From positions 74,067 to 138,066 of the forward strand of contig NZ_LN811354.1 of the NCBI RefSeq assembly GCF_001006805.1: a stretch of DNA of 64,000 nucleotides, written 5' to 3'. Shown piece by piece: positions 1 to 64,000 of the stretch (its first letter is position 1; the number at the start of each line of letters is the position of its first letter). A program made the translations under genes and the position numbers. Under the pieces are notes generated by a model. It made no database searches and was not told the DNA's origin. It worked only from the letters and a program-made list of their open reading frames with translations. The stretch comes from Microvirga massiliensis (GTDB taxonomy: Bacteria > Pseudomonadota > Alphaproteobacteria > Rhizobiales > Beijerinckiaceae).

Positions 1-328
1 GAGCAGTGTGATGATCCAAGTGCGGGTTCCAAAAGCCTGCACTCGCGCCTGAGTGCGATAGGCCAATGCACTGTAGGGAATAAGCACCGGGAACTGTGGG
101 AGCCCGCGGCGGATGACGCTCACGGCACGCAGGGAGGATAGAATTTCTGCTGCGCCAGATCGGGAGGCTTATGCGCAATACGATTCGAATGTTGCGCAGA
201 TGGGTCTTCCCATCCAGAGCGGTCTCTGACGGGGCGATTGCACCACTTTCACCTCACTCCTCGCCCGCCATCTCCCCTTGACCCAATTCCCCGATGCTCC
301 ATGACGGAGCCGAGGACAGGAGGAACTC
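1..328. other. Leading stretch without a supported gene
   Basis: No gene can be supported here. On the minus strand an open frame runs from a GTG at 123 off the left edge, but it matches nothing I recognise and has no clear ribosome binding site, so it is not called. The last bases before 329 hold a good Shine-Dalgarno (aggagg, about 318-323) for the following gloA gene. Confidence 0.4.
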
Positions 329-769
329 ATGGAATACCTTCACACGATGGTCCGGGTCGGCAATCTCGACGCGGCGCTCGACTTCTACTGCAACAAGCTC
401 GGGCTCGTCGAAGTGCGCCGGGTCGAGAACGAGAAGGGGCGCTATACCCTGATTTTCCTGGCTGCGCCCGGGGACGTCGATCGGGCCCGCGAGAGCCGTG
501 CGCCGCTGGTCGAGCTTACCTATAACTGGGACGAGCACGAATATTCCGGCGGGCGCAATTTCGGGCACCTCGCTTACCGGGTCGACGACATCTACGAGAC
601 CTGCCGCAAGCTCATGGATGCCGGTGTCACGATCAATCGCCCCCCGCGGGACGGATACATGGCCTTCATCCGGTCCCCGGACGGGATCTCCATCGAGTTG
701 CTCCAGCGAGGCGAGGCCAAGGCACCGCAGGAGCCCTGGGCCTCGATGCAGAATACGGGCACCTGGTAA
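329..769 (+). CDS. gloA: Lactoylglutathione lyase (glyoxalase I)
   Basis: VOC-superfamily glyoxalase I of 146 aa, which isomerises the hemithioacetal of methylglyoxal and glutathione to S-lactoylglutathione in the cytoplasm. The four metal ligands of the GlxI family are all visible: His5 (EYLHTM), Glu62 (LVELTY), His80 (NFGHLAY) and Glu123 (SIELLQ). The two beta-alpha-beta-beta-beta halves cover the whole length, which is slightly above the usual 130-140 residues. The ATG is preceded by aggagg at good spacing. It is monocistronic, with 159 bases before xdhA. The family assignment is firm; the metal preference (Ni versus Zn) cannot be read, though the short form is usually Ni-type. Confidence 0.93.
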
Positions 770-928
770 GGCGCAGGCCGGGCGGGGCGGAGGAGACGGC
801 TCCTCGAGAGGCGCTGCTTTCCGCCCTCGGTCATTTCCCTGCGCCCGAATGGCCCTTGGCGGCATGCTCCACCTCCTCCATGCTACCGGGTTCGTGCGCC
901 GGGGCGCACCGATGGTCGTGGAGGAGAT

Positions 929-2404
929 GTGACGGGAGAGCGTGCAACGATCCGCTTCTGGCGAAACGGCCGGCCGACGGAGGTGGACGGCTTCCACCCG
1001 CGGACGACGCTTCTCGATTACCTGCGCCTGTCTGAGCGGCAGGTCGGAACGAAGGAGGGCTGTGCCGAGGGTGATTGCGGCGCGTGCACGGTGGCGCTGG
1101 GCCGCGTCCGGGACGGGCGTCTCGTCTATGAGCCCGTCAATGCCTGCATCCTGCTCCTCGGCCAGATCGATGGCGCCGATCTCCTTACGATCGAGGATCT
1201 TGCGGGGGCAGGGGGGCTTCACCCGGTCCAGCAGGCCATGGTCGATCATCACGGATCGCAATGCGGCTTCTGCACGCCCGGGATCGTGATGAGCCTCTTC
1301 ACGCTCCATCGCGAGGCGCCGCGCCCCGTCGGCCGGGAGACCGTCAGCGATGCCCTCGCGGGCAATCTTTGCCGCTGCACGGGCTATCGTCCTATCGTCG
1401 ACGCGGCCTTGGCGGCCTGCAGCAGCGCTCCGGAGCCCCTGCCTGCCGATGCGCTCATCGCTCGGATGTCGGGAGCACGCGAGCAGGACGTTTTCGTCCG
1501 ACATCCCGACGGCTTCTTCGCTGCGCCGGCTTCCGAAGAGCGTCTGGCGGCGCTTCTCGTCGAGCACCCGGACGCAACGATCGTCTCCGGTTCGACCGAT
1601 GTCGGGCTCTGGATCACCAAGGGGCTTGCCCCGCTCTCGAAGATCGTCTGGCTCGGCCGGGTCAAAGGGCTCGATGCGATCGAGAATGAGCCGGATCGGC
1701 TGTTGCTCGGCGCCACGGTCTCCCACGCGACGGCGCTCCCGTTTCTCGCCGGGATCGATCCAGATCTTGGCGAGCTTATGCGCCGCTTCGGCTCCGTTCA
1801 GGTGCGGGCTTCCGGCACGGTCGGAGGCAACATCGCGAACGGTTCGCCGATCGGCGATCTCGCGCCGGCTCTGCTCGCGCTCGGCTGTCGTCTCGAACTG
1901 CGGCGTGGTGAGGCGCTGCGCCGGATCGCTCTCGAGGATTTCTTCATCGCCTATCGCCAGCAGGACCGGCAGCCGGGCGAGTTCCTGCGGCGCGTCGAGA
2001 TCGACAAGCTCTCGCCGAACGAGATATTCCGGTGCTTCAAGGTCTCGAAGCGTTTCGATGAGGACATCTCGGCCGTCATGGGTGCGTTCAAGTTCGCTCT
2101 CGATGGCCGCCGCATCGTTGGCTGCCGGATCGCCTATGGCGGCATGGCGGGCATCCCGAAGCGAGCCGCCGCGACGGAGCATGCCGTGACAGGTCTCTCG
2201 CTGGACGAGCCGACCCATTGGCGAAACGCGGAGGCAGCCCTCGAAGAGGACTTCCAGCCCATGAGAGATCATCGCGCCACGGCAGAGTACCGGAGAACCG
2301 TCGCGCGGAATCTTCTTCGTAAGGCATTGATGGAGATCGCTTCAGGCGAGACGGATGCGACGCGGATCACCGGGCACCGCCCCGTCCTGCAGGCGGCGGA
2401 GTAG
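929..2404 (+). CDS. xdhA: Xanthine dehydrogenase small subunit (FeS/FAD)
   Basis: XdhA carries the electron-transfer part of xanthine dehydrogenase, which oxidises hypoxanthine and xanthine to urate with NAD+. The N-terminal plant-type 2Fe-2S domain has Cys45, Cys50, Cys53 and Cys73. The second 2Fe-2S domain has QCGFC (Cys112, Cys115) and LCRCTGYRP (Cys148, Cys150). A FAD-binding domain follows from about residue 185 (VSGSTDVGLWITKG), then the CO-dehydrogenase flavoprotein C-terminal domain. Length 491 aa is normal. The start is a GTG at 929, right behind ggaggag; the overlapping ATG at 927 runs straight into TGA and cannot be used. First gene of the xdhA-xdhB-xdhC-guaD operon, three bases before xdhB. 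Confidence 0.95.
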   Translation: MTGERATIRFWRNGRPTEVDGFHPRTTLLDYLRLSERQVGTKEGCAEGDCGACTVALGRVRDGRLVYEPVNACILLLGQIDGADLLTIEDLAGAGGLHPVQQAMVDHHGSQCGFCTPGIVMSLFTLHREAPRPVGRETVSDALAGNLCRCTGYRPIVDAALAACSSAPEPLPADALIARMSGAREQDVFVRHPDGFFAAPASEERLAALLVEHPDATIVSGSTDVGLWITKGLAPLSKIVWLGRVKGLDAIENEPDRLLLGATVSHATALPFLAGIDPDLGELMRRFGSVQVRASGTVGGNIANGSPIGDLAPALLALGCRLELRRGEALRRIALEDFFIAYRQQDRQPGEFLRRVEIDKLSPNEIFRCFKVSKRFDEDISAVMGAFKFALDGRRIVGCRIAYGGMAGIPKRAAATEHAVTGLSLDEPTHWRNAEAALEEDFQPMRDHRATAEYRRTVARNLLRKALMEIASGETDATRITGHRPVLQAAE

Positions 2405-2407
2405 GCG

Positions 2408-4753
2408 ATGGACGACCTCGTGGTCCGACAAGGCGAAACAGCGCGTCGGAACGACGACACGGCAGAGGAAGTCCTGCGCCACGTGCGCAAGCCGATCCCG
2501 CACGACTCGGCCGTCAAGCACGTGCAGGGCGCGGCACGCTACATCGACGATCTTCCGGAGCCCGAGGGCACGCTCCACATCGCGATCGGCCAATCCCCGA
2601 AGGCGAGGGGCCGGCTCGTGTCACTGGACGTCTCGGCCGTACGCGCCATTCCGGGTGTCGCTGCGGTGCTGACGGCGGCCGATATCCCAGGCCCGAACGA
2701 TGTCTCGCCGACGCAAGGCGACGATCCTCTGTTCGCCGACGACGAGATTGCCTTTCACGGTCAGGCGCTGTTTGCCGTCATCGCGACCGATCGCGACGTC
2801 GCGCGCCGCGCCGTGAAGTTCGCGACGATCGAGATCGCTGCCGAACGGCCGAGCGTCACGGTCGAGGATGCCCTCGAGCGCGGAGAGACGGTGCTGCCGG
2901 ACTATGAGTTCGGACGCGGTGATCCGAAGGAGGCCATCGCCGCGGCGCCCCGCCAACTCTCCGGAAGCTTCCGGATCGGCGGCCAGGAGCACTTCTACCT
3001 CGAGGGCCAAGCTGCCTTCGCAATTCCCGGCGAGGACGGCGACCTCGTCGTCCATTCCTCCACCCAGCACCCGACCGAGGTGCAGCACGTCATCGCCCGC
3101 GTGCTCGATATCCCCGATGCGTTCGTGACCTGTGAGGTGCGCCGCATGGGCGGCGGTTTCGGAGGCAAGGAGAGCCAGGCGACTCAATGGGCCGTGACCG
3201 CGGCGCTCGCCGCGAAGGTGACGGGCCGTCCCTGCAAGATCCGTCTCGACCGCGACGATGATTTCATCCTCACCGGCAAGCGACATGACTTCCGGTGCGA
3301 CTGGCAGGTCGGTTTCGACGAAGAAGGGCGAATTGCAGGCTGTGCCGTGGAGCATCTCGCCCGCTGCGGGTATTCGGCGGATCTCTCGCAGGGCGTCGTC
3401 GACCGGACGATGTTTCATTCGGACAACGCGTATTTCCTGCCGGCCGTCCGAGTCTCGTCGCGCCGGCTCAAGACGAATACCGTGTCCAATACGGCTTTCC
3501 GGGGTTTCGGCGGGCCGCAGGGCATGCTCGCCATCGAGCATGTCATCGATCAGATCGCGTGGTCGACCGGGCGGGATCCGCTCGACGTGCGCCTCGCCAA
3601 TCTCTACGCGCCTGGGCGGAACATTACGCCCTACGGAATGGAGGTGGAGGAGACGGACACGCTGCGCGCGATCGTCGAGACGCTCGAGCACACATGCGAT
3701 TATCGCAAGCGCCGCAACGAAATCGCGGCGTTCAACGAAACGTCTCCCATCCTGCGCAAGGGCATTGCGCTGACGCCGGTGAAGTTCGGCATCAGCTTCA
3801 CGCTGACGCAGCTCAACCAGGCCGGTGCGCTGGTTCACGTCTATCAGGACGGCTCCGTCCACCTGAATCACGGCGGCACCGAGATGGGGCAGGGGCTCTA
3901 TACGAAGGTTGCCCAGGTCGTTGCGGAAGAGTTCGGGATCGGTCTCGAGCGCGTGCGCATCACCGCGACCTCGACCGGGAAGGTGCCCAACACCGCACCG
4001 ACGGCTGCGTCGTCGGGCTCCGATCTCAACGGGATGGCAGCCTGCAACGCGGCGCGCGCCATCAAGGCGCGCATGGCGGCCTTTGCTGCAGAGGAATTCG
4101 GGACGACACCCGATCAGGTCGAGTTCCGGGACGATCGCGTCTTCATCGGCAACGAGAGCCTGTCCTTCAGCGGCCTCGCGAAGCGCTGCGTGAACGGACG
4201 AGTGCAACTCTCGGAAGCCGGCTTCTACAAGACCCCGAAGATCACCTGGGACCGAGCGCGCGCGACCGGGCGGCCGTTCTTCTACTTCGCGTACGGCGCC
4301 GCCTGCAGCGAGGTGATCATCGACACGCTGACGGGCGAGAACCGGCTCCTGCGGGTCGACATTCTCCACGATGTTGGCCGCTCTCTCAATCCGGCACTCG
4401 ATATCGGTCAGATCGAGGGAGGCTTCGTGCAGGGAATGGGCTGGCTCACCACCGAAGAACTGGTCTTCGACGGTGAGGGGCGACTGCTCACGCACGCGCC
4501 CTCGACCTACAAGATCCCTGTTGCCTCGGATGTGCCGGCGGATCTGCGGGTGGTCCTGTTCCCGAATGCGAACCGCGAGGAGACGATCTATCGCTCGAAG
4601 GCGGTCGGCGAGCCGCCCCTGATGCTGGCCAACAGCGTGTTCTGCGCGATCGCCGATGCGATCCATTCGCTCGCGCCGGAGCGTCCGGTTCCCCTCTATG
4701 CGCCGGCGACCCCGGAAGCCATTCTGAGCGCCTGCGAACACGTGCGGGCCTGA
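2408..4753 (+). CDS. xdhB: Xanthine dehydrogenase large (molybdopterin) subunit
   Basis: Catalytic molybdenum subunit, 781 aa, partner of XdhA. Visible family signatures are the GGGFGGKES molybdopterin-binding loop near residue 250, the RGFGGPQG loop near 360, HGGTEMGQG near 490, and the C-terminal AVGEPPLML carrying the glutamate that acts as general base in this family. A split two-subunit enzyme is the usual bacterial XdhAB layout. It starts three bases after the xdhA stop and ends three bases before xdhC, so the three are co-transcribed and probably translationally coupled. Substrate is inferred as xanthine rather than another aldehyde or purine because xdhC and guaD follow. Confidence 0.95.
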   Translation: MDDLVVRQGETARRNDDTAEEVLRHVRKPIPHDSAVKHVQGAARYIDDLPEPEGTLHIAIGQSPKARGRLVSLDVSAVRAIPGVAAVLTAADIPGPNDVSPTQGDDPLFADDEIAFHGQALFAVIATDRDVARRAVKFATIEIAAERPSVTVEDALERGETVLPDYEFGRGDPKEAIAAAPRQLSGSFRIGGQEHFYLEGQAAFAIPGEDGDLVVHSSTQHPTEVQHVIARVLDIPDAFVTCEVRRMGGGFGGKESQATQWAVTAALAAKVTGRPCKIRLDRDDDFILTGKRHDFRCDWQVGFDEEGRIAGCAVEHLARCGYSADLSQGVVDRTMFHSDNAYFLPAVRVSSRRLKTNTVSNTAFRGFGGPQGMLAIEHVIDQIAWSTGRDPLDVRLANLYAPGRNITPYGMEVEETDTLRAIVETLEHTCDYRKRRNEIAAFNETSPILRKGIALTPVKFGISFTLTQLNQAGALVHVYQDGSVHLNHGGTEMGQGLYTKVAQVVAEEFGIGLERVRITATSTGKVPNTAPTAASSGSDLNGMAACNAARAIKARMAAFAAEEFGTTPDQVEFRDDRVFIGNESLSFSGLAKRCVNGRVQLSEAGFYKTPKITWDRARATGRPFFYFAYGAACSEVIIDTLTGENRLLRVDILHDVGRSLNPALDIGQIEGGFVQGMGWLTTEELVFDGEGRLLTHAPSTYKIPVASDVPADLRVVLFPNANREETIYRSKAVGEPPLMLANSVFCAIADAIHSLAPERPVPLYAPATPEAILSACEHVRA

Positions 4754-4756
4754 GCT

Positions 4757-5728
4757 TTGCGCATCTGGGCACGACTCCGCGAGATGATCTCTGCAGGCGA
4801 TGTCGCGGCGCTCGTCACCGTGCATCGCGTGCAGGGCTCGGCTCCGCGGGAGACGGATGCCCGGATGGCGGCGCGCGCGGACGGCAGCCTGTCCGGGACG
4901 ATTGGCGGCGGCGCGCTCGAATGGGATGCGCTGCGTGAAGCCCGACGCCTCATCGCAGCCGGGCGCGGCCCCGCCGTCACGATCGAGCGGATCCTGGGTC
5001 CCGACCTCGGCCAGTGCTGCGGTGGACGGGTGTCGCTCCTGATAGAGACCTTCGATCGTCGCGATCTGCCGGAACTCACCGCCTTCGCGAACCGCGAGAG
5101 GGGAGGCGCATTCGAGATGCTGTGCCGGCGGGGCTCCGACGGACGCATCCATCGCACGATCGCACCCGGGCCATCGGCCGTTTCGGAGCCGGACGTCTGG
5201 TGCGAGCACCACGGCATGGCTCATACGCCTGTGCTTCTCTTCGGAGCCGGGCATGTCGGGCGCGCGATCGTGCTCGCCCTCGCGCCGTTGCCGTTCGACA
5301 TCGCCTGGATCGATAGCCGCGAGGGCGCGTTCCCGACGCACATTCCTGCCAATGCAACGCCGATCCTTGCACCAAATCCCGTCTCGGAACTGTCCCGCGC
5401 AGTGGCCGACGCATTCGCGCTCATCATGACGCATGAGCATGCTCTCGATCTCGTCATCACGGCAGCGGCCCTCCAGGGCCCATTCCCGTTCGTCGGCCTG
5501 ATCGGCAGCGACACGAAGCGAGCCCGTTTCGAGCGGCGCTTCCGCGAACTCGGGATTCCAAAGGAGAGGATCGAGGCTCTCCATTGTCCGATCGGATTGC
5601 CCACCATCCACGGCAAGCAGCCCGCAATCATCGCTGCGTCGGTCGCGGCTCAGATCCTGGCCGAAAGCGAGCGATTGACGAAGGCCGCTGCGCATCACCA
5701 TTCCACACGGGCTGGAGGCTCTCCATGA
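4757..5728 (+). CDS. xdhC: Xanthine dehydrogenase accessory protein XdhC
   Basis: XdhC binds the molybdenum cofactor, helps sulfurate it and delivers it to XdhB. The 323-aa protein has the XdhC N-terminal motifs GTIGGGALEWDAL and GQCCGGRVSLLIE and a Rossmann domain beginning LLFGAGHVGRAI near residue 160, followed by GLIGSDTKRARFERR and GLPTIHGKQPAIIA. The start taken is TTG at 4757, three bases behind xdhB; an ATG at 4784 is the alternative and would remove nine residues. Its stop overlaps the next gene's start (ATGA), which supports coupling with guaD. Confidence 0.92.
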   Translation: MRIWARLREMISAGDVAALVTVHRVQGSAPRETDARMAARADGSLSGTIGGGALEWDALREARRLIAAGRGPAVTIERILGPDLGQCCGGRVSLLIETFDRRDLPELTAFANRERGGAFEMLCRRGSDGRIHRTIAPGPSAVSEPDVWCEHHGMAHTPVLLFGAGHVGRAIVLALAPLPFDIAWIDSREGAFPTHIPANATPILAPNPVSELSRAVADAFALIMTHEHALDLVITAAALQGPFPFVGLIGSDTKRARFERRFRELGIPKERIEALHCPIGLPTIHGKQPAIIAASVAAQILAESERLTKAAAHHHSTRAGGSP

Positions 5729-6210
5729 CGCAATTGACTCCCGAGGAGTCTCGTTTCCTCGCGCGCGCCGTCGCGCTCTCGCGCAAGCACATGCATCAGG
5801 GCGCCGGCGGACCGTTCGGCGCCATCATCGTTCGCGATGGCAAAGTGCTTGCAGAAGGCTGGAACGAAGTCACTTCCACCAACGATCCGACCGCACATGC
5901 GGAGATCAATGCGATTCGCAAGGCCTGCCGGCAGATCGGCGATTTCTCGCTGTCGGGTGCGACGCTCTACACGAGCTGCGAGCCCTGCCCGATGTGCCTT
6001 GCGGCGGCCTACTGGGCACGAGTCGATCGCATCGTCTATGCGAACACCCGTATCCATGCCGCAGTCATTGGTTTCGACGACCAGCACATCTATGACGAGG
6101 TTGCGCGGGAGCCGGGTGATCGAGAGATTCCGATGCTGCACGTGCCGAGCGAAGAGGCGCGAGCCGTCTTCGAGGAGTGGCTCGGCAAGGCGGATCGGGT
6201 CGAGTACTGA
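5725..6210 (+). CDS. guaD: Guanine deaminase, CDA-fold type
   Basis: Zinc deaminase of the cytidine-deaminase fold, 161 aa, predicted to convert guanine to xanthine, the substrate of the preceding enzyme. Zinc ligands and the proton-shuttle glutamate are His58 and Glu60 (TAHAEINAIRKA) and Cys88/Cys91 (SCEPCPMCLAA). The residues around them (GGPFGAIIV, NDPTAHAE, YWARVDRIVYAN, GFDDQHIYDE) match the Bacillus GuaD subgroup more closely than tRNA adenosine or cytosine deaminases. The ATG at 5725 overlaps the xdhC stop; a longer frame from 5584 would overlap xdhC by 145 bases and is rejected. Position in the xdh operon makes a purine role very likely. Confidence 0.9.
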   Translation: MTQLTPEESRFLARAVALSRKHMHQGAGGPFGAIIVRDGKVLAEGWNEVTSTNDPTAHAEINAIRKACRQIGDFSLSGATLYTSCEPCPMCLAAAYWARVDRIVYANTRIHAAVIGFDDQHIYDEVAREPGDREIPMLHVPSEEARAVFEEWLGKADRVEY

Positions 6211-6394
6211 CCCGGGTCCGGCGATGTCGAAGGCCACAAGCTCTCGCGTGGCCGGCTTCCAGACCGGGGCCGGGGCGACCATATCGTCCCCGAACGGGTG
6301 GCCGGCGGGCACTCAACGGTGCTACCGGTGCCCAACACTCATTCCTGTCTGACAGGCCGGCACCGCTCTGGGTTGCCGGCTTCGGAGATTTGTC

Positions 6395-6988
6395 ATGCTT
6401 CGTGCCACTGCCGTCGTCCGCAAGCCCGCCGTCCGGGCCGATCGTGTCGCCGATACGGTGACGCTCCACCACGAGGGCCGCCAGAGCCGCGGGGTCGTGC
6501 TCAAAGGCGAAGGCGGCCTCGAGTTCCTTCTGGATCTAGACAAGGCCACGGCGCTGAAGGATGGCGATGCCGTGAAGCTCGAGGATGGACGCCTCGTCCG
6601 AGTCCAGGCCGCGCTCCAGCCTCTCCTGGAGGTCAAGGCCGAGAATCCCCTTCGCCTGATGCGGGTCGCGTATCAGATCGGCAACCGTCATGCGGCAGCG
6701 GAAGTGACGGCGGAGGCGCTCTATATCGAGGACGATGCCGCTCTCGCCGAACTCGTTCGCGGACAGGGGTGCACCGCGACGCGGATCATGCGCCCCTTTC
6801 AGCCGGAGCGCATAGACGAGCATGATTGCGGGCACGATCATCATCACCATCACGACCATAGCCATGATCATAACGGTCACGTGCACGATCACGCCGGACA
6901 TGACCACGGTCATACTCACGCCCATGATCATGCCCACGAGCCGGAGCACCGGCATGGGCCCGGCTGCAAACATCATCATGGGCATTGA
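6395..6988 (+). CDS. ureE: Urease accessory protein UreE with histidine-rich tail
   Basis: UreE is the nickel metallochaperone that hands Ni(II) to the UreDFG-apourease complex. The N-terminal domain (about residues 10-75) and the C-terminal ferredoxin-like domain (about 80-140) are present, including YQIGNRHAAAEV with the conserved interface histidine His99. From about residue 143 to the end the protein is a Ni-binding tail with about 26 histidines in 55 residues plus Cys145 and Cys191. Unusually, no other urease gene (ureABC, ureD, ureF, ureG) lies in the 64-kb window. It stands 184 bases behind guaD, so a link between purine breakdown and urea use is plausible but inferred. Length 197 aa is long because of the tail. 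Confidence 0.93.
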   Translation: MLRATAVVRKPAVRADRVADTVTLHHEGRQSRGVVLKGEGGLEFLLDLDKATALKDGDAVKLEDGRLVRVQAALQPLLEVKAENPLRLMRVAYQIGNRHAAAEVTAEALYIEDDAALAELVRGQGCTATRIMRPFQPERIDEHDCGHDHHHHHDHSHDHNGHVHDHAGHDHGHTHAHDHAHEPEHRHGPGCKHHHGH

Positions 6989-7189
6989 ATTCAGGCCACC
7001 GGCAGTGGCTTGCCGTCTGGGCCGCTGGTCCTCGCGTCGAGCGGGCCGCAGCTGCTGGACGGGACTTTCTGGTGGCGTGAAGGGTTGACTTCACTTCGCT
7101 GCGGGAGGCAACAGCCCCCAATGGTTTCTGCAAACGGGTGAGGAATGTGTCCTGAGCCCGGGACGGAAGGCAAGGAACAGGAGACGGCT

Positions 7190-8674
7190 ATGACGATTCA
7201 CGCGAAGAACTTCATCGGTGGGGAGTGGGTCGAGGCCGGCCAAAAGGCGCCGAACCTGAACCCGTCGAACACGCAGGACGTCATCGGCGAGTTCCCGCGC
7301 GCATCCCGCGCCGATGCCGAACGCGCCATAGCGGCAGCGAGAGAGGCTTTTCCGGCTTGGTCCCGGTCCACGCCCCAAGTGCGGCACGACATCCTCAAGA
7401 AAATCGGTGACGAGATCCTCGCCCGCAAGGAAGAGCTCGGACGCCTGCTCTCGCGCGAGGAGGGCAAGACGCTCCCCGAGGGTATCGGCGAGGCCGCCCG
7501 CGCCGGACAAATCTTCCTGTTCTTCTCGGGCGAGTGCCTGCGCTTGGCCGGTGAGAAACTAGCCTCCGTGCGCCCGTCCGTGGATGTCGAGATCACCCGC
7601 GAGCCCGTCGGCGTCGTCGGGCTGATCACCCCCTGGAACTTCCCGATCGCCATCCCGGCCTGGAAGATCGCGCCGGCGCTCGCCTACGGGAATACCGTGG
7701 TGTTCAAGCCCGCCGACCTCGTCCCGGCGACGGCGCACGCGCTCTCGGAGATCATCATTCGCTCCGGGATACCGGCTGGGGTCTTCAATCTCGTGATGGG
7801 CCGCGGCTCTGAGGTCGGGCAGGCCATTCTCGAGCACCCGGACGTGGACGCCGTCTCCTTCACGGGCTCGGTCCAGACCGGCCGGAGCGTGGCGGCGACC
7901 TGCATCCAATCCACCCCCATGAAGAAGGTCCAGCTCGAGATGGGAGGCAAGAACCCCCTCGTGGTGCTGGACGATGCGGATCTCAAGGTGGCGGTAGAGT
8001 GCGCGGTGAATGGCGCGTATTTCTCGACAGGCCAGCGCTGCACGGCCTCCTCACGCCTGATCGTGACCGCCGGGATCCATGACCGCTTCGTCGAGGCCGT
8101 CTCGGAGCGGTTGAACAGCCTCGTCATCGACGATGCCTTGAAGGCGGGCACGCATATCGGCCCGGTGGTCGACCAGAACCAACTCGATCAGGACCTCTCC
8201 TATATCCGCATCGGTCAGGACGAGGGCGCGAAGCTCGTGACGGGCGGCGAACTCCTCAAGCGCGACACTCCCGGCTTCTACCTCGCGCCGGCCCTGTTCA
8301 CGGGCGTCGATAATCGCATGCGCATCTCCCGCGAGGAGATCTTCGGCCCTGTGGCCGGCGTCATCCGCGTCAAGGACTACGACGAGGCGCTCGAAGTTTC
8401 GAACGACACTCAGTTCGGCCTCTCGGCCGGTATCTGCACAACGAGCCTCAAATACGCGTCGCACTTCAAGCGCAACGCGGAAGCCGGCATGGTGATGGTG
8501 AATCTCGCGACGGCCGGCGTCGACTACCACGTGCCATTCGGCGGCCGCAAAGGCTCGTCCTATGGCCCGCGCGAGCAGGGCGCCTATGCCCGCGAGTTCT
8601 ACACGACGGTGAAGACCGCCTACACCTTCGATATGAACGAGCCCTACGTGCCGAAGACGAAGTCGAGCGAGTAG
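7190..8674 (+). CDS. NAD(P)-dependent aldehyde dehydrogenase, KGSADH-like
   Basis: Cytosolic aldehyde dehydrogenase of 494 aa. The catalytic cysteine is Cys284 in TGQRCTASS and the general base Glu250 in LEMGGKNP; the cofactor loop TGSVQTGR and the TPWNFP motif are also present. The C-terminal segment (DYHVPFGGRKGSSYGPREQG, then VKTAY) resembles alpha-ketoglutaric semialdehyde (2,5-dioxovalerate) dehydrogenases of sugar-acid pathways, but no aldarate or pentose dehydratase is nearby, so the substrate stays open. ATG at 7190 is chosen because it follows caggaga and aligns with the family start; a GTG at 7145 adds 15 unconserved residues. A strong hairpin follows the stop. Confidence 0.85.
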   Translation: MTIHAKNFIGGEWVEAGQKAPNLNPSNTQDVIGEFPRASRADAERAIAAAREAFPAWSRSTPQVRHDILKKIGDEILARKEELGRLLSREEGKTLPEGIGEAARAGQIFLFFSGECLRLAGEKLASVRPSVDVEITREPVGVVGLITPWNFPIAIPAWKIAPALAYGNTVVFKPADLVPATAHALSEIIIRSGIPAGVFNLVMGRGSEVGQAILEHPDVDAVSFTGSVQTGRSVAATCIQSTPMKKVQLEMGGKNPLVVLDDADLKVAVECAVNGAYFSTGQRCTASSRLIVTAGIHDRFVEAVSERLNSLVIDDALKAGTHIGPVVDQNQLDQDLSYIRIGQDEGAKLVTGGELLKRDTPGFYLAPALFTGVDNRMRISREEIFGPVAGVIRVKDYDEALEVSNDTQFGLSAGICTTSLKYASHFKRNAEAGMVMVNLATAGVDYHVPFGGRKGSSYGPREQGAYAREFYTTVKTAYTFDMNEPYVPKTKSSE

Positions 8675-8706
8675 AATCGCAGACGGCTGCAGGCAACGCG
8701 CGTGCT

Positions 8707-8742
8707 GCATCGGCCTCTCTCTTGCACGAGAGAGGCCGATGC
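8707..8742. terminator. Perfect 15-bp hairpin after the aldehyde dehydrogenase
   Basis: The arm gcatcggcctctctc (8707-8721) is exactly complementary to 8728-8742, with loop ttgcac. It sits 33 bases behind the aldehyde dehydrogenase stop and before the stop of the convergent cyclase gene at 8823, so it can serve both directions. No clear U-tract follows on either side, so termination is inferred from position and stem strength only. Confidence 0.65.
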
Positions 8743-8822
8743 GCATCAGCTTTGCGAGAATGCTTGCACGACGCCCGCGAACATGCGGCGCGCAGAAATT
8801 TCGGATGATGTCCTTGGCTTAG

Positions 8823-11800
8823 TCATTTCCGGATCTGCCCCGAATCCAGGGTCGCTATCGCGGCTGCAGCCGCGATAGCGACTGCGTCGGCACCTTGCTC
8901 TCTCGCAGTCGTGAGTGCGCGGTTCAGCAAATCGCGCCGATCGGATGTCGCCTCCGAAGCGAGCAATCGTGCGTGTTGCAGCAGCAGCTCTGGGAGGAAC
9001 CCATACGCTTCCAAAGTCAACGCTACATCCGCTGCTTCCCTCATCGCAGCCTCGGCTGCATCAACTTCACCGAGCGCGGTCTCGGCCTCGGCAAGCAGCG
9101 ATAGGATCAGAGGACGCAGAAGTTCGCCCTGTGTTTCTCGATAGCTCGCCAGTCCTCGTCGAATTTTCTCCCGCCCGGCGGCAGCATTGCAGGCACGCGC
9201 AACCTGATCGTAGCCAATTGCGACTTCACTTAGCGCGACCCAATAGGCGAACCCCTTCTCAGCTGCGACTGCAAGCGCTCTCCTTGCCAGTTGAAGGGCC
9301 TTATTCAATTGTCCCGCACGTTGAAGCGCGAAGGCTGGCAGAACGAAGCCGTAGCAAGCGCTGACGGGATGCGGTGATGCTCGCGCCGCTTCTGCGGCCA
9401 TCCGTGCCCGTCGTGCTGCTGCCTCGATGCCGCGCCTTGGAGTATCCAGCCAGCAGAGATTGGCGAGCGCCAGAACACGCGGATCTTGCCCTGCAACGGC
9501 GATGTATTGTTCCTGCCTTGCGGGATCCATGGTCGCTAGAGCTCGCTCGAGGTCTTCCTCCGCTTCGATCAGCCGTCCCATGCAGACGCGATTCCAGCCC
9601 CGCCTCCTCCACGCATCGACGAGCATGCGATCATCGCCCATATGTTCGGCCATGGCGACGAGCGTGCCGCATATTGCTTCGGCACGCGACAGTGGGCCGC
9701 GGACTTGGTAGAAGGATGCCAACCCCTGAAATGCCGGCAAGGTCCGCGCCTGCGTGGGGACGCGTTCGGCTATCTTCAGGGCTGCCGCAAAAGCCTCCTG
9801 TACGGCAGCGTTCGCGTAACCCCGTCGAGCAATCAGAATCTGTCCCATGAGGACTCGAAGATCGAGTTCCGCTTCCGGCGCCTGCGTCGCCGGCAAGGCC
9901 TGGATGGCTTGCAGTCCACGGCGGACCTGAGACTCGGCCTCCTCGAGAGCAGCCGCTGCGAGCGCGCGGCGGCCTGCAGAAAAGTAGAGCGGCAACGCAG
10001 CTGAATAATTCTCACCCAGAAAATAATGCTCGGCTACGACCTCGGGCCGGCGTTCCACGAGGCCGGGCCGCATGACCTCGAGCAGGTTTGCCGCGCGGGC
10101 ATGGAGTGCCCGCCGACTGGCGAGCAGAATAGACTCGCTCGCTGCCTGTTGCAGGAGGGCGTGACGAAAGCCGTAGGCGGGCGCAGGCAATGCCGTGACT
10201 CGGACGAGTATCTCCGCGTCGATCAGCCGTGAAAGCCACCGCTCGAGGATAGTGTCCGGCACCTCGGCGAGGGCCGCCAGCAGATCGGGCTCCAGATACG
10301 GATCGATGATTGCGGCGCATTGTGCGAGGCGCTTCGCGTCCCCAAGGCTGTCGAGACGCGCAGTGAACAGCTGCTGAAGGGTTCGCGGCACGGTCGTGAC
10401 AACCGCAGCACGGGCGAATTCCTCGAGGAAGAGTGGCACGCCGTCCGATCGCGCCAGGATCATCTCGCGGGTTGCAGCCGTGCGGTCATGCAGGAGCGCG
10501 TCGAGCAGTCGTGCCGAATCCGAGCGCTCGAGCGCAGAGAGCGTGAGCCGAAAAGTAGTCGGGCGATCGGGCCAGGACAGCACGAAATCGCTGCGATAGG
10601 TTGCCAACAGCATGACCGGTCGATTCGAGATGAGTTCGGTTATGCCGTGAAGAAGTTCGAGCAACGAGGGGTCCGCCCAATGCAAGTCCTCGGCCAGAAT
10701 CAGTAATGGCTGACCGTGAGCATGATGGAGCAACCAAGCTTGCAGCGTTTGCAGCAGCAGCCGTCGGCGCGCGGCCGGCGCAAGATCGCCTGGCCCGGGT
10801 CCGATGCCGAGCGCTTCCTGTAACACTTGCAGCGTATGACCATCGTTAAGCCCGATTGCTTCGACGATCTCGGCAAGCACCTGCACAGGACTACGGGTAG
10901 CGCCATTTCCCTCAACCCCTACGGTCAAAGCATGACGCAATGCTTCGATCGCCGGATAGAAGGCGGTGGTCGCAGTGGGAGGGGTACAGGCAAGCACGAC
11001 CAGTGCATGCGGCACTCCCGCAATGGAATTCAGAAGCTCTTGGGCAAGTCGCGACTTTCCAACCCCTGCCTCACCCGACACGAGAGCCGTCTGCCCATGT
11101 CCCTCAGCGGCTACTTTCCAGAGCTTGGACAAAGCCTTGAGCTCGTTGGCACGGCCGACGAACGGCGCTCGACGAGGCCGGGCAAGCACCAATTGACCAC
11201 TGTTTGTGACAGCCGGTTGACGGACAGCAAACGCTCGCACTGAAGGCTGCAGGCGTGCAAGGCGCTGCAGTGGTATTTCTTCGCACGCGAATTCGTCGGC
11301 TACGAGTTCGTGAGTGGCCTCACCAATGATGACTCCATTGGGAGCTGCAAGCTCCTGCAATCGAGCGGCTATGTTGGGTGCAGTGCCGACAAGACCGTCG
11401 ATTTCCATCGCATGATCGGAGCCCAGCCGCCCAGCCAGCACGATGCCGGTCTCTATGCCGATGCGGACCGCGAGTTCCATGTTCTTTGGAAGCGGAGTGG
11501 AGCGGGCCAGTTCATGCACCTCTCGGGCGATCGCCAGACCACAAGCGACGGCAGCCTGAGCATCGCGATCGACGGCTCGTGGATATCCGAAACACGCAAG
11601 CACACCGTCGCCGGCGTAGCGCACGACGTAACCTCCATATCTTGTCACCGCAGCCACGCACCGGTCCCGGTATGCGACCAGCATCGCGGCGAACTCCTCC
11701 GGATCCAGTTGTGCAGCCAGGGCGCTCGAGCCAACGAGGTCGCAGAATATTACCGTCAGGAGACGGCGCTCGGCGCCTCCGGTCAAAGGCACGCTGCCAC

Positions 11801-12017
11801 TCTGCGTTGCAGCCGTGGTGCCAAGTGGGGCGCCACATTTCGTGCAGAATCGCTGGCTGGGTGAGGCGGGGGCGGCACAAACGGGGCAGAATCGCGGTAG
11901 AGCCGCGCCGCACTGACCACAGAACCGGGCACCGGCTTCTACGGAAGCTTGGCAGGCCGGGCAGAATCCAGCAACTTCAGATCCGGTTCCGGCCGGGTTA
12001 CCTGACGAGGATGTCAT
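8823..12017 (-). CDS. Zinc-ribbon/class III cyclase/AAA ATPase/TPR signalling protein
   Basis: Large multidomain protein of 1064 aa. Two zinc ribbons open it (Cys19, 22, 33, 36 and Cys44, 47, 58, 61). A class III nucleotide cyclase domain spans about residues 83-250, with metal-binding aspartates at Asp93 (FCDLVGSS) and Asp137 (RYAGDGVL) and PNIAARLQ bearing the transition-state Asn and Arg. The lysine usual before AGDG is Arg here, so ATP versus GTP is uncertain. An AAA/STAND-type ATPase follows (Walker A GEAGVGKSRL, Walker B LILAEDLHWAD), then a long helical TPR region to the end. No signal peptide or membrane segment. The start could be ATG 12017 or GTG 12026; neither has a good ribosome site. 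Divergent from the radical SAM cassette. Confidence 0.85.
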   Translation of the reverse strand: MTSSSGNPAGTGSEVAGFCPACQASVEAGARFCGQCGAALPRFCPVCAAPASPSQRFCTKCGAPLGTTAATQSGSVPLTGGAERRLLTVIFCDLVGSSALAAQLDPEEFAAMLVAYRDRCVAAVTRYGGYVVRYAGDGVLACFGYPRAVDRDAQAAVACGLAIAREVHELARSTPLPKNMELAVRIGIETGIVLAGRLGSDHAMEIDGLVGTAPNIAARLQELAAPNGVIIGEATHELVADEFACEEIPLQRLARLQPSVRAFAVRQPAVTNSGQLVLARPRRAPFVGRANELKALSKLWKVAAEGHGQTALVSGEAGVGKSRLAQELLNSIAGVPHALVVLACTPPTATTAFYPAIEALRHALTVGVEGNGATRSPVQVLAEIVEAIGLNDGHTLQVLQEALGIGPGPGDLAPAARRRLLLQTLQAWLLHHAHGQPLLILAEDLHWADPSLLELLHGITELISNRPVMLLATYRSDFVLSWPDRPTTFRLTLSALERSDSARLLDALLHDRTAATREMILARSDGVPLFLEEFARAAVVTTVPRTLQQLFTARLDSLGDAKRLAQCAAIIDPYLEPDLLAALAEVPDTILERWLSRLIDAEILVRVTALPAPAYGFRHALLQQAASESILLASRRALHARAANLLEVMRPGLVERRPEVVAEHYFLGENYSAALPLYFSAGRRALAAAALEEAESQVRRGLQAIQALPATQAPEAELDLRVLMGQILIARRGYANAAVQEAFAAALKIAERVPTQARTLPAFQGLASFYQVRGPLSRAEAICGTLVAMAEHMGDDRMLVDAWRRRGWNRVCMGRLIEAEEDLERALATMDPARQEQYIAVAGQDPRVLALANLCWLDTPRRGIEAAARRARMAAEAARASPHPVSACYGFVLPAFALQRAGQLNKALQLARRALAVAAEKGFAYWVALSEVAIGYDQVARACNAAAGREKIRRGLASYRETQGELLRPLILSLLAEAETALGEVDAAEAAMREAADVALTLEAYGFLPELLLQHARLLASEATSDRRDLLNRALTTAREQGADAVAIAAAAAIATLDSGQIRK

Positions 12018-12136
12018 CGAAAACACAAGGCTGATAGAACATGGCTCAATCGAGAAAGCTATGCTATAGTTTTACTGTTCTTGGTTCCTCAGTGTGGCGT
12101 GAGCAGGCCCTCATGACAACGATGAGGTAACGGCTG
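12018..12136. promoter_or_regulatory. Divergent intergenic region, cyclase gene / radical SAM cassette
   Basis: This 119-base gap separates two divergent genes and is visibly richer in A/T than its surroundings (about 12050-12090). A TATAGT hexamer at 12065-12070 could be a -10 element for the rightward cassette, but no good -35 partner is seen. The sequence gaggtaa at about 12124-12130 is the Shine-Dalgarno for the radical SAM start at 12137. A five-codon frame (ATG 12113 to TAA) precedes it. Both promoters must lie here or inside the flanking 5' ends. Confidence 0.35.
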
Positions 12137-13141
12137 ATGTGTCCGGCCCTAAAAAGTCCACCCAAGATGACTTTGGGGCTGACCGAGGCGTGCCCTTTGC
12201 AATGCCGCTATTGCTATTCGGACTGCGGATCGGAGCCGAAACCCGGGGAATTGGACATCGCGGAGTGGAAGCGATTCATCGACGAGGTCGTCGATGACGG
12301 CGTGATCCAATTTTATATCGAAGGCGGCGAGCCTCTCCTGAAGCCTGGTCTACTCGACCTGTTGGCATACTGCGCCCGAGACGCGATGACGATGCTGCGC
12401 AGCCATGGCACGCTCATCGATGGAGCGATGGCTGATGCGCTCAAGAAGACGGGCCTTGGACGGATCTTCATCGACCTGATGGGGGCTACTGCCGAGACGC
12501 ATGACGGCTGTGCAGGTGTCCCGGGCAGCTTCGAGGCGGCCTGTAACGGGATCAGCCATTGTGTCGCCCATGGCATTCCCGTCGACATGCTGGTGATCCT
12601 GACGCGTCAGATCGTCCCCGAGCTCAATGCTCTGCTGCAGCTTGCAGCGGCTCTCGGTGCGGACCGTGTCGGCGTTCTGCGGCTTTATCCACTCGGACGC
12701 GCAAAGAAGCTCTGGCCCGAGATTGCGCTTTCACTGGACGAGCAGATGGCTGCCATCCGTAGCCTTCGGCCACCACCAGGCCTCGCCGTCATGCAGTCCT
12801 GGCATCCGATGGACAAGAATTGCTGCTGGCAGGCTGCTGCGGTGGATGCATTCGGCCGAGCGATCGGATGCATGTACCTTCGCGAATACGTGGATTTTGG
12901 AAGCATCGGCACATCCCGATACCTCGATATCTGGCGTGGTCACCCACTTTACCGCAATCTGCGCTCAGGACGTGTCGAGCGAGGGTGCCCGGATTGCTCG
13001 GCCAGCCAGGGTACCAGGGGAGGTTGCCGCTCGACGGCTTTCGCATTTCACGGACGCTGGACTGCGCCCGATCCCTTCGACGAAACGCTGAATGACGGGA
13101 TAGACCTCCTTGCACTGCCCGAAAGAATACTTCGCTCTTGA
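12137..13141 (+). CDS. Radical SAM enzyme with SPASM-like domain (peptide maturase type)
   Basis: Radical SAM protein of 334 aa. The 4Fe-4S cluster cysteines are Cys19, Cys23 and Cys26 (ACPLQCRYCY) and the SAM-contacting GGEP is at 63-66. A SPASM/twitch-like cysteine set follows in the C-terminal third: Cys229/230, Cys245 (AIGCMYLRE), Cys284/287 (GCPDC) and Cys297. The final DPxC cysteine of canonical SPASM is missing (DPFDE). The fold and the PqqD-like gene directly behind it are typical of enzymes that modify ribosomally made peptides or proteins, as PqqE does. The ATG follows gaggtaa. No short precursor gene lies between it and its neighbours, so the substrate is unknown. Confidence 0.88.
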   Translation: MCPALKSPPKMTLGLTEACPLQCRYCYSDCGSEPKPGELDIAEWKRFIDEVVDDGVIQFYIEGGEPLLKPGLLDLLAYCARDAMTMLRSHGTLIDGAMADALKKTGLGRIFIDLMGATAETHDGCAGVPGSFEAACNGISHCVAHGIPVDMLVILTRQIVPELNALLQLAAALGADRVGVLRLYPLGRAKKLWPEIALSLDEQMAAIRSLRPPPGLAVMQSWHPMDKNCCWQAAAVDAFGRAIGCMYLREYVDFGSIGTSRYLDIWRGHPLYRNLRSGRVERGCPDCSASQGTRGGCRSTAFAFHGRWTAPDPFDETLNDGIDLLALPERILRS

Positions 13142-13148
13142 GTCTAGC

Positions 13149-13403
13149 GTGAGGTTGAGGCCTGTGCCCGAAATGGGTGTCTGTCTGGCCTACACTCCAG
13201 GGCAACCAGCTCTGCATCGTCTCAACACTGCAAGTTGGCTGATCGTCAGTCTTTGTGATGGCCGCTCGGTGGAGGACATTGCGAGCGCCTATCGTGAGGC
13301 GCTCGCCGGAAATGCGGGAACCGACGAGGCATTTCGCCAAGGCCTGGAGGAACTTCTGGCCCTTGGCATCATCCGGCGGGTTACTCCGCCGGCGGTTGCG
13401 TAA
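13149..13403 (+). CDS. PqqD-like peptide chaperone (RRE domain)
   Basis: Small protein of 84 aa with the PqqD pattern: an N-terminal beta hairpin (RLRPVPEMGVCLAY, then ALHRLNTASWLIVSLCDG) followed by a winged-helix-like helical part (VEDIASAYREAL, GLEELLALGIIRRV). PqqD-like domains bind the leader of a precursor peptide and present it to the radical SAM enzyme. The start is uncertain: GTG at 13149, seven bases behind the radical SAM stop, fits the family start, while TTG at 13110 would give 97 aa and a 32-base overlap. Either way the two genes are tightly coupled. Confidence 0.78.
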   Translation: MRLRPVPEMGVCLAYTPGQPALHRLNTASWLIVSLCDGRSVEDIASAYREALAGNAGTDEAFRQGLEELLALGIIRRVTPPAVA

Positions 13404-13437
13404 GCACGATCGACCCCAAGGACAGGAGCTCTGATCC

Positions 13438-14064
13438 ATGACGGACAAACGGATTACGCCACCACCCGCGCCGCTCTTGAGTTCCGAGACGGCAGCACCG
13501 CAGGCGAAGACGCTTGTCGCGGAATTGCGCACGGATGCGTCACTGGACTTCGATCCACAGGCAGCGCCTCAATACCTCAATATTGTTAATGCGCGTTTCG
13601 GGGCCCTCGTCGCGTGGCGCGTAGATCTGTCCTGGAGCGATGCTCAGCTGGTTCAGCTCTGGTTGACCGGAGCTCCTGCAGGCGGCGCCTACCCGACCCG
13701 CGAAGAGGCACTCAAGGACTTCTTCGAGACCTTGCCGGACCCGAACGGTAACGTATTTCTCGAGTATCTCGGCACCTATCTCGCTACGGGCCTATCCCAC
13801 GCCTCATATACCATGATCGTCGGCATGCGCTCTCCTGTGCCACGAGACGATTACAAAAAGGCATTTACGGACGCTCTGAATGCCTTGCGGCAAGCTATCG
13901 GTCCGTCGGGGTGGTATGCAGAACTCGTCGATTTCATGAAGATCATGCTCAACCAGCCGACCAGCCGAGAGGAGTTCCTCACTCTGGCGAGCAATGAGGG
14001 CGATCTCGCCAGGAATGTCGGTGGGCAGCCTGCCTATCCCTTAATTCAGATACTCATTACCTGA
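13438..14064 (+). CDS. Protein of unknown family in the radical SAM cassette
   Basis: I do not recognise this 208-aa protein. It has no signal peptide, no membrane segment and no cysteine. The first 25 residues are proline- and alanine-rich (TPPPAPLLSSETAAPQ) and look disordered; the rest is a mixed, aromatic-rich globular sequence with three Trp and several Tyr and Phe. Its ATG sits behind acaggagc, 34 bases after the PqqD-like gene, and its stop is 12 bases before the protease start, so it is an integral member of the cassette. It could be the protein substrate of the radical SAM enzyme, an adaptor or an inhibitor of the protease; none of these can be shown from sequence. Confidence 0.75.
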   Translation: MTDKRITPPPAPLLSSETAAPQAKTLVAELRTDASLDFDPQAAPQYLNIVNARFGALVAWRVDLSWSDAQLVQLWLTGAPAGGAYPTREEALKDFFETLPDPNGNVFLEYLGTYLATGLSHASYTMIVGMRSPVPRDDYKKAFTDALNALRQAIGPSGWYAELVDFMKIMLNQPTSREEFLTLASNEGDLARNVGGQPAYPLIQILIT

Positions 14065-14076
14065 CCTGTAACCAGG

Positions 14077-17000
14077 ATGCCGAACCGAGAGAACGGAATT
14101 CCGCGCCGTCCTCCGCCTGCTCCGAGCACCGGTCGCAAACCCCAGGTTGGCATGTCACCGGCCCCGGAAGGACGGCAACGCGCGATTATCGGCGCTCGGC
14201 TCGCTTTTCTGGTGTGGCTGTTCGAGAAAGGCTCGGCATTACCTGCCCTGGTTGAGCAGGAGCAGGATCTGTGGCGCCGGGAGCTGAATGCTCAGCAAAG
14301 CCGCTTTCAGCGCCTTCTCGGGAGGGTAGCGGTGGCACCGGCGCCGCATATTCCCTCGCCGCTCACTGCCGCCGTGCGTCTGAGACCTGCCGAGGACCGC
14401 GTTCTCAATCTCAGTTTCGAATCGATCCGACGCATCGATCCGACCGGCCGCGCGATTTTCGACCCTGCTCGCCCGGCGGTGGCGGTCAGCATCGAGTTCC
14501 TGGGCAGTCGCTCGGATCTGCTTCCGCTCGGCGTTATCCCGGCAGCTCAAGCTGGGGACGTCTTCTTCGGCTGGGTAAACCTGCATAGCGTATCGGCGCT
14601 GGCGAAGAATCCAGCGGTTCTTCGGATTGATGCGCTGCGCACCTGGACGCCGGCAGCAGGCGGCTCGATAAGTGCGGGGAATACAACGTCTGGTGGAGGC
14701 GGTGGCTCCGAGACCGGCGCAGGGGTCAGGCTGGCCGTCATTGATCTCGGATTCGATTTCCTCCATCCCGCCTTTCTGCAGCCGATAGGAGCGTCCGAGG
14801 AGGTCCGGACCCTCTGGCTGCATGATTTTGCTCTCGCGCCGGCGGCAAGCGCGCCGGCAGGTTCCATTGGGCGACGCTTCACCGGTAGTGATCTCCAGAA
14901 TGCGCTCCTTTGGTACGAGGCTTCTTCATCGAGTCCGAAGCCGGAGGTCATCGCTACCCACATTCAGCGCCTGAAGGATGCACTGGGAAATCCCGAATAC
15001 CGTACCCTGGTTCAGCAGCACGGGACGGGGACCGCCGGCATTGCTGCGGGGAACGGGCATTCGTCTTCACCTCTTCCAAGCGGGCCTGCACCTGTGCCGG
15101 GCGTTGCGCCGGATGCCGATCTTCTTTTCCTCGCGATCGGAGGACATGACGAGAAGCGTTTTGCGGACTCGCTCGATGTACACAGCGCTTTCGCGGCAGC
15201 TTTCGAAGGTCAAACCGCCGCTTGCGTTGCCCTTATGGCCAACAGTGACAATCTTGGTCCGCACGATGGCACGCTCGGCGGAGAGGAGGCACTAGACGAT
15301 CTGCTGCTTCTGCCCGGTCGTGCGATCGTGCTCTCTGCCGGTAACCTGAACCACACACCGGGTGCACCGCCGACATTTCCAGCTTGGCACGCCGCCGCGC
15401 TGATCGGTTCCGGTGCGGCACCGCCGTTGCCTCTCGTGCTGCGGTTCGACAGCGGAGCCTCCTGGCCCGACTGTGCGGAGATCTGGTTCCGTCCTCCCGC
15501 CAATACCGCTGCGAGCGCCACGATCGCGATCAAGATTCGGAACAATCCCGTCGGGCAGCCCATACCGGTTTCAATCACCGCGCAACCCGTCACGATTCTC
15601 ACTCCGGCCGATAACCCCTTGGACGGCACCACCGTTGTCGCGCAGCTTGGCTGGTATCAGGAGGCCGATGCCTATTGCTTGAGCCTCATTTTCCAGCCTG
15701 CTCCGTCGCGCGAGATCGTGCGGTCGGAATGGAGCATCACCGTTCCTGCAGATGGACCGGTGCACGGCTGGCTCGATCGGAACAATGAAGGCGCCGGCCG
15801 CTGGACGGGCCCGACCGCACAAGCGGGTGCGAATGCCACAACGCTCGGTTCACCGGCGGTCGCGATCCGACCGCTCACGGTAGGTTCGATCCAGAGCGCC
15901 CAAGGAACTCCCTCGAGCTTCAGCGGTCGCGGGCCCATCCGGGCGACCCTCAACGCGCCGCACAAGCCGGATCTTGTGGCTATCGGGGAAGGCGTCGTCG
16001 GCCCGCGTGGTGTGCCTGCAGACCGCTGGAATCATCTGCCGTCTTCCGGTCCCTACCGCACGTTCGACCCGCCGGGAACGAGCTATTCGGCGCCTCAAGT
16101 CGCCGGCGCATGCGCCCTCCTGTTCGAGCGCTTTGGCGCCGCTGCCACTTGGGCAGATATTCGGCAGGCTATTCTGCAGGCTGCGGTGCGAACCTCGAAC
16201 ATGCCCATGGCCGGGTCGGACGGCTGGGACAACGCCTGCGGCTATGGGATGCTGGATCTCAATTTGCTGAAATCTCCTCCCATGCCCGTTATGGCCGACC
16301 TGTGGCTGCCGAAAGCAGAGGAGGATACTGGTGCGGAACCGTTCGTCGCTCCGGTCTTCTGGAACAGTCCGGCTCTGGCGCTGGAGGATGCACAGGGTCG
16401 CGCTCTCGACGCGACCCATGTGGCAGTCGGGGAGGCCATTCCCGCCCGATTGCGTGTGAAGGTCAAGAACCGCGGTGCTCAGCCTGCGCGAAATCCCGAC
16501 ATATCCGTGTGGTGGGCACCCCTCGGTGCAGTCCACCCCTTACCTCAGTCGCGCGAAGGTGGCGGGGCCTGGCAGGCTGATGGGTTCAGTGTAGAGGACC
16601 GCAATACCAACTCACAACGGGTGACAGATCTCGACCCCGGCCAATCCATGGATGTTATCTTCAACTGGATACCGCCACGCGATACGGAGGGCAGGGTCAT
16701 ACCTCACGTCCTCATTGCTACGGTCGGCAACGAGGTAGATCCCTTCGATCCTGATGATACGCTCTGTGCGCAGAACAATGCGGCCGCACTCGACATCGCC
16801 GCAGCGCGGAGCGGGACATTCGCTACTTTCAACATCATCGGTTCACGCGATATCGACGGTGTAACCATCCGCTCGGAAGCCCCGGAGGGACGAATCCTCA
16901 TCGAGGAAATGCCCATCAGCGCGCTACCATGGCGAGACAGCCAAATGTTCGCCGAGGCTGGCCGCAGCGAACGCCCTCTTTACGGGTCTGACGACGAGGT

Positions 17001-17277
17001 GGGAGACATGGCCGCCACGCTGGAGGCGAGCCTGGAGGGGCAGGAAAATATTCAGACCGTGACTGAAGCACTGGGTGTGGAGAGCCTGAAGCTCGCGAAT
17101 GGACTCGCGACGATCGAGGGGCGCGGCAGCGTCACCTTGCGGCGTCTGCGAATTGCTCCGGGAGCTCGGCTGGCTCTGAAAGTGGCAGTCGAACATGAAA
17201 TGGGGGACGCGCTACACATGCTGCACCTGAGCGGCGGACGGCGTGTCGGGGGCGGAACCGTGCGCATTTTGGGCTGA
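14077..17277 (+). CDS. S8 family (subtilisin-like) serine peptidase, large
   Basis: Subtilase of 1066 aa. The catalytic triad reads as Asp223 (AVIDLGFDF), His315 (QQHGTGTAGIAAG) and Ser669 (GTSYSAPQVAG). The His-Ser distance is unusually long, with an inserted beta-rich region of about 150 residues. Upstream lies an N-terminal region of about 215 residues ending in a GGGGGS-rich linker, which may act as propeptide. Behind the catalytic domain, about 790-910 resembles a CARDB-type beta-sandwich (ARLRVKVKNRGAQPARNPDI), followed by an acidic tail. No signal peptide is visible, so it is either cytoplasmic or exported by an unrecognised route. Last gene of the cassette, 12 bases behind the unknown 208-aa gene. 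Confidence 0.9.
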   Translation: MPNRENGIPRRPPPAPSTGRKPQVGMSPAPEGRQRAIIGARLAFLVWLFEKGSALPALVEQEQDLWRRELNAQQSRFQRLLGRVAVAPAPHIPSPLTAAVRLRPAEDRVLNLSFESIRRIDPTGRAIFDPARPAVAVSIEFLGSRSDLLPLGVIPAAQAGDVFFGWVNLHSVSALAKNPAVLRIDALRTWTPAAGGSISAGNTTSGGGGGSETGAGVRLAVIDLGFDFLHPAFLQPIGASEEVRTLWLHDFALAPAASAPAGSIGRRFTGSDLQNALLWYEASSSSPKPEVIATHIQRLKDALGNPEYRTLVQQHGTGTAGIAAGNGHSSSPLPSGPAPVPGVAPDADLLFLAIGGHDEKRFADSLDVHSAFAAAFEGQTAACVALMANSDNLGPHDGTLGGEEALDDLLLLPGRAIVLSAGNLNHTPGAPPTFPAWHAAALIGSGAAPPLPLVLRFDSGASWPDCAEIWFRPPANTAASATIAIKIRNNPVGQPIPVSITAQPVTILTPADNPLDGTTVVAQLGWYQEADAYCLSLIFQPAPSREIVRSEWSITVPADGPVHGWLDRNNEGAGRWTGPTAQAGANATTLGSPAVAIRPLTVGSIQSAQGTPSSFSGRGPIRATLNAPHKPDLVAIGEGVVGPRGVPADRWNHLPSSGPYRTFDPPGTSYSAPQVAGACALLFERFGAAATWADIRQAILQAAVRTSNMPMAGSDGWDNACGYGMLDLNLLKSPPMPVMADLWLPKAEEDTGAEPFVAPVFWNSPALALEDAQGRALDATHVAVGEAIPARLRVKVKNRGAQPARNPDISVWWAPLGAVHPLPQSREGGGAWQADGFSVEDRNTNSQRVTDLDPGQSMDVIFNWIPPRDTEGRVIPHVLIATVGNEVDPFDPDDTLCAQNNAAALDIAAARSGTFATFNIIGSRDIDGVTIRSEAPEGRILIEEMPISALPWRDSQMFAEAGRSERPLYGSDDEVGDMAATLEASLEGQENIQTVTEALGVESLKLANGLATIEGRGSVTLRRLRIAPGARLALKVAVEHEMGDALHMLHLSGGRRVGGGTVRILG

Positions 17278-17525
17278 TGCAGCGTCCTTCAACCGACGCG
17301 CGGTCTGCTTCCAGGCGTAGTAGTGAGGCCCCGGCATCAGGGGCAGGCGCTCGCCCTGCTGGCTCATACACAGCTGCTGCATGAAAGCAGTGAAACGTAC
17401 CGGCAAATACTTCGAAACCTGGCAAGTTCCCATTTCCTGCTTCCACGCAGGCCGGCTGACGGTATACCGCCTCCAGGCTCTGTGAGCCCCTCCGATCCAA
17501 TGCACTCAACCCGCGAGCCGAGAGA
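17278..17525. other. Gap behind the protease gene; only weak small frames
   Basis: No gene is supported. On the plus strand a 34-codon frame (17381-17485) encodes a basic, aromatic peptide beginning MKAVKRTGKYFETW and containing one Cys, but it has no Shine-Dalgarno. On the minus strand a 97-codon frame (17212-17505) overlaps the end of the protease gene. Neither resembles a known family. No terminator hairpin is evident. Confidence 0.4.
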
Positions 17526-17975
17526 ATGAGCCGCCTCATCTATGTCCTGAATGGCCCGAACCTGAACCTCCTGGGCAAGCGCCAGCCGGAGATCTACGGC
17601 TCCGAGACGCTTGCCGATGTCGAGGCCGAGTGCCGTCGCGTAGCAAGCGAGCACGATCTCGAGATCAGCTTCCATCAGAGCAATCGCGAGTATGAGATCA
17701 TCGAGTGGATCCACGAGGCGCGCGAGACGGCTGTCGGCATCGTCATCAACCCGGCCGCATTCACCCATACCTCCGTCGCAATCCTCGATGCGCTGAACAT
17801 GTGCGAGTTTCCGATCATCGAGGTGCATATCTCGAACATTCACAAGCGCGAGGCGTTTCGGCATCACTCCTATGTGTCAGGCGTCGCCTCGGGCGTGATC
17901 GCCGGCTTCGGCACGCAAGGCTACCCCTTCGCCATCCATCGCCTGGCCCGGCTCATCGACGGAGCCGCCAGATAG
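17526..17975 (+). CDS. aroQ: 3-Dehydroquinate dehydratase, type II
   Basis: Type II dehydroquinase, 149 aa, third step of the shikimate pathway (3-dehydroquinate to 3-dehydroshikimate), a dodecameric cytoplasmic enzyme. The active-site pieces are all there: [17 protein letters not shown] with the catalytic Tyr and flexible-loop Arg, [21 protein letters not shown], and [19 protein letters not shown] with the catalytic His. Length is exactly that of the family. In many Rhizobiales aroQ is followed by accB-accC; here dusA follows instead, so this copy stands alone beside the accessory cassette. Confidence 0.95.
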
Positions 17976-18084
17976 CCGCGGACGAGGCGCCAGAGGCATC
18001 ACGGAACGTGCCGGATGGTGCTTGCCTTACTTTGGGGTTGTCGCCATCTCTGGCAAGAACTGGCATGTACGACGGCGATCCGGC

Positions 18085-19155
18085 ATGACCGTGATTGGAT
18101 CGAATGCGTGTGTGCCCGCTGCCAGACCGGCACCAGACCAGCAGAGGCCCGGAATATTGTTATCTGCCAGTGACATAAGACTTAGCGTTGCGCCCATGAT
18201 GGATTGGACGGATCGGCATTGCCGACACTTCCATCGCCTCCTGTCCCGGCGCACGCGTCTCTATACCGAGATGGTCACCACGGGGGCGGTCCTTCACGGG
18301 CCGCGGGAGCGGCTGCTCGGGTTCTCGCCGGAGGAGCACCCAATTGCGGTGCAGCTCGGCGGGTCGGATCCTCGTGAGCTGGCCGAGGCGGCCCGGATCT
18401 GCGTCGACTTCGGCTACGATGAGGTAAACCTCAACGTGGGCTGTCCGTCCGACCGCGTGCAGGACGGGCGGTTCGGGGCCTGCCTGATGCGGGAGCCGTC
18501 CCTCGTGGGCGATTGCGTCGCCGCCATGAAAGCTGCGGTGGCCGTTCCGGTTACGGTGAAGTGCCGGATTGGGGTCGACGAGCAGGATCCGGAAGCCGCG
18601 CTCGACGCCATGGCCGACGCAGTCGTCGCCGCCGGCGCGGATGCTCTGATCGTTCATGCTCGGAAGGCCTGGCTGCAGGGCCTCTCCCCGAAGGAGAACC
18701 GGGACGTGCCGCCGCTCGATTATGGCCGGGTGCATCGCCTCAAGGCGGCGCGGCCCGATCTGCCGATCGCGATCAATGGCGGGATTCGCACAATTGAGGA
18801 GGCGCAGGAGCAGCTCTCGCGGGTCGACGGAGTCATGATGGGTCGCGCCGCCTATCAGGACCCGGAGCAACTCCTCCTGGTCGATTCGCTTCTCTTCGGA
18901 GAGCCGGCGCCGGTCGCCGACGCCTTTGAGGCCCTGCAGGTTTTCGAGCCCTATGTTGCGGCTCGCCTGGCGGAAGGCGTCCGGTTGCAGGCGATGGCGC
19001 GTCATCTCCTCGGGCTCTTCGCCGGAAGGCCCGGTGCGCGGGCCTTCCGGCGGCATCTCGCGGTCGAAGCTCCGAAGCCGGGCGCCGGCCTCGAGACGCT
19101 GCGGGCCGCCGTGGCGCATGTCGCGCGCGAGGACGCCATCGAGAAGGCAGCGTGA
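18085..19155 (+). CDS. dusA: tRNA-dihydrouridine(20/20a) synthase DusA
   Basis: Flavin enzyme of 356 aa that reduces U20/U20a in the tRNA D-loop. APMMDWTDRHCR is the N-terminal FMN/tRNA motif, NVGCPSDRVQDGRFGACL contains the catalytic cysteine, and HARKAWLQGLSPKENR is the DusA-specific signature that separates it from DusB and DusC. INGGIRT and DGVMMGRAAY are the phosphate-binding loops. The ATG at 18085 was chosen; a TTG at 18022 gives 21 extra residues of no family resemblance. Even from 18085 the first 30 residues before the conserved core look non-conserved. Confidence 0.93.
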   Translation: MTVIGSNACVPAARPAPDQQRPGILLSASDIRLSVAPMMDWTDRHCRHFHRLLSRRTRLYTEMVTTGAVLHGPRERLLGFSPEEHPIAVQLGGSDPRELAEAARICVDFGYDEVNLNVGCPSDRVQDGRFGACLMREPSLVGDCVAAMKAAVAVPVTVKCRIGVDEQDPEAALDAMADAVVAAGADALIVHARKAWLQGLSPKENRDVPPLDYGRVHRLKAARPDLPIAINGGIRTIEEAQEQLSRVDGVMMGRAAYQDPEQLLLVDSLLFGEPAPVADAFEALQVFEPYVAARLAEGVRLQAMARHLLGLFAGRPGARAFRRHLAVEAPKPGAGLETLRAAVAHVAREDAIEKAA

Positions 19156-19213
19156 CATCCGGTACCGGTTGAAGGCTTGACCTACACTTTCGGCGCGAGC
19201 GGCACCCCGAACG

Positions 19214-19909
19214 TCACGAGCCTGCCCGCAAGATGAGGCGATTGCGCCTCACCTCGTAGGAGGCGAGGCGGTCGAGGAAGGTCAGGCCGAGCAGGTTGTC
19301 GCGCAGCAGCCCGGGTCGCGCCACGAGGGCATCGACGCGCTGCTCGACGATCGATCCGATGGCAAGGCTGCTCAGCGTCACGGGCGCTGCGAGCATCCGC
19401 CCGTTCGCGGTTGCAACCGGGATCGAAAAGTTCAGCTTCTCGAGATCCAACCCGACGGCCTCCGCCGTGTCCGCGGTGAGCACCACCGTGCTCGCGCCGG
19501 TGTCGAACACGAATCGCGCCCCGCGGCCGTTGACATGGCCTGCCAGGGTGAAGCTGCCGTCGGCGCGGCGCGCGACGACCACCTCTCCCAAACCGTTATC
19601 GACGGCGCGCCCGGCCGCGACCTCGCCGATGAAGCGATCAACGATCGCGAGCGACGCCTCGCGCTGGACGAACATCGTCACGAGCCCTCCGAAGGCGAGG
19701 CTCCAGAGAATGAGCGCGTGAACCCCGAGGCTACCGCGCTGCCGGAAGGCATCGATGACACGCCCGGTCATCAGGAGGCCGATGCCGGCGAGGATGGCGA
19801 TGGTCGCGGCCTCGTCGGGCGAGAGCCCCAGGACGGGTCGCGTCGCGAAGCCTAGGATCAGAGCGCCGGCCGCAATCAGCAGCGTGCCGAGTCCCGACGT
19901 GCCGGACAT
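19214..19909 (-). CDS. TIGR02281-type clan AA (retropepsin-like) aspartic protease
   Basis: Membrane-anchored aspartic protease-like protein, 231 aa. Three hydrophobic segments occupy about residues 5-85, followed by a periplasmic retropepsin-like domain with the active-site motif FDTGASTVVLT and the second half ending NLLGLTFLDRL. Such proteins are widespread in Alphaproteobacteria; their substrates are unknown to me. Ends 58 bases from the convergent dusA stop and lies three bases behind the DUF1289 gene, so both are probably one transcript. Confidence 0.85.
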   Translation of the reverse strand: MSGTSGLGTLLIAAGALILGFATRPVLGLSPDEAATIAILAGIGLLMTGRVIDAFRQRGSLGVHALILWSLAFGGLVTMFVQREASLAIVDRFIGEVAAGRAVDNGLGEVVVARRADGSFTLAGHVNGRGARFVFDTGASTVVLTADTAEAVGLDLEKLNFSIPVATANGRMLAAPVTLSSLAIGSIVEQRVDALVARPGLLRDNLLGLTFLDRLASYEVRRNRLILRAGS

Positions 19910-19912
19910 CGA

Positions 19913-20110
19913 TCAGGCGTTCTCTTGGGTGCCGGCGCAGAACGCCCGCCGCATCCGTTCCGGCAATTCAGCCATGATGCGCAAGCGCTCTTCCTCCGGG
20001 ATCCGGAACCAGCGGGCAATCTCTTCGCGCGTCCGTCCGCAGCCTTCGCAGAGGCCGGTTTCCGGGTCGAGGAGGCAGACCTTGATGCAGGGAGAGGATA
20101 CGCGCGTCAT
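19913..20110 (-). CDS. DUF1289 domain protein
   Basis: Small protein of 65 aa with the four-cysteine DUF1289 pattern: Cys8, Cys12, Cys21 and Cys24 (SPCIKVCLLDPETGLCEGCG), then the family helix TREEIARWFRIPEEER. The arrangement suggests a metal or FeS site; function is unknown, and the family often neighbours oxidoreductases or proteases. The ATG at 20110 is used because conservation begins there; a longer frame from 20215 would overlap cobS. Probably co-transcribed with the downstream aspartic protease. Confidence 0.85.
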   Translation of the reverse strand: MTRVSSPCIKVCLLDPETGLCEGCGRTREEIARWFRIPEEERLRIMAELPERMRRAFCAGTQENA

Positions 20111-20141
20111 GGGTTCCGGGAAAGACAAAGCATCAGCGGCT

Positions 20142-20975
20142 CTACGGTTCAATCGTGAGGAGAAGCCCAATATAGGCTGCGATCTCCGAGAGTTGCTGCG
20201 TCGCCCCGGCGACATCGCCCGTCTGCCCGCCGATCAGACGGTCCGAGAGGCGGGTCATCATCCAGGATACGGCAGCTACCGACAGCACCATGAGGATCAT
20301 GCCGAGCGGGTCGATTCCCGCCAGAATGGCGCCCGTCGCCACGATGACGATCGTCCAGGCTCCCGCAGCCCAGAGGGTATCCCGGGTCGGACGTCCGACC
20401 GACGATGAGGCTCCATCCGCTCGGGCAGGCGGAAGAAGCACCAGGGGCACGAGCCCTGCCGTTCGGGACAGGGCGGCGGTCGCGGTGACCAGGATCGCGA
20501 CCGCCGAAGGCGGGAGGCGCTCGCAGAGCGTCGCCACGGCGCCGATCCGTAGGGCGAAGGCCAGCACGAGAGCGGCCCCTCCGAACGAGCCGATCAGGCT
20601 GTCCCGCATGATCGTGAGGCGGCGCTCCGGTGTCGTGCCGCCGCCGAACCCGTCGGCCGTGTCGGCGAGCCCATCCTCGTGAAAGGCGCCGGTCGCGAGA
20701 GTCAGCGTCGCGACGGCGAGGGCGGCCGACAGCCAGGGGCCGAGGCCGAGCGTCATCGAAAAGGCGAGGAGAGTGGCGGGACCGGCGGCGATGATGAGGG
20801 CTGCCAGCGGAACGGCGCCCCCGGTCCGGGAGAAATCCGGAGCTGCGTAGGGATCGGTCTCGAAGGGGAGGGCCGGAACCGGAATTCTCGAATAGAACCG
20901 CACGCAGCGCGCGATGCCGACAAGGTAGCGCTGCAGCACTCCATCGCGCCTGAACTCGTCCTGGCCGACCGCCAT
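20142..20975 (-). CDS. cobS: Adenosylcobinamide-GDP ribazoletransferase
   Basis: CobS joins alpha-ribazole to adenosylcobinamide-GDP, the last assembly step of adenosylcobalamin, in the inner membrane. The 277-aa protein has the family signature TGAFHEDGLADTADGFGGG near residue 95, RDSLIGSFGGAALVL, and several membrane segments down to the C-terminus. ATG at 20975 is preceded by gaaggg and is preferred over a start at 21026. Divergent from cobT, whose product supplies the alpha-ribazole-phosphate. The 108-base gap between them shows no cobalamin-riboswitch features. Confidence 0.93.
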   Translation of the reverse strand: MAVGQDEFRRDGVLQRYLVGIARCVRFYSRIPVPALPFETDPYAAPDFSRTGGAVPLAALIIAAGPATLLAFSMTLGLGPWLSAALAVATLTLATGAFHEDGLADTADGFGGGTTPERRLTIMRDSLIGSFGGAALVLAFALRIGAVATLCERLPPSAVAILVTATAALSRTAGLVPLVLLPPARADGASSSVGRPTRDTLWAAGAWTIVIVATGAILAGIDPLGMILMVLSVAAVSWMMTRLSDRLIGGQTGDVAGATQQLSEIAAYIGLLLTIEP

Positions 20976-21083
20976 CCCTTCACCCCATGTCGCCGGGCCG
21001 GTATAGGTCCCGCGGCTGCAGGGCACCAGCCCGGATCGCCCCCGCTCGGCCCGAGCCCTTCAAGCCCGGCATCAGGAGTCACC

Positions 21084-22109
21084 ATGTCCAGCGAAGCCGC
21101 GCCGTTCGACGATATCCGGCAAATGATCACGTCCATCCCCGGGCCGGATAAGGCGGCGGTGAATGCTGTCCGTGAGCGGGACCGGCAATTGACGAAGCCG
21201 GCCGGCAGCCTGGGGCGCCTCGAATGGCTGGTGGAATGGCTGGCAGCCTGGCAGGGGAAAGCACCGCCGAGTGTCGACCGGCCGCTCGTCTGCGTGTTTG
21301 CCGGGAGCCATGGCGTGGCGGCACGCGGAGTCTCGGCTTTTCCGCCTGCCGTCAACCGCCAGATGCTCGAGAATTTCGCGGCCGGCGGAGCGGCGATCAA
21401 CCAGATCTGCGCGGGCCTGGGGCTCGGATTCAAGGTCTTCGATCTCGCGCTCGACATGCCGACGGCCGACATCGTCGAAGGTCCGGCGATGGACGAGAAG
21501 GCCTGCGTGGCGACGATGGCCTTCGGAATGGAGGCGATTGCCGGAGGGACCGATCTGCTCGCCCTCGGCGAGCTCGGGATCGGGAACACCACGGTCGCCG
21601 CAGCGATCTACGCGGCGCTCTATGGCGAGCCGGCTGAGCACTGGGTCGGCCGCGGCACCGGACTCGACGACGAAGGCTTGGCCCGCAAAGTCGCCGCTGT
21701 GGAGGCTGCTCTCGAGCGGCATCGCGGCTCGCTTCAGGATCCGCTCGAGATCCTGCGCCGTCTGGGCGGGCGAGAGGTCGCGGCGCTCGCAGGGGCCATC
21801 CTCGCGGCACGACTCCAGCATATCCCCGTCATCCTGGACGGCTACGTCGTGACCGCGGCGGCTGCCATCATGCACGCGATCCACCCGGCGACGATCGACC
21901 ATTGCGTTGCCGGGCACCTCTCCGCCGATGGAGCACATCAGGACGTGCTCGAGCGTCTCGGGAAAATTCCGTTGCTTGCGCTTGGGATGCGGCTCGGGGA
22001 GGGGACGGGAGCGGCGCTCGCCGCAGGCCTCGTGAAAACCGCTGCCCTCGTCCATCGCGACATGGCCACCTTCGCCCAGGCCGGAGTCTCGGAGCAGCTT
22101 TCGGATTGA
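21084..22109 (+). CDS. cobT: Nicotinate-nucleotide-dimethylbenzimidazole phosphoribosyltransferase
   Basis: CobT, 341 aa, transfers phosphoribose from nicotinate mononucleotide to 5,6-dimethylbenzimidazole, giving alpha-ribazole phosphate for cobalamin. Family motifs are KPAGSLGRLEWL near the N-terminus, FAGSHGVAARGVSAFP, GELGIGNTTVAAAI, ILDGYVVTAAAAI and LGMRLGEGTGAALA, whose Glu is the catalytic base. The ATG at 21084 has caggag eight bases upstream; the longer frame from 20679 is antisense to cobS and rejected. Divergent partner of cobS. Confidence 0.95.
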   Translation: MSSEAAPFDDIRQMITSIPGPDKAAVNAVRERDRQLTKPAGSLGRLEWLVEWLAAWQGKAPPSVDRPLVCVFAGSHGVAARGVSAFPPAVNRQMLENFAAGGAAINQICAGLGLGFKVFDLALDMPTADIVEGPAMDEKACVATMAFGMEAIAGGTDLLALGELGIGNTTVAAAIYAALYGEPAEHWVGRGTGLDDEGLARKVAAVEAALERHRGSLQDPLEILRRLGGREVAALAGAILAARLQHIPVILDGYVVTAAAAIMHAIHPATIDHCVAGHLSADGAHQDVLERLGKIPLLALGMRLGEGTGAALAAGLVKTAALVHRDMATFAQAGVSEQLSD

Positions 22110-22159
22110 TGACGGCAATGCCATTTCCGTCAGGGCGAGCCGGAGGCGGGGCGAACTAC

Positions 22160-22345
22160 CCGTTGATGGGTAGATTGCTTCGCCTTCGGCTCGCAATGAC
22201 GGCAGTGGGTCCGGCGATTATTTCCATTCCTGGCAGTGCTCATTCCGCCCTCACGCCCTCGTCGTCATTGCGAACGAAGTGAAGCAATCTACCCATCGAC
22301 GGATGCGCTCCAGGATCGCTCCGCTCTGCTCGCGATGACGCTGAG
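22160..22345. repeat. Palindromic dispersed repeat (REP-like) pair
   Basis: The arms 22160-22201 and 22263-22302 are near-perfect inverted copies of one element: ccgttgatgggtagattgct and onward on the left, its reverse complement cgtcattgcgaacgaagtga and onward on the right. A third partial unit (22309-22340, ending tgctcgcgatgacg) follows. This is the 'attgcgagcgaagcgaagcaat' class of dispersed repeats common in Rhizobiales chromosomes. It fills most of the 277-base gap between cobT and the histidine kinase. Confidence 0.8.
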
Positions 22346-22386
22346 ATTGACGTCGCGATGCATCTCACAGGGTGCGGGCCTCTGTC

Positions 22387-23919
22387 TCAGGCCGCATTCG
22401 GCCGCGCATCCGCGCCGGCTCTGGGCGTCGCGACGACGCGGCTGGCGGGAATCGTGAAGGCGGCTTCGAGACCCTGTCGCTGCGCCCGGCGCAGGACCAG
22501 CCGTCCACCATGGAGTTCCGCGAAGCGACTTACGATCGACAGCCCAATTCCGACGCCCGGCGTCGCCGTGGCATGCGCCCTGGCTCCGCGCCCGAAGGAG
22601 GACAGGACAGCCTGGATCTCTTCCTCGGGGATGCCCGGGCCTTCGTCGGATATGCTCAGATATTGCCCGCCCCGCGCAGTCCAGCCGCATCGCACTTCGA
22701 TGCGTCCGCCGCTCGGGCTGAACTTCAGGGCGTTCGACAGGAGATGCATTGTCATCTGCCCCAGCGCGCGACGGTCGGCCCGGATGGGCGGCAGATCGTC
22801 ATCGGCACGCATGAGGACGGCGATGCCCTTGGCGGAAGCGGCCGTTGCGATGCGCTCGATCTCGGAACGTGCGACCTCTCCGAGCCTGAACTCCGCCTCC
22901 TCGATCGGATAGTTGCCTTCTTCAAGACGCGCGAGATCGAGGATCTCGTTGACGAGCGCAAGAAGGCGCTGGCCACTCCCGTGAATGTCGCTCGAGTATT
23001 CACGGTAGGAGGGGCTCGAATGCGACCCGAAAACCTCGTTCTTCATGACTTCGGAGAAGCCGAGGATCGCGTTGAGCGGCGTGCGAAGCTCATGGCTGAC
23101 CGATGCCAGGAACATGGATTTCGACAGCTCGGCGCGTTCGGCCCGTCGCGCGGCTCTGTCAGCGGCATTCCGGGCCAGACCGAGTGCGGCGTGGCTCGCC
23201 GCAATGGCAGCTTCCGACTTCGCTGCCGCTGCGGCGGCTCGCTCGAGACGCCCTGACGCAACCAGAAGCAGCAATTGACCCGCGAGCGTCAACACGGCGA
23301 GCGCTGCCTCCTGAGTCGTCGAGGAGGCTCCGATCACCATGAGCGGGATCGGCAGCAAGGGAACGATGCCCGCGCGGGCCGCGCCCGGCAGAAGTGCCTT
23401 CGGCATCGCACTGGCGGACGCAATCAGGCTGAGGACCAGCGCCGCTCCGAGAGAGAAGCTCCCGGTTCCCGCTATGCCCGGCGGTTGGACCAGCAGGCTG
23501 AGGAGGACGAGCCAGCAACCTGCCTGTGCCAGGCAGACGCCTAGGAAAATCCGACGCCAATACGTCACCTCTCGTGCGCGCAGATCCCGCCGCGCGACCC
23601 GCCAGCAGGCGAGCGCCTCGATGACGAGCAGCCCCGCGAGCAGAGCCGTCAGCGGCCCGCCGGCCTCGGTCGGATAGAGCGCGGAAGCAACCCAGACGAG
23701 CGCGCCGACGAGAAGGATATGGATCGGAATCTGACGCCACTGCACATCGCAAAAAGCGTGCAGCACGGCGCCGTGGAGTCCGGCATCGTCTGCATCGATC
23801 TCCGGCTGCGCGCTCCTGCTGCGGGTCTCCCCGCGGCATTGCCGATGCGCCGCAGCCAGTGCTTGTCCAGGAGCAGTCATAAAATGGTCCAGGGCGCCAA
23901 GCAGAACGGCACGCTGCAT
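22387..23919 (-). CDS. Membrane-bound sensor histidine kinase
   Basis: Histidine kinase of 510 aa. About six hydrophobic segments lie between residues 60 and 215, then a coiled region leads to the HisKA domain with the phospho-accepting His in SVSHELRTPLNAILGFSEVM. The HATPase domain shows the N box HLLSNALKFS, G1 DEGPGIP and G2 GVGIGLSIV. The HisKA type and FGSHSSPSYREYSSDI segment resemble the PleC/DivJ-like kinases of Alphaproteobacteria. No response regulator is adjacent, so it is an orphan. Start could also be ATG 23880. Input signal unknown; no periplasmic domain is visible. Confidence 0.88.
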   Translation of the reverse strand: MQRAVLLGALDHFMTAPGQALAAAHRQCRGETRSRSAQPEIDADDAGLHGAVLHAFCDVQWRQIPIHILLVGALVWVASALYPTEAGGPLTALLAGLLVIEALACWRVARRDLRAREVTYWRRIFLGVCLAQAGCWLVLLSLLVQPPGIAGTGSFSLGAALVLSLIASASAMPKALLPGAARAGIVPLLPIPLMVIGASSTTQEAALAVLTLAGQLLLLVASGRLERAAAAAAKSEAAIAASHAALGLARNAADRAARRAERAELSKSMFLASVSHELRTPLNAILGFSEVMKNEVFGSHSSPSYREYSSDIHGSGQRLLALVNEILDLARLEEGNYPIEEAEFRLGEVARSEIERIATAASAKGIAVLMRADDDLPPIRADRRALGQMTMHLLSNALKFSPSGGRIEVRCGWTARGGQYLSISDEGPGIPEEEIQAVLSSFGRGARAHATATPGVGIGLSIVSRFAELHGGRLVLRRAQRQGLEAAFTIPASRVVATPRAGADARPNAA

Positions 23920-23992
23920 CCTAGGCGAGAAACGTTAACGGTTCCGTCATCATACGGCGAGAACTGCTCCCTCGTCCGAATCCGAGATTCGC

Positions 23993-24481
23993 TTGCGGCG
24001 CTTCCTGTCTCTCCTCATTGCCGGCGGGCTCGCCGTGCTCGGTGTCGTGGTGGAACGCCCGCCTGGCCGTACCATCCAGGGTCCCGCACGCATCGTCGAC
24101 GGCGACACGCTCTGGATAGGCCAGTCGAAGATTCGTCTCCGCGGCATCGATGCTCCGGAGCTGCGACAGAGCTGCACGATCCAGCGGCAATCCTATGCCT
24201 GCGGCCATGCAGCGACAGAGGCGCTCCGACAGCATCTGAAGGGGAGTTCGATCGCCTGCCGCATCAGTGGCAGGGACCGATACGAACGCCTGCTTGCCCG
24301 GTGCCTGCTCGACGGCGACGATATCGGGGCCTGGCTCGTCCGCGGAGGACTGGCAGTGTCCTATGGGAGCGATTACGAACGCGAAGAATCGGCCGCCCGG
24401 AAGCGGAAGGTCGGCCTGTGGGCCGGAAGCTTCGAACGGCCGGGCGCCTGGCGGCAGCGCAATGGGCCGCACGGTTCCTGA
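23993..24481 (+). CDS. Thermonuclease-family (SNase-like) protein
   Basis: Staphylococcal-nuclease-like OB-fold protein, 162 aa, with an N-terminal hydrophobic segment that looks like a signal peptide or anchor (LLIAGGLAVLGVVV). Active-site elements are RIVDGDTLWIG, RLRGIDAPELRQ and DRYERLLARC, corresponding to the Ca-binding aspartates and catalytic Arg/Glu of the family. Start is TTG at 23993; no ATG precedes the conserved part in frame, so the start is tentative. Divergent from the histidine kinase and convergent with the ABC operon behind it. Whether it degrades DNA or RNA in vivo is unknown. Confidence 0.83.
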   Translation: MRRFLSLLIAGGLAVLGVVVERPPGRTIQGPARIVDGDTLWIGQSKIRLRGIDAPELRQSCTIQRQSYACGHAATEALRQHLKGSSIACRISGRDRYERLLARCLLDGDDIGAWLVRGGLAVSYGSDYEREESAARKRKVGLWAGSFERPGAWRQRNGPHGS

Positions 24482-24535
24482 CGTTTTTCAGTCCTGATGA
24501 TCGGGACAGCGTTCTACTTCGGGCGCTGTGCGAAT

Positions 24536-25372
24536 CTACTTGACGGCTGCATTCACGGCGGTGCTCGGCGCGCGCCGCGATGCGGGTTCGCTGTCCCGCT
24601 CCATGATCTCGTGTGAGAGCTGATCCGCAGTCCAGCCGGACAATGCGATGTCGTTCACGACCCGCCCCGATCTTATGATCAAGGCCCGCTCCGCGACTTC
24701 GATCACATCGCGCATGTTATGGCTGATCAGAATGACGGTGATGCCTTGATCGTGGATCTCGTGAATCAGGTCGAGAACCTGTCGCGTTTCCTTGACGCCG
24801 AGTGCGGCCGTCGGCTCATCCATGATGACGATCTCCGCATTCCAGCGCAGGGCGCGTGCGATCGCAACGGCCTGTCTCTGGCCGCCCGAGAGCGCCTGTA
24901 CGGGACGCTCCATGTCGGGAACCGAGATGCGCAGGCGCTCGAGGAGGCGGCGAGCCTCCGCCTTCATGGCTTTCTTGTCGAGCACCTTCAGGCCCGGTAC
25001 CCAGGTGCTCTTCAGGAGTTCCGCCCCCAGGAACACGTTCTGGTAAATCGACAGCCGGGGAGCCAGTGCGAGATCCTGATAGATCGTTGCGACGCCACGC
25101 GTCAGCGCGTCCGCCGGAGAAACAAAGGTGACTGGCTCGTTCCGCAACCGGATCGTGCCGGTGCTCGGCGGCTGAGCACCGGAGATGATGCGGATCAGCG
25201 TCGACTTCCCGGCACCATTGTCGCCGCAGATCGCAAGCGTCTGCCCGGCGGGAACGGAGAAGGTCACACCAGAAAGCGCCTCGACTGCGTCGTAGCGCTT
25301 TCCGACACTTTCGAGACTCAGAATGGGATCGCCCACGAGTCGTTCCTGCACAGTGCAACGCCCTCCGGACAT
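24536..25372 (-). CDS. Sugar ABC transporter ATP-binding protein (FrcA/RbsA-like, single domain)
   Basis: ATPase of a CUT2-type carbohydrate importer, 278 aa. Walker A GDNGAGKSTL, Q-loop IYQDLAL, signature LSGGQRQAV, Walker B EIVIMDEPTAAL and the switch histidine in LISHNM are all intact. It has one ABC domain, like rhizobial FrcA, whereas most CUT2 ATPases (RbsA, XylG) are tandem two-domain proteins of about 500 aa, so it must work as a homodimer. The ATG at 25372 overlaps the binding-protein stop (TGATG), giving translational coupling. Confidence 0.9.
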   Translation of the reverse strand: MSGGRCTVQERLVGDPILSLESVGKRYDAVEALSGVTFSVPAGQTLAICGDNGAGKSTLIRIISGAQPPSTGTIRLRNEPVTFVSPADALTRGVATIYQDLALAPRLSIYQNVFLGAELLKSTWVPGLKVLDKKAMKAEARRLLERLRISVPDMERPVQALSGGQRQAVAIARALRWNAEIVIMDEPTAALGVKETRQVLDLIHEIHDQGITVILISHNMRDVIEVAERALIIRSGRVVNDIALSGWTADQLSHEIMERDSEPASRRAPSTAVNAAVK

Positions 25373-26322
25373 CACGGCTTGAGGTATTGTGCGACGTTCG
25401 ACTCGTCGACGAGGACCGCATCGACGAAATGGTAGGGACCCTTCACGACGGCGTCCTTCGGCTCCTTCTTGACCACGATTCGCTCCACGGCATCGATGGC
25501 GAAGCGGCCCATATCCTCGAACGGCACGGCGACCGTCGCCATGAGAAGGCTGTCCTGGTCGGCGATCCGGCGGAATGCCTCGGGGCCGCCATCGGCCGAG
25601 ACGAGAACGGGCTTGCCGCGCTTTGCGCCCTGTTGGCTCAGGAGATCGTCGATGACGAAAGCCTGCCCGTCGAAGGAGGCCCAGATTCCGTCGACCTTGC
25701 CCTGGTTCTTGAGGAGCAGGGCTTCCATGCCGGACCGGACATCATCGCGCCAGCTCGCCGTCCGGGCCATGGAATGCGTCCCGACGACCTTCACGGCCTG
25801 GTTTTCCGCGAGCACGGCATCCAGCACCCGGCCGCGAATGCGCGTCGCCACGTTGCCCTCGAACCGCTCGGCGATGAGGTTGCCCTGGTAGCCGAGCTGC
25901 CCGAGCAGGTAGAGGGCCTGTTGAGCCCCAACTTGGTACTCGTTCGCCTGCACGTCGAAGAGCGTCTGCTGGCTGCCGCCCGATGCGACGGTGATGACCG
26001 GAATACCGGCCTTCTTGGCTTCCGCGAGCTGGCCATCGGTCTCGACGGGCTTGCCCATCGCGATGATGATCGCGCCGACCTTGGCCTGGATCAGGTTCTC
26101 GATCTGGGCCGCATGCTCCGGCATTGCGCCGGCGGAGTTGAGAAGCGTCACCTTCCAGCCTCTCGCCTCCGCGGCCGCTTTCGCGGCATTCGCGACGCGG
26201 GCATGGGTTTCGGACGACATCTGGAATGCGACGATCCCGATATCGAAAGCGGCGGCCGGCCCGGCCAGCAAGCCCGCCGCAATCAGGCCGATCGCAGCAG
26301 CCATTCCCTTGAAGCGCATCAT
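25372..26322 (-). CDS. Sugar ABC transporter substrate-binding protein (periplasmic-binding type I)
   Basis: Periplasmic solute-binding protein of 316 aa with a clear signal peptide (hydrophobic core to about residue 25, ending AGPAAAFD). The mature part has the RbsB-like pattern: IGIVAFQMSSETHARVANAAKAA, GIPVITVASGG, ISADGG-like VLVSADGGPEAFRRI and a C-terminal QDSLLMATVAVPFEDMG. The sugar cannot be read from the sequence. It lies between the permease and ATPase genes in one minus-strand operon. Confidence 0.9.
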   Translation of the reverse strand: MMRFKGMAAAIGLIAAGLLAGPAAAFDIGIVAFQMSSETHARVANAAKAAAEARGWKVTLLNSAGAMPEHAAQIENLIQAKVGAIIIAMGKPVETDGQLAEAKKAGIPVITVASGGSQQTLFDVQANEYQVGAQQALYLLGQLGYQGNLIAERFEGNVATRIRGRVLDAVLAENQAVKVVGTHSMARTASWRDDVRSGMEALLLKNQGKVDGIWASFDGQAFVIDDLLSQQGAKRGKPVLVSADGGPEAFRRIADQDSLLMATVAVPFEDMGRFAIDAVERIVVKKEPKDAVVKGPYHFVDAVLVDESNVAQYLKP

Positions 26323-26338
26323 CGTTCCCCTTTCCGAA

Positions 26339-27280
26339 TTAGACGCTGAAAGCAGCCTTGGTGAGCGCCGACGCGGAAATCGCGACAGAGCCCAGAATGA
26401 TCAATCCGAGCGTGATGTCCTGGACGTAGTAGGGGGCGCCGAGCAGCACGAGACCGTTGCCGAGAATACCGATCACGAGCGATCCGACCACGGTTCCCGG
26501 CACGTTGGGCTTGCCGGGATCGAACATCGTCATCCCAAGCAGGACCGCGGCGATCCCCTTCATGAGGAAATCGGCGGCGCCGTTCGGTCCGGCGGAACTC
26601 AGAGACGCCGTCAGGAGCACGGCTGCAATGCCGGCAAGGAATCCGGACAGCATCAGTCCGAGAAGCTTCATCCGGCGCGTGGGTATCCCGGCGAGGCGTG
26701 CAGCCTCGTCCGCTTCGCCCGTTGCGACGAGCCAGATGCCGAAGCGGGTCTGGCTGACGACGAACCAGGAGGCGGCAGCAATCACGACCATCCAGATCAC
26801 GAGGACCGGGATACCGAGGATGTCTCCTCGGCCGAGCCAGAGGAAGTTACGGTCCCAGCGCCCGACCCAGGCGACTCCATTCGTGAAGGCAAAGCCCAAG
26901 CCGGTCGCGATCGATGCCGTTGCGAGCGTCGCAATCAGCGACGGGATTTTCATCCGTGTGACCAGGAGGCCGTTCGCCGCCCCGAAGGCCGTCGCGACCA
27001 TAAGCGCTGCTGCGATCGCGACTGGGAAGGCGAGCCCGGCATGGACGAGCCCTCCGCAAACGACGCCCGCGAGACTCGCGACGGCTGCGAAGGAGAGGTC
27101 GAGCTCGGAGGCAATCAGGGCATACGTGAATCCGATCGCGAGGATGGTCAGAAAGCTGATCTGCCGCAGGATCGTGAGCAGGTTGCCGATGCTGAGGAAG
27201 TTATCGGCGGCTGCTGCGAAGAATGCGAAGACGAGCGCTCCTCCGATCGCCGTCCCGTAACGGGAAATGAGCTCGTTCAC
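26339..27280 (-). CDS. Sugar ABC transporter permease (RbsC-like)
   Basis: CUT2-type permease, 313 aa from the start used here, with about nine or ten membrane segments. Typical RbsC-family stretches are ASELDLSFAAVASLAGVV, GAANGLLVTRMKIPSLIATL and the EAA-like loop GEADEAARLAGIPTRRMK. GTG at 27280 is preferred because gaggggaag lies eight bases upstream; a GTG at 27304 adds eight residues. First gene of permease-binding protein-ATPase; 166 bases behind the FGGY kinase stop, so all four may be one unit. Confidence 0.9.
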   Translation of the reverse strand: MNELISRYGTAIGGALVFAFFAAAADNFLSIGNLLTILRQISFLTILAIGFTYALIASELDLSFAAVASLAGVVCGGLVHAGLAFPVAIAAALMVATAFGAANGLLVTRMKIPSLIATLATASIATGLGFAFTNGVAWVGRWDRNFLWLGRGDILGIPVLVIWMVVIAAASWFVVSQTRFGIWLVATGEADEAARLAGIPTRRMKLLGLMLSGFLAGIAAVLLTASLSSAGPNGAADFLMKGIAAVLLGMTMFDPGKPNVPGTVVGSLVIGILGNGLVLLGAPYYVQDITLGLIILGSVAISASALTKAAFSV

Positions 27281-27446
27281 GGTTGGCTTCCCCTCATGCA
27301 GCACGGCAGGCCATTGTGGGCAGGACGCATGTCCGGTCGATCTCCAGCATGCCGATTGTTCGTTCCAAGAGCGGTCCCCGTTGCGGTCATTCCGCGAATG
27401 ACGACGGGGCCGGTTCTAGCGACCCGGAGCGCGGCGGCAAAGGATC

Positions 27447-28937
27447 TTATGGATTGCCGAGGTCGCGTCGGGCATCGTGCCGCAACGGAATGGATGCGGG
27501 TCCCAGCGCGCGGGCCTTGAGATCCTGATAGCGCTCGAAGCGCGAGGCGAAGAGCGGAACGAGCGACGGATCCGGTTCGAAAGTCCGCTCCATCGGAGAC
27601 ATCGCGTCGGCGGCACTGTGCAAGGAGCGGTGAATTCCGAGGCCGACGGCGCAGGTGATGGCGCATCCGATGAGGCCCGTCTCGACCTCGCTCGGGCGCG
27701 CGACGGGAACGCCGAGCACATTCGCCTTGAGCTGGCACCACGCATCGGAGCGTGCACCCCCGCCGCTGATGCGGACTTCCTCGACGCTCGTACCGGCCCC
27801 GTTTGCGGCGGCCAGCAGAATATCCTTCACGGCAAAGGCAACGCCTTCGAGGGTGGAGAACAAGAATGCCGTGCCGTCATGATGGCGGGAAAGCCCGTCA
27901 AAGGTGCCACGGATTTCGGGGCGCCAGACGGGCGCACGCTCGCCGGCCAGGTAGGGCAGGAACACCGGCAAATCCGCTGCCGGCGCAAGACGTCCGGCAT
28001 GCTCCATCGCGTGCTCGAACCGGCCCGCAACACGGAAGGTCTCGAAAGCCCATCGTGCTGCGTCGCCGCCCGCCTGCGTCGGGCCGCCGATCTGAAACAG
28101 GTTCTCGGCCCAAGGCAGAGTGACGAGCCCGGGAACGGAAGCATTTCTTGGACTTACGAGTCCGACAGCTTCCGAGGTGCCGGCAACGTCGTATGCACGA
28201 CCCGCGGAAGAGACGCCGGAGCCGATTGCGCCGGCCCAGGTGTCCATCGCGCCTGCGAAGACAGGGATGCCGCGCAACTCGTCGAAGGGTGCATGCACGG
28301 CGGTGATCTCCCCGATCCGGGCCCAGGGCGGGACACGGGGATGTTCGAGCAGCGACAGGCCCCGCTGCAGCGTCGCCGGAAGGTCCGGCGGCGCGAGAGC
28401 GAGGTCGTCGAGGCGTGCGGCGGTGACGCTGTCGGTTGCCGTGACGCCCGTCAGCCTCAGGTTGAGGAAATCCTTTGGCTCGAGGACGAGCTTCAGGCGT
28501 TCGAAATGCGCGGGCTCCATTCGCGCGATCCAGGCTAGCCGCGCGAGCGGGTGAAACGCATTGATGGAGGTCGCCGGATTCGGGAGAGGAATTTGCCCGG
28601 CGAGCAATACAGCATCCTCGACCGCCCGGTGATCGCGCCAGAGGAGCGCCGGGCGAATCGAACGGCCCTGCGAATCCAGGAGAACCTGCGTTCGGCTCAT
28701 CCCGGTGATGCAGATCGCTGCCGGGCGAGCGCTCCGGCTCAGATTCGTCAGGACCCTTCCGACACCCGTCGACAGAGCCTCCCACCAGAGCTCCGGGTCG
28801 ACCTCCGCCCAGCCCGGCACCGGTTCCGCAATCCCGAGAACCTGCGCATCCAGTGCTCTGATCCGTCCATTCAGATCGACGGCAGCCGTGCGCAGCGATC
28901 CGGCGCCGAGGTCTACTGCGAGAACGATTTCGGTCAC
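27447..28937 (-). CDS. FGGY-family carbohydrate kinase
   Basis: Sugar kinase of the FGGY (xylulokinase/glycerokinase) family, 496 aa. The N-terminal phosphate loop is LAVDLGAGSLRTA; the catalytic aspartate is in GAMDTWAGAIGSG; the second domain shows FLPYLAGERAPVWRP and the ATP site VRISGGGARSDAWCQLKA. It most likely phosphorylates the sugar brought in by the ABC transporter encoded just downstream. GTG at 28937 has an aggga eight bases upstream. Its first codon overlaps the stop of a 61-codon upstream frame (GTGA). Exact sugar unknown. Confidence 0.9.
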   Translation of the reverse strand: MTEIVLAVDLGAGSLRTAAVDLNGRIRALDAQVLGIAEPVPGWAEVDPELWWEALSTGVGRVLTNLSRSARPAAICITGMSRTQVLLDSQGRSIRPALLWRDHRAVEDAVLLAGQIPLPNPATSINAFHPLARLAWIARMEPAHFERLKLVLEPKDFLNLRLTGVTATDSVTAARLDDLALAPPDLPATLQRGLSLLEHPRVPPWARIGEITAVHAPFDELRGIPVFAGAMDTWAGAIGSGVSSAGRAYDVAGTSEAVGLVSPRNASVPGLVTLPWAENLFQIGGPTQAGGDAARWAFETFRVAGRFEHAMEHAGRLAPAADLPVFLPYLAGERAPVWRPEIRGTFDGLSRHHDGTAFLFSTLEGVAFAVKDILLAAANGAGTSVEEVRISGGGARSDAWCQLKANVLGVPVARPSEVETGLIGCAITCAVGLGIHRSLHSAADAMSPMERTFEPDPSLVPLFASRFERYQDLKARALGPASIPLRHDARRDLGNP

Positions 28938-29119
28938 GGGTCGAGTCCCTGGATGCACGCGAATGGCAGCATGAGCATGGTCTGGATTTGCGCGAGGTCG
29001 GCCGCAGGTCGGGAACTGGCCAACACCATCATGGGGACGAGACGATCGCGGGTGTCGATCGTGGTCTCGGCCAAAAGTCGGGATGCCTCGCAGAATCGTG
29101 CATGCCGTGACCCGTGCAC
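28934..29119 (-). CDS. Small unrecognised ORF overlapping the FGGY kinase start
   Basis: A 61-codon frame (GTG start at 29119) whose TGA overlaps the kinase GTG in a GTGA junction, as coupled genes do. The product has no recognised domain, no signal peptide and two moderately hydrophobic stretches (LVPMMVLAS, MLMLPFACIQG). It could be a short real leader gene, the tail of a gene that has lost its 5' part, or chance. No Shine-Dalgarno was found. Listed because of the junction, with low confidence. Confidence 0.25.
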   Translation of the reverse strand: MHGSRHARFCEASRLLAETTIDTRDRLVPMMVLASSRPAADLAQIQTMLMLPFACIQGLDP

Positions 29120-29225
29120 ACCGCCTCGCGCGAAGTCAAACCTTCCGCCGGGGCGTGCTTCCCGTCGCTCACGCAGTTGACGGCTCGCCCCTGTCGTGGT
29201 CCGAGTGCTCCGGAGGTTGTTTTCG

Positions 29226-29837
29226 ATGAAGCTCTATGATGCCGGCCGTGCGCCGAATCCTCGACGGGTGCGGATCTTTCTCGCCGAGAAGGGGATCGAG
29301 GTTCCACTGGTCCCGATCGATCTCGGGCGGCTCGAACACAAGGCGCCGGCCTTCATTGCGGTCAATCCACTCAAGCGGACACCGGCGCTGGAACTCGACG
29401 ACGGGACCGTTCTGACCGAGTCGATCGCGATCTGCCGGTATTTCGAGGAATTGCATCCGGAGCCGCCGCTCTTCGGCACCGGCCCGCTCGAATGCGCCAT
29501 GGTGGAGATGTGGCAGCGCCGGATCGAGTTCGGCCTTCTCGGCACAGTGGCCGCGGTGTTCCGGCACCTCCATCCGGCCATGGCCGAGATGGAAGTTCCG
29601 CAGGTAGCGGCCTGGGGCGAAACCAACAAGCCGAAGGTGCTCGAATTTCTTCATTTCCTGGACCGGCACCTCGCCGATCGAACCTTCGTCTGCGGCGACA
29701 CCTTCTCGGTGGCGGATATCACGGGCCTCGTGGCGATCGATTTCATGAAGCCTGCACGGCTCGCCGTGCCGGACGATCTCTCGAACGTGAAGCGCTGGCA
29801 CGCAGATATCTCTGCGCGGCCCAGCGCGAGGGCGTGA
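29226..29837 (+). CDS. Glutathione S-transferase family protein
   Basis: Cytosolic GST, 203 aa. The thioredoxin-like N-terminal domain begins KLYDAGRAPNPRRVRIFLAEKG, with VNPLKRTPALELDDG holding the cis-Pro and TESIAICRY the glutathione gamma-glutamyl site. The all-helical C-terminal domain ends with the N-capping box FSVADITGLVAIDF. Length and pattern fit bacterial GSTs involved in conjugation or peroxide metabolism. ATG at 29226 is chosen over a GTG 30 bases upstream since the beta strand starts immediately. Divergent from the kinase operon; the next gene begins 64 bases later. Confidence 0.9.
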   Translation: MKLYDAGRAPNPRRVRIFLAEKGIEVPLVPIDLGRLEHKAPAFIAVNPLKRTPALELDDGTVLTESIAICRYFEELHPEPPLFGTGPLECAMVEMWQRRIEFGLLGTVAAVFRHLHPAMAEMEVPQVAAWGETNKPKVLEFLHFLDRHLADRTFVCGDTFSVADITGLVAIDFMKPARLAVPDDLSNVKRWHADISARPSARA

Positions 29838-29901
29838 GGCTCGCCGGCAGGCAGGGGCGTCGGCCTTTTCCGAGCGGGGAGCGCAAGCGAATCCGAGCCT
29901 G

Positions 29902-30552
29902 ATGACCGAGAGTCGATCGTTCGATCAGATCGCTGCGGAGTTGCGCTCCTGTCGCCTGTGCCGCGACGCGCCGCAATTTTTGCCCGGCCTGCCTCATGAA
30001 CCGCGGCCGATCGTCCAGGGTAGTGCAAGTTCGCGCCTGTGCATCGCGAGCCAGGCGCCAGGAACACAGGCACATCGCAGCGGCATTCCCTTTCATGATG
30101 CGTCGGGGCGTCGCCTGCGCGCATGGCTCGGGCTGACCGAGGCCGAGTTCTATGATCGCATGAGAGTTGCCATCATCCCGATGGGCGCATGCTTTCCCGG
30201 CCAGGATGCGAAAGGGGGTGACCTTCCACCCCGGCGCGAATGTGCGACCATCTGGCGCTCACCCCTGATGAATGCTCTCCCGAAACTCGAACTCGTCCTG
30301 CTCATCGGGCGCTACGCCCAGATGTGGCATCTCGGCCCGGCCGGCACCGGCGGCCTGACGCGGACGATGATGCAATGGCGGGAATTCCTGTCTGCGCCGG
30401 TTCGACCCCGCATCCTGCCTCTTCCGCATCCGTCCTGGCGCAACAATGTCTGGCTCAGGCAGAATCCCTGGTTCGAGACGGATGTGTTGCCTGCACTCAG
30501 GAGCGAAGTGCGTGCCATCATGACGTCGGGAAAGACGGAGACCGCCCTATGA
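29902..30552 (+). CDS. Uracil-DNA glycosylase superfamily protein
   Basis: UDG-fold protein of 216 aa related to the family 4/5 group. The glycosylase motif 1 appears as CIASQAPGTQAHRSGIPF and the C-terminal motif as LPLPHPSWRNN. An N-terminal CRLCRD pair together with Cys at about 97 and 114 (GACFPG, RRECA) could be FeS ligands as in family 4 enzymes, but spacing differs from the textbook pattern, so activity on uracil is not certain. Its TGA overlaps the enoyl-CoA hydratase ATG (ATGA). Confidence 0.8.
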   Translation: MTESRSFDQIAAELRSCRLCRDAPQFLPGLPHEPRPIVQGSASSRLCIASQAPGTQAHRSGIPFHDASGRRLRAWLGLTEAEFYDRMRVAIIPMGACFPGQDAKGGDLPPRRECATIWRSPLMNALPKLELVLLIGRYAQMWHLGPAGTGGLTRTMMQWREFLSAPVRPRILPLPHPSWRNNVWLRQNPWFETDVLPALRSEVRAIMTSGKTETAL

Positions 30553-31340
30553 GCGAGACGACCTTGAGAACCGAGCGCGCCGGTGCCGTCGCGCGCCTCG
30601 TCCTCGCGAGGCCCGGGAAGCTGAATGCGCTGACCGCGAATCTCCATGCCGAACTCCGTAGCGCGCTCGAGTCTCTCGCGGCGGACGACGAGGTGCGTGT
30701 CGTCGTGCTGACGGGAGAGGGGAGGGCGTTCTCGGCCGGGCAGGACCTGACGGAGACTCTGCCACGCGACGAGCAGGGTCGCATCGATCTCGGGCCGCCT
30801 CTGGCGCGTGACTACAATCCGCTCCTTCTTCAGCTCGTCGATTTCGCGAAGGTGACGATTGCAGCCCTTAACGGGCCAGCCGTCGGCGCGTCCATGAACA
30901 TCGCGCTTGCCTGCGACATCGTTCTGGCGGCGCGTTCCGCCTATCTTCAGGAGGCCTTCGTTCATATCGGTCTGATCCCAGATGCGGGAGGCACGTGGCT
31001 CCTGCCGCGGATCGTCGGGCCGCGCCTCGCCAGTGCCCTGATGCTGACGGGCGATCGGATTCCTGCGGAGGAAGCGAAATCGATGGGACTCGTCTATCGC
31101 GTCTTTGAGGATGCAGAGTTCGAGTCCGGCGTGGCGGACTTCGCGCGGGTTCTGTCCGAAGGTCCGGCATTGGCTCATCGACTGACGAAACGCGCGCTGC
31201 GCGAGAGTCTCGGGAATGAACTCGAGGCCCAACTCGATCTCGAGACCTCCCTTCAGCGGGAGGCTGGATTTAGCATGGACTTCGCCGAAGGGTTGAAGGC
31301 ATTCCGCGACAAGCGTTCGCCGCGCTTCGCGGGCCGATGA
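30549..31340 (+). CDS. Enoyl-CoA hydratase/isomerase (PaaG-like)
   Basis: Crotonase-fold enzyme, 263 aa. AFSAGQDLTE and LNGPAVGASMNIALACDI form the CoA-binding and oxyanion-hole regions, and FVHIGLIPDAGGTWLLPRIVG is the helix that carries the catalytic acidic residue; here it is Asp rather than Glu (PDAGG), as in PaaG-type 1,2-epoxyphenylacetyl-CoA isomerases. The rest of the paa pathway is not in the window, so a general beta-oxidation or isomerase role is equally possible. ATG at 30549 overlaps the preceding stop; the longer frame from 30240 is rejected. Confidence 0.88.
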   Translation: MSETTLRTERAGAVARLVLARPGKLNALTANLHAELRSALESLAADDEVRVVVLTGEGRAFSAGQDLTETLPRDEQGRIDLGPPLARDYNPLLLQLVDFAKVTIAALNGPAVGASMNIALACDIVLAARSAYLQEAFVHIGLIPDAGGTWLLPRIVGPRLASALMLTGDRIPAEEAKSMGLVYRVFEDAEFESGVADFARVLSEGPALAHRLTKRALRESLGNELEAQLDLETSLQREAGFSMDFAEGLKAFRDKRSPRFAGR

Positions 31341-31353
31341 ATGGAGAACCGGA

Positions 31354-31560
31354 ATGGGCTCTCGCTCTCTGATCCTCATCCTACTCGTTCTGCTCGCGGT
31401 GATCGGCATCTACATGGGCAGTGATCCGGAACATGCCGCACGCATGGCGCAGGTGAGCCGCGATGCGCAATTCACCGGAGAGACACGGCAACTCGTCCTC
31501 CTCGCCCTCGCGCTCGGCCTCGGCGGCTTCATCGTGTACCTCACGATGACGAGGCGGTGA
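31354..31560 (+). CDS. Small two-span membrane protein, unknown
   Basis: Hydrophobic protein of 68 aa. Two membrane segments are clear: about residues 5-21 (LILILLVLLAVIGIYMG) and 47-63 (LVLLALALGLGGFIVYL), separated by a polar loop. The ATG follows ggagaaccgga, 13 bases after the enoyl-CoA hydratase stop, so it is probably the last gene of the UDG-hydratase operon. I do not recognise the family. A cluster of hairpins follows at 31639-31760. Confidence 0.65.
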   Translation: MGSRSLILILLVLLAVIGIYMGSDPEHAARMAQVSRDAQFTGETRQLVLLALALGLGGFIVYLTMTRR

Positions 31561-31638
31561 GATCGCAGATGAGAGTGTCAGCGCTATGTTGAAATGCGTA
31601 GGTGCAAGTTGTGCAATTTCGGAAAGCGCGGTGTTTCC

Positions 31639-31760
31639 CCCCTCACCCGGTTGCTGACGCAGCCGACCTCTCCCGCCAGGGGAGAGGCGACGAGGGTGGC
31701 GCTCGCACATCACCTCTCCCTCGACGGGAGAGGTCGCCCCGAAGGGGCGGGTGAAGGTGG
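31639..31760. repeat. Dispersed hairpin-rich repeat
   Basis: Three consecutive stems: cctctccc/gggagagg at 31667-31687, the same stem again at 31713-31733, and cgcccc-gaa-ggggcg at 31735-31749, bracketed by ctcacccgg and cgggtgaagg. This is the 'CCTCTCCC...GGGAGAGG' type of intergenic repeat common in Alphaproteobacteria. It lies between two convergent genes and may double as a bidirectional terminator. Confidence 0.7.
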
Positions 31761-31800
31761 CGGCGCCAACGCAACAAGCATAAAATAATGCAGCAACCAC

Positions 31801-32667
31801 TCACCGAGTGAGGCGTGCGATCAGGCTGGACGTATCCCAGCGCCGGCCTCCGAGTGTCTGCACTTCGGAGTAGAACTGATCGACGAGCGCCGTGACCGGG
31901 AGATGCGCACCATTCCTCCGGGCTTCGTCGAGGCAGATCCCGAGGTCTTTGCGCATCCAATCGACCGCAAAGCCGAAATCGAATTTGCCCTCGTTCATGG
32001 TTTTGCCGCGGTTCTCCATCTGCCAGGAGCCTGCGGCGCCCTTTGAGATGACGTCGATCACGGCTTCGATGTCGAGACCTGCCTTCTGACCGAAATGAAT
32101 GCCTTCGGCGAGCCCCTGCACCAGCCCCGCGATGCAGATCTGGTTGACCATTTTCGTGAGCTGTCCGGCGCCCGAAGGGCCGAGGAGACGGCACGCGCGC
32201 GCGAAGCTCATGATGACGGGCTCGACCCTCGCGTAGGCCTCTGCGTCGCCGCCGCACATGACGGTGAGAACTCCGTTCTCCGCGCCAGCCTGTCCGCCTG
32301 AGACGGGCGCGTCGATGAAGCCGATTCCGCGTTGGGCTGCGATGCCGTGCAACTCGCGAGCAACCTCCGCCGAGGCCGTCGTGTGGTCGACGAAAGCCGA
32401 GCCCGCCTGCATGCCTGCAAGGGCACCGTTCTCGCCGAGGACGACCTCGCGAAGGTCATTGTCGTTGCCGACGCAAGCAAAGACGATCTCCTGCCCGGCG
32501 GCTGCTTCCCGTGGCGTCTTTGCATGTCGCCCGCCGTGTTCCGCGGTCCATTGCTCGGCCTTCGCCGTGGTCCGGTTATAGACCGTGACCTCGTGTCCCT
32601 TGCTCTTGAGATGCCGCGCCATGGGAAAACCCATGACGCCGAGACCCAGGAATGCCACCTTCGCCAT
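31801..32667 (-). CDS. NAD(P)-dependent beta-hydroxyacid dehydrogenase (3-hydroxyisobutyrate dehydrogenase family)
   Basis: Beta-hydroxyacid dehydrogenase of 288 aa. The Rossmann dinucleotide loop VAFLGLGVMGFPMARHL opens the protein; DHTTASAEVARE and FIDAPVSGGQAGAENG form the substrate site, and GAGQLTKMVNQICIAG carries the catalytic lysine. NRTTAK at the end of beta-2 suggests NADP preference. Family members act on 3-hydroxyisobutyrate, tartronate semialdehyde or related acids; which one cannot be decided, and no valine-degradation genes are adjacent. Stands alone between a repeat and a gene-poor stretch. Confidence 0.88.
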   Translation of the reverse strand: MAKVAFLGLGVMGFPMARHLKSKGHEVTVYNRTTAKAEQWTAEHGGRHAKTPREAAAGQEIVFACVGNDNDLREVVLGENGALAGMQAGSAFVDHTTASAEVARELHGIAAQRGIGFIDAPVSGGQAGAENGVLTVMCGGDAEAYARVEPVIMSFARACRLLGPSGAGQLTKMVNQICIAGLVQGLAEGIHFGQKAGLDIEAVIDVISKGAAGSWQMENRGKTMNEGKFDFGFAVDWMRKDLGICLDEARRNGAHLPVTALVDQFYSEVQTLGGRRWDTSSLIARLTR

Positions 32668-33174
32668 TGCTGCTCTCCGCTCGTTCGAGATGGGGGACGT
32701 TCTAGCTGTCCGGACAGCTAAGGGGGAGGGCTGACCGAAGCGCAGGGCCCCCGAGCCAATCCGTCCGGCGCAAGCATACGGACGTTGCCGCAGGAAGCGC
32801 GGCTTTATGGGCTTGGGGTGACATCACGTCAACTCAGTGGGCTATCGCCGTCCTCGTGCATTCCGGCGAGCTGCTGCCGCGCCATGTGCACATTCACCCT
32901 CGCGGCCCTGGTCTGGGTGTTCGCCTCGACCTAGTCGAGCCAGGCCGGCAGCTGTTCGAGAAACATCGACGGCAACTGGCCCTGTTCTACGTGTGGCAGT
33001 TCCGCCCTGCTGTCCGGAAACTGCTAGAGCCACGCGGGCACGTTATCGTCAGCGGCATCATCGCGGGTTTCTGATCTGGCGCTCCAGGGCAGGCAGAGAT
33101 ACCTCAACTCGGCAAGTCGACCATGCCAGCAAACCGATCCTGAAAGCGGTTGAAGTAAGACTCCCATCTCAACA
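32668..33174. other. 507-base gap; no supported gene
   Basis: No gene can be supported. A 72-codon frame from GTG 32856 to 33074 (MHSGELLPRHVHIHPRG at its start) and minus-strand pieces over 32820-33130 look partly coding-like but match no family and lack ribosome sites; they may be the remains of a decayed gene. Together with the gap at 38780-39460 this brackets the aldolase/ABC/kinase operon. Confidence 0.4.
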
Positions 33175-34140
33175 TCAGATGGCGCTGGCAATCTCGGCGT
33201 ATCCTCGCTCCGCGAGAAATTCTGCAACCTCGTTCATACTGGGAATTCCTGCTCGACCGCCGAGGGAACGGCACTTCATCGCGGCCACGGCGCTCGCGAA
33301 GGTCAGAGTCCAGTCGAACGACCAGTCCTTCAACTCGCCGATGGCGCAGGCCCCGTGAAAAACGTCGCCCGCCCCGTTCGTGTCGACCGCATTCACCGCA
33401 AAGCCCCGGATTTCGAGAAGGCGCCCCTGGCTCAGGCCCCACACGCCGTCGGGTCCTAGCGTCACAGCCACGCGTGAGAGGCCCTTGCTGGCAAGGAACG
33501 AAAGGCCCTCGCGAAGGTCGATCGTTCCGGCTGTCTCCGCGAGAAAGCGGGGATTGCAGACCAGCAGGTCGACCTTGGGCCAGACGGCCTCGATGCCCGG
33601 CACGATGCGCTCACCATCCATCGTGATCCTCATGCCCTTCTCGCGCGCCCAGTCGATGGCTACGAGGGCTGCAGCGGAGTCGATCCCGTCCACGTGAAGC
33701 AGCCTGCCCGAGGTGATAACCTCCTTATCGAGTTCGTCCGGTCGAATGGCATAAGCCTCCGGCCGGCGGGCGAAGAGCGCTCGCTGGCCTGTGCGTCTGT
33801 CTGCAAGAACGATGCTGACATGTCCCTCGCAGTTCGGTGCCCGGATGACTCCCCGGGTATCTACGCCCTCCCGCGAAATGGAGCGCATCGAGAGCCGCGA
33901 GAAGAAATCTGATCCGACCTTCCCGACATAGCGCGTCCGCAGTCCAAGCCTGGCGCAGGCCACCATGGCGGTGGCCGTCACGCCGCCGCCCTGGACGCTG
34001 AAGCCATGCATCGGATACTTTCGATCGGGCTCGGGAAAGCCGTCGATAACGCCTGTCAGGTCAAGGGCATTGACGCCGAGCCCGACCACGTCGAACCGTT
34101 CGCGCTGCTGTGAGTCCTCGCCAGCCTCAACCGAATCCAT
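33175..34140 (-). CDS. PfkB-family carbohydrate kinase
   Basis: Ribokinase-like sugar kinase, 321 aa. VVGLGVNALDLTGVIDGFPEPDRK is the N-terminal beta strand and lid region, VQGGGVTATAMVACARLG the first PfkB signature region, and VNAVDTNGAGDVFHGA the second, with the catalytic Asp in GAGD and the anion hole in front of it. Last gene of the aldolase-binding protein-permease-permease-kinase operon, so it probably phosphorylates the imported sugar or its product before aldol cleavage. ATG 34140 is used; GTG at 34149 would overlap the permease stop (GTGA) and is nearly as good. Confidence 0.9.
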   Translation of the reverse strand: MDSVEAGEDSQQRERFDVVGLGVNALDLTGVIDGFPEPDRKYPMHGFSVQGGGVTATAMVACARLGLRTRYVGKVGSDFFSRLSMRSISREGVDTRGVIRAPNCEGHVSIVLADRRTGQRALFARRPEAYAIRPDELDKEVITSGRLLHVDGIDSAAALVAIDWAREKGMRITMDGERIVPGIEAVWPKVDLLVCNPRFLAETAGTIDLREGLSFLASKGLSRVAVTLGPDGVWGLSQGRLLEIRGFAVNAVDTNGAGDVFHGACAIGELKDWSFDWTLTFASAVAAMKCRSLGGRAGIPSMNEVAEFLAERGYAEIASAI

Positions 34141-34145
34141 GCTGG

Positions 34146-35030
34146 TCACGAGGTGAGAGCTCCAGCTGTCATGCCCTGCACCATGTACTTCTGCAGGAAG
34201 ACAAAGGCCACTACCAGAGGAAGGCTCGCGAGTACCGAGAACGCCATCATCGTGTTCCAGTCGGTAACGAACTCGGCCATCAGGCTGTAGATGGCCATGG
34301 TGAGAACCCGATTTCCCCAAGATTCAATGAGCACCACCGCGAAGAGAAATTCGTTCCAGGCCAGCAGAAACGAATAGAGGCCAGCTCCTACGAAGGCAGG
34401 GTACGAGATGGGAACGAGGACTCGCAGAATGGCACCTAGTCTTGAGCAGCCATCCACCATGGCGGCTTCCTCTATGTCTTTCGGGATGTTGAGGAAGTAG
34501 CTTCTCAACATGAGGATGCAGAAGGGGAGTGTGAAGGTGAGATAGACTATGATCAGCGACAGGAGCGTATCGTAGAGTCCCAGCGTGATGAAGATCCTGA
34601 AATAGGGAATGCACAGGAGGACGAGCGGGAACATCTGGGTCGTGATCAGGAACATCATCACCGCCCGATGCCCAATGAACCTAAAACGGGCCAGTGCATA
34701 GGCAGCCATCGAGCCGAGGAAAAGCGAGAGCGCGGTCACGACGAGGGAGACGAAGCACGTATTGAGGAAAACCCGCAGATACCGGTCACTTTGAAAGATC
34801 TTGGCATAAGCCTCCAGCGTGAAGATCTGCGGGATCCAGTATGGGGGAATGGTCATGACCTCGACGTTGGGGCGAACCGAAACGGTCAGCATCCATGCGA
34901 GGGGGAAGCACATCACGATGATCGCGAGGAGCAGAAGCGAGTACACTGACGCGTGTAGCAGCACACGACGGCCTCTGATCCCCAGTCCGGATCGGATCGC
35001 TGGCGTTGCCATTCCCGGTGGACTCCTCAT
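34146..35030 (-). CDS. Carbohydrate ABC transporter permease (MalG-like)
   Basis: CUT1-type permease, 294 aa, six membrane segments. The first segment is at about 27-48; the conserved EAA cytoplasmic loop appears as DIEEAAMVDGCSRLGAILRVLVP, which docks on the ATPase. Its ATG overlaps the stop of the other permease (ATGA); an inner ATG at 35012 has the better Shine-Dalgarno (gaggag) and could be the true start. No ATP-binding subunit is encoded in this operon. Confidence 0.92.
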   Translation of the reverse strand: MRSPPGMATPAIRSGLGIRGRRVLLHASVYSLLLLAIIVMCFPLAWMLTVSVRPNVEVMTIPPYWIPQIFTLEAYAKIFQSDRYLRVFLNTCFVSLVVTALSLFLGSMAAYALARFRFIGHRAVMMFLITTQMFPLVLLCIPYFRIFITLGLYDTLLSLIIVYLTFTLPFCILMLRSYFLNIPKDIEEAAMVDGCSRLGAILRVLVPISYPAFVGAGLYSFLLAWNEFLFAVVLIESWGNRVLTMAIYSLMAEFVTDWNTMMAFSVLASLPLVVAFVFLQKYMVQGMTAGALTS

Positions 35031-35995
35031 GTCACATTGCTGAGGGAGCGCCTCACGTAGTAGGCACTCACCACGAACAGAACCAGAAACATGATCACCG
35101 CCTCGGCAGACGCATAGCCGAACCTCAACTTCTGGAACCCATCAAAATAGATTGCGGTGGCGAGCACTTCCGAAGAGTGCATTGGTCCTCCGCCCGTCAT
35201 CACGAAAACGGGATCGAAGGCCCGGAACGTCCAGATCGAGTCGAGCAGCACAATGGTGGCGATGACCGGACGCAGCTCCGGCAACGTGATGTACCAGAAC
35301 TGCTGCCTTAGCGTCGCTCCATCGATCTCCGCCGCCTCGTAGAGCTGCGGGGACACAGACTGCAGGCCGGCGAGGAGCATGACCATGAAGAACGGAAAGG
35401 CTCTCCACACATTCATCGCGGTGACGGAGATCAGCGACGTCGAAGGATCGCCCAGCCAGGAAATCGTTGCATTCGCGTCCAGGATCCCGATGCTCGCCAG
35501 GAATCCATTCACGACTCCGAACGGCGCGAGCATCAGGACCCAGATCATGCCGGCGACGGTCGGCGCCAGCAGCCAGGGCACAATCAGGATGCCGCGAGCG
35601 ATCGTCCGGAAGGAGCGATTGATCTTCGCATTGAGAAGCAGGGCCAGCGACAGGCCGATGATCAGATGCAGTCCGACGCTGCCGGCCGTAAACAGCACGG
35701 TTTGGAGAAAGGCTCTCCAGAAGATCGGATCGTTCAGCAGGGTTATGTAATTGTCGAGTCCGACCCAATTGTCCTTCAGAAGGTTGCTTTCATAAAAGCT
35801 CAGCCGGACCACGGCGGCGAGGGGATAGATCAGAAGGCCGACCAGAATCACGAGAGACGGCCACAGAAACGAGGCCGCTATGATCTCCTGTCTGTAGCGC
35901 TCTCTGTAGGGTTGCCTGGATGTAGGCCGGTAGGGAGCCAACCCGCTCGTAGCGAGCGGGTTGGCTGCTGGTTCAGCAGAATGCGGCAGTGCCAT
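35027..35995 (-). CDS. Carbohydrate ABC transporter permease (MalF-like)
   Basis: CUT1-type permease, 322 aa, pairs with the MalG-like protein to form the channel. After a hydrophilic N-terminus of about 40 residues come six membrane segments; the EAA loop reads YEAAEIDGATLRQQFWYITLPEL. The start is ATG 35995, nine bases behind the binding-protein stop, without a recognisable Shine-Dalgarno. A perfect 12-bp hairpin lies within codons 11-20 and may lower permease expression relative to the binding protein. Confidence 0.92.
   Translation of the reverse strand: MALPHSAEPAANPLATSGLAPYRPTSRQPYRERYRQEIIAASFLWPSLVILVGLLIYPLAAVVRLSFYESNLLKDNWVGLDNYITLLNDPIFWRAFLQTVLFTAGSVGLHLIIGLSLALLLNAKINRSFRTIARGILIVPWLLAPTVAGMIWVLMLAPFGVVNGFLASIGILDANATISWLGDPSTSLISVTAMNVWRAFPFFMVMLLAGLQSVSPQLYEAAEIDGATLRQQFWYITLPELRPVIATIVLLDSIWTFRAFDPVFVMTGGGPMHSSEVLATAIYFDGFQKLRFGYASAEAVIMFLVLFVVSAYYVRRSLSNVT
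35938..35964 (-). promoter_or_regulatory. Perfect 12-bp hairpin inside the MalF-like 5' coding region
   Basis: ccaacccgctcg (35938-35949) pairs exactly with cgagcgggttgg (35953-35964) around the 3-base loop tag. It lies 31-58 bases behind the permease start codon and just after the binding-protein gene. Strong stems at this place in binding-protein/permease operons can protect upstream mRNA or reduce downstream translation; that role here is inferred. Confidence 0.45.
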
Positions 35996-36004
35996 GCCGA
36001 GTTG

Positions 36005-37285
36005 CTACTTCGCCGATGACAGGATCTTGTTCCACTCTGCCGCGGCATCGTCGAGGGCCTGCTTGGCCGTCTTCTTGCCCTGAACGGCGTTCTGCACCTC
36101 GGTGGTCATGATCTTGTTCATCTGGACTGCATTGGGCATCCCCAGGAATGGAGAGCGTGCATTGGGCAGTTCCATCTGTTTCACGAAGGCCTGGAAGAGA
36201 GGCTTCTCCTTGAACCAATCCTGGTTGGACACGTCATGCCGCGCCGGGAACGAACCCGTACATCTGGCCCAAATCGCATTGCCTTCAGGCCCAGACATCC
36301 AGCGCACGAACTTCCAGGCAGCCTCCTTGTCCTGCGCCTGCGCCGTCACGGTGTTCAACGAGCCGCGAACCATGGTTCCGGTCGTCTCTCCCTTCGGCAG
36401 GGTCGTAATATCGTATTTGAGGTTAGGATTGAGCTGCCGCTGAATGGCAATGCCCCATGGCCCCTCAAACATCATCGCGATGTTGCCGGACGCAAAGTTG
36501 GCTCTCTTCTCCTTCTCGCCGTTGCTCAGGACCCCAGGCACCGAGATCTTGTCCTTGTTGATCCTGTCGATGTACCACTCGATTGCCTTGACGCCCTCGG
36601 GGCTGTTGAAGACGGCGCGGTTCGTCTTCTCGTCGATCAGCGTTCCGCTCGCTTGAAGGATGAGCGGGTAGATCTCATAGGTCATATTCGTCGGCGGCTC
36701 GCTCTGTAATGTGCCGGTCACCGCATAGATCTTCTTCTCCGGGTTGGTGACCTTCCGCGCGACTTCCGCAAACTCGTCCCAGGTCTTCGGAGGGCCGGCG
36801 ATCCCAGCCTCCTTGAAGATCTCGGTGTTGTAGAATAGCGCGACCGCTCCGCTCTCCACGGGGAGATAATACTGCTTGCCGCGCCACTTTTGATGGAACG
36901 TGAATGGAATATTCTCCAAAAAGGACTTCGGCTCCTTCGCGATCCAGTCGTCCAGAGGCTCGAGCATGCCGAGGTCGGCGAACTCCGCCACCCAGTCAAC
37001 TTGGACCATCAGAACGTCAGAGAGCTTCTTGGCCTGGTAGAGCACGAGCGCCTTGTCGTGAAAACCGGTGAACGGCGAGTCAACCAGCACGAGATTGACT
37101 TCAGGAGTCGCTTTCTCGAACGCCGACTTGAGTTCAGACATGCACTTCTCGCCGACCTCGGTCGACTTCCATTGAGACCATCGTACCTCTGACGGCGCTG
37201 CAACCGAGAATGTTGGTACTGTTAGAATGGATACGATGGAGGCCGTTGCAGTCAGCTTTGACAGAGACGCTGTAAGACGCTTCAT
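36005..37285 (-). CDS. Extracellular sugar-binding protein (CUT1, UgpB/MalE-like)
   Basis: Periplasmic binding protein of 426 aa with a signal peptide ending near residue 30 (VPTFSVAAPSEV). Type I solute-binding features are LSDVLMVQVDWVAEFADLGMLEPLDDW in the first lobe, LFYNTEIFKEAGI, and FEGPWGIAI in the second. ATG at 37285 is chosen because aggagg lies seven to eight bases upstream; the longer frame to 37318 lacks one. Abundant lysines and the sugar-binding family suggest a mono- or oligosaccharide or sugar alcohol, not identifiable further. Confidence 0.92.
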   Translation of the reverse strand: MKRLTASLSKLTATASIVSILTVPTFSVAAPSEVRWSQWKSTEVGEKCMSELKSAFEKATPEVNLVLVDSPFTGFHDKALVLYQAKKLSDVLMVQVDWVAEFADLGMLEPLDDWIAKEPKSFLENIPFTFHQKWRGKQYYLPVESGAVALFYNTEIFKEAGIAGPPKTWDEFAEVARKVTNPEKKIYAVTGTLQSEPPTNMTYEIYPLILQASGTLIDEKTNRAVFNSPEGVKAIEWYIDRINKDKISVPGVLSNGEKEKRANFASGNIAMMFEGPWGIAIQRQLNPNLKYDITTLPKGETTGTMVRGSLNTVTAQAQDKEAAWKFVRWMSGPEGNAIWARCTGSFPARHDVSNQDWFKEKPLFQAFVKQMELPNARSPFLGMPNAVQMNKIMTTEVQNAVQGKKTAKQALDDAAAEWNKILSSAK

Positions 37286-37369
37286 GGGTGTTCCTCCTGT
37301 AATAATTCTGTTTCCCACACCGAGTGGGCTTGTGCTTGTTATTGGGCTGGTACTTCTGGGTTTCTCCCG

Positions 37370-38779
37370 TTACTGGTGGCTGAGTGCGCGTGTCAGTGCG
37401 CCGGGAATTCCCGGTGGCACCTTCCTCGTTTTGGTGTGCTCGAGAACCAATTCCCGCGTTTGGCCGACATTCATCCAGGTGAACATGTCCCGGAACATGG
37501 CTTGCAGCGAGAGCATAATGTCGTCCTGGATGGACTCGGGCAGATCCCAGAACCTCTTCTTCATGACCTTCCAGGACTTCTTGCGCGTGTTGTAGAGGAA
37601 CTGCGCGTCCGTCTCCCCGGGCACCCTCTCTGCGGGGTGATTTGAAAAGACGTAGTCCTTGATCTCGTCCTTCACCGCCTGTGGCAGGCTCGGATGATCG
37701 AAAATGAGATTGTTAAATCCCAGGGCGAGATGGATCTCCACCGCCCCGCTCTCAGGGAACTTGGCGAGCTGGCTGCCGGGGAGTGTCGAGGCTCCGTGCT
37801 GCACGGCGCCTGCCATGTTGAATTCCCGCCGGCAGATATCTGAGATCGTCCGCAATGTGTCGTAGTCGACATTCACCCGCGCGAGGGAGCCATCCGGCAG
37901 GACCTTTCCGCCGTGATATGTTCCGGAGTTGATGCTGATTTTACTAACCCCAGCGTAGGGTTGCGGCATCTGCTTCAGGAGCTTCGCATAGGTCTCCATG
38001 AAAGCTCTGAGCTCTTCAGGTGTCGTATTCTCGTGACCGACTTCACCAATCTCCGCGCCTAGGGAGATCGTAATGCCCTCCGGTTCGATCTCGCGCACGT
38101 AGCGGGTGAAATGAGCCGTGATCTCCGCATTGAGGCGCTGCTGATCCTCGATGGTCGGAAGCGAGAGGTCAACGACCGTCGAGGCATCGATATCGATGTT
38201 GAAGAAGCCAGCGTCGATCTGCCTGCGCATGATCTCTTCGAGCCGCTGGACCTCCTCTTCTTTCGCCTTCGCATAGCTCTTCGCATCCACCTGGTCGTGG
38301 TCAGCCTGCAGAAAGACGGGTCCCGAGTATCCCTCCCTCAGCGCAGCCGCGAGGACGGCGGCCGTATACTCGGCCGGCGGCTGCGCAGCATAGATCGCCT
38401 CACCGACCGCCTGCTCGAAGATGAAGAGATGCGCATCTATGTCTTTCGCCGCTCGAAAGACGGCGCGGCACGTCTGGTAGCTCCATCCTCGCAGGTTCAT
38501 GGCAGGAACCGTTCGTCCAGACCACTTTTCCGCCGCTCGCGCGAGGTACAATTCCTGGACCGAGGCGGGAACCACGCCGGCCGCGAGAGCTGCTTCGCGG
38601 ATAGCCCAGATTGCAACCTGCCGGGCATCATCGTCTCCGAGAGCTGCTATCCGCGCCCAGCGATCCAGCATCTCGTCAGTCGGCCGAATGCTCTTTGACA
38701 GAGTTGGCCGACCGTTCTCGACGATCATGTTGATGCTCTTGAGGTCCATCAACAAATCAGTGAGCGAAGAACATTCCAT
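37370..38779 (-). CDS. Class II (zinc) aldolase family protein
   Basis: Protein of 469 aa with class II fructose/tagatose-bisphosphate aldolase features: the catalytic Asp and zinc His in LQADHDQVDAKSY, the metal-site glutamate in SLGAEIGEVGHENTTPEE, then ISINSGTYHGG and AVQHGASTLPG with the remaining zinc and phosphate contacts. It is about 100 residues longer than FbaA or GatY, with N-terminal and C-terminal extensions. The ATG has aagagga upstream. As first gene of the operon with a transporter and PfkB kinase, it probably splits the phosphorylated product; substrate unknown. Confidence 0.85.
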   Translation of the reverse strand: MECSSLTDLLMDLKSINMIVENGRPTLSKSIRPTDEMLDRWARIAALGDDDARQVAIWAIREAALAAGVVPASVQELYLARAAEKWSGRTVPAMNLRGWSYQTCRAVFRAAKDIDAHLFIFEQAVGEAIYAAQPPAEYTAAVLAAALREGYSGPVFLQADHDQVDAKSYAKAKEEEVQRLEEIMRRQIDAGFFNIDIDASTVVDLSLPTIEDQQRLNAEITAHFTRYVREIEPEGITISLGAEIGEVGHENTTPEELRAFMETYAKLLKQMPQPYAGVSKISINSGTYHGGKVLPDGSLARVNVDYDTLRTISDICRREFNMAGAVQHGASTLPGSQLAKFPESGAVEIHLALGFNNLIFDHPSLPQAVKDEIKDYVFSNHPAERVPGETDAQFLYNTRKKSWKVMKKRFWDLPESIQDDIMLSLQAMFRDMFTWMNVGQTRELVLEHTKTRKVPPGIPGALTRALSHQ

Positions 38780-39460
38780 CAGCCGAATCCTCTTGAAGTC
38801 TATCTAGAGATGAATCTCGCCCCAGGGCGTCACGGGCGCACCGCGGTGCTCTCGTCCATAGGACCGGAATGCCTGGGCGTCTGGGTCCAGGCTCTATCGG
38901 GCCGATCATCGGCAGGGAAAGCAATGCCTTCTGTTGAATGGTCACCCCGGGCGAGGCCGCCCACGTAATCGCAGTGGCCGTCGTCGCATCTCCTCCCTCC
39001 TTGAGGTAGCTCTCCGTGGTCCACTGGATCCGCGCGCAGCAGTTGCCGGGGCCTGGCTACCGTGATCTTTGACCTCATCATGGTGAGGCAGAAATTGCTT
39101 GTCCAGAGTGTTTTCAGGTCGGGTGGTTTCCGACAGGCCGTCAGCGCGGCACAAAATCGGGATCGATTCCACGCAGGTGGAAGGTCTCTAGAGTTCATGG
39201 GAGAGGCTGAGCGCAATACGTTCTCTCCTCCCGTACTTTGCGAGTTCGAGACGTTGCAGCAGAAGAAAATCGAGGTCTACGACACACCGTCGAATCTCGG
39301 AGCCTCGTTCACCGTCTCGATCGAGAAAGTTCTTGGCGAAACAGTAGAAGTCCGGGTCTGGCACGGGCGCCCCACCGACGAAGGTTGGTCATCCTGGAAA
39401 GGCTGGGACAACCAGATGGGGCCGCGGCTCGACGTCGAGTCTCCAGCGATGGACGCCGAC
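38780..39460. other. 681-base gap; possible gene remnant
   Basis: The promoter of the aldolase operon must lie near 38780-39060. A plus-strand frame over about 39197-39440 reads like genuine protein (for example LQQKKIEVYDTPSNLGASF and VRVWHGRPTDEGWSSWKGW) but runs on antisense to the next gene without a stop, so it is best seen as a truncated remnant. A minus-strand 128-codon frame (38830-39216) has no recognisable family. Nothing firm is called. Confidence 0.4.
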
Positions 39461-40270
39461 TTATGGGCGCAGATCGATCGAGAAATGCCGTTTGCGGATC
39501 TCGTCGTAGGTTCCGTCCGTCAGCACCTGCCCGATGGCGCGATCGAACGCTTCAACGAGTTCCGTGTCCTCCTTGCGGAATCCGATCCCGACACCGGAGT
39601 CGAAATAGGCCGGGGCCTGTGGGGCATCGCCGACGAACTTGCAGCACGCCCCTTCACGGCTCTCCAGGAAGCGGGCCAGGGCCAGCTTGTCGCCAAGCAC
39701 GAGATCGAGGCGGTCCATCAGGAGATCGAGATTGGCTTCGTCGATCTTCGCGAAGGGCACGATCTCGGACTCGGTATAGAGGTCCTTCAGGAACGCAGCC
39801 TGGGGCGAGCGGTCTACGACGCCGATGCGCAACCCGGCGAGTCCGGCCGGCGACGTCTCCCGCGGTTCGGCGTCCTGCTTACCCACGAAGGCCGATGGCA
39901 CACGATAGTAAGGCCGCGAGAAAGCGATCCGCTTCTGGCGCTTCTTGGTGATCTCGAGCGATGACATGATCGCGTCGTATTCGCGGTTGATGAGCCCGCG
40001 GATCATCCCGTCCCATTCACGAACGACGAGCGTGCACCGCAAATGAGCGGCGGCACAAAGCGTCTTGGCGAGTTCCGGCTCGAATCCCTGAAGCTCTCCG
40101 GCCTGATCGAGATAATTGAACGGCGGGTACGCCCCCTCGACGGCGATCCGCACGTCCGGTACCGCGGGGAGAGGGGCCTGAGCTACGGACGCCGATGGCC
40201 ACAGGCAGCACGCAAGCAGCGCGACGGCGAGCGCCACGACCCGGATGCGTATCGCCTTGGCCAGGGTCAT
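39461..40270 (-). CDS. Amino-acid-type substrate-binding protein (SBP_bac_3)
   Basis: Periplasmic binding protein of 269 aa with a signal peptide (VVALAVALLACCLWPSASVAQ). The family signature is VRIAVEGAYPPFNYLDQAGELQGFEPELAKTL in shortened form VEGAYPPFNYLDQ, with EWDGMIRGLINREYDAI, SLEITKKRQKRIAFSRPYY and the C-terminal DGTYDEIRKRHFS typical of lysine/arginine/ornithine-type proteins. No ABC permease or ATPase is adjacent; it precedes nothing and follows the TRAP genes. ATG 40270 is used, with gagg upstream. It may serve a transporter encoded elsewhere. Confidence 0.88.
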   Translation of the reverse strand: MTLAKAIRIRVVALAVALLACCLWPSASVAQAPLPAVPDVRIAVEGAYPPFNYLDQAGELQGFEPELAKTLCAAAHLRCTLVVREWDGMIRGLINREYDAIMSSLEITKKRQKRIAFSRPYYRVPSAFVGKQDAEPRETSPAGLAGLRIGVVDRSPQAAFLKDLYTESEIVPFAKIDEANLDLLMDRLDLVLGDKLALARFLESREGACCKFVGDAPQAPAYFDSGVGIGFRKEDTELVEAFDRAIGQVLTDGTYDEIRKRHFSIDLRP

Positions 40271-40351
40271 GGCCTCGGCGGCACTTCGATGCGGATTTGC
40301 CGAGCTGCGGAGCGTCGAGCGAGCCTCCCGGGTCATTCCAGCACGGTGGCC

Positions 40352-42232
40352 TCAGAACTTCGGCGGAGCGAGATCGAGGTCCGGAAGGCCGCCGCCGGGC
40401 TGATCGAGGCCCGGGATGACGAGATCGTCGAGCTTCTTCTGAACTGCGGCCGGATCGATCTTTGTCGCCGAACTCTTGTAGTGCAGCACCATCTGCGGAA
40501 AAAAGACCACCAGTCCCACCATGATGAGCTGAATGATGACGAAAGGCACTGCGCCCCAGTAGATCTGGCCCGTGGTGATCGGCTCCATCCGCTTGCCGGT
40601 GACACGATCGATATAGGACTCCTTCGCCGCGACCGATCTCAGGAAGAACAGCGCGAATCCGAAGGGCGGATGCATGAACGAGGTCTGCATGTTCACGCCC
40701 AGGATGACGCCGAACCAGATCAGGTCGATCCCGAGCTTGTCCGCGGCCGGTCCGAGGAGCGGAATGATGATGAAGGCGAGCTCGAAGAAGTCGAGGAAGA
40801 ACGCCAGGAAGAAGACGAGGACGTTGACGAAGATCAGGAAGCCGACCTGACCGCCCGGCAACGAGGTGAGCAGGTGCTCGACCCAGATATGCCCGTTGAC
40901 GCCGTAGAAGGTGAGCGAGAAGACGCGCGCGCCGATCAGGATGAAGAGCACGAAGGCTGAGAGTTTCGCCGTCGACTCGGTCGCCTGGCGGACGAGCGTG
41001 AAGTTGAGGCGCTTGGGATTCCTGTCGATGTAGCGCTTTGCCAAGGCGAGGATCAGCGATCCCAAGGCACCCATGGCGCCGCCTTCGGTGGGAGTCGCGA
41101 CACCGATGAAGATCGTCCCGAGCACGAGGAAGATGAGGAGAAGCGGCGGCACCATCACGAAGGTGACCTGCTCTGCCATCCGCGACATCAGGCGCAGGCC
41201 GGTGAAGCGCTCCACGAGACCGACGACCAATGCATAGAGCGCGCCCGCTGCGACCATCTCCATCATGAGGCCGGGCGTCCGGTGGCCCGTGCGCAGCAGG
41301 TAGAGGTAAACGCCAATCAGGGCGGCCGTGACGAGCGCCGACAGCACGATACGGCGCGCGCCGAACAGCCGGTTCATGAGCGCACAGATGAGAGCCGTGA
41401 CGGTCGCAACGCAGATCGTCAGGATCACGAAGTCGGCGCCGGCGCGAGTGTCCGTCTGGGACATCACGTAATAGCCGACGAACCCCGAGAACAGCACCAG
41501 GACACCGAGCTGCCAGACCCCGCGGGCCCCATCGGGCTCGCGATATCCGATCGCCTCCTGGGGAAGGCCCGGGCCAGCCTTTGGGAAGAGCATCGTGACG
41601 CCGAATACATACGACGCATAGAGGCCCGAGAGCACCAGGCCCGGGATGAAGGCGCCCTCGTACATGTCGCCGACGGAGCGGCCGAGCTGATCGGCCATCA
41701 CGATGAGGACGAGGGACGGCGGGATGATCTGCGCCAGCGTGCCCGATGCCGCGATCACGCCCGTGGCGAGGCGTCGGTCATAGCCATAGCGGAGCATGAT
41801 CGGCAGCGAGATCAGCCCCATCGAGATCACCGAGGCGGCCACGACGCCGGTCGTTGCCGCGAGCAGCGCACCGACGAAGATCACGGCATAGGCGAGGCCG
41901 CCGCGGACGGTGCCGAAGAGTTGCCCGATCGTGTCGAGCAGGTCCTCGGCCATCCCGGAACGCTCGAGGATGAGCCCCATGAAGGTGAAGAAGGGGACCG
42001 CGAGGAGCACCTCGTTGCCCATCGTCTGGTAGACGCGCTCGGGAAGCGCCTGCAGGAGGGGCCAGTCGAGGCGGATGACATCCGGGGCGAGAGGAGCGAG
42101 CTCGACCGCGATGACGAAGAAAAGAAGGCCGTTGGCCGCAAGGGCGAAGGCAACCGGATATCCGAGCAGCAGGAATATCACCAGCGCCGCGAACATGATC
42201 GGCGCCAGGTTCTGGGCGATCAGGTGGGTCAT
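40352..42232 (-). CDS. TRAP transporter large permease (DctM), extended form
   Basis: Large membrane subunit of a TRAP importer, 626 aa against about 430 for usual DctM. The DctM core is evident: VPFFTFMGLILERSGMAEDLL, RGGLAYAVIFVGALLAATTGVV, LIPPSLVLIVMAD-type IIPPSLVLIVMADQLGRS and, near the C-terminus, NMQTSFMHPPFGFALFFLRS. Roughly 150-200 extra residues of membrane segments sit in the middle (about 225-380), as in the long TRAP-type mannitol/chloroaromatic permeases. Pairs with the small subunit 33 bases upstream. No DctP-type binding protein is found nearby. Confidence 0.9.
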   Translation of the reverse strand: MTHLIAQNLAPIMFAALVIFLLLGYPVAFALAANGLLFFVIAVELAPLAPDVIRLDWPLLQALPERVYQTMGNEVLLAVPFFTFMGLILERSGMAEDLLDTIGQLFGTVRGGLAYAVIFVGALLAATTGVVAASVISMGLISLPIMLRYGYDRRLATGVIAASGTLAQIIPPSLVLIVMADQLGRSVGDMYEGAFIPGLVLSGLYASYVFGVTMLFPKAGPGLPQEAIGYREPDGARGVWQLGVLVLFSGFVGYYVMSQTDTRAGADFVILTICVATVTALICALMNRLFGARRIVLSALVTAALIGVYLYLLRTGHRTPGLMMEMVAAGALYALVVGLVERFTGLRLMSRMAEQVTFVMVPPLLLIFLVLGTIFIGVATPTEGGAMGALGSLILALAKRYIDRNPKRLNFTLVRQATESTAKLSAFVLFILIGARVFSLTFYGVNGHIWVEHLLTSLPGGQVGFLIFVNVLVFFLAFFLDFFELAFIIIPLLGPAADKLGIDLIWFGVILGVNMQTSFMHPPFGFALFFLRSVAAKESYIDRVTGKRMEPITTGQIYWGAVPFVIIQLIMVGLVVFFPQMVLHYKSSATKIDPAAVQKKLDDLVIPGLDQPGGGLPDLDLAPPKF

Positions 42233-42265
42233 GGACGAGAGCTCCGACGAATTTTGGGGTGCGGC

Positions 42266-42886
42266 CTAGCGGATGCCGTCGCCCGGTGGCGTGCCGTCCT
42301 GCGAAGTGGCGATTTCCTGCACGAGGCGCTCGGCCTCCACTTCGGCGGACGCCTGATGCCCCGGTGAGGCATGCTCATCCTCGATGATGCCTCTCATAAT
42401 GGCGATCCTTTTCACGAGCTCGCTGAACCACTGCAGCGCCAGCAGGACGAACCCGATCAGGATCAGCCCCTTCGCGGGCCAGATCAGCAGTCCCCCGACA
42501 TTGGTGGAGACCTCACCGGATTCATAGGAGCGCAGAAAGAATGGCAAGGACAGGTAGATCATCACCGCCACGAAGGGCAGCAGGAAGAACACATGCCCGA
42601 AAATGTCGATCCAGTCCCGCCCGCGCTTCGGGAGGAGGTTCGAGATGATGTCGATCCGGATGTGCTCGTTGGCCTTCAGCGTCCAGGCGGCGCATAGCAT
42701 GAAGACGGCGCCGAAGAGATACCATTGCAACTCGAGCCAGGCATTCGACGAGGTGCCGAACACCTTCCGGATGATGGCATTCACGGCCGAAACCAGGACC
42801 GCAAGGACGATCGCCCAGGCGACGGTCCGGCCGATCCACTCGTTCAGAGTGTCAATGAGCCGGCTGACCCTCAGAAGTGCTGGCAC
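42266..42886 (-). CDS. TRAP transporter small permease (DctQ)
   Basis: Small membrane subunit, 206 aa, four membrane segments. Family features are WLELQWYLFGAVFMLCAAWTLK and HIRIDIISNLLPKRGRDWID, followed by GLLIWPAKGLILIGFVLLALQ. The start is GTG at 42886 with ggggacgga upstream. First gene of a two-gene operon with the large permease. The C-terminal tail of about 45 residues is hydrophilic and acidic. Confidence 0.9.
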   Translation of the reverse strand: MPALLRVSRLIDTLNEWIGRTVAWAIVLAVLVSAVNAIIRKVFGTSSNAWLELQWYLFGAVFMLCAAWTLKANEHIRIDIISNLLPKRGRDWIDIFGHVFFLLPFVAVMIYLSLPFFLRSYESGEVSTNVGGLLIWPAKGLILIGFVLLALQWFSELVKRIAIMRGIIEDEHASPGHQASAEVEAERLVQEIATSQDGTPPGDGIR

Positions 42887-43037
42887 GGTCCGTCCCCGGA
42901 AAGCTCAAGCTGTTGGAGATGATTACCGGGTCGTTACCTGATCGAAAGACCTGAAACAAGCTGACCTTACGGCTGGTCCGGCGAAGGATCACCCGAGCGA
43001 GACCGGCCCGGGTCCAGTATTCGGGCCGGGCATCTCG

Positions 43038-44213
43038 TCAGGCCCGGGCGCGCGGCAGGAGCGACAGCGAGGCCCAGCCGGTGAGCACGAGGGCGAGCAT
43101 CACGGCAACCAGGGCTGCCGGCCAGATTGGAACCAGGTATCCGACCAGAATGCTCGCGATTGCGCCGAAGCCGAGCTGGGTTGCTCCGACGAGGCCGGCG
43201 GCCGCGCCGGCAAAGTCCGGACGCACCGAGAGGGCCGAGGCCGTTCCACCGGGGATCGTCATGCCGTTGCCGACCGCATTCAGCGCGAGGGGAACGAACA
43301 ATGTCGCCGGAGTCCAGGGGAGGACGAGAAGGCAAACCGCTTCGAGCAGCACCGACACGACCGAGAGCACGATCCCGATCCGTGCGAGCCGCTCGCTTCC
43401 GAGCCGTTGTCCGAAGCGCCCGGAAACGAAGTTGCCGACCATGTAGCCGATCGCGTTGAGCATGAAGAAGAACCCGTAGACGTCGGGCTCTCGGCCCATG
43501 TGCTCGACGACTACGTAAGGAGCCCCCGCGATGAAGGCGAAGAAGGACGCGCTCGTGAAGGCAAGCGCCAGGGCATGGCCGAGGAAAACCCGGTCCCGGA
43601 GAAGATCGGGATAACCCCGGATGAGCGCATACAGCCCGCTGGATTGAGTTCTGGGCGCGGTCTCCGACAGAAACGCTACGGAGCCCGCGATCACGACCAG
43701 CGAGAACACGACGCAAGCCCAGAAGATGGAGCGCCAGCCGAACTCTGCATCGAGGAAGCCGCCGATCAGGGGAGCGACCATCGGCGCGAGGACCATCACA
43801 CTCGCCAGATAGCCGAGGAGGCTCGCGGATTCGTCCTTCGAAGCCGTGTCCCGCACGACGGCGCGCGAAAGCGCGAAACAGGTGCCGCCGCCCGCCGCCT
43901 GCACGGCCCTTGCGACGAGGAGCAATGTGATTTCCTGGGCAAGCGCCCCAAGGAGCGAGCCGAGAGCGAAGAGAGCAGCCCCGGCGAGAATGCAGGGGCG
44001 CCGCCCGACTTTGTCCGAGATCGGCCCGACGACGAGCTGGCTCAAGGCCACTGTCACGAGATACACCGTGAGCGTGAGCTGGACGGTCGCGTAGTCCGTC
44101 GCCAGCGAGCGGGCGAGGGCAGGGGTCGCCGGGGCGAGCACGTTCAGCGCGAAGGGCTGCAACATCGAAATCGCGATCAGCACCGACAGGGGCGGCCGGT
44201 TGCTCCTGCGCAT
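43038..44213 (-). CDS. MFS efflux transporter (Bcr/CflA type)
   Basis: Major facilitator with twelve membrane segments, 391 aa. The MFS motif A is GPISDKVGRRPCIL between segments 2 and 3, and FALSRAVVRDTASKDESASLLGYL is typical of the Bcr/CflA drug-resistance subgroup. ATG at 44213 follows gaggg and is preferred over the GTG at 44225 that overlaps the upstream stop (GTGA). Co-transcribed with the EamA transporter. Substrate not predictable. Confidence 0.88.
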   Translation of the reverse strand: MRRSNRPPLSVLIAISMLQPFALNVLAPATPALARSLATDYATVQLTLTVYLVTVALSQLVVGPISDKVGRRPCILAGAALFALGSLLGALAQEITLLLVARAVQAAGGGTCFALSRAVVRDTASKDESASLLGYLASVMVLAPMVAPLIGGFLDAEFGWRSIFWACVVFSLVVIAGSVAFLSETAPRTQSSGLYALIRGYPDLLRDRVFLGHALALAFTSASFFAFIAGAPYVVVEHMGREPDVYGFFFMLNAIGYMVGNFVSGRFGQRLGSERLARIGIVLSVVSVLLEAVCLLVLPWTPATLFVPLALNAVGNGMTIPGGTASALSVRPDFAGAAAGLVGATQLGFGAIASILVGYLVPIWPAALVAVMLALVLTGWASLSLLPRARA

Positions 44214-44221
44214 CGTCGCCC

Positions 44222-45139
44222 TCACGGCTTATCTCCTGCGCCGATAGCGGGCGTCAGGGAGGCGCTCTCGGGACTGCAGACTCGCTGCTCCCGGTAGAAC
44301 GTGTAGAGGCCGCTCATAACGATGAGGCCTATCCCAACCAGGGCTGCGGCATCGGGAATGTCTCCGAAGACCGTGATGCCGATCAGGAGGGAAAGCGGCA
44401 CCACCGTGTACCGGAAGGGAGAGACGACCGCGACGCTCCCGATCCGGAATGCCACGATGATCGAGAGATTGCCGAGCGTGACGAGGATAGCGGCCACGCC
44501 GAGGAGCATGATCTCTCCGAGAGCGAGTGGCTGCCAGGTTTCCTTGAAGGCCATGAGGAAGCCCAGGAGTGTCACCGAGCCCGCAGCGGAGAGAGTGACG
44601 ACGATCGTGGGCACATGGGCCGCGACCTGTCGGGTCAAGAGATCACGGAAGGCAATCAGAGTGGCGGTCAGAAGGGTCAAGGCCTCGGCAGGCTGGAACC
44701 CGGCTGGGCTCGGCTTGCAGATCAGGATCACGCCGGCGAACCCGACGATGACTGCGAGCCAGCGGCGAATGCCCACCCGCTCGAGACCGAGAATGACGGC
44801 GAGCAGCGTGATGACGATCGGGGTCGCCTGCAGGATGGCCGTGATGTTCGCGAGCGGGAGGTCATGGAGTGCCGTGATGAAGGTGACTGCGACCAGCGCC
44901 TCGAGCACCGCTCGCCCGGCGAGGACGGGCCTGGCGAGTTCGCGCAGGTGGACGATGTGCCCGCCCGCAATGACGAGCGTGAGCGCGATCGCGACACCGA
45001 ACACTCCGCGAACGGCCATGATCTCGCCTGGCGGGAGCGCCACCGTTGCAATCTTCAGAAGAGTGTCATTGAGCGTGAAGAAGGTCATCCCCGCCAGCAT
45101 CGCGAGGATGCCGCGGCGATTGGCTGAGGCGGTGATCAA
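44222..45139 (-). CDS. DMT-superfamily transporter (EamA family)
   Basis: Ten-segment drug/metabolite transporter, 305 aa, made of two EamA halves (about 12-135 and 150-285). LNDTLLKIATVALPPGEIMAVRG and AILQATPIVITLLAVI are typical first-half features. The start is TTG at 45139 with aggag seven bases upstream; no ATG lies before the first membrane segment. Upstream member of an operon with the MFS gene; divergent from the chemoreceptor gene. Confidence 0.85.
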   Translation of the reverse strand: MITASANRRGILAMLAGMTFFTLNDTLLKIATVALPPGEIMAVRGVFGVAIALTLVIAGGHIVHLRELARPVLAGRAVLEALVAVTFITALHDLPLANITAILQATPIVITLLAVILGLERVGIRRWLAVIVGFAGVILICKPSPAGFQPAEALTLLTATLIAFRDLLTRQVAAHVPTIVVTLSAAGSVTLLGFLMAFKETWQPLALGEIMLLGVAAILVTLGNLSIIVAFRIGSVAVVSPFRYTVVPLSLLIGITVFGDIPDAAALVGIGLIVMSGLYTFYREQRVCSPESASLTPAIGAGDKP

Positions 45140-45290
45140 CGAAGGCTCCTGATCGGCACCTCTGATAGGCCGGCCGGGGCCACTTCGTCGAGGTGGCGCG
45201 TGGCATGGCTCGCCTGCTCCGTGCGGATCGGCACCTTAGCGGTTCATTAACGATGATCGGCGAAAATGCCTTCCCGACCCGCATCTGTCC

Positions 45291-47045
45291 ATGGCTGCCG
45301 CAGTGATCTCCGTACTCCGCCGCAAGGTGCAGTCTCCCGAGCCGGCTCGCTCCGCTCCACCGTCGGAACCGCCTCCGCTGCCGGAACCCGTCCGCTCACT
45401 AGACGGCGAGATGATCGACAGCCTCGAAGCGGATGTCTCGCGCGCGATCCGTCAGGTGACAGAGGCCATTCGCACGGCCAGCCATGAGGTGAATGCCACC
45501 CGGGACGATCTCTCTGAGATCCACGGCAGCATGGTGGATCTTGTCGCTGCGGGAAGAAGGGCGGCCTCGCAGGCGCTCGGACTCGCAGCCTCGACGGAAG
45601 AGCTGGCAGCCGCGTCGGGGGAGATTACCGGGGCGATGAATCTTGCCGATGCGAGGATTGCCGAGGCGGTCAGAGTTGCGGAAGGCGCGAACGGGCTGAT
45701 CGCGGAACTCGCCCGTGCGACCGTCGAGATCGCCGGCATCGTCGACACGATTGCTGCCGTGGCCCGTCAGACCAACCTTCTGGCCCTGAATGCCACGATC
45801 GAGGCCGCGCGCGCCGGCTCGGCCGGCAAGGGGTTTGCTGTCGTGGCGAGCGAGGTGAAGACCCTTTCCGTGGAGACCGGGAGGGCGGCGAACGATATCC
45901 GGGAGCGGATCGCACATCTCCGGGAGCGTGCCGAGGCCTCGATCGGATCCGTCGAGACGGTGTTGTCGGTTATTCACGATGTCCGGCCGGTCTTCACCAA
46001 TGTCCGAACCGCAGTCGACGAGCAAAACGCATCCCTGTCCGAGCTGGCCGCCAGGGCGACGGAAGCATCCTCTTTCGTCGAGCATGTCAGCGAGCGCGCC
46101 CAGTCGGTCGATGAGATTGCCGAGCGAGCAGCCAGCCGAATCACGAGAGCGGACGAAGCGGCGGCGCTGGCCAGCGACCAGGCGCAGACCCTCTCACGAC
46201 GCTTCATCGCCGTGATCCGACAGAACGAGATCGGCGACCGCCGGCGCTATGACAGGTTTCCTGCGGAGATCGCCGTGCGCATCGTTTCGAATGCGGCGTC
46301 GGCCGCAGCCAGGACAATCGATATAGGCGCGGGCGGCCTGCTGCTCGAGGCTTCCGGCGGCCTCACGCCACAGGTCGGCACGATTCTCGAAGCCGATGTC
46401 GAGCGGATCGGCGGGGTCTCTCTGCGCGTCGTGGCAGCGAGCGGAATGGGAGTGCATTGTGCCTTCGGCCCCATGGAGTCCGACGTCCAGCGCCGTCTCG
46501 ACGACGTCATTGCCGAGATCGAGACTGGTTACCGGCCGCTGATTTCCGCTGCCAAGGAGACGGCACGGCAGATGGAACTTGCGCTCGAGCAGGCGGTCAC
46601 GAAGGGCAGGCTTGCTCGCGAAGCGCTTTTCGACGCGGATTACCGACCGATCCAGGGGACGGATCCCCAGCAATTCGAGACGCGCTCTCTGAAGGTGCTC
46701 GAAGATCTCCTTCCCGCCATCCAGGAGCCGCTGCTCGCGGCCGACCGACGGATGGTGTTCTGCGTCGCGATCGATCGGAACGGCTACATTCCGGTGCACA
46801 ACCGCGCCTATTCCCAACCGCAGCGGCCCGGTGACACCGTCTGGAACACCGCGAATTGCCGGAACCGGCGCATCTTCGACGATCGCGCCGGGATCACGGC
46901 GGCGCGCTCGACACGCCCCTTTCTCGTACAGAGCTATGCCCGTGAGATGGGTGGCGGGGTCACGGTGATGATGCGCGAGGTGGATGTGCCGATCCACCTC
47001 TTCGGCCGCCACTGGGGCGGCTTCCGGACGGCATACAAGCTCTGA
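45291..47045 (+). CDS. Soluble methyl-accepting chemotaxis protein with PilZ domain
   Basis: Cytoplasmic chemoreceptor of 584 aa with no membrane segment. After a proline-rich N-terminus, the MCP signalling domain runs about residues 40-310, with the conserved hairpin tip ARQTNLLALNATIEAARAG and GKGFAVVASEVKTL. A PilZ domain follows (about 313-405): RRRYDRF supplies the RxxxR arginines for c-di-GMP, and TIDIGAGGLLLE stands for the second motif DxSxxG, with Ser replaced by Gly. The last 170 residues form another domain (HNRAYSQPQRPGDTVWNT, then REVDVPIHLFGRHWGGFR), possibly sensory. Monocistronic, with a weak ribosome site. Confidence 0.88.
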   Translation: MAAAVISVLRRKVQSPEPARSAPPSEPPPLPEPVRSLDGEMIDSLEADVSRAIRQVTEAIRTASHEVNATRDDLSEIHGSMVDLVAAGRRAASQALGLAASTEELAAASGEITGAMNLADARIAEAVRVAEGANGLIAELARATVEIAGIVDTIAAVARQTNLLALNATIEAARAGSAGKGFAVVASEVKTLSVETGRAANDIRERIAHLRERAEASIGSVETVLSVIHDVRPVFTNVRTAVDEQNASLSELAARATEASSFVEHVSERAQSVDEIAERAASRITRADEAAALASDQAQTLSRRFIAVIRQNEIGDRRRYDRFPAEIAVRIVSNAASAAARTIDIGAGGLLLEASGGLTPQVGTILEADVERIGGVSLRVVAASGMGVHCAFGPMESDVQRRLDDVIAEIETGYRPLISAAKETARQMELALEQAVTKGRLAREALFDADYRPIQGTDPQQFETRSLKVLEDLLPAIQEPLLAADRRMVFCVAIDRNGYIPVHNRAYSQPQRPGDTVWNTANCRNRRIFDDRAGITAARSTRPFLVQSYAREMGGGVTVMMREVDVPIHLFGRHWGGFRTAYKL

Positions 47046-47056
47046 TCCCGGGTTCG

Positions 47057-48091
47057 TCAGCCGCCGGTAACGCTCATGTGACGGCCGACGGCCGGACGGT
47101 TCCGCCGCCGATCGATCACGAAGTCATGGCCCCGCGGCTTGCGGGCGATCGCGGCCTCGATGACCTCGTTGAGCCGGTCGTTCGCTTCGGACATGCGCAA
47201 CGGCGCCCGGAGATCGGCGGAATCCTCCTGGCCGAGGCACATGTAGAGCTGCCCGGTGCAGGTCACACGGACGCGGTTGCAGCTCTCGCAGAAATTGTGG
47301 GTCATCGGCGTGATGAACCCGAGCCTGCCGCCCGTTTCGCTGATCCGGACATAGCGGGCCGGGCCTCCCGTGCGATAATCGAGATCCGTGAGCGTGTAGC
47401 GTTCCTGCAGGCGCGCGCGCACCTGCGAGAGCGGCAGGAACTGGTCGACCCGTTGAGTTTCGATTTCGCCGAGAGGCATGACCTCGATCAGGGTGAGATC
47501 CATTCCGAGGCCGTGCGCCCATTCGATGAGCGTTTCGATCTCGTCCTCGTTCACGCCTTTGAGCGCGACGGTGTTGATCTTCACCTTCAGCCCGGCCTCG
47601 CGCGCCGCGTCGATGCCGGCCAGGACCTTTCCGAAATCACCCCAGCGCGTGATCGTCCGGAATTTGTCCGCATCGAGCGTGTCGAGCGACACGTTGATCC
47701 TCCGGATGCCGTATCCCGCCAGTTGCTCCGCGTAGCGGGTGAGCATCGAGCCGTTGGTCGTGACCGTCAGCTCATCCAGCGCGCCGTTTGCAAGATGCCG
47801 CGAGAGGCTCCCGAACAGGGTCATGATGTCACGGCGGACGAGAGGCTCGCCACCGGTGATGCGGAGCTTCTTCACGCCACGATCGACGAACGCGGAGCAG
47901 AGCCTGTCGAGTTCTTCCAGCGTCAGAAGATCCCGCTTCGGCAGAAACGTCATGTCTTCGGACATGCAATAAACGCAGCGGAAATCGCAGCGGTCCGTCA
48001 CCGAGACGCGCAGATACTCGATCCGGCGCCCGAACGGGTCCATGAGCGGCTCGGGGGTGGATGTCAGGATGGCGCTTGGGTCTTCGAGCAT
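47057..48091 (-). CDS. moaA: GTP 3',8-cyclase MoaA
   Basis: Radical SAM enzyme that starts molybdenum-cofactor synthesis by converting GTP to 3',8-cyclo-7,8-dihydro-GTP. The 344-aa protein has the N-terminal 4Fe-4S motif [24 protein letters not shown], and the C-terminal cluster [21 protein letters not shown]. It ends in the required Gly-Gly (VTGG). Supplies cofactor needed by the XdhAB encoded at the left of the window. ATG 48091 is used; 48043 is an inner alternative. Convergent with the chemoreceptor gene, 11 bases apart. Confidence 0.95.
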
Positions 48092-48180
48092 TCCAATTGT
48101 ATTCGTTGTCGGGCTGCACCAGGGTCGCCCTACCTTAGATGGTGGGCCGGTCCCGTCAAATCATGGCCGGAGGAGGCATA

Positions 48181-48555
48181 ATGAACCCGAAACGCTGGCC
48201 AACGGAGCTTCGGCTCGCGAAGGATCGCCGGCTCCTGACGATCACCTTTGACGATGGCGCGCGATTCGATCTGCCGGCCGAGTACCTCCGGGTGACGAGC
48301 CCGTCCGCCGAGGTCCAGGGACATAGCCCTTCGGAGCGCAAGACGGTGCCGGGCAAGAAAAACGTCGAGATCCTCGCTGTCGAGCCCGTCGGCAACTATG
48401 CCGTCAAACTCCGCTTCGACGATCTTCACGATACCGGGATCTACGGATGGGATTATCTCTACGAGCTGGGTCGTGACCAAGCCGAAAGATGGCAGAATTA
48501 TCTCGCGGACCTCGACGCCAAGGGGCTATCGCGGGATCCGACGCGACGCAACTGA
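48181..48555 (+). CDS. DUF971 (GBBH-like N-terminal) domain protein
   Basis: Small protein of 124 aa with the gamma-butyrobetaine-hydroxylase-like N-terminal domain: WPTELRLAKDRRLLTITFDDG, LPAEYLRVTSPSAEVQGH and the end motif FDDLHDTGIYGWDYLYELG. Stand-alone proteins of this family occur beside FeS/Mo-cofactor genes; the domain is thought to bind a metal or aid FeS assembly. Strong Shine-Dalgarno (ggaggaggc) before ATG 48181. Divergent from moaA with 89 bases between. Confidence 0.88.
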   Translation: MNPKRWPTELRLAKDRRLLTITFDDGARFDLPAEYLRVTSPSAEVQGHSPSERKTVPGKKNVEILAVEPVGNYAVKLRFDDLHDTGIYGWDYLYELGRDQAERWQNYLADLDAKGLSRDPTRRN

Positions 48556-48640
48556 CCCGGATTCTCCAGGTGTGGAGGCACTCTGGGCTTTTCCGTCACC
48601 GCGCGTGAGGGAGAAGCGATCCAGGTGTCGTGTGGCCCTA

Positions 48641-48745
48641 AGTCTGGATCTCTTCACTTCGTTTACAATGACGGAAGCGGGTCCAGCGCTCCTCCCTTTC
48701 TCATGCCCTACACGCCATCGCGAGCACAGCGAAGCGAGCCAGGCC
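48641..48745. repeat. REP-like dispersed repeat units
   Basis: The unit 48641-48673 (tctggatctcttcacttcgt, then ttacaatgacgg) and a reverse-oriented unit at about 48716-48745 (catcgcgagcacagcgaagc) belong to the same repeat class as 22160-22345. They fill much of the gap between two convergent genes. More degenerate than the first pair. Confidence 0.6.
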
Positions 48746-48813
48746 ACCGTCTAAGACTGGATCGCCTCGCCTGCGGCTCAGGAGGGCGAGAGGGCTGTTG
48801 AAGAACCGGCTCG

Positions 48814-49404
48814 TCAGTTGAGCACGACCACGCGCGTGCCGACCTTCACCCGATTATAAAGATCAATCACATCCTCGTTCGTCATGCGGATGCATCCGGA
48901 GGACACGGCCTGCCCGATCGTCTCCGGCTCGTTCGAGCCATGGATGCGATACAGGCTCCCGCCAAGATAGAGTGCCCGTGCCCCAAGAGGATTGTCCGGG
49001 CCGCCCTCCATGTAGCGGGGAAGGTCGGGGCGTCGACGGAGCATCTGTGCGGGCGGACGCCAGTCGGGCCATTCACGCTTCATGGTGACCCTCCTGGTAC
49101 CGGCCCACTCGAAACCGGGTCGCCCGACCCCGATCCCGTAGCGGATCGCCTCTCCGTTCCCGAGCACATAATAGAGTCGACGCTCGTCCGTGGAGATGAC
49201 GATCGTTCCCGGCGCATAGCGGTCACTGAATGGCACCACGGCCCGCGGAACAGGAGAGGCCTGAGCCCTGTAGGCCTGATCGTCGCCGGAGCCGTAGAGC
49301 GGTTGCCGGGTCAGCGGATCGATCTCGAAGAACGCCGCCGCTGGCGTAGCTGCCATAGCAAGGGCGAAAACAAGGCCGCAGAATGCGCCGCGTGTTGGTG
49401 TCAT
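48814..49404 (-). CDS. L,D-transpeptidase (YkuD domain)
   Basis: Periplasmic cross-linking enzyme, 196 aa, that forms 3-3 peptidoglycan links or attaches proteins to the wall. A signal peptide (LVFALAMAATPAAAF) precedes the YkuD domain. The catalytic region is YRIHGSNEPETIGQAVSSGCIRM, with the active-site His in HGS and Cys in SSGCIRM. ERRLYYVLGNGEAIRYGIGVG is the domain's first strand pair. ATG 49404 is used because the signal peptide starts there; the frame from 49449 adds 15 unlikely residues. Confidence 0.92.
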   Translation of the reverse strand: MTPTRGAFCGLVFALAMAATPAAAFFEIDPLTRQPLYGSGDDQAYRAQASPVPRAVVPFSDRYAPGTIVISTDERRLYYVLGNGEAIRYGIGVGRPGFEWAGTRRVTMKREWPDWRPPAQMLRRRPDLPRYMEGGPDNPLGARALYLGGSLYRIHGSNEPETIGQAVSSGCIRMTNEDVIDLYNRVKVGTRVVVLN

Positions 49405-49618
49405 GTCTGCCTCTGATGTCCCAGCGATATTTCTTTGGCTAGAACGCAATGGTCACGCTCCGGATCCATCGTCGCTTGAGCTTGCTGCCCACTTTAATGG
49501 CCAAGCTGCCACATTTCGGTTACCGGCTGCCGTGCTCGACCGCACACAGCGGAGCGACGCTGGGACGACTTCGGCGCTTGACGGCACCGGCTAAGGCCCT
49601 CTAGAGAATTCGCCTTCA

Positions 49619-49693
49619 GGGCGCGTAGCTCAGCGGGAGAGCATTCGCTTCACACGCGAAGGGTCACAGGTTCAATCCCTGTCGCGCCCACCA
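49619..49693 (+). tRNA. tRNA-Val(CAC)
   Basis: Cloverleaf fits well: acceptor GGGCGCG pairs with CGCGCCC, D-arm GCTC/GAGC, anticodon stem TTCGC/GCGAA with loop TTCACAC (anticodon CAC), T-arm ACAGG-TTCAATC-CCTGT, discriminator A and an encoded CCA (49691-49693). Anticodon CAC reads GUG valine codons. No integrase or attachment duplication is seen at its 3' end. Confidence 0.95.
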
Positions 49694-49741
49694 TCCGTTT
49701 CACGCAATCGTGAAGCCAAGCCTGTCGATGCGGAGGACGCT

Positions 49742-50218
49742 TTGAGGGCTGTCGTTTTCGCTGCCTTGCTCATGGTCGGGCTCGGCTGGCTCGTTCCCGT
49801 TCAGGCCTCGGATCCCACGATCGTCGTGCGCGACGGCTGGTCCCGTGCCACGCCCGGTGGCGCGAAGGTCGGCGCCGGGTACCTCGTAATCGAGAATCAT
49901 GGCGATGCGCAGGATCGGCTTCTCGCCGTCGAGATGGCTGTTGCCGGACGTGTCGAGATTCACGAGACGACGGAAAGCGGCGGGGTGACGCGGATGCGCC
50001 AGGTCCAGAACGTGCCGATCTCGCCCCACGGGAAGGTCGAACTGCGCCCAGGCGGACTCCACCTGATGCTGATGGACCTCCGGAACCCGCTGCGCGAAGG
50101 GGATCGCCTGGATGGCGTGCTCGTGTTCGAGCGCGCCGGAAGGATCCCTGTCCAGTTGCAGGTCGAGAAGATCGGAGCACCTGCCAGCAGCGGCCACGAG
50201 AGCCACTCCTCCCACTGA
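49742..50218 (+). CDS. PCu(A)C-family copper chaperone
   Basis: Periplasmic Cu(I) chaperone, 158 aa, that delivers copper to the CuA centre of cytochrome oxidase. Signal peptide (VFAALLMVGLGWLVPVQAS), then the copper site VEIHETTESGGVTRMRQV and GGLHLMLMDL, giving the His-x10-Met ... His-x-Met ligand set. A histidine-containing tail (SGHESHSSH) may bind extra copper. Start is TTG 49742 with ggagga upstream. Alone downstream of the tRNA; no Sco or cytochrome genes near. Confidence 0.88.
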   Translation: MRAVVFAALLMVGLGWLVPVQASDPTIVVRDGWSRATPGGAKVGAGYLVIENHGDAQDRLLAVEMAVAGRVEIHETTESGGVTRMRQVQNVPISPHGKVELRPGGLHLMLMDLRNPLREGDRLDGVLVFERAGRIPVQLQVEKIGAPASSGHESHSSH

Positions 50219-50253
50219 TCGCCTCTGCGGCGAGGAGGCGCCGCAGTTTCAGG

Positions 50254-50958
50254 TCAGGCGTTCGCCACGGCGGGCATGGGCGTCGGGATGATCGCCTCGA
50301 CGGCATCGAACAGCCGATCATAGTGGTCGATCAGGACGTCGGGCTCGAGCTCCTGAACGGGGCGGTCCGTGTATCCGAAAGTAACGGCGATGACGGGGAT
50401 GCGGGCGGCCTTGGCGGTCGTGATATCCGTGATCGAGTCGCCGACCATTACGGCGCGAGAGGGATCGCCGCCGGCTTGCTCAATGGTGAGCAGCAGATGC
50501 CGCGGATCCGGCTTTGCATACGGAAAGCTGTCGCGTCCGCAGATCGCGCGAAACCGTGATGCGATTCCGAGGCCCTCGAGCAGTTCGATCGAGTGATGCT
50601 CGTATTTATTGGTGCAGACAGCCAAAGCGAAGCCGGCGTCTTCGAGGCGATCGAGGGCCGCCACGACCCCGGGAAACAGGCGCGTGTCGACGCAGAGGTT
50701 CCGGCCGTAATGGTCGAGGAACAGCCGATGCAGTTCGTCCAGCTGGTCCGAGGAGACGCTCCGCCCCGCGACCGCCAATCCCCGCTCGATGAGTGCGCGG
50801 GCCCCGGCTCCCACGAGGGTACGGCCCTCCTCGAGAGACAGGGCCGGCAGACCCTCGGATTGGAGGACGACATTGAGCGTCGCGATCAGATCATAGATCG
50901 TGTCGGCCAGAGTGCCGTCGAGGTCGAAGACCGCGATGGGGGAGCGATGGTCGGACAT
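50254..50958 (-). CDS. gph: Phosphoglycolate phosphatase (HAD family)
   Basis: HAD hydrolase of 234 aa predicted to dephosphorylate 2-phosphoglycolate. Motif I is VFDLDGTLADT with the nucleophile Asp, motif II AVCTNK, motif III lysine in YAKPDPRHLL, motif IV VGDSITDI. The alpha-helical cap (about 20-95) fits the Gph subgroup. In many Rhizobiales gph sits next to rpiA and gor, as here within a few kilobases. Convergent with the copper chaperone gene. Confidence 0.88.
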   Translation of the reverse strand: MSDHRSPIAVFDLDGTLADTIYDLIATLNVVLQSEGLPALSLEEGRTLVGAGARALIERGLAVAGRSVSSDQLDELHRLFLDHYGRNLCVDTRLFPGVVAALDRLEDAGFALAVCTNKYEHHSIELLEGLGIASRFRAICGRDSFPYAKPDPRHLLLTIEQAGGDPSRAVMVGDSITDITTAKAARIPVIAVTFGYTDRPVQELEPDVLIDHYDRLFDAVEAIIPTPMPAVANA

Positions 50959-51156
50959 CCAGCTTGGCTAGCCGCAACGGATGGGTCGATCAAGCCATCG
51001 TGAACCGATCCTCCGGATCTGTTGCGGAGATGCCGCACGGTCGGCGAGGCACCGTCCGAAGGGGCATCCAGGATATCGGATAGCCGGGAGCGGCCGAGTG
51101 AGTCCGGCCTCCCGAGTGGTAACCTGCCCGCCTGATTCGTGATCAAGGACCTCCCG

Positions 51157-51612
51157 ATGTATGTGACGTTCCTCCGGCCGCGCTTGATCCGCTGGAGCGC
51201 CGCCGCGGCAGCTCTTGCCGTGGTCGGCCCGGCAGCCGCCGCGTCGTTCGACTTCGTGCCCGCACCCCAGACCGACTTGAACCGGATTTACCGGATCGAT
51301 CGCGTGACCGGCGAAGTGACCTCCTGTCAGTATGGTCTCCAGGAGGGAACGGTCGGAGGGACCTTGTGTTACGGAGCCGGCGAGGGGGCCGGAGCGCAGA
51401 CTCCGGGAGAATACGGCCTCGTCGCATCGCGCCACGAGCGTGAAGGGGGTGTATTCCGGGTCAACTATCGAACGGGCGAGATGAGCGTCTGCTACGTCTT
51501 CGAGGAGCGCGTCGTCTGCACGCCTCAGACGAATCCCCCGACGCCGCCCCCCATACCAGCCGAAGCCGGACAGATGCCCGGGCGGTCCGGCCCGGCACCG
51601 CAGCGGCCCTGA
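51157..51612 (+). CDS. Exported protein of unknown function
   Basis: Secreted protein, 151 aa, not recognised. Signal peptide near residues 10-30 (AAAAALAVVGPAAAASF). The mature part has a repeated pattern with paired lines ending in Cys: YRIDRVTGEVTSCQYG and FRVNYRTGEMSVCYVFEERVVC, suggesting a small beta-propeller- or SH3-like repeat, and a proline-rich tail (NPPTPPPIPAEAG). ATG 51157 follows aagga at seven bases; a GTG at 51139 is possible. Divergent from gph. Confidence 0.7.
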   Translation: MYVTFLRPRLIRWSAAAAALAVVGPAAAASFDFVPAPQTDLNRIYRIDRVTGEVTSCQYGLQEGTVGGTLCYGAGEGAGAQTPGEYGLVASRHEREGGVFRVNYRTGEMSVCYVFEERVVCTPQTNPPTPPPIPAEAGQMPGRSGPAPQRP

Positions 51613-51718
51613 TTCCCGAGAGCGGCGCCTTCGGCGTTCGGCCAGTGCGGTCCGGTTCTTCTCCCGGTCCGGCCTGCATGCTAGACGCGGGTCGATCGCT
51701 GCAGCTGGAGGGTCTGCC

Positions 51719-53167
51719 ATGAAATTGAACGACGCATCTCTTCTGAAGGATCGTTGCTTTGTCGGCGGCGCCTGGATTGGCGAGCCGAGGGAAGAGGTCG
51801 ACAATCCTGCGACTGGAGAGGTCGTTGGCCGGGTCCCGCATTTTGGCGAGGCCGAGGCCGTTCGTGCCGTCGAGACCGCCGAAGAAGCGTTCAAGTCCTG
51901 GTCGCGCAGGCTCGCCAAGGAACGGTCGCAGATCCTGCGGCGCTGGTTCGACCTGATCCTCGCCAACAAGGAAGATCTCGCCCTCCTGATGACGAGCGAG
52001 CAGGGGAAGCCCCTGGCGGAGGCCCGGGGCGAGGTCGATTATGCCGCATCCTTCGTGGAGTTCTATGCCGAGGAGGCCAAGCGCGTTTACGGCGAGACCA
52101 TCCCGAGTCACCGGCCCGACTCGCGCATCGTCGTAATCAAGCAGCCGATCGGCGTCATTGCGGCGATCACACCGTGGAATTTCCCCGCGGCCATGATCAC
52201 GCGCAAGGTCGCGCCGGCGCTCGCCGCCGGATGCACGGCCGTGATCAAGCCGGCTCCGGAAACCCCGCTCACGGCGCTTGCCCTCGCGGCACTCGCCGAG
52301 CGCGCCGGGATCCCGCCCGGAGTTCTGAACATCATCACGGGTGATGCTCCTGCCATCGGCGGTGTCCTCACATCGCACCCGGCCGTGCGCTTCGTCGGCT
52401 TCACGGGCTCGACGGAGGTCGGCAAGCTTCTCATGCGGCAGGCCGCTTCGACGGTGAAGAAAGTCGCACTCGAGCTCGGCGGCAACGCACCCTTCATCGT
52501 GTTCGACGACGCCGATATCGAGGCCGCTGCGGAGGGGGCCATCGTCTCGAAGTTCCGCAACATGGGGCAGACCTGCGTCTGTGCGAACCGGATCTACGCA
52601 CAGGCCGGGATCTACGACGAGTTCGTGGCGGCCCTTGCCAAGAAGGTCATGGACCTGAAGGTCGGCAATGGCCTCGAAGTGGGCGTGACCCAAGGCCCGC
52701 TCATCACCATGGATGCGATCGACAAGGTCGAGCGCCACATCGCCGACGCCGTCGGGCAGGGCGCGAAGGTCGTCGTCGGCGGCAAGCGCCATGAGTTGGG
52801 ACGCAGCTTTTTCGAGCCGACGGTGCTCTCCAATGTGTCGACCCGCATGCTCGTCACGCGCGAGGAAACCTTCGGCCCCGTTGCGCCGGTCTATCGTTTC
52901 GAGGACGAGGAAGATGTGATCGCCCAGGCGAATGCCACCGAATACGGGCTCGCAGCCTATTTCTATGCGCGCGATCTCGGGCGCGTGTTCCGGGTCGCAG
53001 AGGCGCTCGATTACGGCATGGTCGGCGTCAACACGGGGCTTCTCGCAACGGAAGTCGCACCGTTCGGTGGCGTGAAGGAATCCGGGATCGGGCGCGAGGG
53101 ATCGCGCCACGGCATGGAGGAATTCGTCGAGATGAAATACATGCTTCTCGGTGGGCTCGACCGGTGA
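51719..53167 (+). CDS. gabD: Succinate-semialdehyde dehydrogenase
   Basis: Aldehyde dehydrogenase of 482 aa, GabD type, oxidising succinate semialdehyde to succinate in GABA breakdown. The catalytic Cys is in [12 protein letters not shown], whose second nearby Cys (CVC) is a hallmark of GabD redox regulation; the base Glu is in [29 protein letters not shown] and [11 protein letters not shown] are cofactor loops. Ends with the gene family's [16 protein letters not shown]. The stop overlaps rpiA's start (GTGA), an unusual pairing that suggests co-expression. Confidence 0.92.
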
Positions 53168-53859
53168 GCGATACTCTGAAGCGCAGAGCGGCGGAGCGCG
53201 CCGTCGCTCTCGTCGGAGAAGGGTTTCGCGTAGGCCTCGGCACCGGCTCGACGGCGCGCCATTTCGTTTCACTGCTCGGCGAACGCGTGCGAGGCGGCCT
53301 CGGCATCATCGCCGTTCCGACTTCGGAGACGATCCATGCCCAGGCCACCGAGGAAGGCATTCCGCTCACGACACTCGACGAGACACCAGAACTCGACCTC
53401 ACGGTCGATGGTGCTGACGAGCTCGATGGCGACTTGCGCCTCATCAAAGGCGGCGGTGGTGCTCTCCTGAGGGAGAAGATCGTGGCGGCGGCGAGCAAGC
53501 GCATGATCGTCATCGCCGACGAGTCGAAGCGCGTCGATGTCCTCGGCCGGTTTCCGCTGCCGATTGAGGTGGTCCCGTTCGGGCTTGCGGCGACGCGCCG
53601 CTCGGTCGAGAACTGCCTGCGGCGCATGAATCTGCCCGATGAGACGAGCCTCAGGATGGCCGCCAACGGAGAGCCGTTCCTCACCGATGGTGGGCATTAC
53701 ATTCTCGATGCGAAGCTCTTGCGCATCGACCGGCCGGAGGAGCTTGCCGCTTCCTTGCAGGCGATCCCCGGCGTGGTCGAGCACGGTCTGTTCATCAGCC
53801 TTGCGACCGGCGCGATCGTCGCAACCGCGAGCGGCGTCGACGAGATCGGCCGCGTCTGA
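53164..53859 (+). CDS. rpiA: Ribose-5-phosphate isomerase A
   Basis: Interconverts ribose 5-phosphate and ribulose 5-phosphate in the pentose phosphate pathway. The 231-aa protein has [11 protein letters not shown] (phosphate site), [26 protein letters not shown] with the catalytic Asp, Glu and Lys region, and [17 protein letters not shown]. Start is GTG 53164 overlapping the gabD stop. Upstream of DUF2059 and gor, the usual Rhizobiales order. Confidence 0.95.
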
Positions 53860-53886
53860 CCGAATTCAATCCTGATCTGGAGTTAC

Positions 53887-54405
53887 ATGATGATCCGTTC
53901 CACGCTGCGATGCGCTGCGACCTGCCTCGCACTCATGCTCGTCCAACTTCCGGCCTCGGCTCAGACAGCCGGGCAGGGCACGAATTTCTCTGCGCAGCAT
54001 CTCGTTTACGCACGGGAAGTGGCAGCTGCCTCGGGCCTCACGAAGCCGCTCGATGCTATCGTGCAGGATACCCTGCGTTCCCTCGAGCAGATGAACGTCA
54101 CGCGGCCCGAGATCCGGAAAGATCTCGATGTCGTGGTCGAGATCATCCGTCCGGAGATCGAGAAGCAGAAGCAGCAGATGGTCGAGTTGGCGGCGCGCAC
54201 GGTTGCGGGCCGAATGACCGAGGACGAGCTTCGTCAGGTTGCCGCTTTCTTCAAGTCTCCGGTCGGGCAGAAATATCTTGAGACCGAGCCGCTGATTCTT
54301 GGCGATTTCGTGCGCGATATGGGCACCTGGACGCAGAACGTCGCAGAATATGCGATGCACCGGGCTCGCGACGAGATGGGCAAGAGAGGGCACGCCCTCC
54401 AATAG
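53887..54405 (+). CDS. DUF2059 protein, exported
   Basis: Periplasmic protein of 172 aa with a signal peptide (CAATCLALMLVQLPASAQT). The DUF2059 helical domain follows: AREVAAASGLTKPLDAIV, then MTEDELRQVAAFFKSPVGQKYLE, the family's most conserved segment. Function unknown to me. Lies 27 bases behind rpiA, matching the rpiA-DUF2059-gor neighbourhood known from rhizobia, here interrupted by an O-antigen-ligase-like gene. Confidence 0.88.
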   Translation: MMIRSTLRCAATCLALMLVQLPASAQTAGQGTNFSAQHLVYAREVAAASGLTKPLDAIVQDTLRSLEQMNVTRPEIRKDLDVVVEIIRPEIEKQKQQMVELAARTVAGRMTEDELRQVAAFFKSPVGQKYLETEPLILGDFVRDMGTWTQNVAEYAMHRARDEMGKRGHALQ

Positions 54406-54459
54406 AGGCCCGGCCAGGCACTCGGATCTGGTGATGCCATGCGAGAGGAGCATCCCGCC

Positions 54460-55716
54460 ATGACGGTCGCATCGTCGATTCGGGCTTCGTATGACGAGTC
54501 GGCGACATGGATCGCCCCCCGCCTCTGGCAGGGTGCGATCCTGTCTCTCGTGCTCCTGCCGGTCGGGATGGCGATCGCACACCGTTCGAGCCCAGTTTTC
54601 CTGACTGTTGCTGCCTTGTTCTGCGCTGCGGCGACCTGCGCGGAGAGCGGCGTCGCTGCGTTGCTCGGACGCATGCTGCGCGCGGCTCGTTCCCCGCTCG
54701 GAATGGCGGTCCTCGCTGCCCTCGCGTGGTGCATCCTGTCACTTCTCTGGAGCGGCGCTCCGCTCCTGACGATCAGAGCGCTCGGTGAGTTCTGGCTGTC
54801 CGTCCTCGCTGGATTCGTTCTGTTCCTCACTCTTCCGCCTCACCTTGGTCGCAGCGCATATCTCGGGCTCGCCTTCGGGATCATCGTCGCGAGTGTCATC
54901 ATCCTTACTGATCTTTCGAGTGGCCTCGCCTTGCGTCAGGCCATTGGTGTGCGATCGGCCAGCTTCATCCATAACCGGCCGGCGCTCACGCTGCTGTTGG
55001 GACTCGTGCCGCTCCTTACCCTGGCGATACTTCGCCCGGGCGCGGTGAATCGAATCGTCGTCGGACTTGCAGCGCTCGGCGTTCTCGGGGTCGTGGCGAT
55101 CTCGGAAAGCGGAGCCGCACGTCTTGGAGCGCTGGTGGCCATCGCGGTGGTGGCGATTGCCCGCACGTCCCAGCGGGCATGCGCCGGAATGCTGGCCCTC
55201 GCCCTCGCCTCCGCGATTCTGCTCGCTCCGCTCACCGGGCCGATTGCCGGAGCGCTCATTCCTGCTCGACTTCATCAGGCCTTGGCTGCCAGCAACTCGC
55301 AGGCGCGCGTCGAAATCTGGCAGAGCTTCGGCGCAGCAGTGGCGGCGGAGCCCTGGCTCGGAGCAGGATTCGGGACGAGCGCCCGCATGGGCGATCTTCC
55401 GGTAGCCGAGGAGGTTGCTCCTGAGCGTCGCGAACTCCTTGGCGCGAGCCATGCGCACAATGCGGCGCTGCAGATCTGGGTCGAGCTCGGTTTCCCGGGA
55501 GCGCTCATGGCTCTTGCGATCGCCCTGCTGGTCCTCCGTTGCGCCGCCCAGGGCAGCGGCATCATGCCGACTGCCGAGCTTGCATTTCTCGCGGTTGTCG
55601 CCTCCGTGTCCCTGATCGGACACGGCGCCTGGCAAGCCTGGTGGGCTTCGTCGGTAGCTGCTGCCTTGGTGTGGCTCCGGGGCGTGCGCATGCGGGAGCA
55701 GGGGATGATCGGATGA
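54460..55716 (+). CDS. O-antigen ligase family (Wzy/WaaL-like) membrane protein
   Basis: Polytopic membrane protein, 418 aa, with ten to twelve segments. The Wzy_C/O-antigen ligase region includes the large periplasmic loop with ARVEIWQSFGAAVAAEPWLGAGFGT and SHAHNAALQIWVELGFPGAL, where the paired His residues are the family's conserved site. It probably polymerises or ligates a surface glycan. ATG 54460 follows gaggag; ATG 54439 is the alternative. Its stop overlaps gor (ATGA). No other glycan genes are nearby. Confidence 0.87.
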   Translation: MTVASSIRASYDESATWIAPRLWQGAILSLVLLPVGMAIAHRSSPVFLTVAALFCAAATCAESGVAALLGRMLRAARSPLGMAVLAALAWCILSLLWSGAPLLTIRALGEFWLSVLAGFVLFLTLPPHLGRSAYLGLAFGIIVASVIILTDLSSGLALRQAIGVRSASFIHNRPALTLLLGLVPLLTLAILRPGAVNRIVVGLAALGVLGVVAISESGAARLGALVAIAVVAIARTSQRACAGMLALALASAILLAPLTGPIAGALIPARLHQALAASNSQARVEIWQSFGAAVAAEPWLGAGFGTSARMGDLPVAEEVAPERRELLGASHAHNAALQIWVELGFPGALMALAIALLVLRCAAQGSGIMPTAELAFLAVVASVSLIGHGAWQAWWASSVAAALVWLRGVRMREQGMIG

Positions 55717-57098
55717 GCAACTTCGACGTCGATCTCTTCGTCATCGGTGGTGGCTCCGGAGGCGTCCGGGCGGCGCGGATCGCTGCGGGCTATGGGGCAC
55801 GGGTCGTGGTCGCCGAGGAATACCGCGTCGGCGGGACCTGCGTGATCCGCGGATGTGTCCCGAAGAAGCTTCTCGTCTATGCAAGCCGGTTCTCGGACGA
55901 TTTCGAGGATGCGGCGGGCTTTGGCTGGACGGTCGAGAAGCCCCGTTTCGACTGGCCTACGCTGATCCGCAACAAGGACCGGGAGATCAGTCGCCTCGAA
56001 GGCATCTATCGCTCCAATCTCGAGAAGGCCGGAGTCGAGATCATCGACTCGCGTGCGGTGATCGAGGATGCCCATACGGTACGGGTGCTGAGCACCGGCG
56101 CCCGCGTGCGGGCGCGATACATTCTGGTTGCTGTCGGGGCTCGGCCGTCGCTCGAACCCGCGATTCCGGGAGGTGAACTCGGGATCACATCGAACGAAGT
56201 CTTCGATCTCGCCGAGCAGCCGCGCCGCATCCTGGTCATCGGCGGCGGCTATATCGCCGTGGAATTCGCCGGCATCTTCCGAGGGTTGGGCAGCGAGGTG
56301 ACGCTCGTGCATCGCGGAGACAAGCTGCTGCGCGGCTTCGACGAGGACATTCGCGATGCGATTGGCGACGCCTACGCCCGTGGCGGGGTTCGCCTCAGGC
56401 TCGGACGCACCGTCGATCGGCTCGATCGCCGGGGCGGTGCCATCCAGGCAACGCTTTCCGACGGCGAAGTCCTCGAATTCGATACCGTCCTCGGCGCGAC
56501 GGGTCGCCGCCCGAACATCACCGGCCTTGGGCTCGAGACGGCCGGAATTGAGGTCGACGCGGTCGGCGCCATTCCCGTGGATGCCTATTCACAGACCATC
56601 ACGCCCTCGATCTACGCCGTCGGGGATGTCACCAACCGGGCCAATCTCACTCCGGTGGCGATCCGTGAGGGGCATGCCTTTGCGGATACCGTGTTCGGCG
56701 GAAAGCCGACGATCGTCGATCACTCGATCATCCCCACCGCCGTCTTCTCGACTCCGGAGATCGGCGTGATCGGGTTCAGCGAGGTGGCGGCCCGCAAGCT
56801 CCATGGAGAGATCGACGTCTACCGCACGAGCTTCCGGCCCATGCGCGCAACGCTATCGGGGCGTGATGACCGCGTTCTCATGAAGCTCCTCGTCGACAAG
56901 GCGACGGACCGGGTCGTCGGGGTCCACATCATGGGAAGCGATGCCGGTGAGATGATCCAGCTCGCGGGCATCGCCGTCACCATGGGAGCCACGAAGGCGG
57001 ATTTCGACCGCACGATTGCCGTGCACCCGACCGCTGCCGAAGAACTCGTGACCATGCGGACCCCGGTCGTCGTGAAGACGCCCGTTTCAGTTGGCTGA
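55713..57098 (+). CDS. gor: Glutathione-disulfide reductase
   Basis: FAD/NADPH enzyme of 461 aa that reduces glutathione disulfide. FAD loop VIGGGSGGVRAARIAAGYG; redox-active disulfide in GGTCVIRGCVPKKLLVYAS; NADPH loop VIGGGYIAVEFAGIFRGLG; second FAD motif YAVGDVTNRANLTPVA; C-terminal HPTAAEELVTMR with the catalytic His-Glu pair. ATG 55713 overlaps the preceding stop; the longer frame from 55539 runs through that gene and is rejected. Supplies GSH for the GST and glyoxalase in this window. Confidence 0.95.
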   Translation: MSNFDVDLFVIGGGSGGVRAARIAAGYGARVVVAEEYRVGGTCVIRGCVPKKLLVYASRFSDDFEDAAGFGWTVEKPRFDWPTLIRNKDREISRLEGIYRSNLEKAGVEIIDSRAVIEDAHTVRVLSTGARVRARYILVAVGARPSLEPAIPGGELGITSNEVFDLAEQPRRILVIGGGYIAVEFAGIFRGLGSEVTLVHRGDKLLRGFDEDIRDAIGDAYARGGVRLRLGRTVDRLDRRGGAIQATLSDGEVLEFDTVLGATGRRPNITGLGLETAGIEVDAVGAIPVDAYSQTITPSIYAVGDVTNRANLTPVAIREGHAFADTVFGGKPTIVDHSIIPTAVFSTPEIGVIGFSEVAARKLHGEIDVYRTSFRPMRATLSGRDDRVLMKLLVDKATDRVVGVHIMGSDAGEMIQLAGIAVTMGATKADFDRTIAVHPTAAEELVTMRTPVVVKTPVSVG

Positions 57099-57242
57099 TG
57101 GGCCGCTACTCTGCTTTCATCTCGCAAGAGGAGTATCGGCCGATCAGCCGCAAGCGCCGCTCTCGCCTTTCGGGGAAGGTTTCGTGTATAGGTCCGGCGC
57201 CATGGGGGCGGTTCGAAACTGGGGTGTCGAAGGAAACGGGTC

Positions 57243-58628
57243 ATGAGCGAGCGTTGGACGCCGGATAGCTGGAGAAATAAGCCAATCCAGCAGGTGCCCG
57301 TTTATGCGGACGAGAAAGCCCTCGGGCAGGTCGAGCAGCAGCTCGCCGGGTTTCCGCCTCTGGTGTTTGCCGGTGAGGCTCGCAAGCTGAAGCGCTCCCT
57401 TGCCAAGGTTGCAGCAGGTGAATCCTTCCTGCTTCAGGGTGGCGATTGCGCGGAGAGCTTCGCCGAGCATTCGGCCGACAATATCCGCGATTTCTTCCGC
57501 GTATTCCTTCAGATGGCCGTGGTCCTTACCTTCGCGGGCGGCTCGCCGGTGGTGAAGATCGGTCGGGTCGCCGGCCAGTTCGCGAAGCCGCGTTCTGCAC
57601 CGACGGAGACCGTCGATGGCGTCGAACTGCCGAGCTACCGGGGAGACATCATCAACGATATCGCGTTCACGGGGGAGGGGCGTGAGCCGGATCCGCGTCG
57701 ACAGCTGATGGCCTACCGGCAGGCTGCCGCGACTCTCAATCTCCTCCGCGCCTTCGCGACCGGAGGTTATGCCAACCTCGAAAACGCGCATCGCTGGATG
57801 CTGGGCTTCGTCAAGGACAGCCCGCAATCATCCCGCTATCGCGAGCTCGCGGAACGCATCACCGAGACGATGGACTTCATGAAGGCGATCGGCATCGATC
57901 CCGAAGTCCATCCGGAGATGCGCACAACGGACTTCTACACGAGCCACGAAGCGCTGCTCCTCGGCTACGAGCAGGCGATGACCCGGGTGGATTCGACTAC
58001 AGGCGACTGGTACGCGACTTCGGGACACATGCTCTGGATCGGAGATCGCACCCGCGACCCCGATGAGGCGCATGTCGAATATGTGCGCGGCATCAAGAAC
58101 CCGATCGGGCTCAAATGCGGGCCGAGCTTGACGCCTGATGGCCTGATCCGCCTGATCGATGTTCTCAATCCGGAGAATGAGCCTGGCCGGCTCACGCTGA
58201 TCTGCCGCTTCGGTGCGGACAAGGTGTTCGATCACTTGCCTGCTCTCATCCGTGCGGTAAAGCGCGAAGGCCGGACGGTGATCTGGTCATGCGATCCGAT
58301 GCACGGCAATACGATCAAGTCTGCGTCGGGCTACAAGACGCGGCCCTTCGAGATGGTGATGGGAGAGGTGAGGAACTTCTTTGCCGTTCACCAGGGGGAG
58401 GGCACGCATGCGGGTGGCGTACACCTCGAGATGACCGGCAAGAATGTCACGGAATGCACGGGTGGTGCTCGAGCCGTGACGGATGCCGACCTGCGGGATC
58501 GCTATCACACCTATTGCGATCCGCGCCTCAATGCGGATCAGGCTTTGGAGATAGCGTTCCTCACTGCAGAACTCATCAAGCGCGAACGTCAATCTCGCGG
58601 ACGGCCTCACCCAGTCGCGGCCGAGTGA
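57243..58628 (+). CDS. 3-Deoxy-7-phosphoheptulonate synthase, class II
   Basis: Plant-type (class II) DAHP synthase, 461 aa, first step of the shikimate pathway: phosphoenolpyruvate plus erythrose 4-phosphate. Family motifs: [15 protein letters not shown] with the metal Cys, [41 protein letters not shown] with a metal His, and [18 protein letters not shown] with the metal Glu. Full length, with aagga before the ATG. In many Alphaproteobacteria this is the only DAHP synthase. Monocistronic. Confidence 0.95.
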
Positions 58629-58662
58629 TTTCTCGTCCGAGACTGGAGTCGGCCTCTCGGGC

Positions 58663-58746
58663 TCAGCTCAGATAGCCGAGGAAGAACAAGATCAGGATGA
58701 TCGGCAGCGGAATGCCGATCAGCCAGAGAAGACCACCTTTCAGCAT
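58663..58746 (-). CDS. 27-residue hydrophobic small protein
   Basis: Short gene encoding 27 residues, beginning MLKGGLLWLIGIPLP and continuing IILILFFLGYLS, essentially one membrane helix. A ggag lies eight bases before the ATG. I recall very similar tiny hydrophobic proteins annotated as hypothetical in Rhizobiales, which raises confidence, but this is memory and not a search. It lies between DAHP synthase and nadE on the opposite strand. Function unknown. Confidence 0.6.
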   Translation of the reverse strand: MLKGGLLWLIGIPLPIILILFFLGYLS

Positions 58747-58899
58747 CGTCAAACTCCAGGTTGATGTCCGTGGACAACGGCCTCACCTGGGGCGGGTTCC
58801 CTGTCACGCTTCCTCTCAAGGGATAGGGGCGGCGTCTGGCATGCGATCGCTCATGCGGCTCGTTGCTGCCCGAGCAGCCACGCGCTACATGCGGCAATC

Positions 58900-60634
58900 A
58901 TGTCGCAGAACTCCCTGAAGATAGCGCTCGCGCAGCTCAATCCGACCTTGGGCGACGTCTCGGCGAACGAGAACAAGGCGAGGGCCGCACGCGCCGAAGC
59001 CGCCCGCCTCGGCGCCGACCTCGTCATGTTCCCAGAACTCTTCCTGGCCGGATATCCGCCCGAGGATCTCGTCCTGAAGCCGGCCTTCCAGGATGCCTGC
59101 CGGCGGAGCTGCGAAGCCCTGGCTCGCGAGACAGACGACGGCGGGCCGGCCGTCCTGATCGGGCTCCCCTGGGCAGAAGCGGGAGACCTCTTCAACGCTT
59201 ATGCACTCCTCGACAGAGGCGTGATCGCCGCCGTGCGATTCAAGGTGGATCTTCCGAACTACGGTGTGTTCGACGAGAAGCGGGTGTTCATACCCGGCCC
59301 TCTTCCGGGACCCGTTGCGGTTCGCGGCGTGCGGATCGGCATCCCGATCTGCGAGGACATCTGGAAGGAAGAGGTCGTCGAGTGCCTTTCGGAGACCGGG
59401 GCGGAATTGCTGCTCGTTCCCAATGGCTCGCCGTACTGGCGCGGCAAGACGGATGAACGCTTCAGCATTGCGGCGGCACGCGTCACCGAGAGCCGGCTGC
59501 CTCTCGTCTACCTCAATCAGGTCGGGGGGCAGGACGAACTCGTCTTCGATGGCGCCTCGTTCATCCTGAACGCCAATGCCGAACTCGCCTGTCAGCTGCC
59601 GGCCTTTGCGGAAACGGTGGCGCTGACGGAGTGGGAACGCGTCGACGGCGAATGGCGATGCTGCAAGGCGCCCGTAACGACGGTCGAGGAGGGTGAACAG
59701 GCGGATTATGCAGCCTGCGTTCTCGGGTTGAGAGACTACGTCGAGAAGAACCGATTTCCCGGCGTGGTGCTTGGGCTCTCCGGCGGGATCGATTCGGCCT
59801 TGTGCGCGGCCATGGCCGTGGACGCGCTCGGGTCCGAGCGCGTGCATTGCGTGATGCTGCCCTACCGCTACACCTCGAACGAGTCTCTCTCGGATGCAGC
59901 CGCCTGCGCCGAGGCGCTCAAGGTTCGCTACGATATCGTTCCGATCGCTTCCGCGGTGGAGGGCATAGAAGCAGCCCTTGCACCCATTTTTCAGGGACGG
60001 ACGAGGGACATCACCGAGGAGAATATCCAGAGCCGCGCCCGCGGCACGATCCTGATGTCGATCTCGAACAAGTTCGGTCCCATGGTGGTGACGACCGGAA
60101 ACAAGTCCGAGATGTCCGTCGGATATGCAACGCTCTACGGCGACATGAATGGCGGGTTCAACCCAATCAAGGATCTCTACAAGATGGAGGTCTTTCGCCC
60201 TGTGCGCCTTGCGCAATCGCTGGACGCCGGCAGGCGCCCTTGGCCCGGATGGCGTCGTCATTCCTTCGAACATTATCTCGAAGGCGCCGAGCGCGGAGCT
60301 ACGCGAGAACCAGAAGGACCAGGATTCCCTGCCGCCTTACGAGGTGCTCGATGCGATCCTCGAGGATCTCGTGGAGCGGGAGCTGCGCGTCTCGGACATC
60401 GTCGCGAAGGGGTTCGATCTCGAGACGGTGTGCAAAGTCGAACGGCTCCTCCTGATTGCCGAATACAAGCGGCGGCAATCCGCTCCGGGGGTCAAGGTCA
60501 CGCGCCGAAGCTTCGGGCGCGACCGGCGCTATCCAATCGTCAACCGCTTTCGCGATACGGGAGATCCGCCCTTCCAGTCGAACGGGACCGTGTCACCGCC
60601 GCTCAATCCGAGAGCCCAGAGTTTCGACGTCTGA
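58900..60634 (+). pseudogene. nadE: Glutamine-dependent NAD+ synthetase, frameshifted as sequenced
   Basis: NadE with an N-terminal glutaminase (nitrilase fold: Glu46 in FPELF, Lys115 in RFKVDLP, Cys151 in IPICEDIW) and a C-terminal NAD synthetase domain (PP-loop LGLSGGIDSALCAA). Frame 1 is intact to KMEVF at about 60195 and then turns to nonsense; the correct continuation ALCALRNRWTPAGALGPDGV lies in the +1 frame and runs to the TGA at 60634 (ending RAQSFDV). Removing one T of the TTT at 60193-60195 restores a 577-aa protein of normal family length. Because NadE is usually essential, a sequencing or assembly error is more likely than real decay. The 790-aa open frame to 61272 is an artefact. 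Confidence 0.9.
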
Positions 60635-60668
60635 GCCGACAGGCATCAGCGCGCAATCGTGAGAATCC

Positions 60669-62009
60669 ATGTCAACGCCCCGCGTTCGCTTCGCTCCATC
60701 GCCGACGGGCCGCCTCCACATCGGGAATGCGCGCACTGCTCTTCTCAACGCGCTGTTCGCGCGACGGACGGGCGGCACTTTCATTCTGCGGTTCGATGAT
60801 ACTGATGTCGAGCGATCCCGTCCCGAATACGCAACCGCCATCGAAGAGGACCTCGCATGGCTCGGTATCCCGCCCGGCCTCGTGGTGCGCCAGTCTGAGC
60901 GGTTTTCCTTCTATGACGAGGCGGCCGACCGTCTGCGGAGCATGGGGCGCCTCTATGCTTGCTATGAAACCCAGGAGGAGCTGGAGTTTCGCCGCAGGCG
61001 CCAGTTGGCTCGCGGTCTGCCGCCGATCTACGATCGGGCAGCGCTTTCGCTCAGCGATGAGGATCGCAGGAAGCTCGAGGCGGACGGTCGCCGGCCGCAC
61101 TGGCGCTTCAAGCTCGATCATCGCACGATCGAGTGGCAGGACATGGTTCGCGGCGCGAGCCATGTGGACTGCGCTTCCCTGTCTGATCCTGTTCTGGTGC
61201 GGGAAGACGGCACCTATCTCTACACGCTGCCGTCGGTCGTCGACGACATCGCCCTCGCAGTCAGCCACGTGATCCGTGGCGAGGATCACGTCACGAACAC
61301 GGCGGTGCAGATCCAGCTCTTCGAGGCCTTGGGTGCTGCGCCTCCGATTTTCGCGCACCACAACCTCCTTACCACGGCGAGTGGCGAGGGGCTGTCGAAG
61401 CGTCTGGGGCACCTGTCGCTGTCGAGCCTGCGGGAGAGCGGGTTCGAGGCTGCTGCCGTGGCATCGCTCGCGGTCCTGGTCGGTTCTGCGGAATCGGTGC
61501 GGGCTGTCGCCGACCTCGATCAGCTCGCCGAACTCGTCGATTTCGCTCATATCTCGCGTGCTCCTGCACGCTTCGACGAGGCCGAGCTCGACCAGCTGAA
61601 CGCCCATCTCGTTCACGAGATGCCCTATTCTGCCGTCCGCGACCGTCTCGCTGCGCTCGGCATTGGCGGGGGCGAGGCGTTCTGGATGGCCGTCCGTTCG
61701 AACCTCACGAAGGTCGCGGACGCCGTTTCCTGGTGGAAGATCATCGACGGCGAGATCACACCCGAAATCGAGGATCCCGGCTTCACGAAAGCGGCGGCGC
61801 AACTGCTTCCGCCGGAGCCGTGGAACGAGTCCACATGGAAAACCTGGACCGAGGCCGTCAAACGCGAGACCGGCGCTCGTGGGCGCGCCTTGTTCATGCC
61901 GTTGCGCCGCGCTCTGACCGGGCTCGATCACGGGCCGGAACTCGCCGTGCTCCTGCCGCTGATCGGTCTCGAGAAGGCAAAAGCACGCCTATCCGGCGCG
62001 GCGGCCTGA
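60669..62009 (+). CDS. gltX: Glutamyl-tRNA synthetase
   Basis: Class I aminoacyl-tRNA synthetase, 446 aa. The ATP-site motif is [15 protein letters not shown] (HIGN, as usual in alphaproteobacterial GluRS) and the second is [11 protein letters not shown], a divergent [18 protein letters not shown] and [12 protein letters not shown] are glutamate/tRNA acceptor contacts. The C-terminal anticodon-binding part is compact; Alphaproteobacteria often carry two gltX paralogs and this may be the shorter one. ATG 60669, 34 bases behind nadE. Confidence 0.94.
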
Positions 62010-62030
62010 GCCGCCGAGCCGGCGGAAAGC

Positions 62031-63179
62031 CTATCGCTGGTGTCCTTCCGGCACCGGGATGACGTTCGGAGCAACGACCCTGACCGCACGCTTCGCGCCA
62101 TCGGGCCCGCTCACCTGGAGCTTTGGTCCTTCCGAGCGGGTGACCACCCGCGACGACTCGATCGATTTGGGTCCGATGCCGGCGGATTCGCCACCTGCAG
62201 TCGGTGCAGAGGCTCCGACCTCGGCTTCGGCGGCCGCCTCGGCCTCTGCCGCCTCGTTCGCCTTACGGTCCGAGGCCTGACGGCCCTTCTGCTCGGCGGC
62301 CTGCTTGGGCCGCGCGAGTTCGTCGGACTTCTCGGCCGTGACGATGATGTCGCCCTTGCGCTGTTCCAACATGCTCTCCGCAGTGCGGAGCGTCTCTGTC
62401 CAGGACTGACCACCCTTGCGGCAGGAGCAGGCTTCGTCGAAGCTCTTCTGGAACCGGAAGGCGTTCGGCAGCGAAGTATAGGGGCGTCCGTTCAGGGATA
62501 CGGCCCGGTAGAGCTGGTCGTCGCTCCCCGGCGTCGAGAAGGCCTGGGTCTCGGCGCCGGGGCAAAGAGCCTGGCACATTTCATCCGCGCTTTCGCGTCC
62601 GCCCGGGGCATTGGCCAGCGGGAAGAAGAATCCGTCGCAGGTCCGCACGCAAACGAGCCGGCGCCCGCCGAGCGATTGCTCCCGCGGCGCCTCGCCTTGA
62701 GAAGCGCCCAGACCCGGATCGGCGTTCGGTTGCGTCCGAGGAGGTCCGAACAGCGCCTCGAGGAAGCTGCGCGGGCCGGCTGCCTCCTGCTGAGGCTGCG
62801 GACCGCTGCAGGCCTGCTGGATCGCGGCCATGAGCTGCTGGCGGCGCGCCTCGAGACCCGCGAACGACTCCGACTGACGGGCGACTTGTGCGTAGTTCGC
62901 TTCCATCTGGCGTAGGCGACGCCCGATCGAAGGGCACTCGGCGGGGGGAGGGTCGCCGAAAATCGACAGGGGGCCGCGCTCACACCCGATCGAGTGATAG
63001 TAACTGCTCAGCCGCGCAATCTCGGCGCGCTGGCGTTCGGCGGCCGCTGCAGCCTGCCGGGAACCTCCGCGATCCAGCGCGGCGAGCTCGGCGCGATATT
63101 GCTGGCAAATCGGCGATTGTGCGAATGCGCCTGCGGGAGCGAGCAGGGCAACGAGGAGCGGAGCAAAACGAAACTTCAT
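62031..63179 (-). CDS. DUF2865 protein, exported
   Basis: Secreted protein of 382 aa. Signal peptide (APLLVALLAPAGAFAQS), a coiled-coil stretch (about 25-100, ALDRGGSRQAAAAAERQRAE), then the DUF2865 core with cysteine-rich segments VCVRTCDGFFFPLANA, DEMCQALCPGAET and FDEACSCRKG. The C-terminus is a low-complexity, alanine-, glutamate- and lysine-rich linker. Typical of Hyphomicrobiales; function unknown. ATG 63179 starts the signal peptide. Convergent with gltX, 21 bases apart. Confidence 0.88.
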   Translation of the reverse strand: MKFRFAPLLVALLAPAGAFAQSPICQQYRAELAALDRGGSRQAAAAAERQRAEIARLSSYYHSIGCERGPLSIFGDPPPAECPSIGRRLRQMEANYAQVARQSESFAGLEARRQQLMAAIQQACSGPQPQQEAAGPRSFLEALFGPPRTQPNADPGLGASQGEAPREQSLGGRRLVCVRTCDGFFFPLANAPGGRESADEMCQALCPGAETQAFSTPGSDDQLYRAVSLNGRPYTSLPNAFRFQKSFDEACSCRKGGQSWTETLRTAESMLEQRKGDIIVTAEKSDELARPKQAAEQKGRQASDRKANEAAEAEAAAEAEVGASAPTAGGESAGIGPKSIESSRVVTRSEGPKLQVSGPDGAKRAVRVVAPNVIPVPEGHQR

Positions 63180-63374
63180 GAATCCCAGGCCAGCCAAACA
63201 CTCCCGTCGCTCTGGACGAGATCTGGGGAGGAAAAGCACCATGAACTTGGCCCCTTTGTGATATCCCGAGACTGCTTCGGAAGGAAGTGCCAGCCCAGCG
63301 CCTCTGGGACCCGGACATCTGGTGCTGCGAGCCCGCCGATCCTACATGGTGCGTTTCGAGGAGAAGCTCGGCCA

Positions 63375-63878
63375 ATGCGCGCTATTCTTGCTGCGGCGTT
63401 CGTGACGATGGCCCTGGCCGGATCCGCCGGTGCGCAGGAGCCGGACGTCATCTTCAAGAAATCGACCGTCTGGAGGGCATTGACACCCGACGACAAGCTC
63501 GTCGTGCAGGGGATCGACGACCCGATCGTCGAAGGAGTGGCGTGTCATTTCACCACTCCCGAACGGGGCGGAATCGCCGGGACGGTTGGTCTCGCCGAGG
63601 AGGTTTCGGATATTTCGCTCGCATGCCGGCAGGTCGGCCCGGTCAAGTTCAAGCAGAAATTCGAGCAGGGTGACGTCGTCTTCTCCGAGCGCCGTTCCTT
63701 AGTGTTCAAGCGCATGCGGATCGTGCGGGGCTGCGACGTCAAGCGCAACACCCTCGTCTATCTCGTCTATTCCGACCGTCCGATCGAGGGCTCGCCCAAG
63801 AACTCGACCTCGACCGTGCCCCTGATGCCTTGGGGAAGCGAGCCCGCTCCGCGTTGCGGCGACTGGGTCAAAAGCTGA
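63375..63878 (+). CDS. creA: CreA family protein
   Basis: Periplasmic protein of 167 aa with a signal peptide (ILAAAFVTMALAGSAGAQ). The CreA pattern is clear: VIFKKSTVWRALTPDDKLVV, GIDDPIVEGVACHFTTPERGG, EVSDISLACRQVG and VFSERRSLVFKRMRIVRGCD. CreA is a conserved protein of unknown biochemical role. ATG 63375 is used; the frame extends upstream to 62994 antisense to DUF2865. No gene is recognised in the remaining 122 bases. Confidence 0.9.
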   Translation: MRAILAAAFVTMALAGSAGAQEPDVIFKKSTVWRALTPDDKLVVQGIDDPIVEGVACHFTTPERGGIAGTVGLAEEVSDISLACRQVGPVKFKQKFEQGDVVFSERRSLVFKRMRIVRGCDVKRNTLVYLVYSDRPIEGSPKNSTSTVPLMPWGSEPAPRCGDWVKS

Positions 63879-64000
63879 AGCCCGCCCCTACAGCTTGGCC
63901 GAGCCTCGTGTTCAGCGCGTGCAGGTGATCGCGATGGGCTGCTCCGTCGCCCTTATGGATGCTGTGCGGACCGGGTCCGCGGCTCCGTCGGGGTTGCTCA

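Follow-up and report, generated by a model that had tools for sequence, protein, structure and literature searches.

A conserved cassette encoding a radical SAM/SPASM enzyme, a PqqD-like protein and a third protein

Within the window, by which we mean the whole 64,000-nucleotide stretch of Microvirga massiliensis DNA that was analysed, four genes follow one another on the forward strand. These encode a radical SAM/SPASM enzyme of 334 aa (12137–13141, +), a PqqD-like (trans-RRE) protein of up to 97 aa (13110–13403, +), a third protein of 208 aa (13438–14064, +) that we propose to be a precursor-like substrate, and an accessory large S8 subtilase of 1066 aa (14077–17277, +). Divergent from this cassette, a gene on the reverse strand (8823–12026, −) codes for a 1067-aa protein that combines, by its Pfam domains, zinc-ribbon, class III nucleotide cyclase, AAA_16 and TPR regions. 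A sequence-only reading had placed the four forward genes here, and the open reading frames of 334, 208 and 1066 aa were confirmed at those positions together with the PqqD-like frame. The 7-base gap that it gave between the first two genes corresponds to a PqqD-like start at GTG 13149, and such a GTG is present. Since the frame 5′ of this codon shares P4, Y7, E11 and S13 with the PqqD-like protein of locus L005, there is modest evidence for a start at TTG 13110 in its place, which would give a 32-base overlap with the radical SAM gene.

The first protein was assigned from Pfam matches, invariant cysteines and its likeness to PqqE. It scores 69.5 bits against Radical_SAM (PF04055; cut-off 29.5) and 27.1 bits against SPASM (PF13186; cut-off 21.5). 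The three cysteines of its CxxxCxxC cluster (C19, C23 and C26) are invariant wherever the sequence reaches (21 or 22 sequences; the L043 radical SAM sequence lacks its beginning), as are the SPASM-region cysteines C230, C245, C284 and C297 in the 21 or 22 sequences with a residue there. Its best solved relative is PqqE (E 1.5e-28, aligned over profile positions 7–317 of 336). Nevertheless, no NCBIfam cut-off was reached among the best 25 of 71 models. There, the best-scoring radical SAM models were those of the mycofactocin enzyme MftC (TIGR03962, 123.2 against 265 bits) and of the tetrapyrrole enzymes AhbD (130.7 against 500) and NirJ2 (121.7 against 500), all far under their cut-offs, and the PqqE model TIGR02109 gave 102.5 against 381.35 bits, so that the enzyme stays below the curated equivalog cut-offs of both MftC and PqqE. 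The PqqD-like protein of the window likewise falls below the cut-off of PF05402 (20.9 against 23.4 bits). At E ≤ 0.1, eight of 11 PqqD-like family members match this model, the best at 4e-5, and three do not; the family profile found no PqqD, and nothing credible, among solved structures.

To determine how far these genes travel together, we compared 22 loci, window included, which were gathered mostly via the radical SAM gene. All 22 encode a radical SAM/SPASM enzyme, a PqqD-like protein and a relative of the third protein, in that order and on one strand; with its gene order kept throughout, the cassette exceeds a chance arrangement. A profile of the third protein built from 11 loci found one match in each of the 11 others (34.3–74.9 bits), in a search confined to the open reading frames of these loci. 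Of those 11 others, nine belong to a single genus and are closely related. Distances between radical SAM enzymes and between third proteins are correlated (r 0.97 for 20 loci and 0.83 for 12 dereplicated ones, the kinship of the species being ignored), and none of 5000 permutations gave a correlation as high.

The third-protein gene is single in all 12 genomes or records searched, three extra rows in genome G686 being the same gene, matched at its repeats. The family was opened by querying 298 genomes directly with the 208-aa protein, which yielded the protein itself and a single weak relative; used alone, this query had no relative in genome contigs and none in plasmids. Two other third proteins had a Microvirga ossetica plasmid as their sole match among 72,556 plasmid records, searches around genome G391 (in two genomes and in one) recovered only the seed, and the radical SAM alignment had no match in viral contigs. 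A 208-aa/protease pair lacking the radical SAM and PqqD-like genes, which would have spoken against the sequence-only reading, was not seen in these limited third-protein searches. The distribution of the cassette is patchy, in scattered proteobacteria, and in L009 it adjoins an integrase-like gene.

The protease is an accessory element

The 1066-aa protein matches Peptidase_S8 (PF00082, 95.7 bits) and carries His and Ser catalytic motifs. Proteases were recognised beside seven of the 22 cassettes, belonging to the S8 class in five, to M4 in one and to a metzincin-like group in one. None was recognised beside the other 15 by phmmer with the window protease and by simple patterns (S8, HExxH, GDSGGP and Clp-like, in open reading frames of at least 100 aa), a search that other types may escape and that is limited in L043, where the locus is cut off upstream. 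Of the 21 loci outside the window, L005 and L008 alone gave a phmmer homologue of the window subtilase at E ≤ 1e-3. Pattern matches in L010 (5613–6545), L011 (1–1290), L013 (2851–6078), L019 (4719–7052) and L015 (1834–2280, 13868–15253 and 17237–18457) were left uncounted as, by eye, distant, antisense or in another frame. The three-gene set with no recognised protease is the commoner state, and the subtilase is the least conserved part of the cassette.

These counts bear on the suggestion, made in the sequence-only reading, that the protease might itself be the substrate. The window protease does hold a segment, EVRTLWLHDF, that fits the tail motif of the third protein described below. This motif does not occur, however, in any of the S8 proteins of L005, L008, L015 and L019, nor in the M4 or the metzincin-like protein. 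Because the match is confined to the window protease and 15 of 22 cassettes have no recognised protease, the other seven having proteases of three classes, we rejected the protease as a substrate, see no support for it as a core member, and regard its maturation by the radical SAM enzyme as very improbable.

The third protein is predicted to combine a flexible, motif-bearing tail with a NIPSNAP-like domain

The 208-aa protein, which the sequence-only reading placed in no known family, has no match in Pfam, NCBIfam, PHROGs or PADLOC at E ≤ 1, and none of the library models reaches its cut-off on it. Inspection of the sequences themselves led us to define a tail motif, [EQ][VLI]R[TS]x5 followed by a hydrophobic residue ([FILVMYW]), which is present in 21 of 22 third proteins, the L043 protein deviating at one position. 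The motif also arises in 50 of 4400 shuffled third proteins, and there is a single match in the radical SAM protein of L062. In the window it reads ELRTDASLDF (residues 29–38; 13522–13551, +), a proposed core motif that combines the family pattern with low predicted confidence: pLDDT is below 50 over residues 26–38 of the AlphaFold2 model, and both predicted models give this segment low confidence.

The homologue in L015 carries a 13-aa core (VNQQVRTSMSVP[FY]) holding this motif in five copies, spaced 28–30 aa apart, and has the C-terminal domain once despite its five cores. Because the copies differ at silent codons and hardly in residues (4–9 synonymous codon differences and 0–1 residue changes per pair), the L015 protein looks, from its sequence, like a multi-core substrate under selection, which strengthens the case for the 208-aa protein as a substrate. 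The five-fold repeat was seen in this one locus only. Across nine g44 homologues, there are 0.52 residue changes per silent change in the motif segment (86/166), 1.01 in the folded domain (1103/1093) and 3.4 in the linker (251/73), with values of 0.82 and 0.77 in the stretches ahead of the motif. The conserved motif could also serve as a PqqD-binding sequence instead of the modified site.

Residues 55–188 of the third protein (13600–14001, +) are predicted to form a NIPSNAP-like dimeric alpha+beta (ferredoxin-like) domain. When the AlphaFold2 model of the window protein was compared using VIA-align, the best row, with Z 8.7 and rmsd 3.4 over 102 aligned residues, was a NIPSNAP protein. For the L009 homologue the top row was again NIPSNAP (Z 10.1, rmsd 3.8, 100 aligned), with rows for antibiotic biosynthesis monooxygenases (ABM) within 1 Z, so that the two are tied. 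On the basis of these models the domain has the NIPSNAP/ABM dimeric alpha+beta fold, an assignment of fold and not of family. Foldseek alone gave no match for the window model at E ≤ 0.001, the six third proteins scanned, out of 22, had no NIPSNAP sequence match (P0003 at E ≤ 1 and five others at E ≤ 5), and sequence searches against solved structures gave nothing credible. Six structural matches to viral models at E ≤ 0.001, all with a TM-score below 0.5, were set aside. Domain residues Y110, G112 and T113 are invariant, and the matched fold entries include monooxygenases and haem degraders.

The likeness of the folded domain to monooxygenases and related enzymes raises the possibility that the third protein is a NIPSNAP/ABM-like partner enzyme or scaffold, the true substrate being encoded elsewhere in the genome, as RiPP substrates may be encoded apart from their enzymes. 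Such an arrangement would leave unexplained why the disordered motif segment is more constrained than the domain, and why L015 repeats the tail core alone five times; we consider it unlikely.

A divergent nucleotide-cyclase gene accompanies the cassette

Of the 21 loci where this could be assessed, the window among them, 20 have a homologue of the cyclase gene upstream of the radical SAM gene. This gene had not figured in the sequence-only reading, nor had the disordered tail, its motif and the NIPSNAP-like domain. The divergent protein of the window resembles the later part of the TOMM kinase/cyclase fusion model TIGR03903 (residues 76–1058, from model position 274), at 406.3 bits against a cut-off of 705.75, and is plausibly a sensor or regulator. 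Some ATP-grasp RiPP loci are described as holding adenylate cyclases and SPASM radical SAM enzymes (PMC8939145); the window cassette differs in having the radical SAM/PqqD-like pair beside the cyclase and no ATP-grasp gene.

A cyclase/STAND protein next to a protease, as in IetAS or Pycsar, might point instead to an anti-phage defence or conflict system in which modification by the radical SAM enzyme arms an effector. PADLOC models match the S8 protein (‘subtilase’ at E 2e-18, IetS at best 4.3e-8), the cyclase (PycC, best 6.1e-20) and the radical SAM enzyme (viperin, best 3.1e-9), and the patchy distribution and the integrase-like gene of L009 would fit. These matches, however, span only the superfamily domains shared with IetAS, Pycsar and viperin, and the S8 protein is absent from most loci, making a role in defence a decidedly unlikely one.

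The 208-aa protein as candidate substrate

As previously noted, no short precursor gene is visible in the window. In three chosen stretches (immediately 5′ of the radical SAM gene, where the PqqD-like and third genes meet, and the 1.5 kb 3′ of the third gene), we compared 441 small open reading frames (18–90 aa) across 14 of the 22 loci and found among them no separate short precursor family shared across lineages. The matches that arose involved gene ends, either of the radical SAM gene or of the third gene, or else overlapping or antisense frames; one of them, with E 2.8e-5, linked frames of L009 and L013 that lie upstream within the cyclase region, and we ascribed it to frame overlap.

These results support the earlier view of the locus as a peptide- or protein-maturation toolkit, and of the 208-aa protein as a candidate substrate. 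The computed features, namely a gene set that includes the third protein in all 22 loci, the tail motif in 21 of 22, the repeated core of L015 and the predicted fold, lead us to infer a substrate role, and the 208-aa protein itself is the most likely candidate for the missing precursor. We therefore favour, as the probable explanation, a RiPP-like protein-maturation system in which this protein is the substrate and carries its core ahead of a folded domain. Under this scheme, the PqqD-like protein would present the flexible N-terminal tail of the third protein to the radical SAM/SPASM enzyme, which would alter the conserved Arg-Thr/Ser site in [EQ][VLI]R[TS]x5[hydrophobic]. In some lineages an adjacent protease might subsequently trim the tail or set it free; in those lacking one, the tail may remain attached or be cleaved by the product of a distant gene. 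Sensing or regulation is a plausible function for the cyclase/AAA/TPR protein. We infer each of these steps: the tail modification, its target residue, delivery by the PqqD-like protein and what the protease and the cyclase contribute.

One branch of this explanation departs from it in what becomes of the tail. If never released, the modified tail could provide a built-in peptide-derived cofactor or a functional crosslink of the NIPSNAP-like domain, much as quinone cofactors function inside the small subunit of quinohemoprotein amine dehydrogenase (QHNDH). The 15 of 22 cassettes with no recognised protease, the invariant Y110, G112 and T113, and a fold matched by monooxygenases and haem degraders, among other entries, are consistent with retention. 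The five-fold core of L015, however, fits released peptides or a multivalent tail more easily, and proteases of three classes lie beside seven of 22 cassettes; we regard retention as possible, if on balance unlikely. Also possible, though on balance unlikely, is a composite scheme, in which a folded NIPSNAP-like substrate undergoes a PqqD-guided change at one or several tail Arg-Thr/Ser sites, keeps its tail as a cofactor or signal, and is subject to control by the cyclase/AAA/TPR sensor, with multi-site versions such as the five of L015.

Relation to known maturation systems

In the usual RiPP order the leader comes first and the core is C-terminal; with its core ahead of the NIPSNAP-like domain, the favoured substrate would reverse that order. 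In QHNDH maturation, the radical SAM enzyme QhpD modifies a protein and not a free peptide, with the protease QhpE encoded nearby. The present cassette differs in that its protease is not conserved and that the third protein, lacking any Pfam match at E ≤ 1, is not recognisable as a QHNDH subunit. PqqD is described as a trans-RRE for PqqE (PMC8326336). The PqqE/PqqD/PqqA system of PQQ biosynthesis likewise has its PqqD-like protein as a partner separate from the radical SAM/SPASM enzyme, whereas the substrate proposed here is no short PqqA-like peptide but a protein of 208 aa whose C-terminal domain is folded.

Proteusins, RiPPs with a large and partly folded leader, are described as structured proteins that serve as substrates, a disordered segment guiding the enzyme (PMC10858898). 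Their folded part is an N-terminal leader, whereas in the substrate proposed here the N-terminal position falls to the core, ahead of the folded domain. The bottromycin type is described as having its accessory part after the core and not before (PMC10885120). In the window cassette such a follower would be a whole NIPSNAP-like domain, used together with a radical SAM/PqqD pair. The bottromycin follower is a peptide, and its enzyme set is a different one. A description of this cassette was not found in the open-licence literature among the matches listed, and we read the system as a new variant of radical SAM/PqqD maturation with the core ahead of a folded domain.

Should this reading hold, searches restricted to short precursor genes beside radical SAM/PqqD pairs would overlook whole folded proteins with cores in tails ahead of the domain. 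The cassette would then represent a compact three-gene system with a putative reaction at a conserved Arg-Thr/Ser site and a link to a nucleotide-cyclase protein, and L015 would offer a natural five-core version in which modifications could be counted.

A conserved three-gene core with a variable protease

Four genes that a sequence-only reading had claimed for the window are present there as open reading frames: a radical SAM/SPASM gene (12137-13141), a PqqD-like gene, a gene for a 208-aa protein (13438-14064; with its homologues, the third protein) and an S8 subtilase gene (14077-17277), in a genome of 9.17 Mb. Pfam supported the radical SAM/SPASM and subtilase assignments, gave a borderline PqqD match (20.9 bits; cut-off 23.4) and matched the 208-aa protein to no family. 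The PqqD-like gene has an open frame beginning at TTG 13110, and the gap in that reading places its start at GTG 13149; because the relative in locus L005 shares four residues with the window frame upstream of this GTG, an earlier, overlapping start is possible from the sequence. A PqqD family search of the window's own genome did not recover this gene; two more PqqD matches above cut-off were found there (L001 and L002, contig C7), in 253-aa and 402-aa open frames.

With the 208-aa protein as sole query, 298 genomes of the family yielded one weak relative besides itself, in G037, where the neighbourhood holds radical SAM and PqqD-like genes of the same kind. A two-row radical SAM alignment led to 8 loci in a contig search (105 pattern-matched stretches), and the radical SAM protein, searched against plasmids, matched 70 records, one of which stood out at 52.7% identity, with 29 others among the matches listed at about 30% or less. 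We then used an 11-row radical SAM profile (E<=1e-70, relaxed to 1e-60 for the phylum and genus g44), which, in overlapping genome samples and mostly scoring just the best few candidates per genome, matched 2/385 genomes of the class, 3/397 of the family and 3/398 of the phylum (each including the window's own), 2/146 in the G680 genus (both of them seeds), 4/75 in the G685 family (G964 plus three seeds) and 9/265 of genus g44 (two already seen).

Twenty-two loci, window included and chosen mostly via the radical SAM gene, were compared. The four-gene set proposed by the sequence-only reading held for the radical SAM, PqqD-like and third-protein genes, which co-occurred in all 22 loci, but not for the adjoining protease, recognised in 7. 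The third-protein profile was built from 11 loci and detected the other 11 third proteins (34.3-74.9 bits), nine of these being close g44 relatives. In L005 and L008 a homologue of the window protease lies 3' of the third gene; in L008 it is divided between two overlapping frames (12270-13409 and 13388-15559, plus strand), through either a frameshift or misassembly. L015 and L019 have other S8 genes, placed upstream of the radical SAM gene; that of L015 was a weak tblastn match to the window protease (E 5.5e-4) and did not pass the phmmer threshold of 1e-3. An M4-like protein (PF02868, 35.4 bits) is present in L010, and a metzincin-like protein with HEIGH (PF01457, 16.5 bits, below the cut-off of 21) in L011. 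Since the seven proteases represent three peptidase classes in two positions, the protease is accessory to the cassette and was probably recruited more than once.

A further gene recurs upstream. In the window this is 8823-12026 (minus strand), which is divergent from the cassette and encodes a zinc-ribbon/class III nucleotide cyclase/AAA_16/TPR protein, a make-up common in these bacteria. A gene of this kind was found in 20 of 21 assessable loci; L015 is without one, and L043 is truncated at a contig end. Seventeen loci have it divergent from the cassette and three (L011, L060 and L061) on the cassette's strand, so that the neighbourhood has been kept despite changes of orientation. The upstream proteins of L010 and L054-L061 did not match all of the simple cyclase or ATPase motif patterns.

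The third protein joins a motif-bearing tail to a predicted NIPSNAP-like domain

No model in Pfam, NCBIfam, PHROGs or PADLOC matched the window third protein at cut-off, and five others scanned against Pfam and NCBIfam gave just weak, sub-cut-off Pfam rows. The alignment of the 22 proteins (homologues 15-45% identical to that of the window) spans a short stretch at the N-terminus, the motif [EQ][VLI]R[TS]x5[hydrophobic] and a domain at the C-terminus, with P21, R31, L76, E89, Y110, G112 and T113 invariant. The motif fits 21 of the 22 (L043 has VIRSGDQLFF), although the pattern was composed after inspecting the sequences and also occurs in 50 of 4400 shuffled ones. A scan of 323,114 ORF residues from the compared loci, third proteins included, gave 38 matches. 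One match falls in the window protease (EVRTLWLHDF) and one in the L062 radical SAM protein (gene 9329-10372; ELRSEEWARF); it is missing from the L005 and L008 homologues of the window protease. The nine g44 proteins (L054-L062) share CDL[LI]KH after the motif, which was not seen in other lineages.

AlphaFold2 models of the window protein and its L009 homologue (mean pLDDT 72.6 and 75.4) agree: the motif sits in a low-confidence tail, and a beta-alpha-beta-beta-alpha-beta domain is modelled with confidence. Structural comparison placed NIPSNAP proteins top (Z 8.7 for the window and 10.1 for L009), closely followed by other dimeric ferredoxin-like proteins, some within 1 Z. With Foldseek alone the window model had no match reaching 1e-3, and NIPSNAP sequence models matched none of six third proteins scanned.

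In L015 the third protein (297 aa) contains five copies of VNQQVRTSMSVP[FY], spaced 28-30 residues apart, and a single C-terminal domain. Any two copies are separated by 4-9 synonymous codon changes and by one residue change or none; having drifted silently in this way, each copy has probably been kept by selection. Among the nine g44 homologues, raw pairwise counts of residue-changing against silent codon differences, which are uncorrected and come from non-independent pairs, gave a ratio of 0.52 (86 to 166) in the 17-residue motif region, against 0.82 and 0.77 in two stretches before it, 1.01 (1103 to 1093) in the domain and 3.4 (251 to 73) in the linker.

A putative maturation pathway

The best solved relative of the cassette radical SAM enzyme is PqqE, for which PMC8326336 describes PqqD as a separate recognition protein. 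By analogy with this pair, the PqqD-like protein would bind the third-protein tail, perhaps at a helix that is predicted near the N-terminus of the L009 protein (residues 5-16), and the radical SAM enzyme would act on the tail at or near R-[TS]. PMC8939145 reports that some ATP-grasp RiPP loci contain adenylate cyclases along with SPASM enzymes, so a peptide-modifying radical SAM enzyme with a neighbouring cyclase has a precedent. Among the papers listed by searches of open-licence literature, none described the cassette. We class it as a variant of radical-SAM/PqqD maturation: its enzymes are of known types, its proposed substrate is laid out in an unfamiliar way, and its partner gene is uncommon.

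Cyclophane and thioether chemistries would not account for all members, since the residue following the motif need not be aromatic and many tails are free of cysteine.

Linkage and possible mobility of the cassette

Protein distances, which include species relatedness, correlate among the radical SAM, PqqD-like, third and cyclase proteins: r was 0.97 for radical SAM against third protein (20 loci; 0.83 in 12 dereplicated) and 0.83 for radical SAM against cyclase (0.63 dereplicated), and the weakest pair, PqqD-like against cyclase (0.51 dereplicated), was reached by 8 of 5000 permutations. The radical SAM proteins of the window and of Microvirga ossetica (plasmid NZ_CP016618.1) are only 53% identical within one genus, which suggests that the cassette has been transferred. 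These two distant versions, the latter at L016, also differ in that only the window has a recognised protease. Consistent with mobility, an integrase-like gene (Arm-DNA-bind_3; L009 12140-13528, plus strand) lies 3' of one cassette and an IS6 transposase (3424-4122, minus strand) lies near that of L016.

Upstream of the window cassette, 929-6988 (plus strand) matches xanthine dehydrogenase subunits, XdhC, a cytidine-deaminase-type protein and UreE. Within 10 kb of the cassette there are molybdopterin hydroxylase genes in L016 and in L012 as well and, in L015, a UreE-similar ORF, possibly by coincidence.
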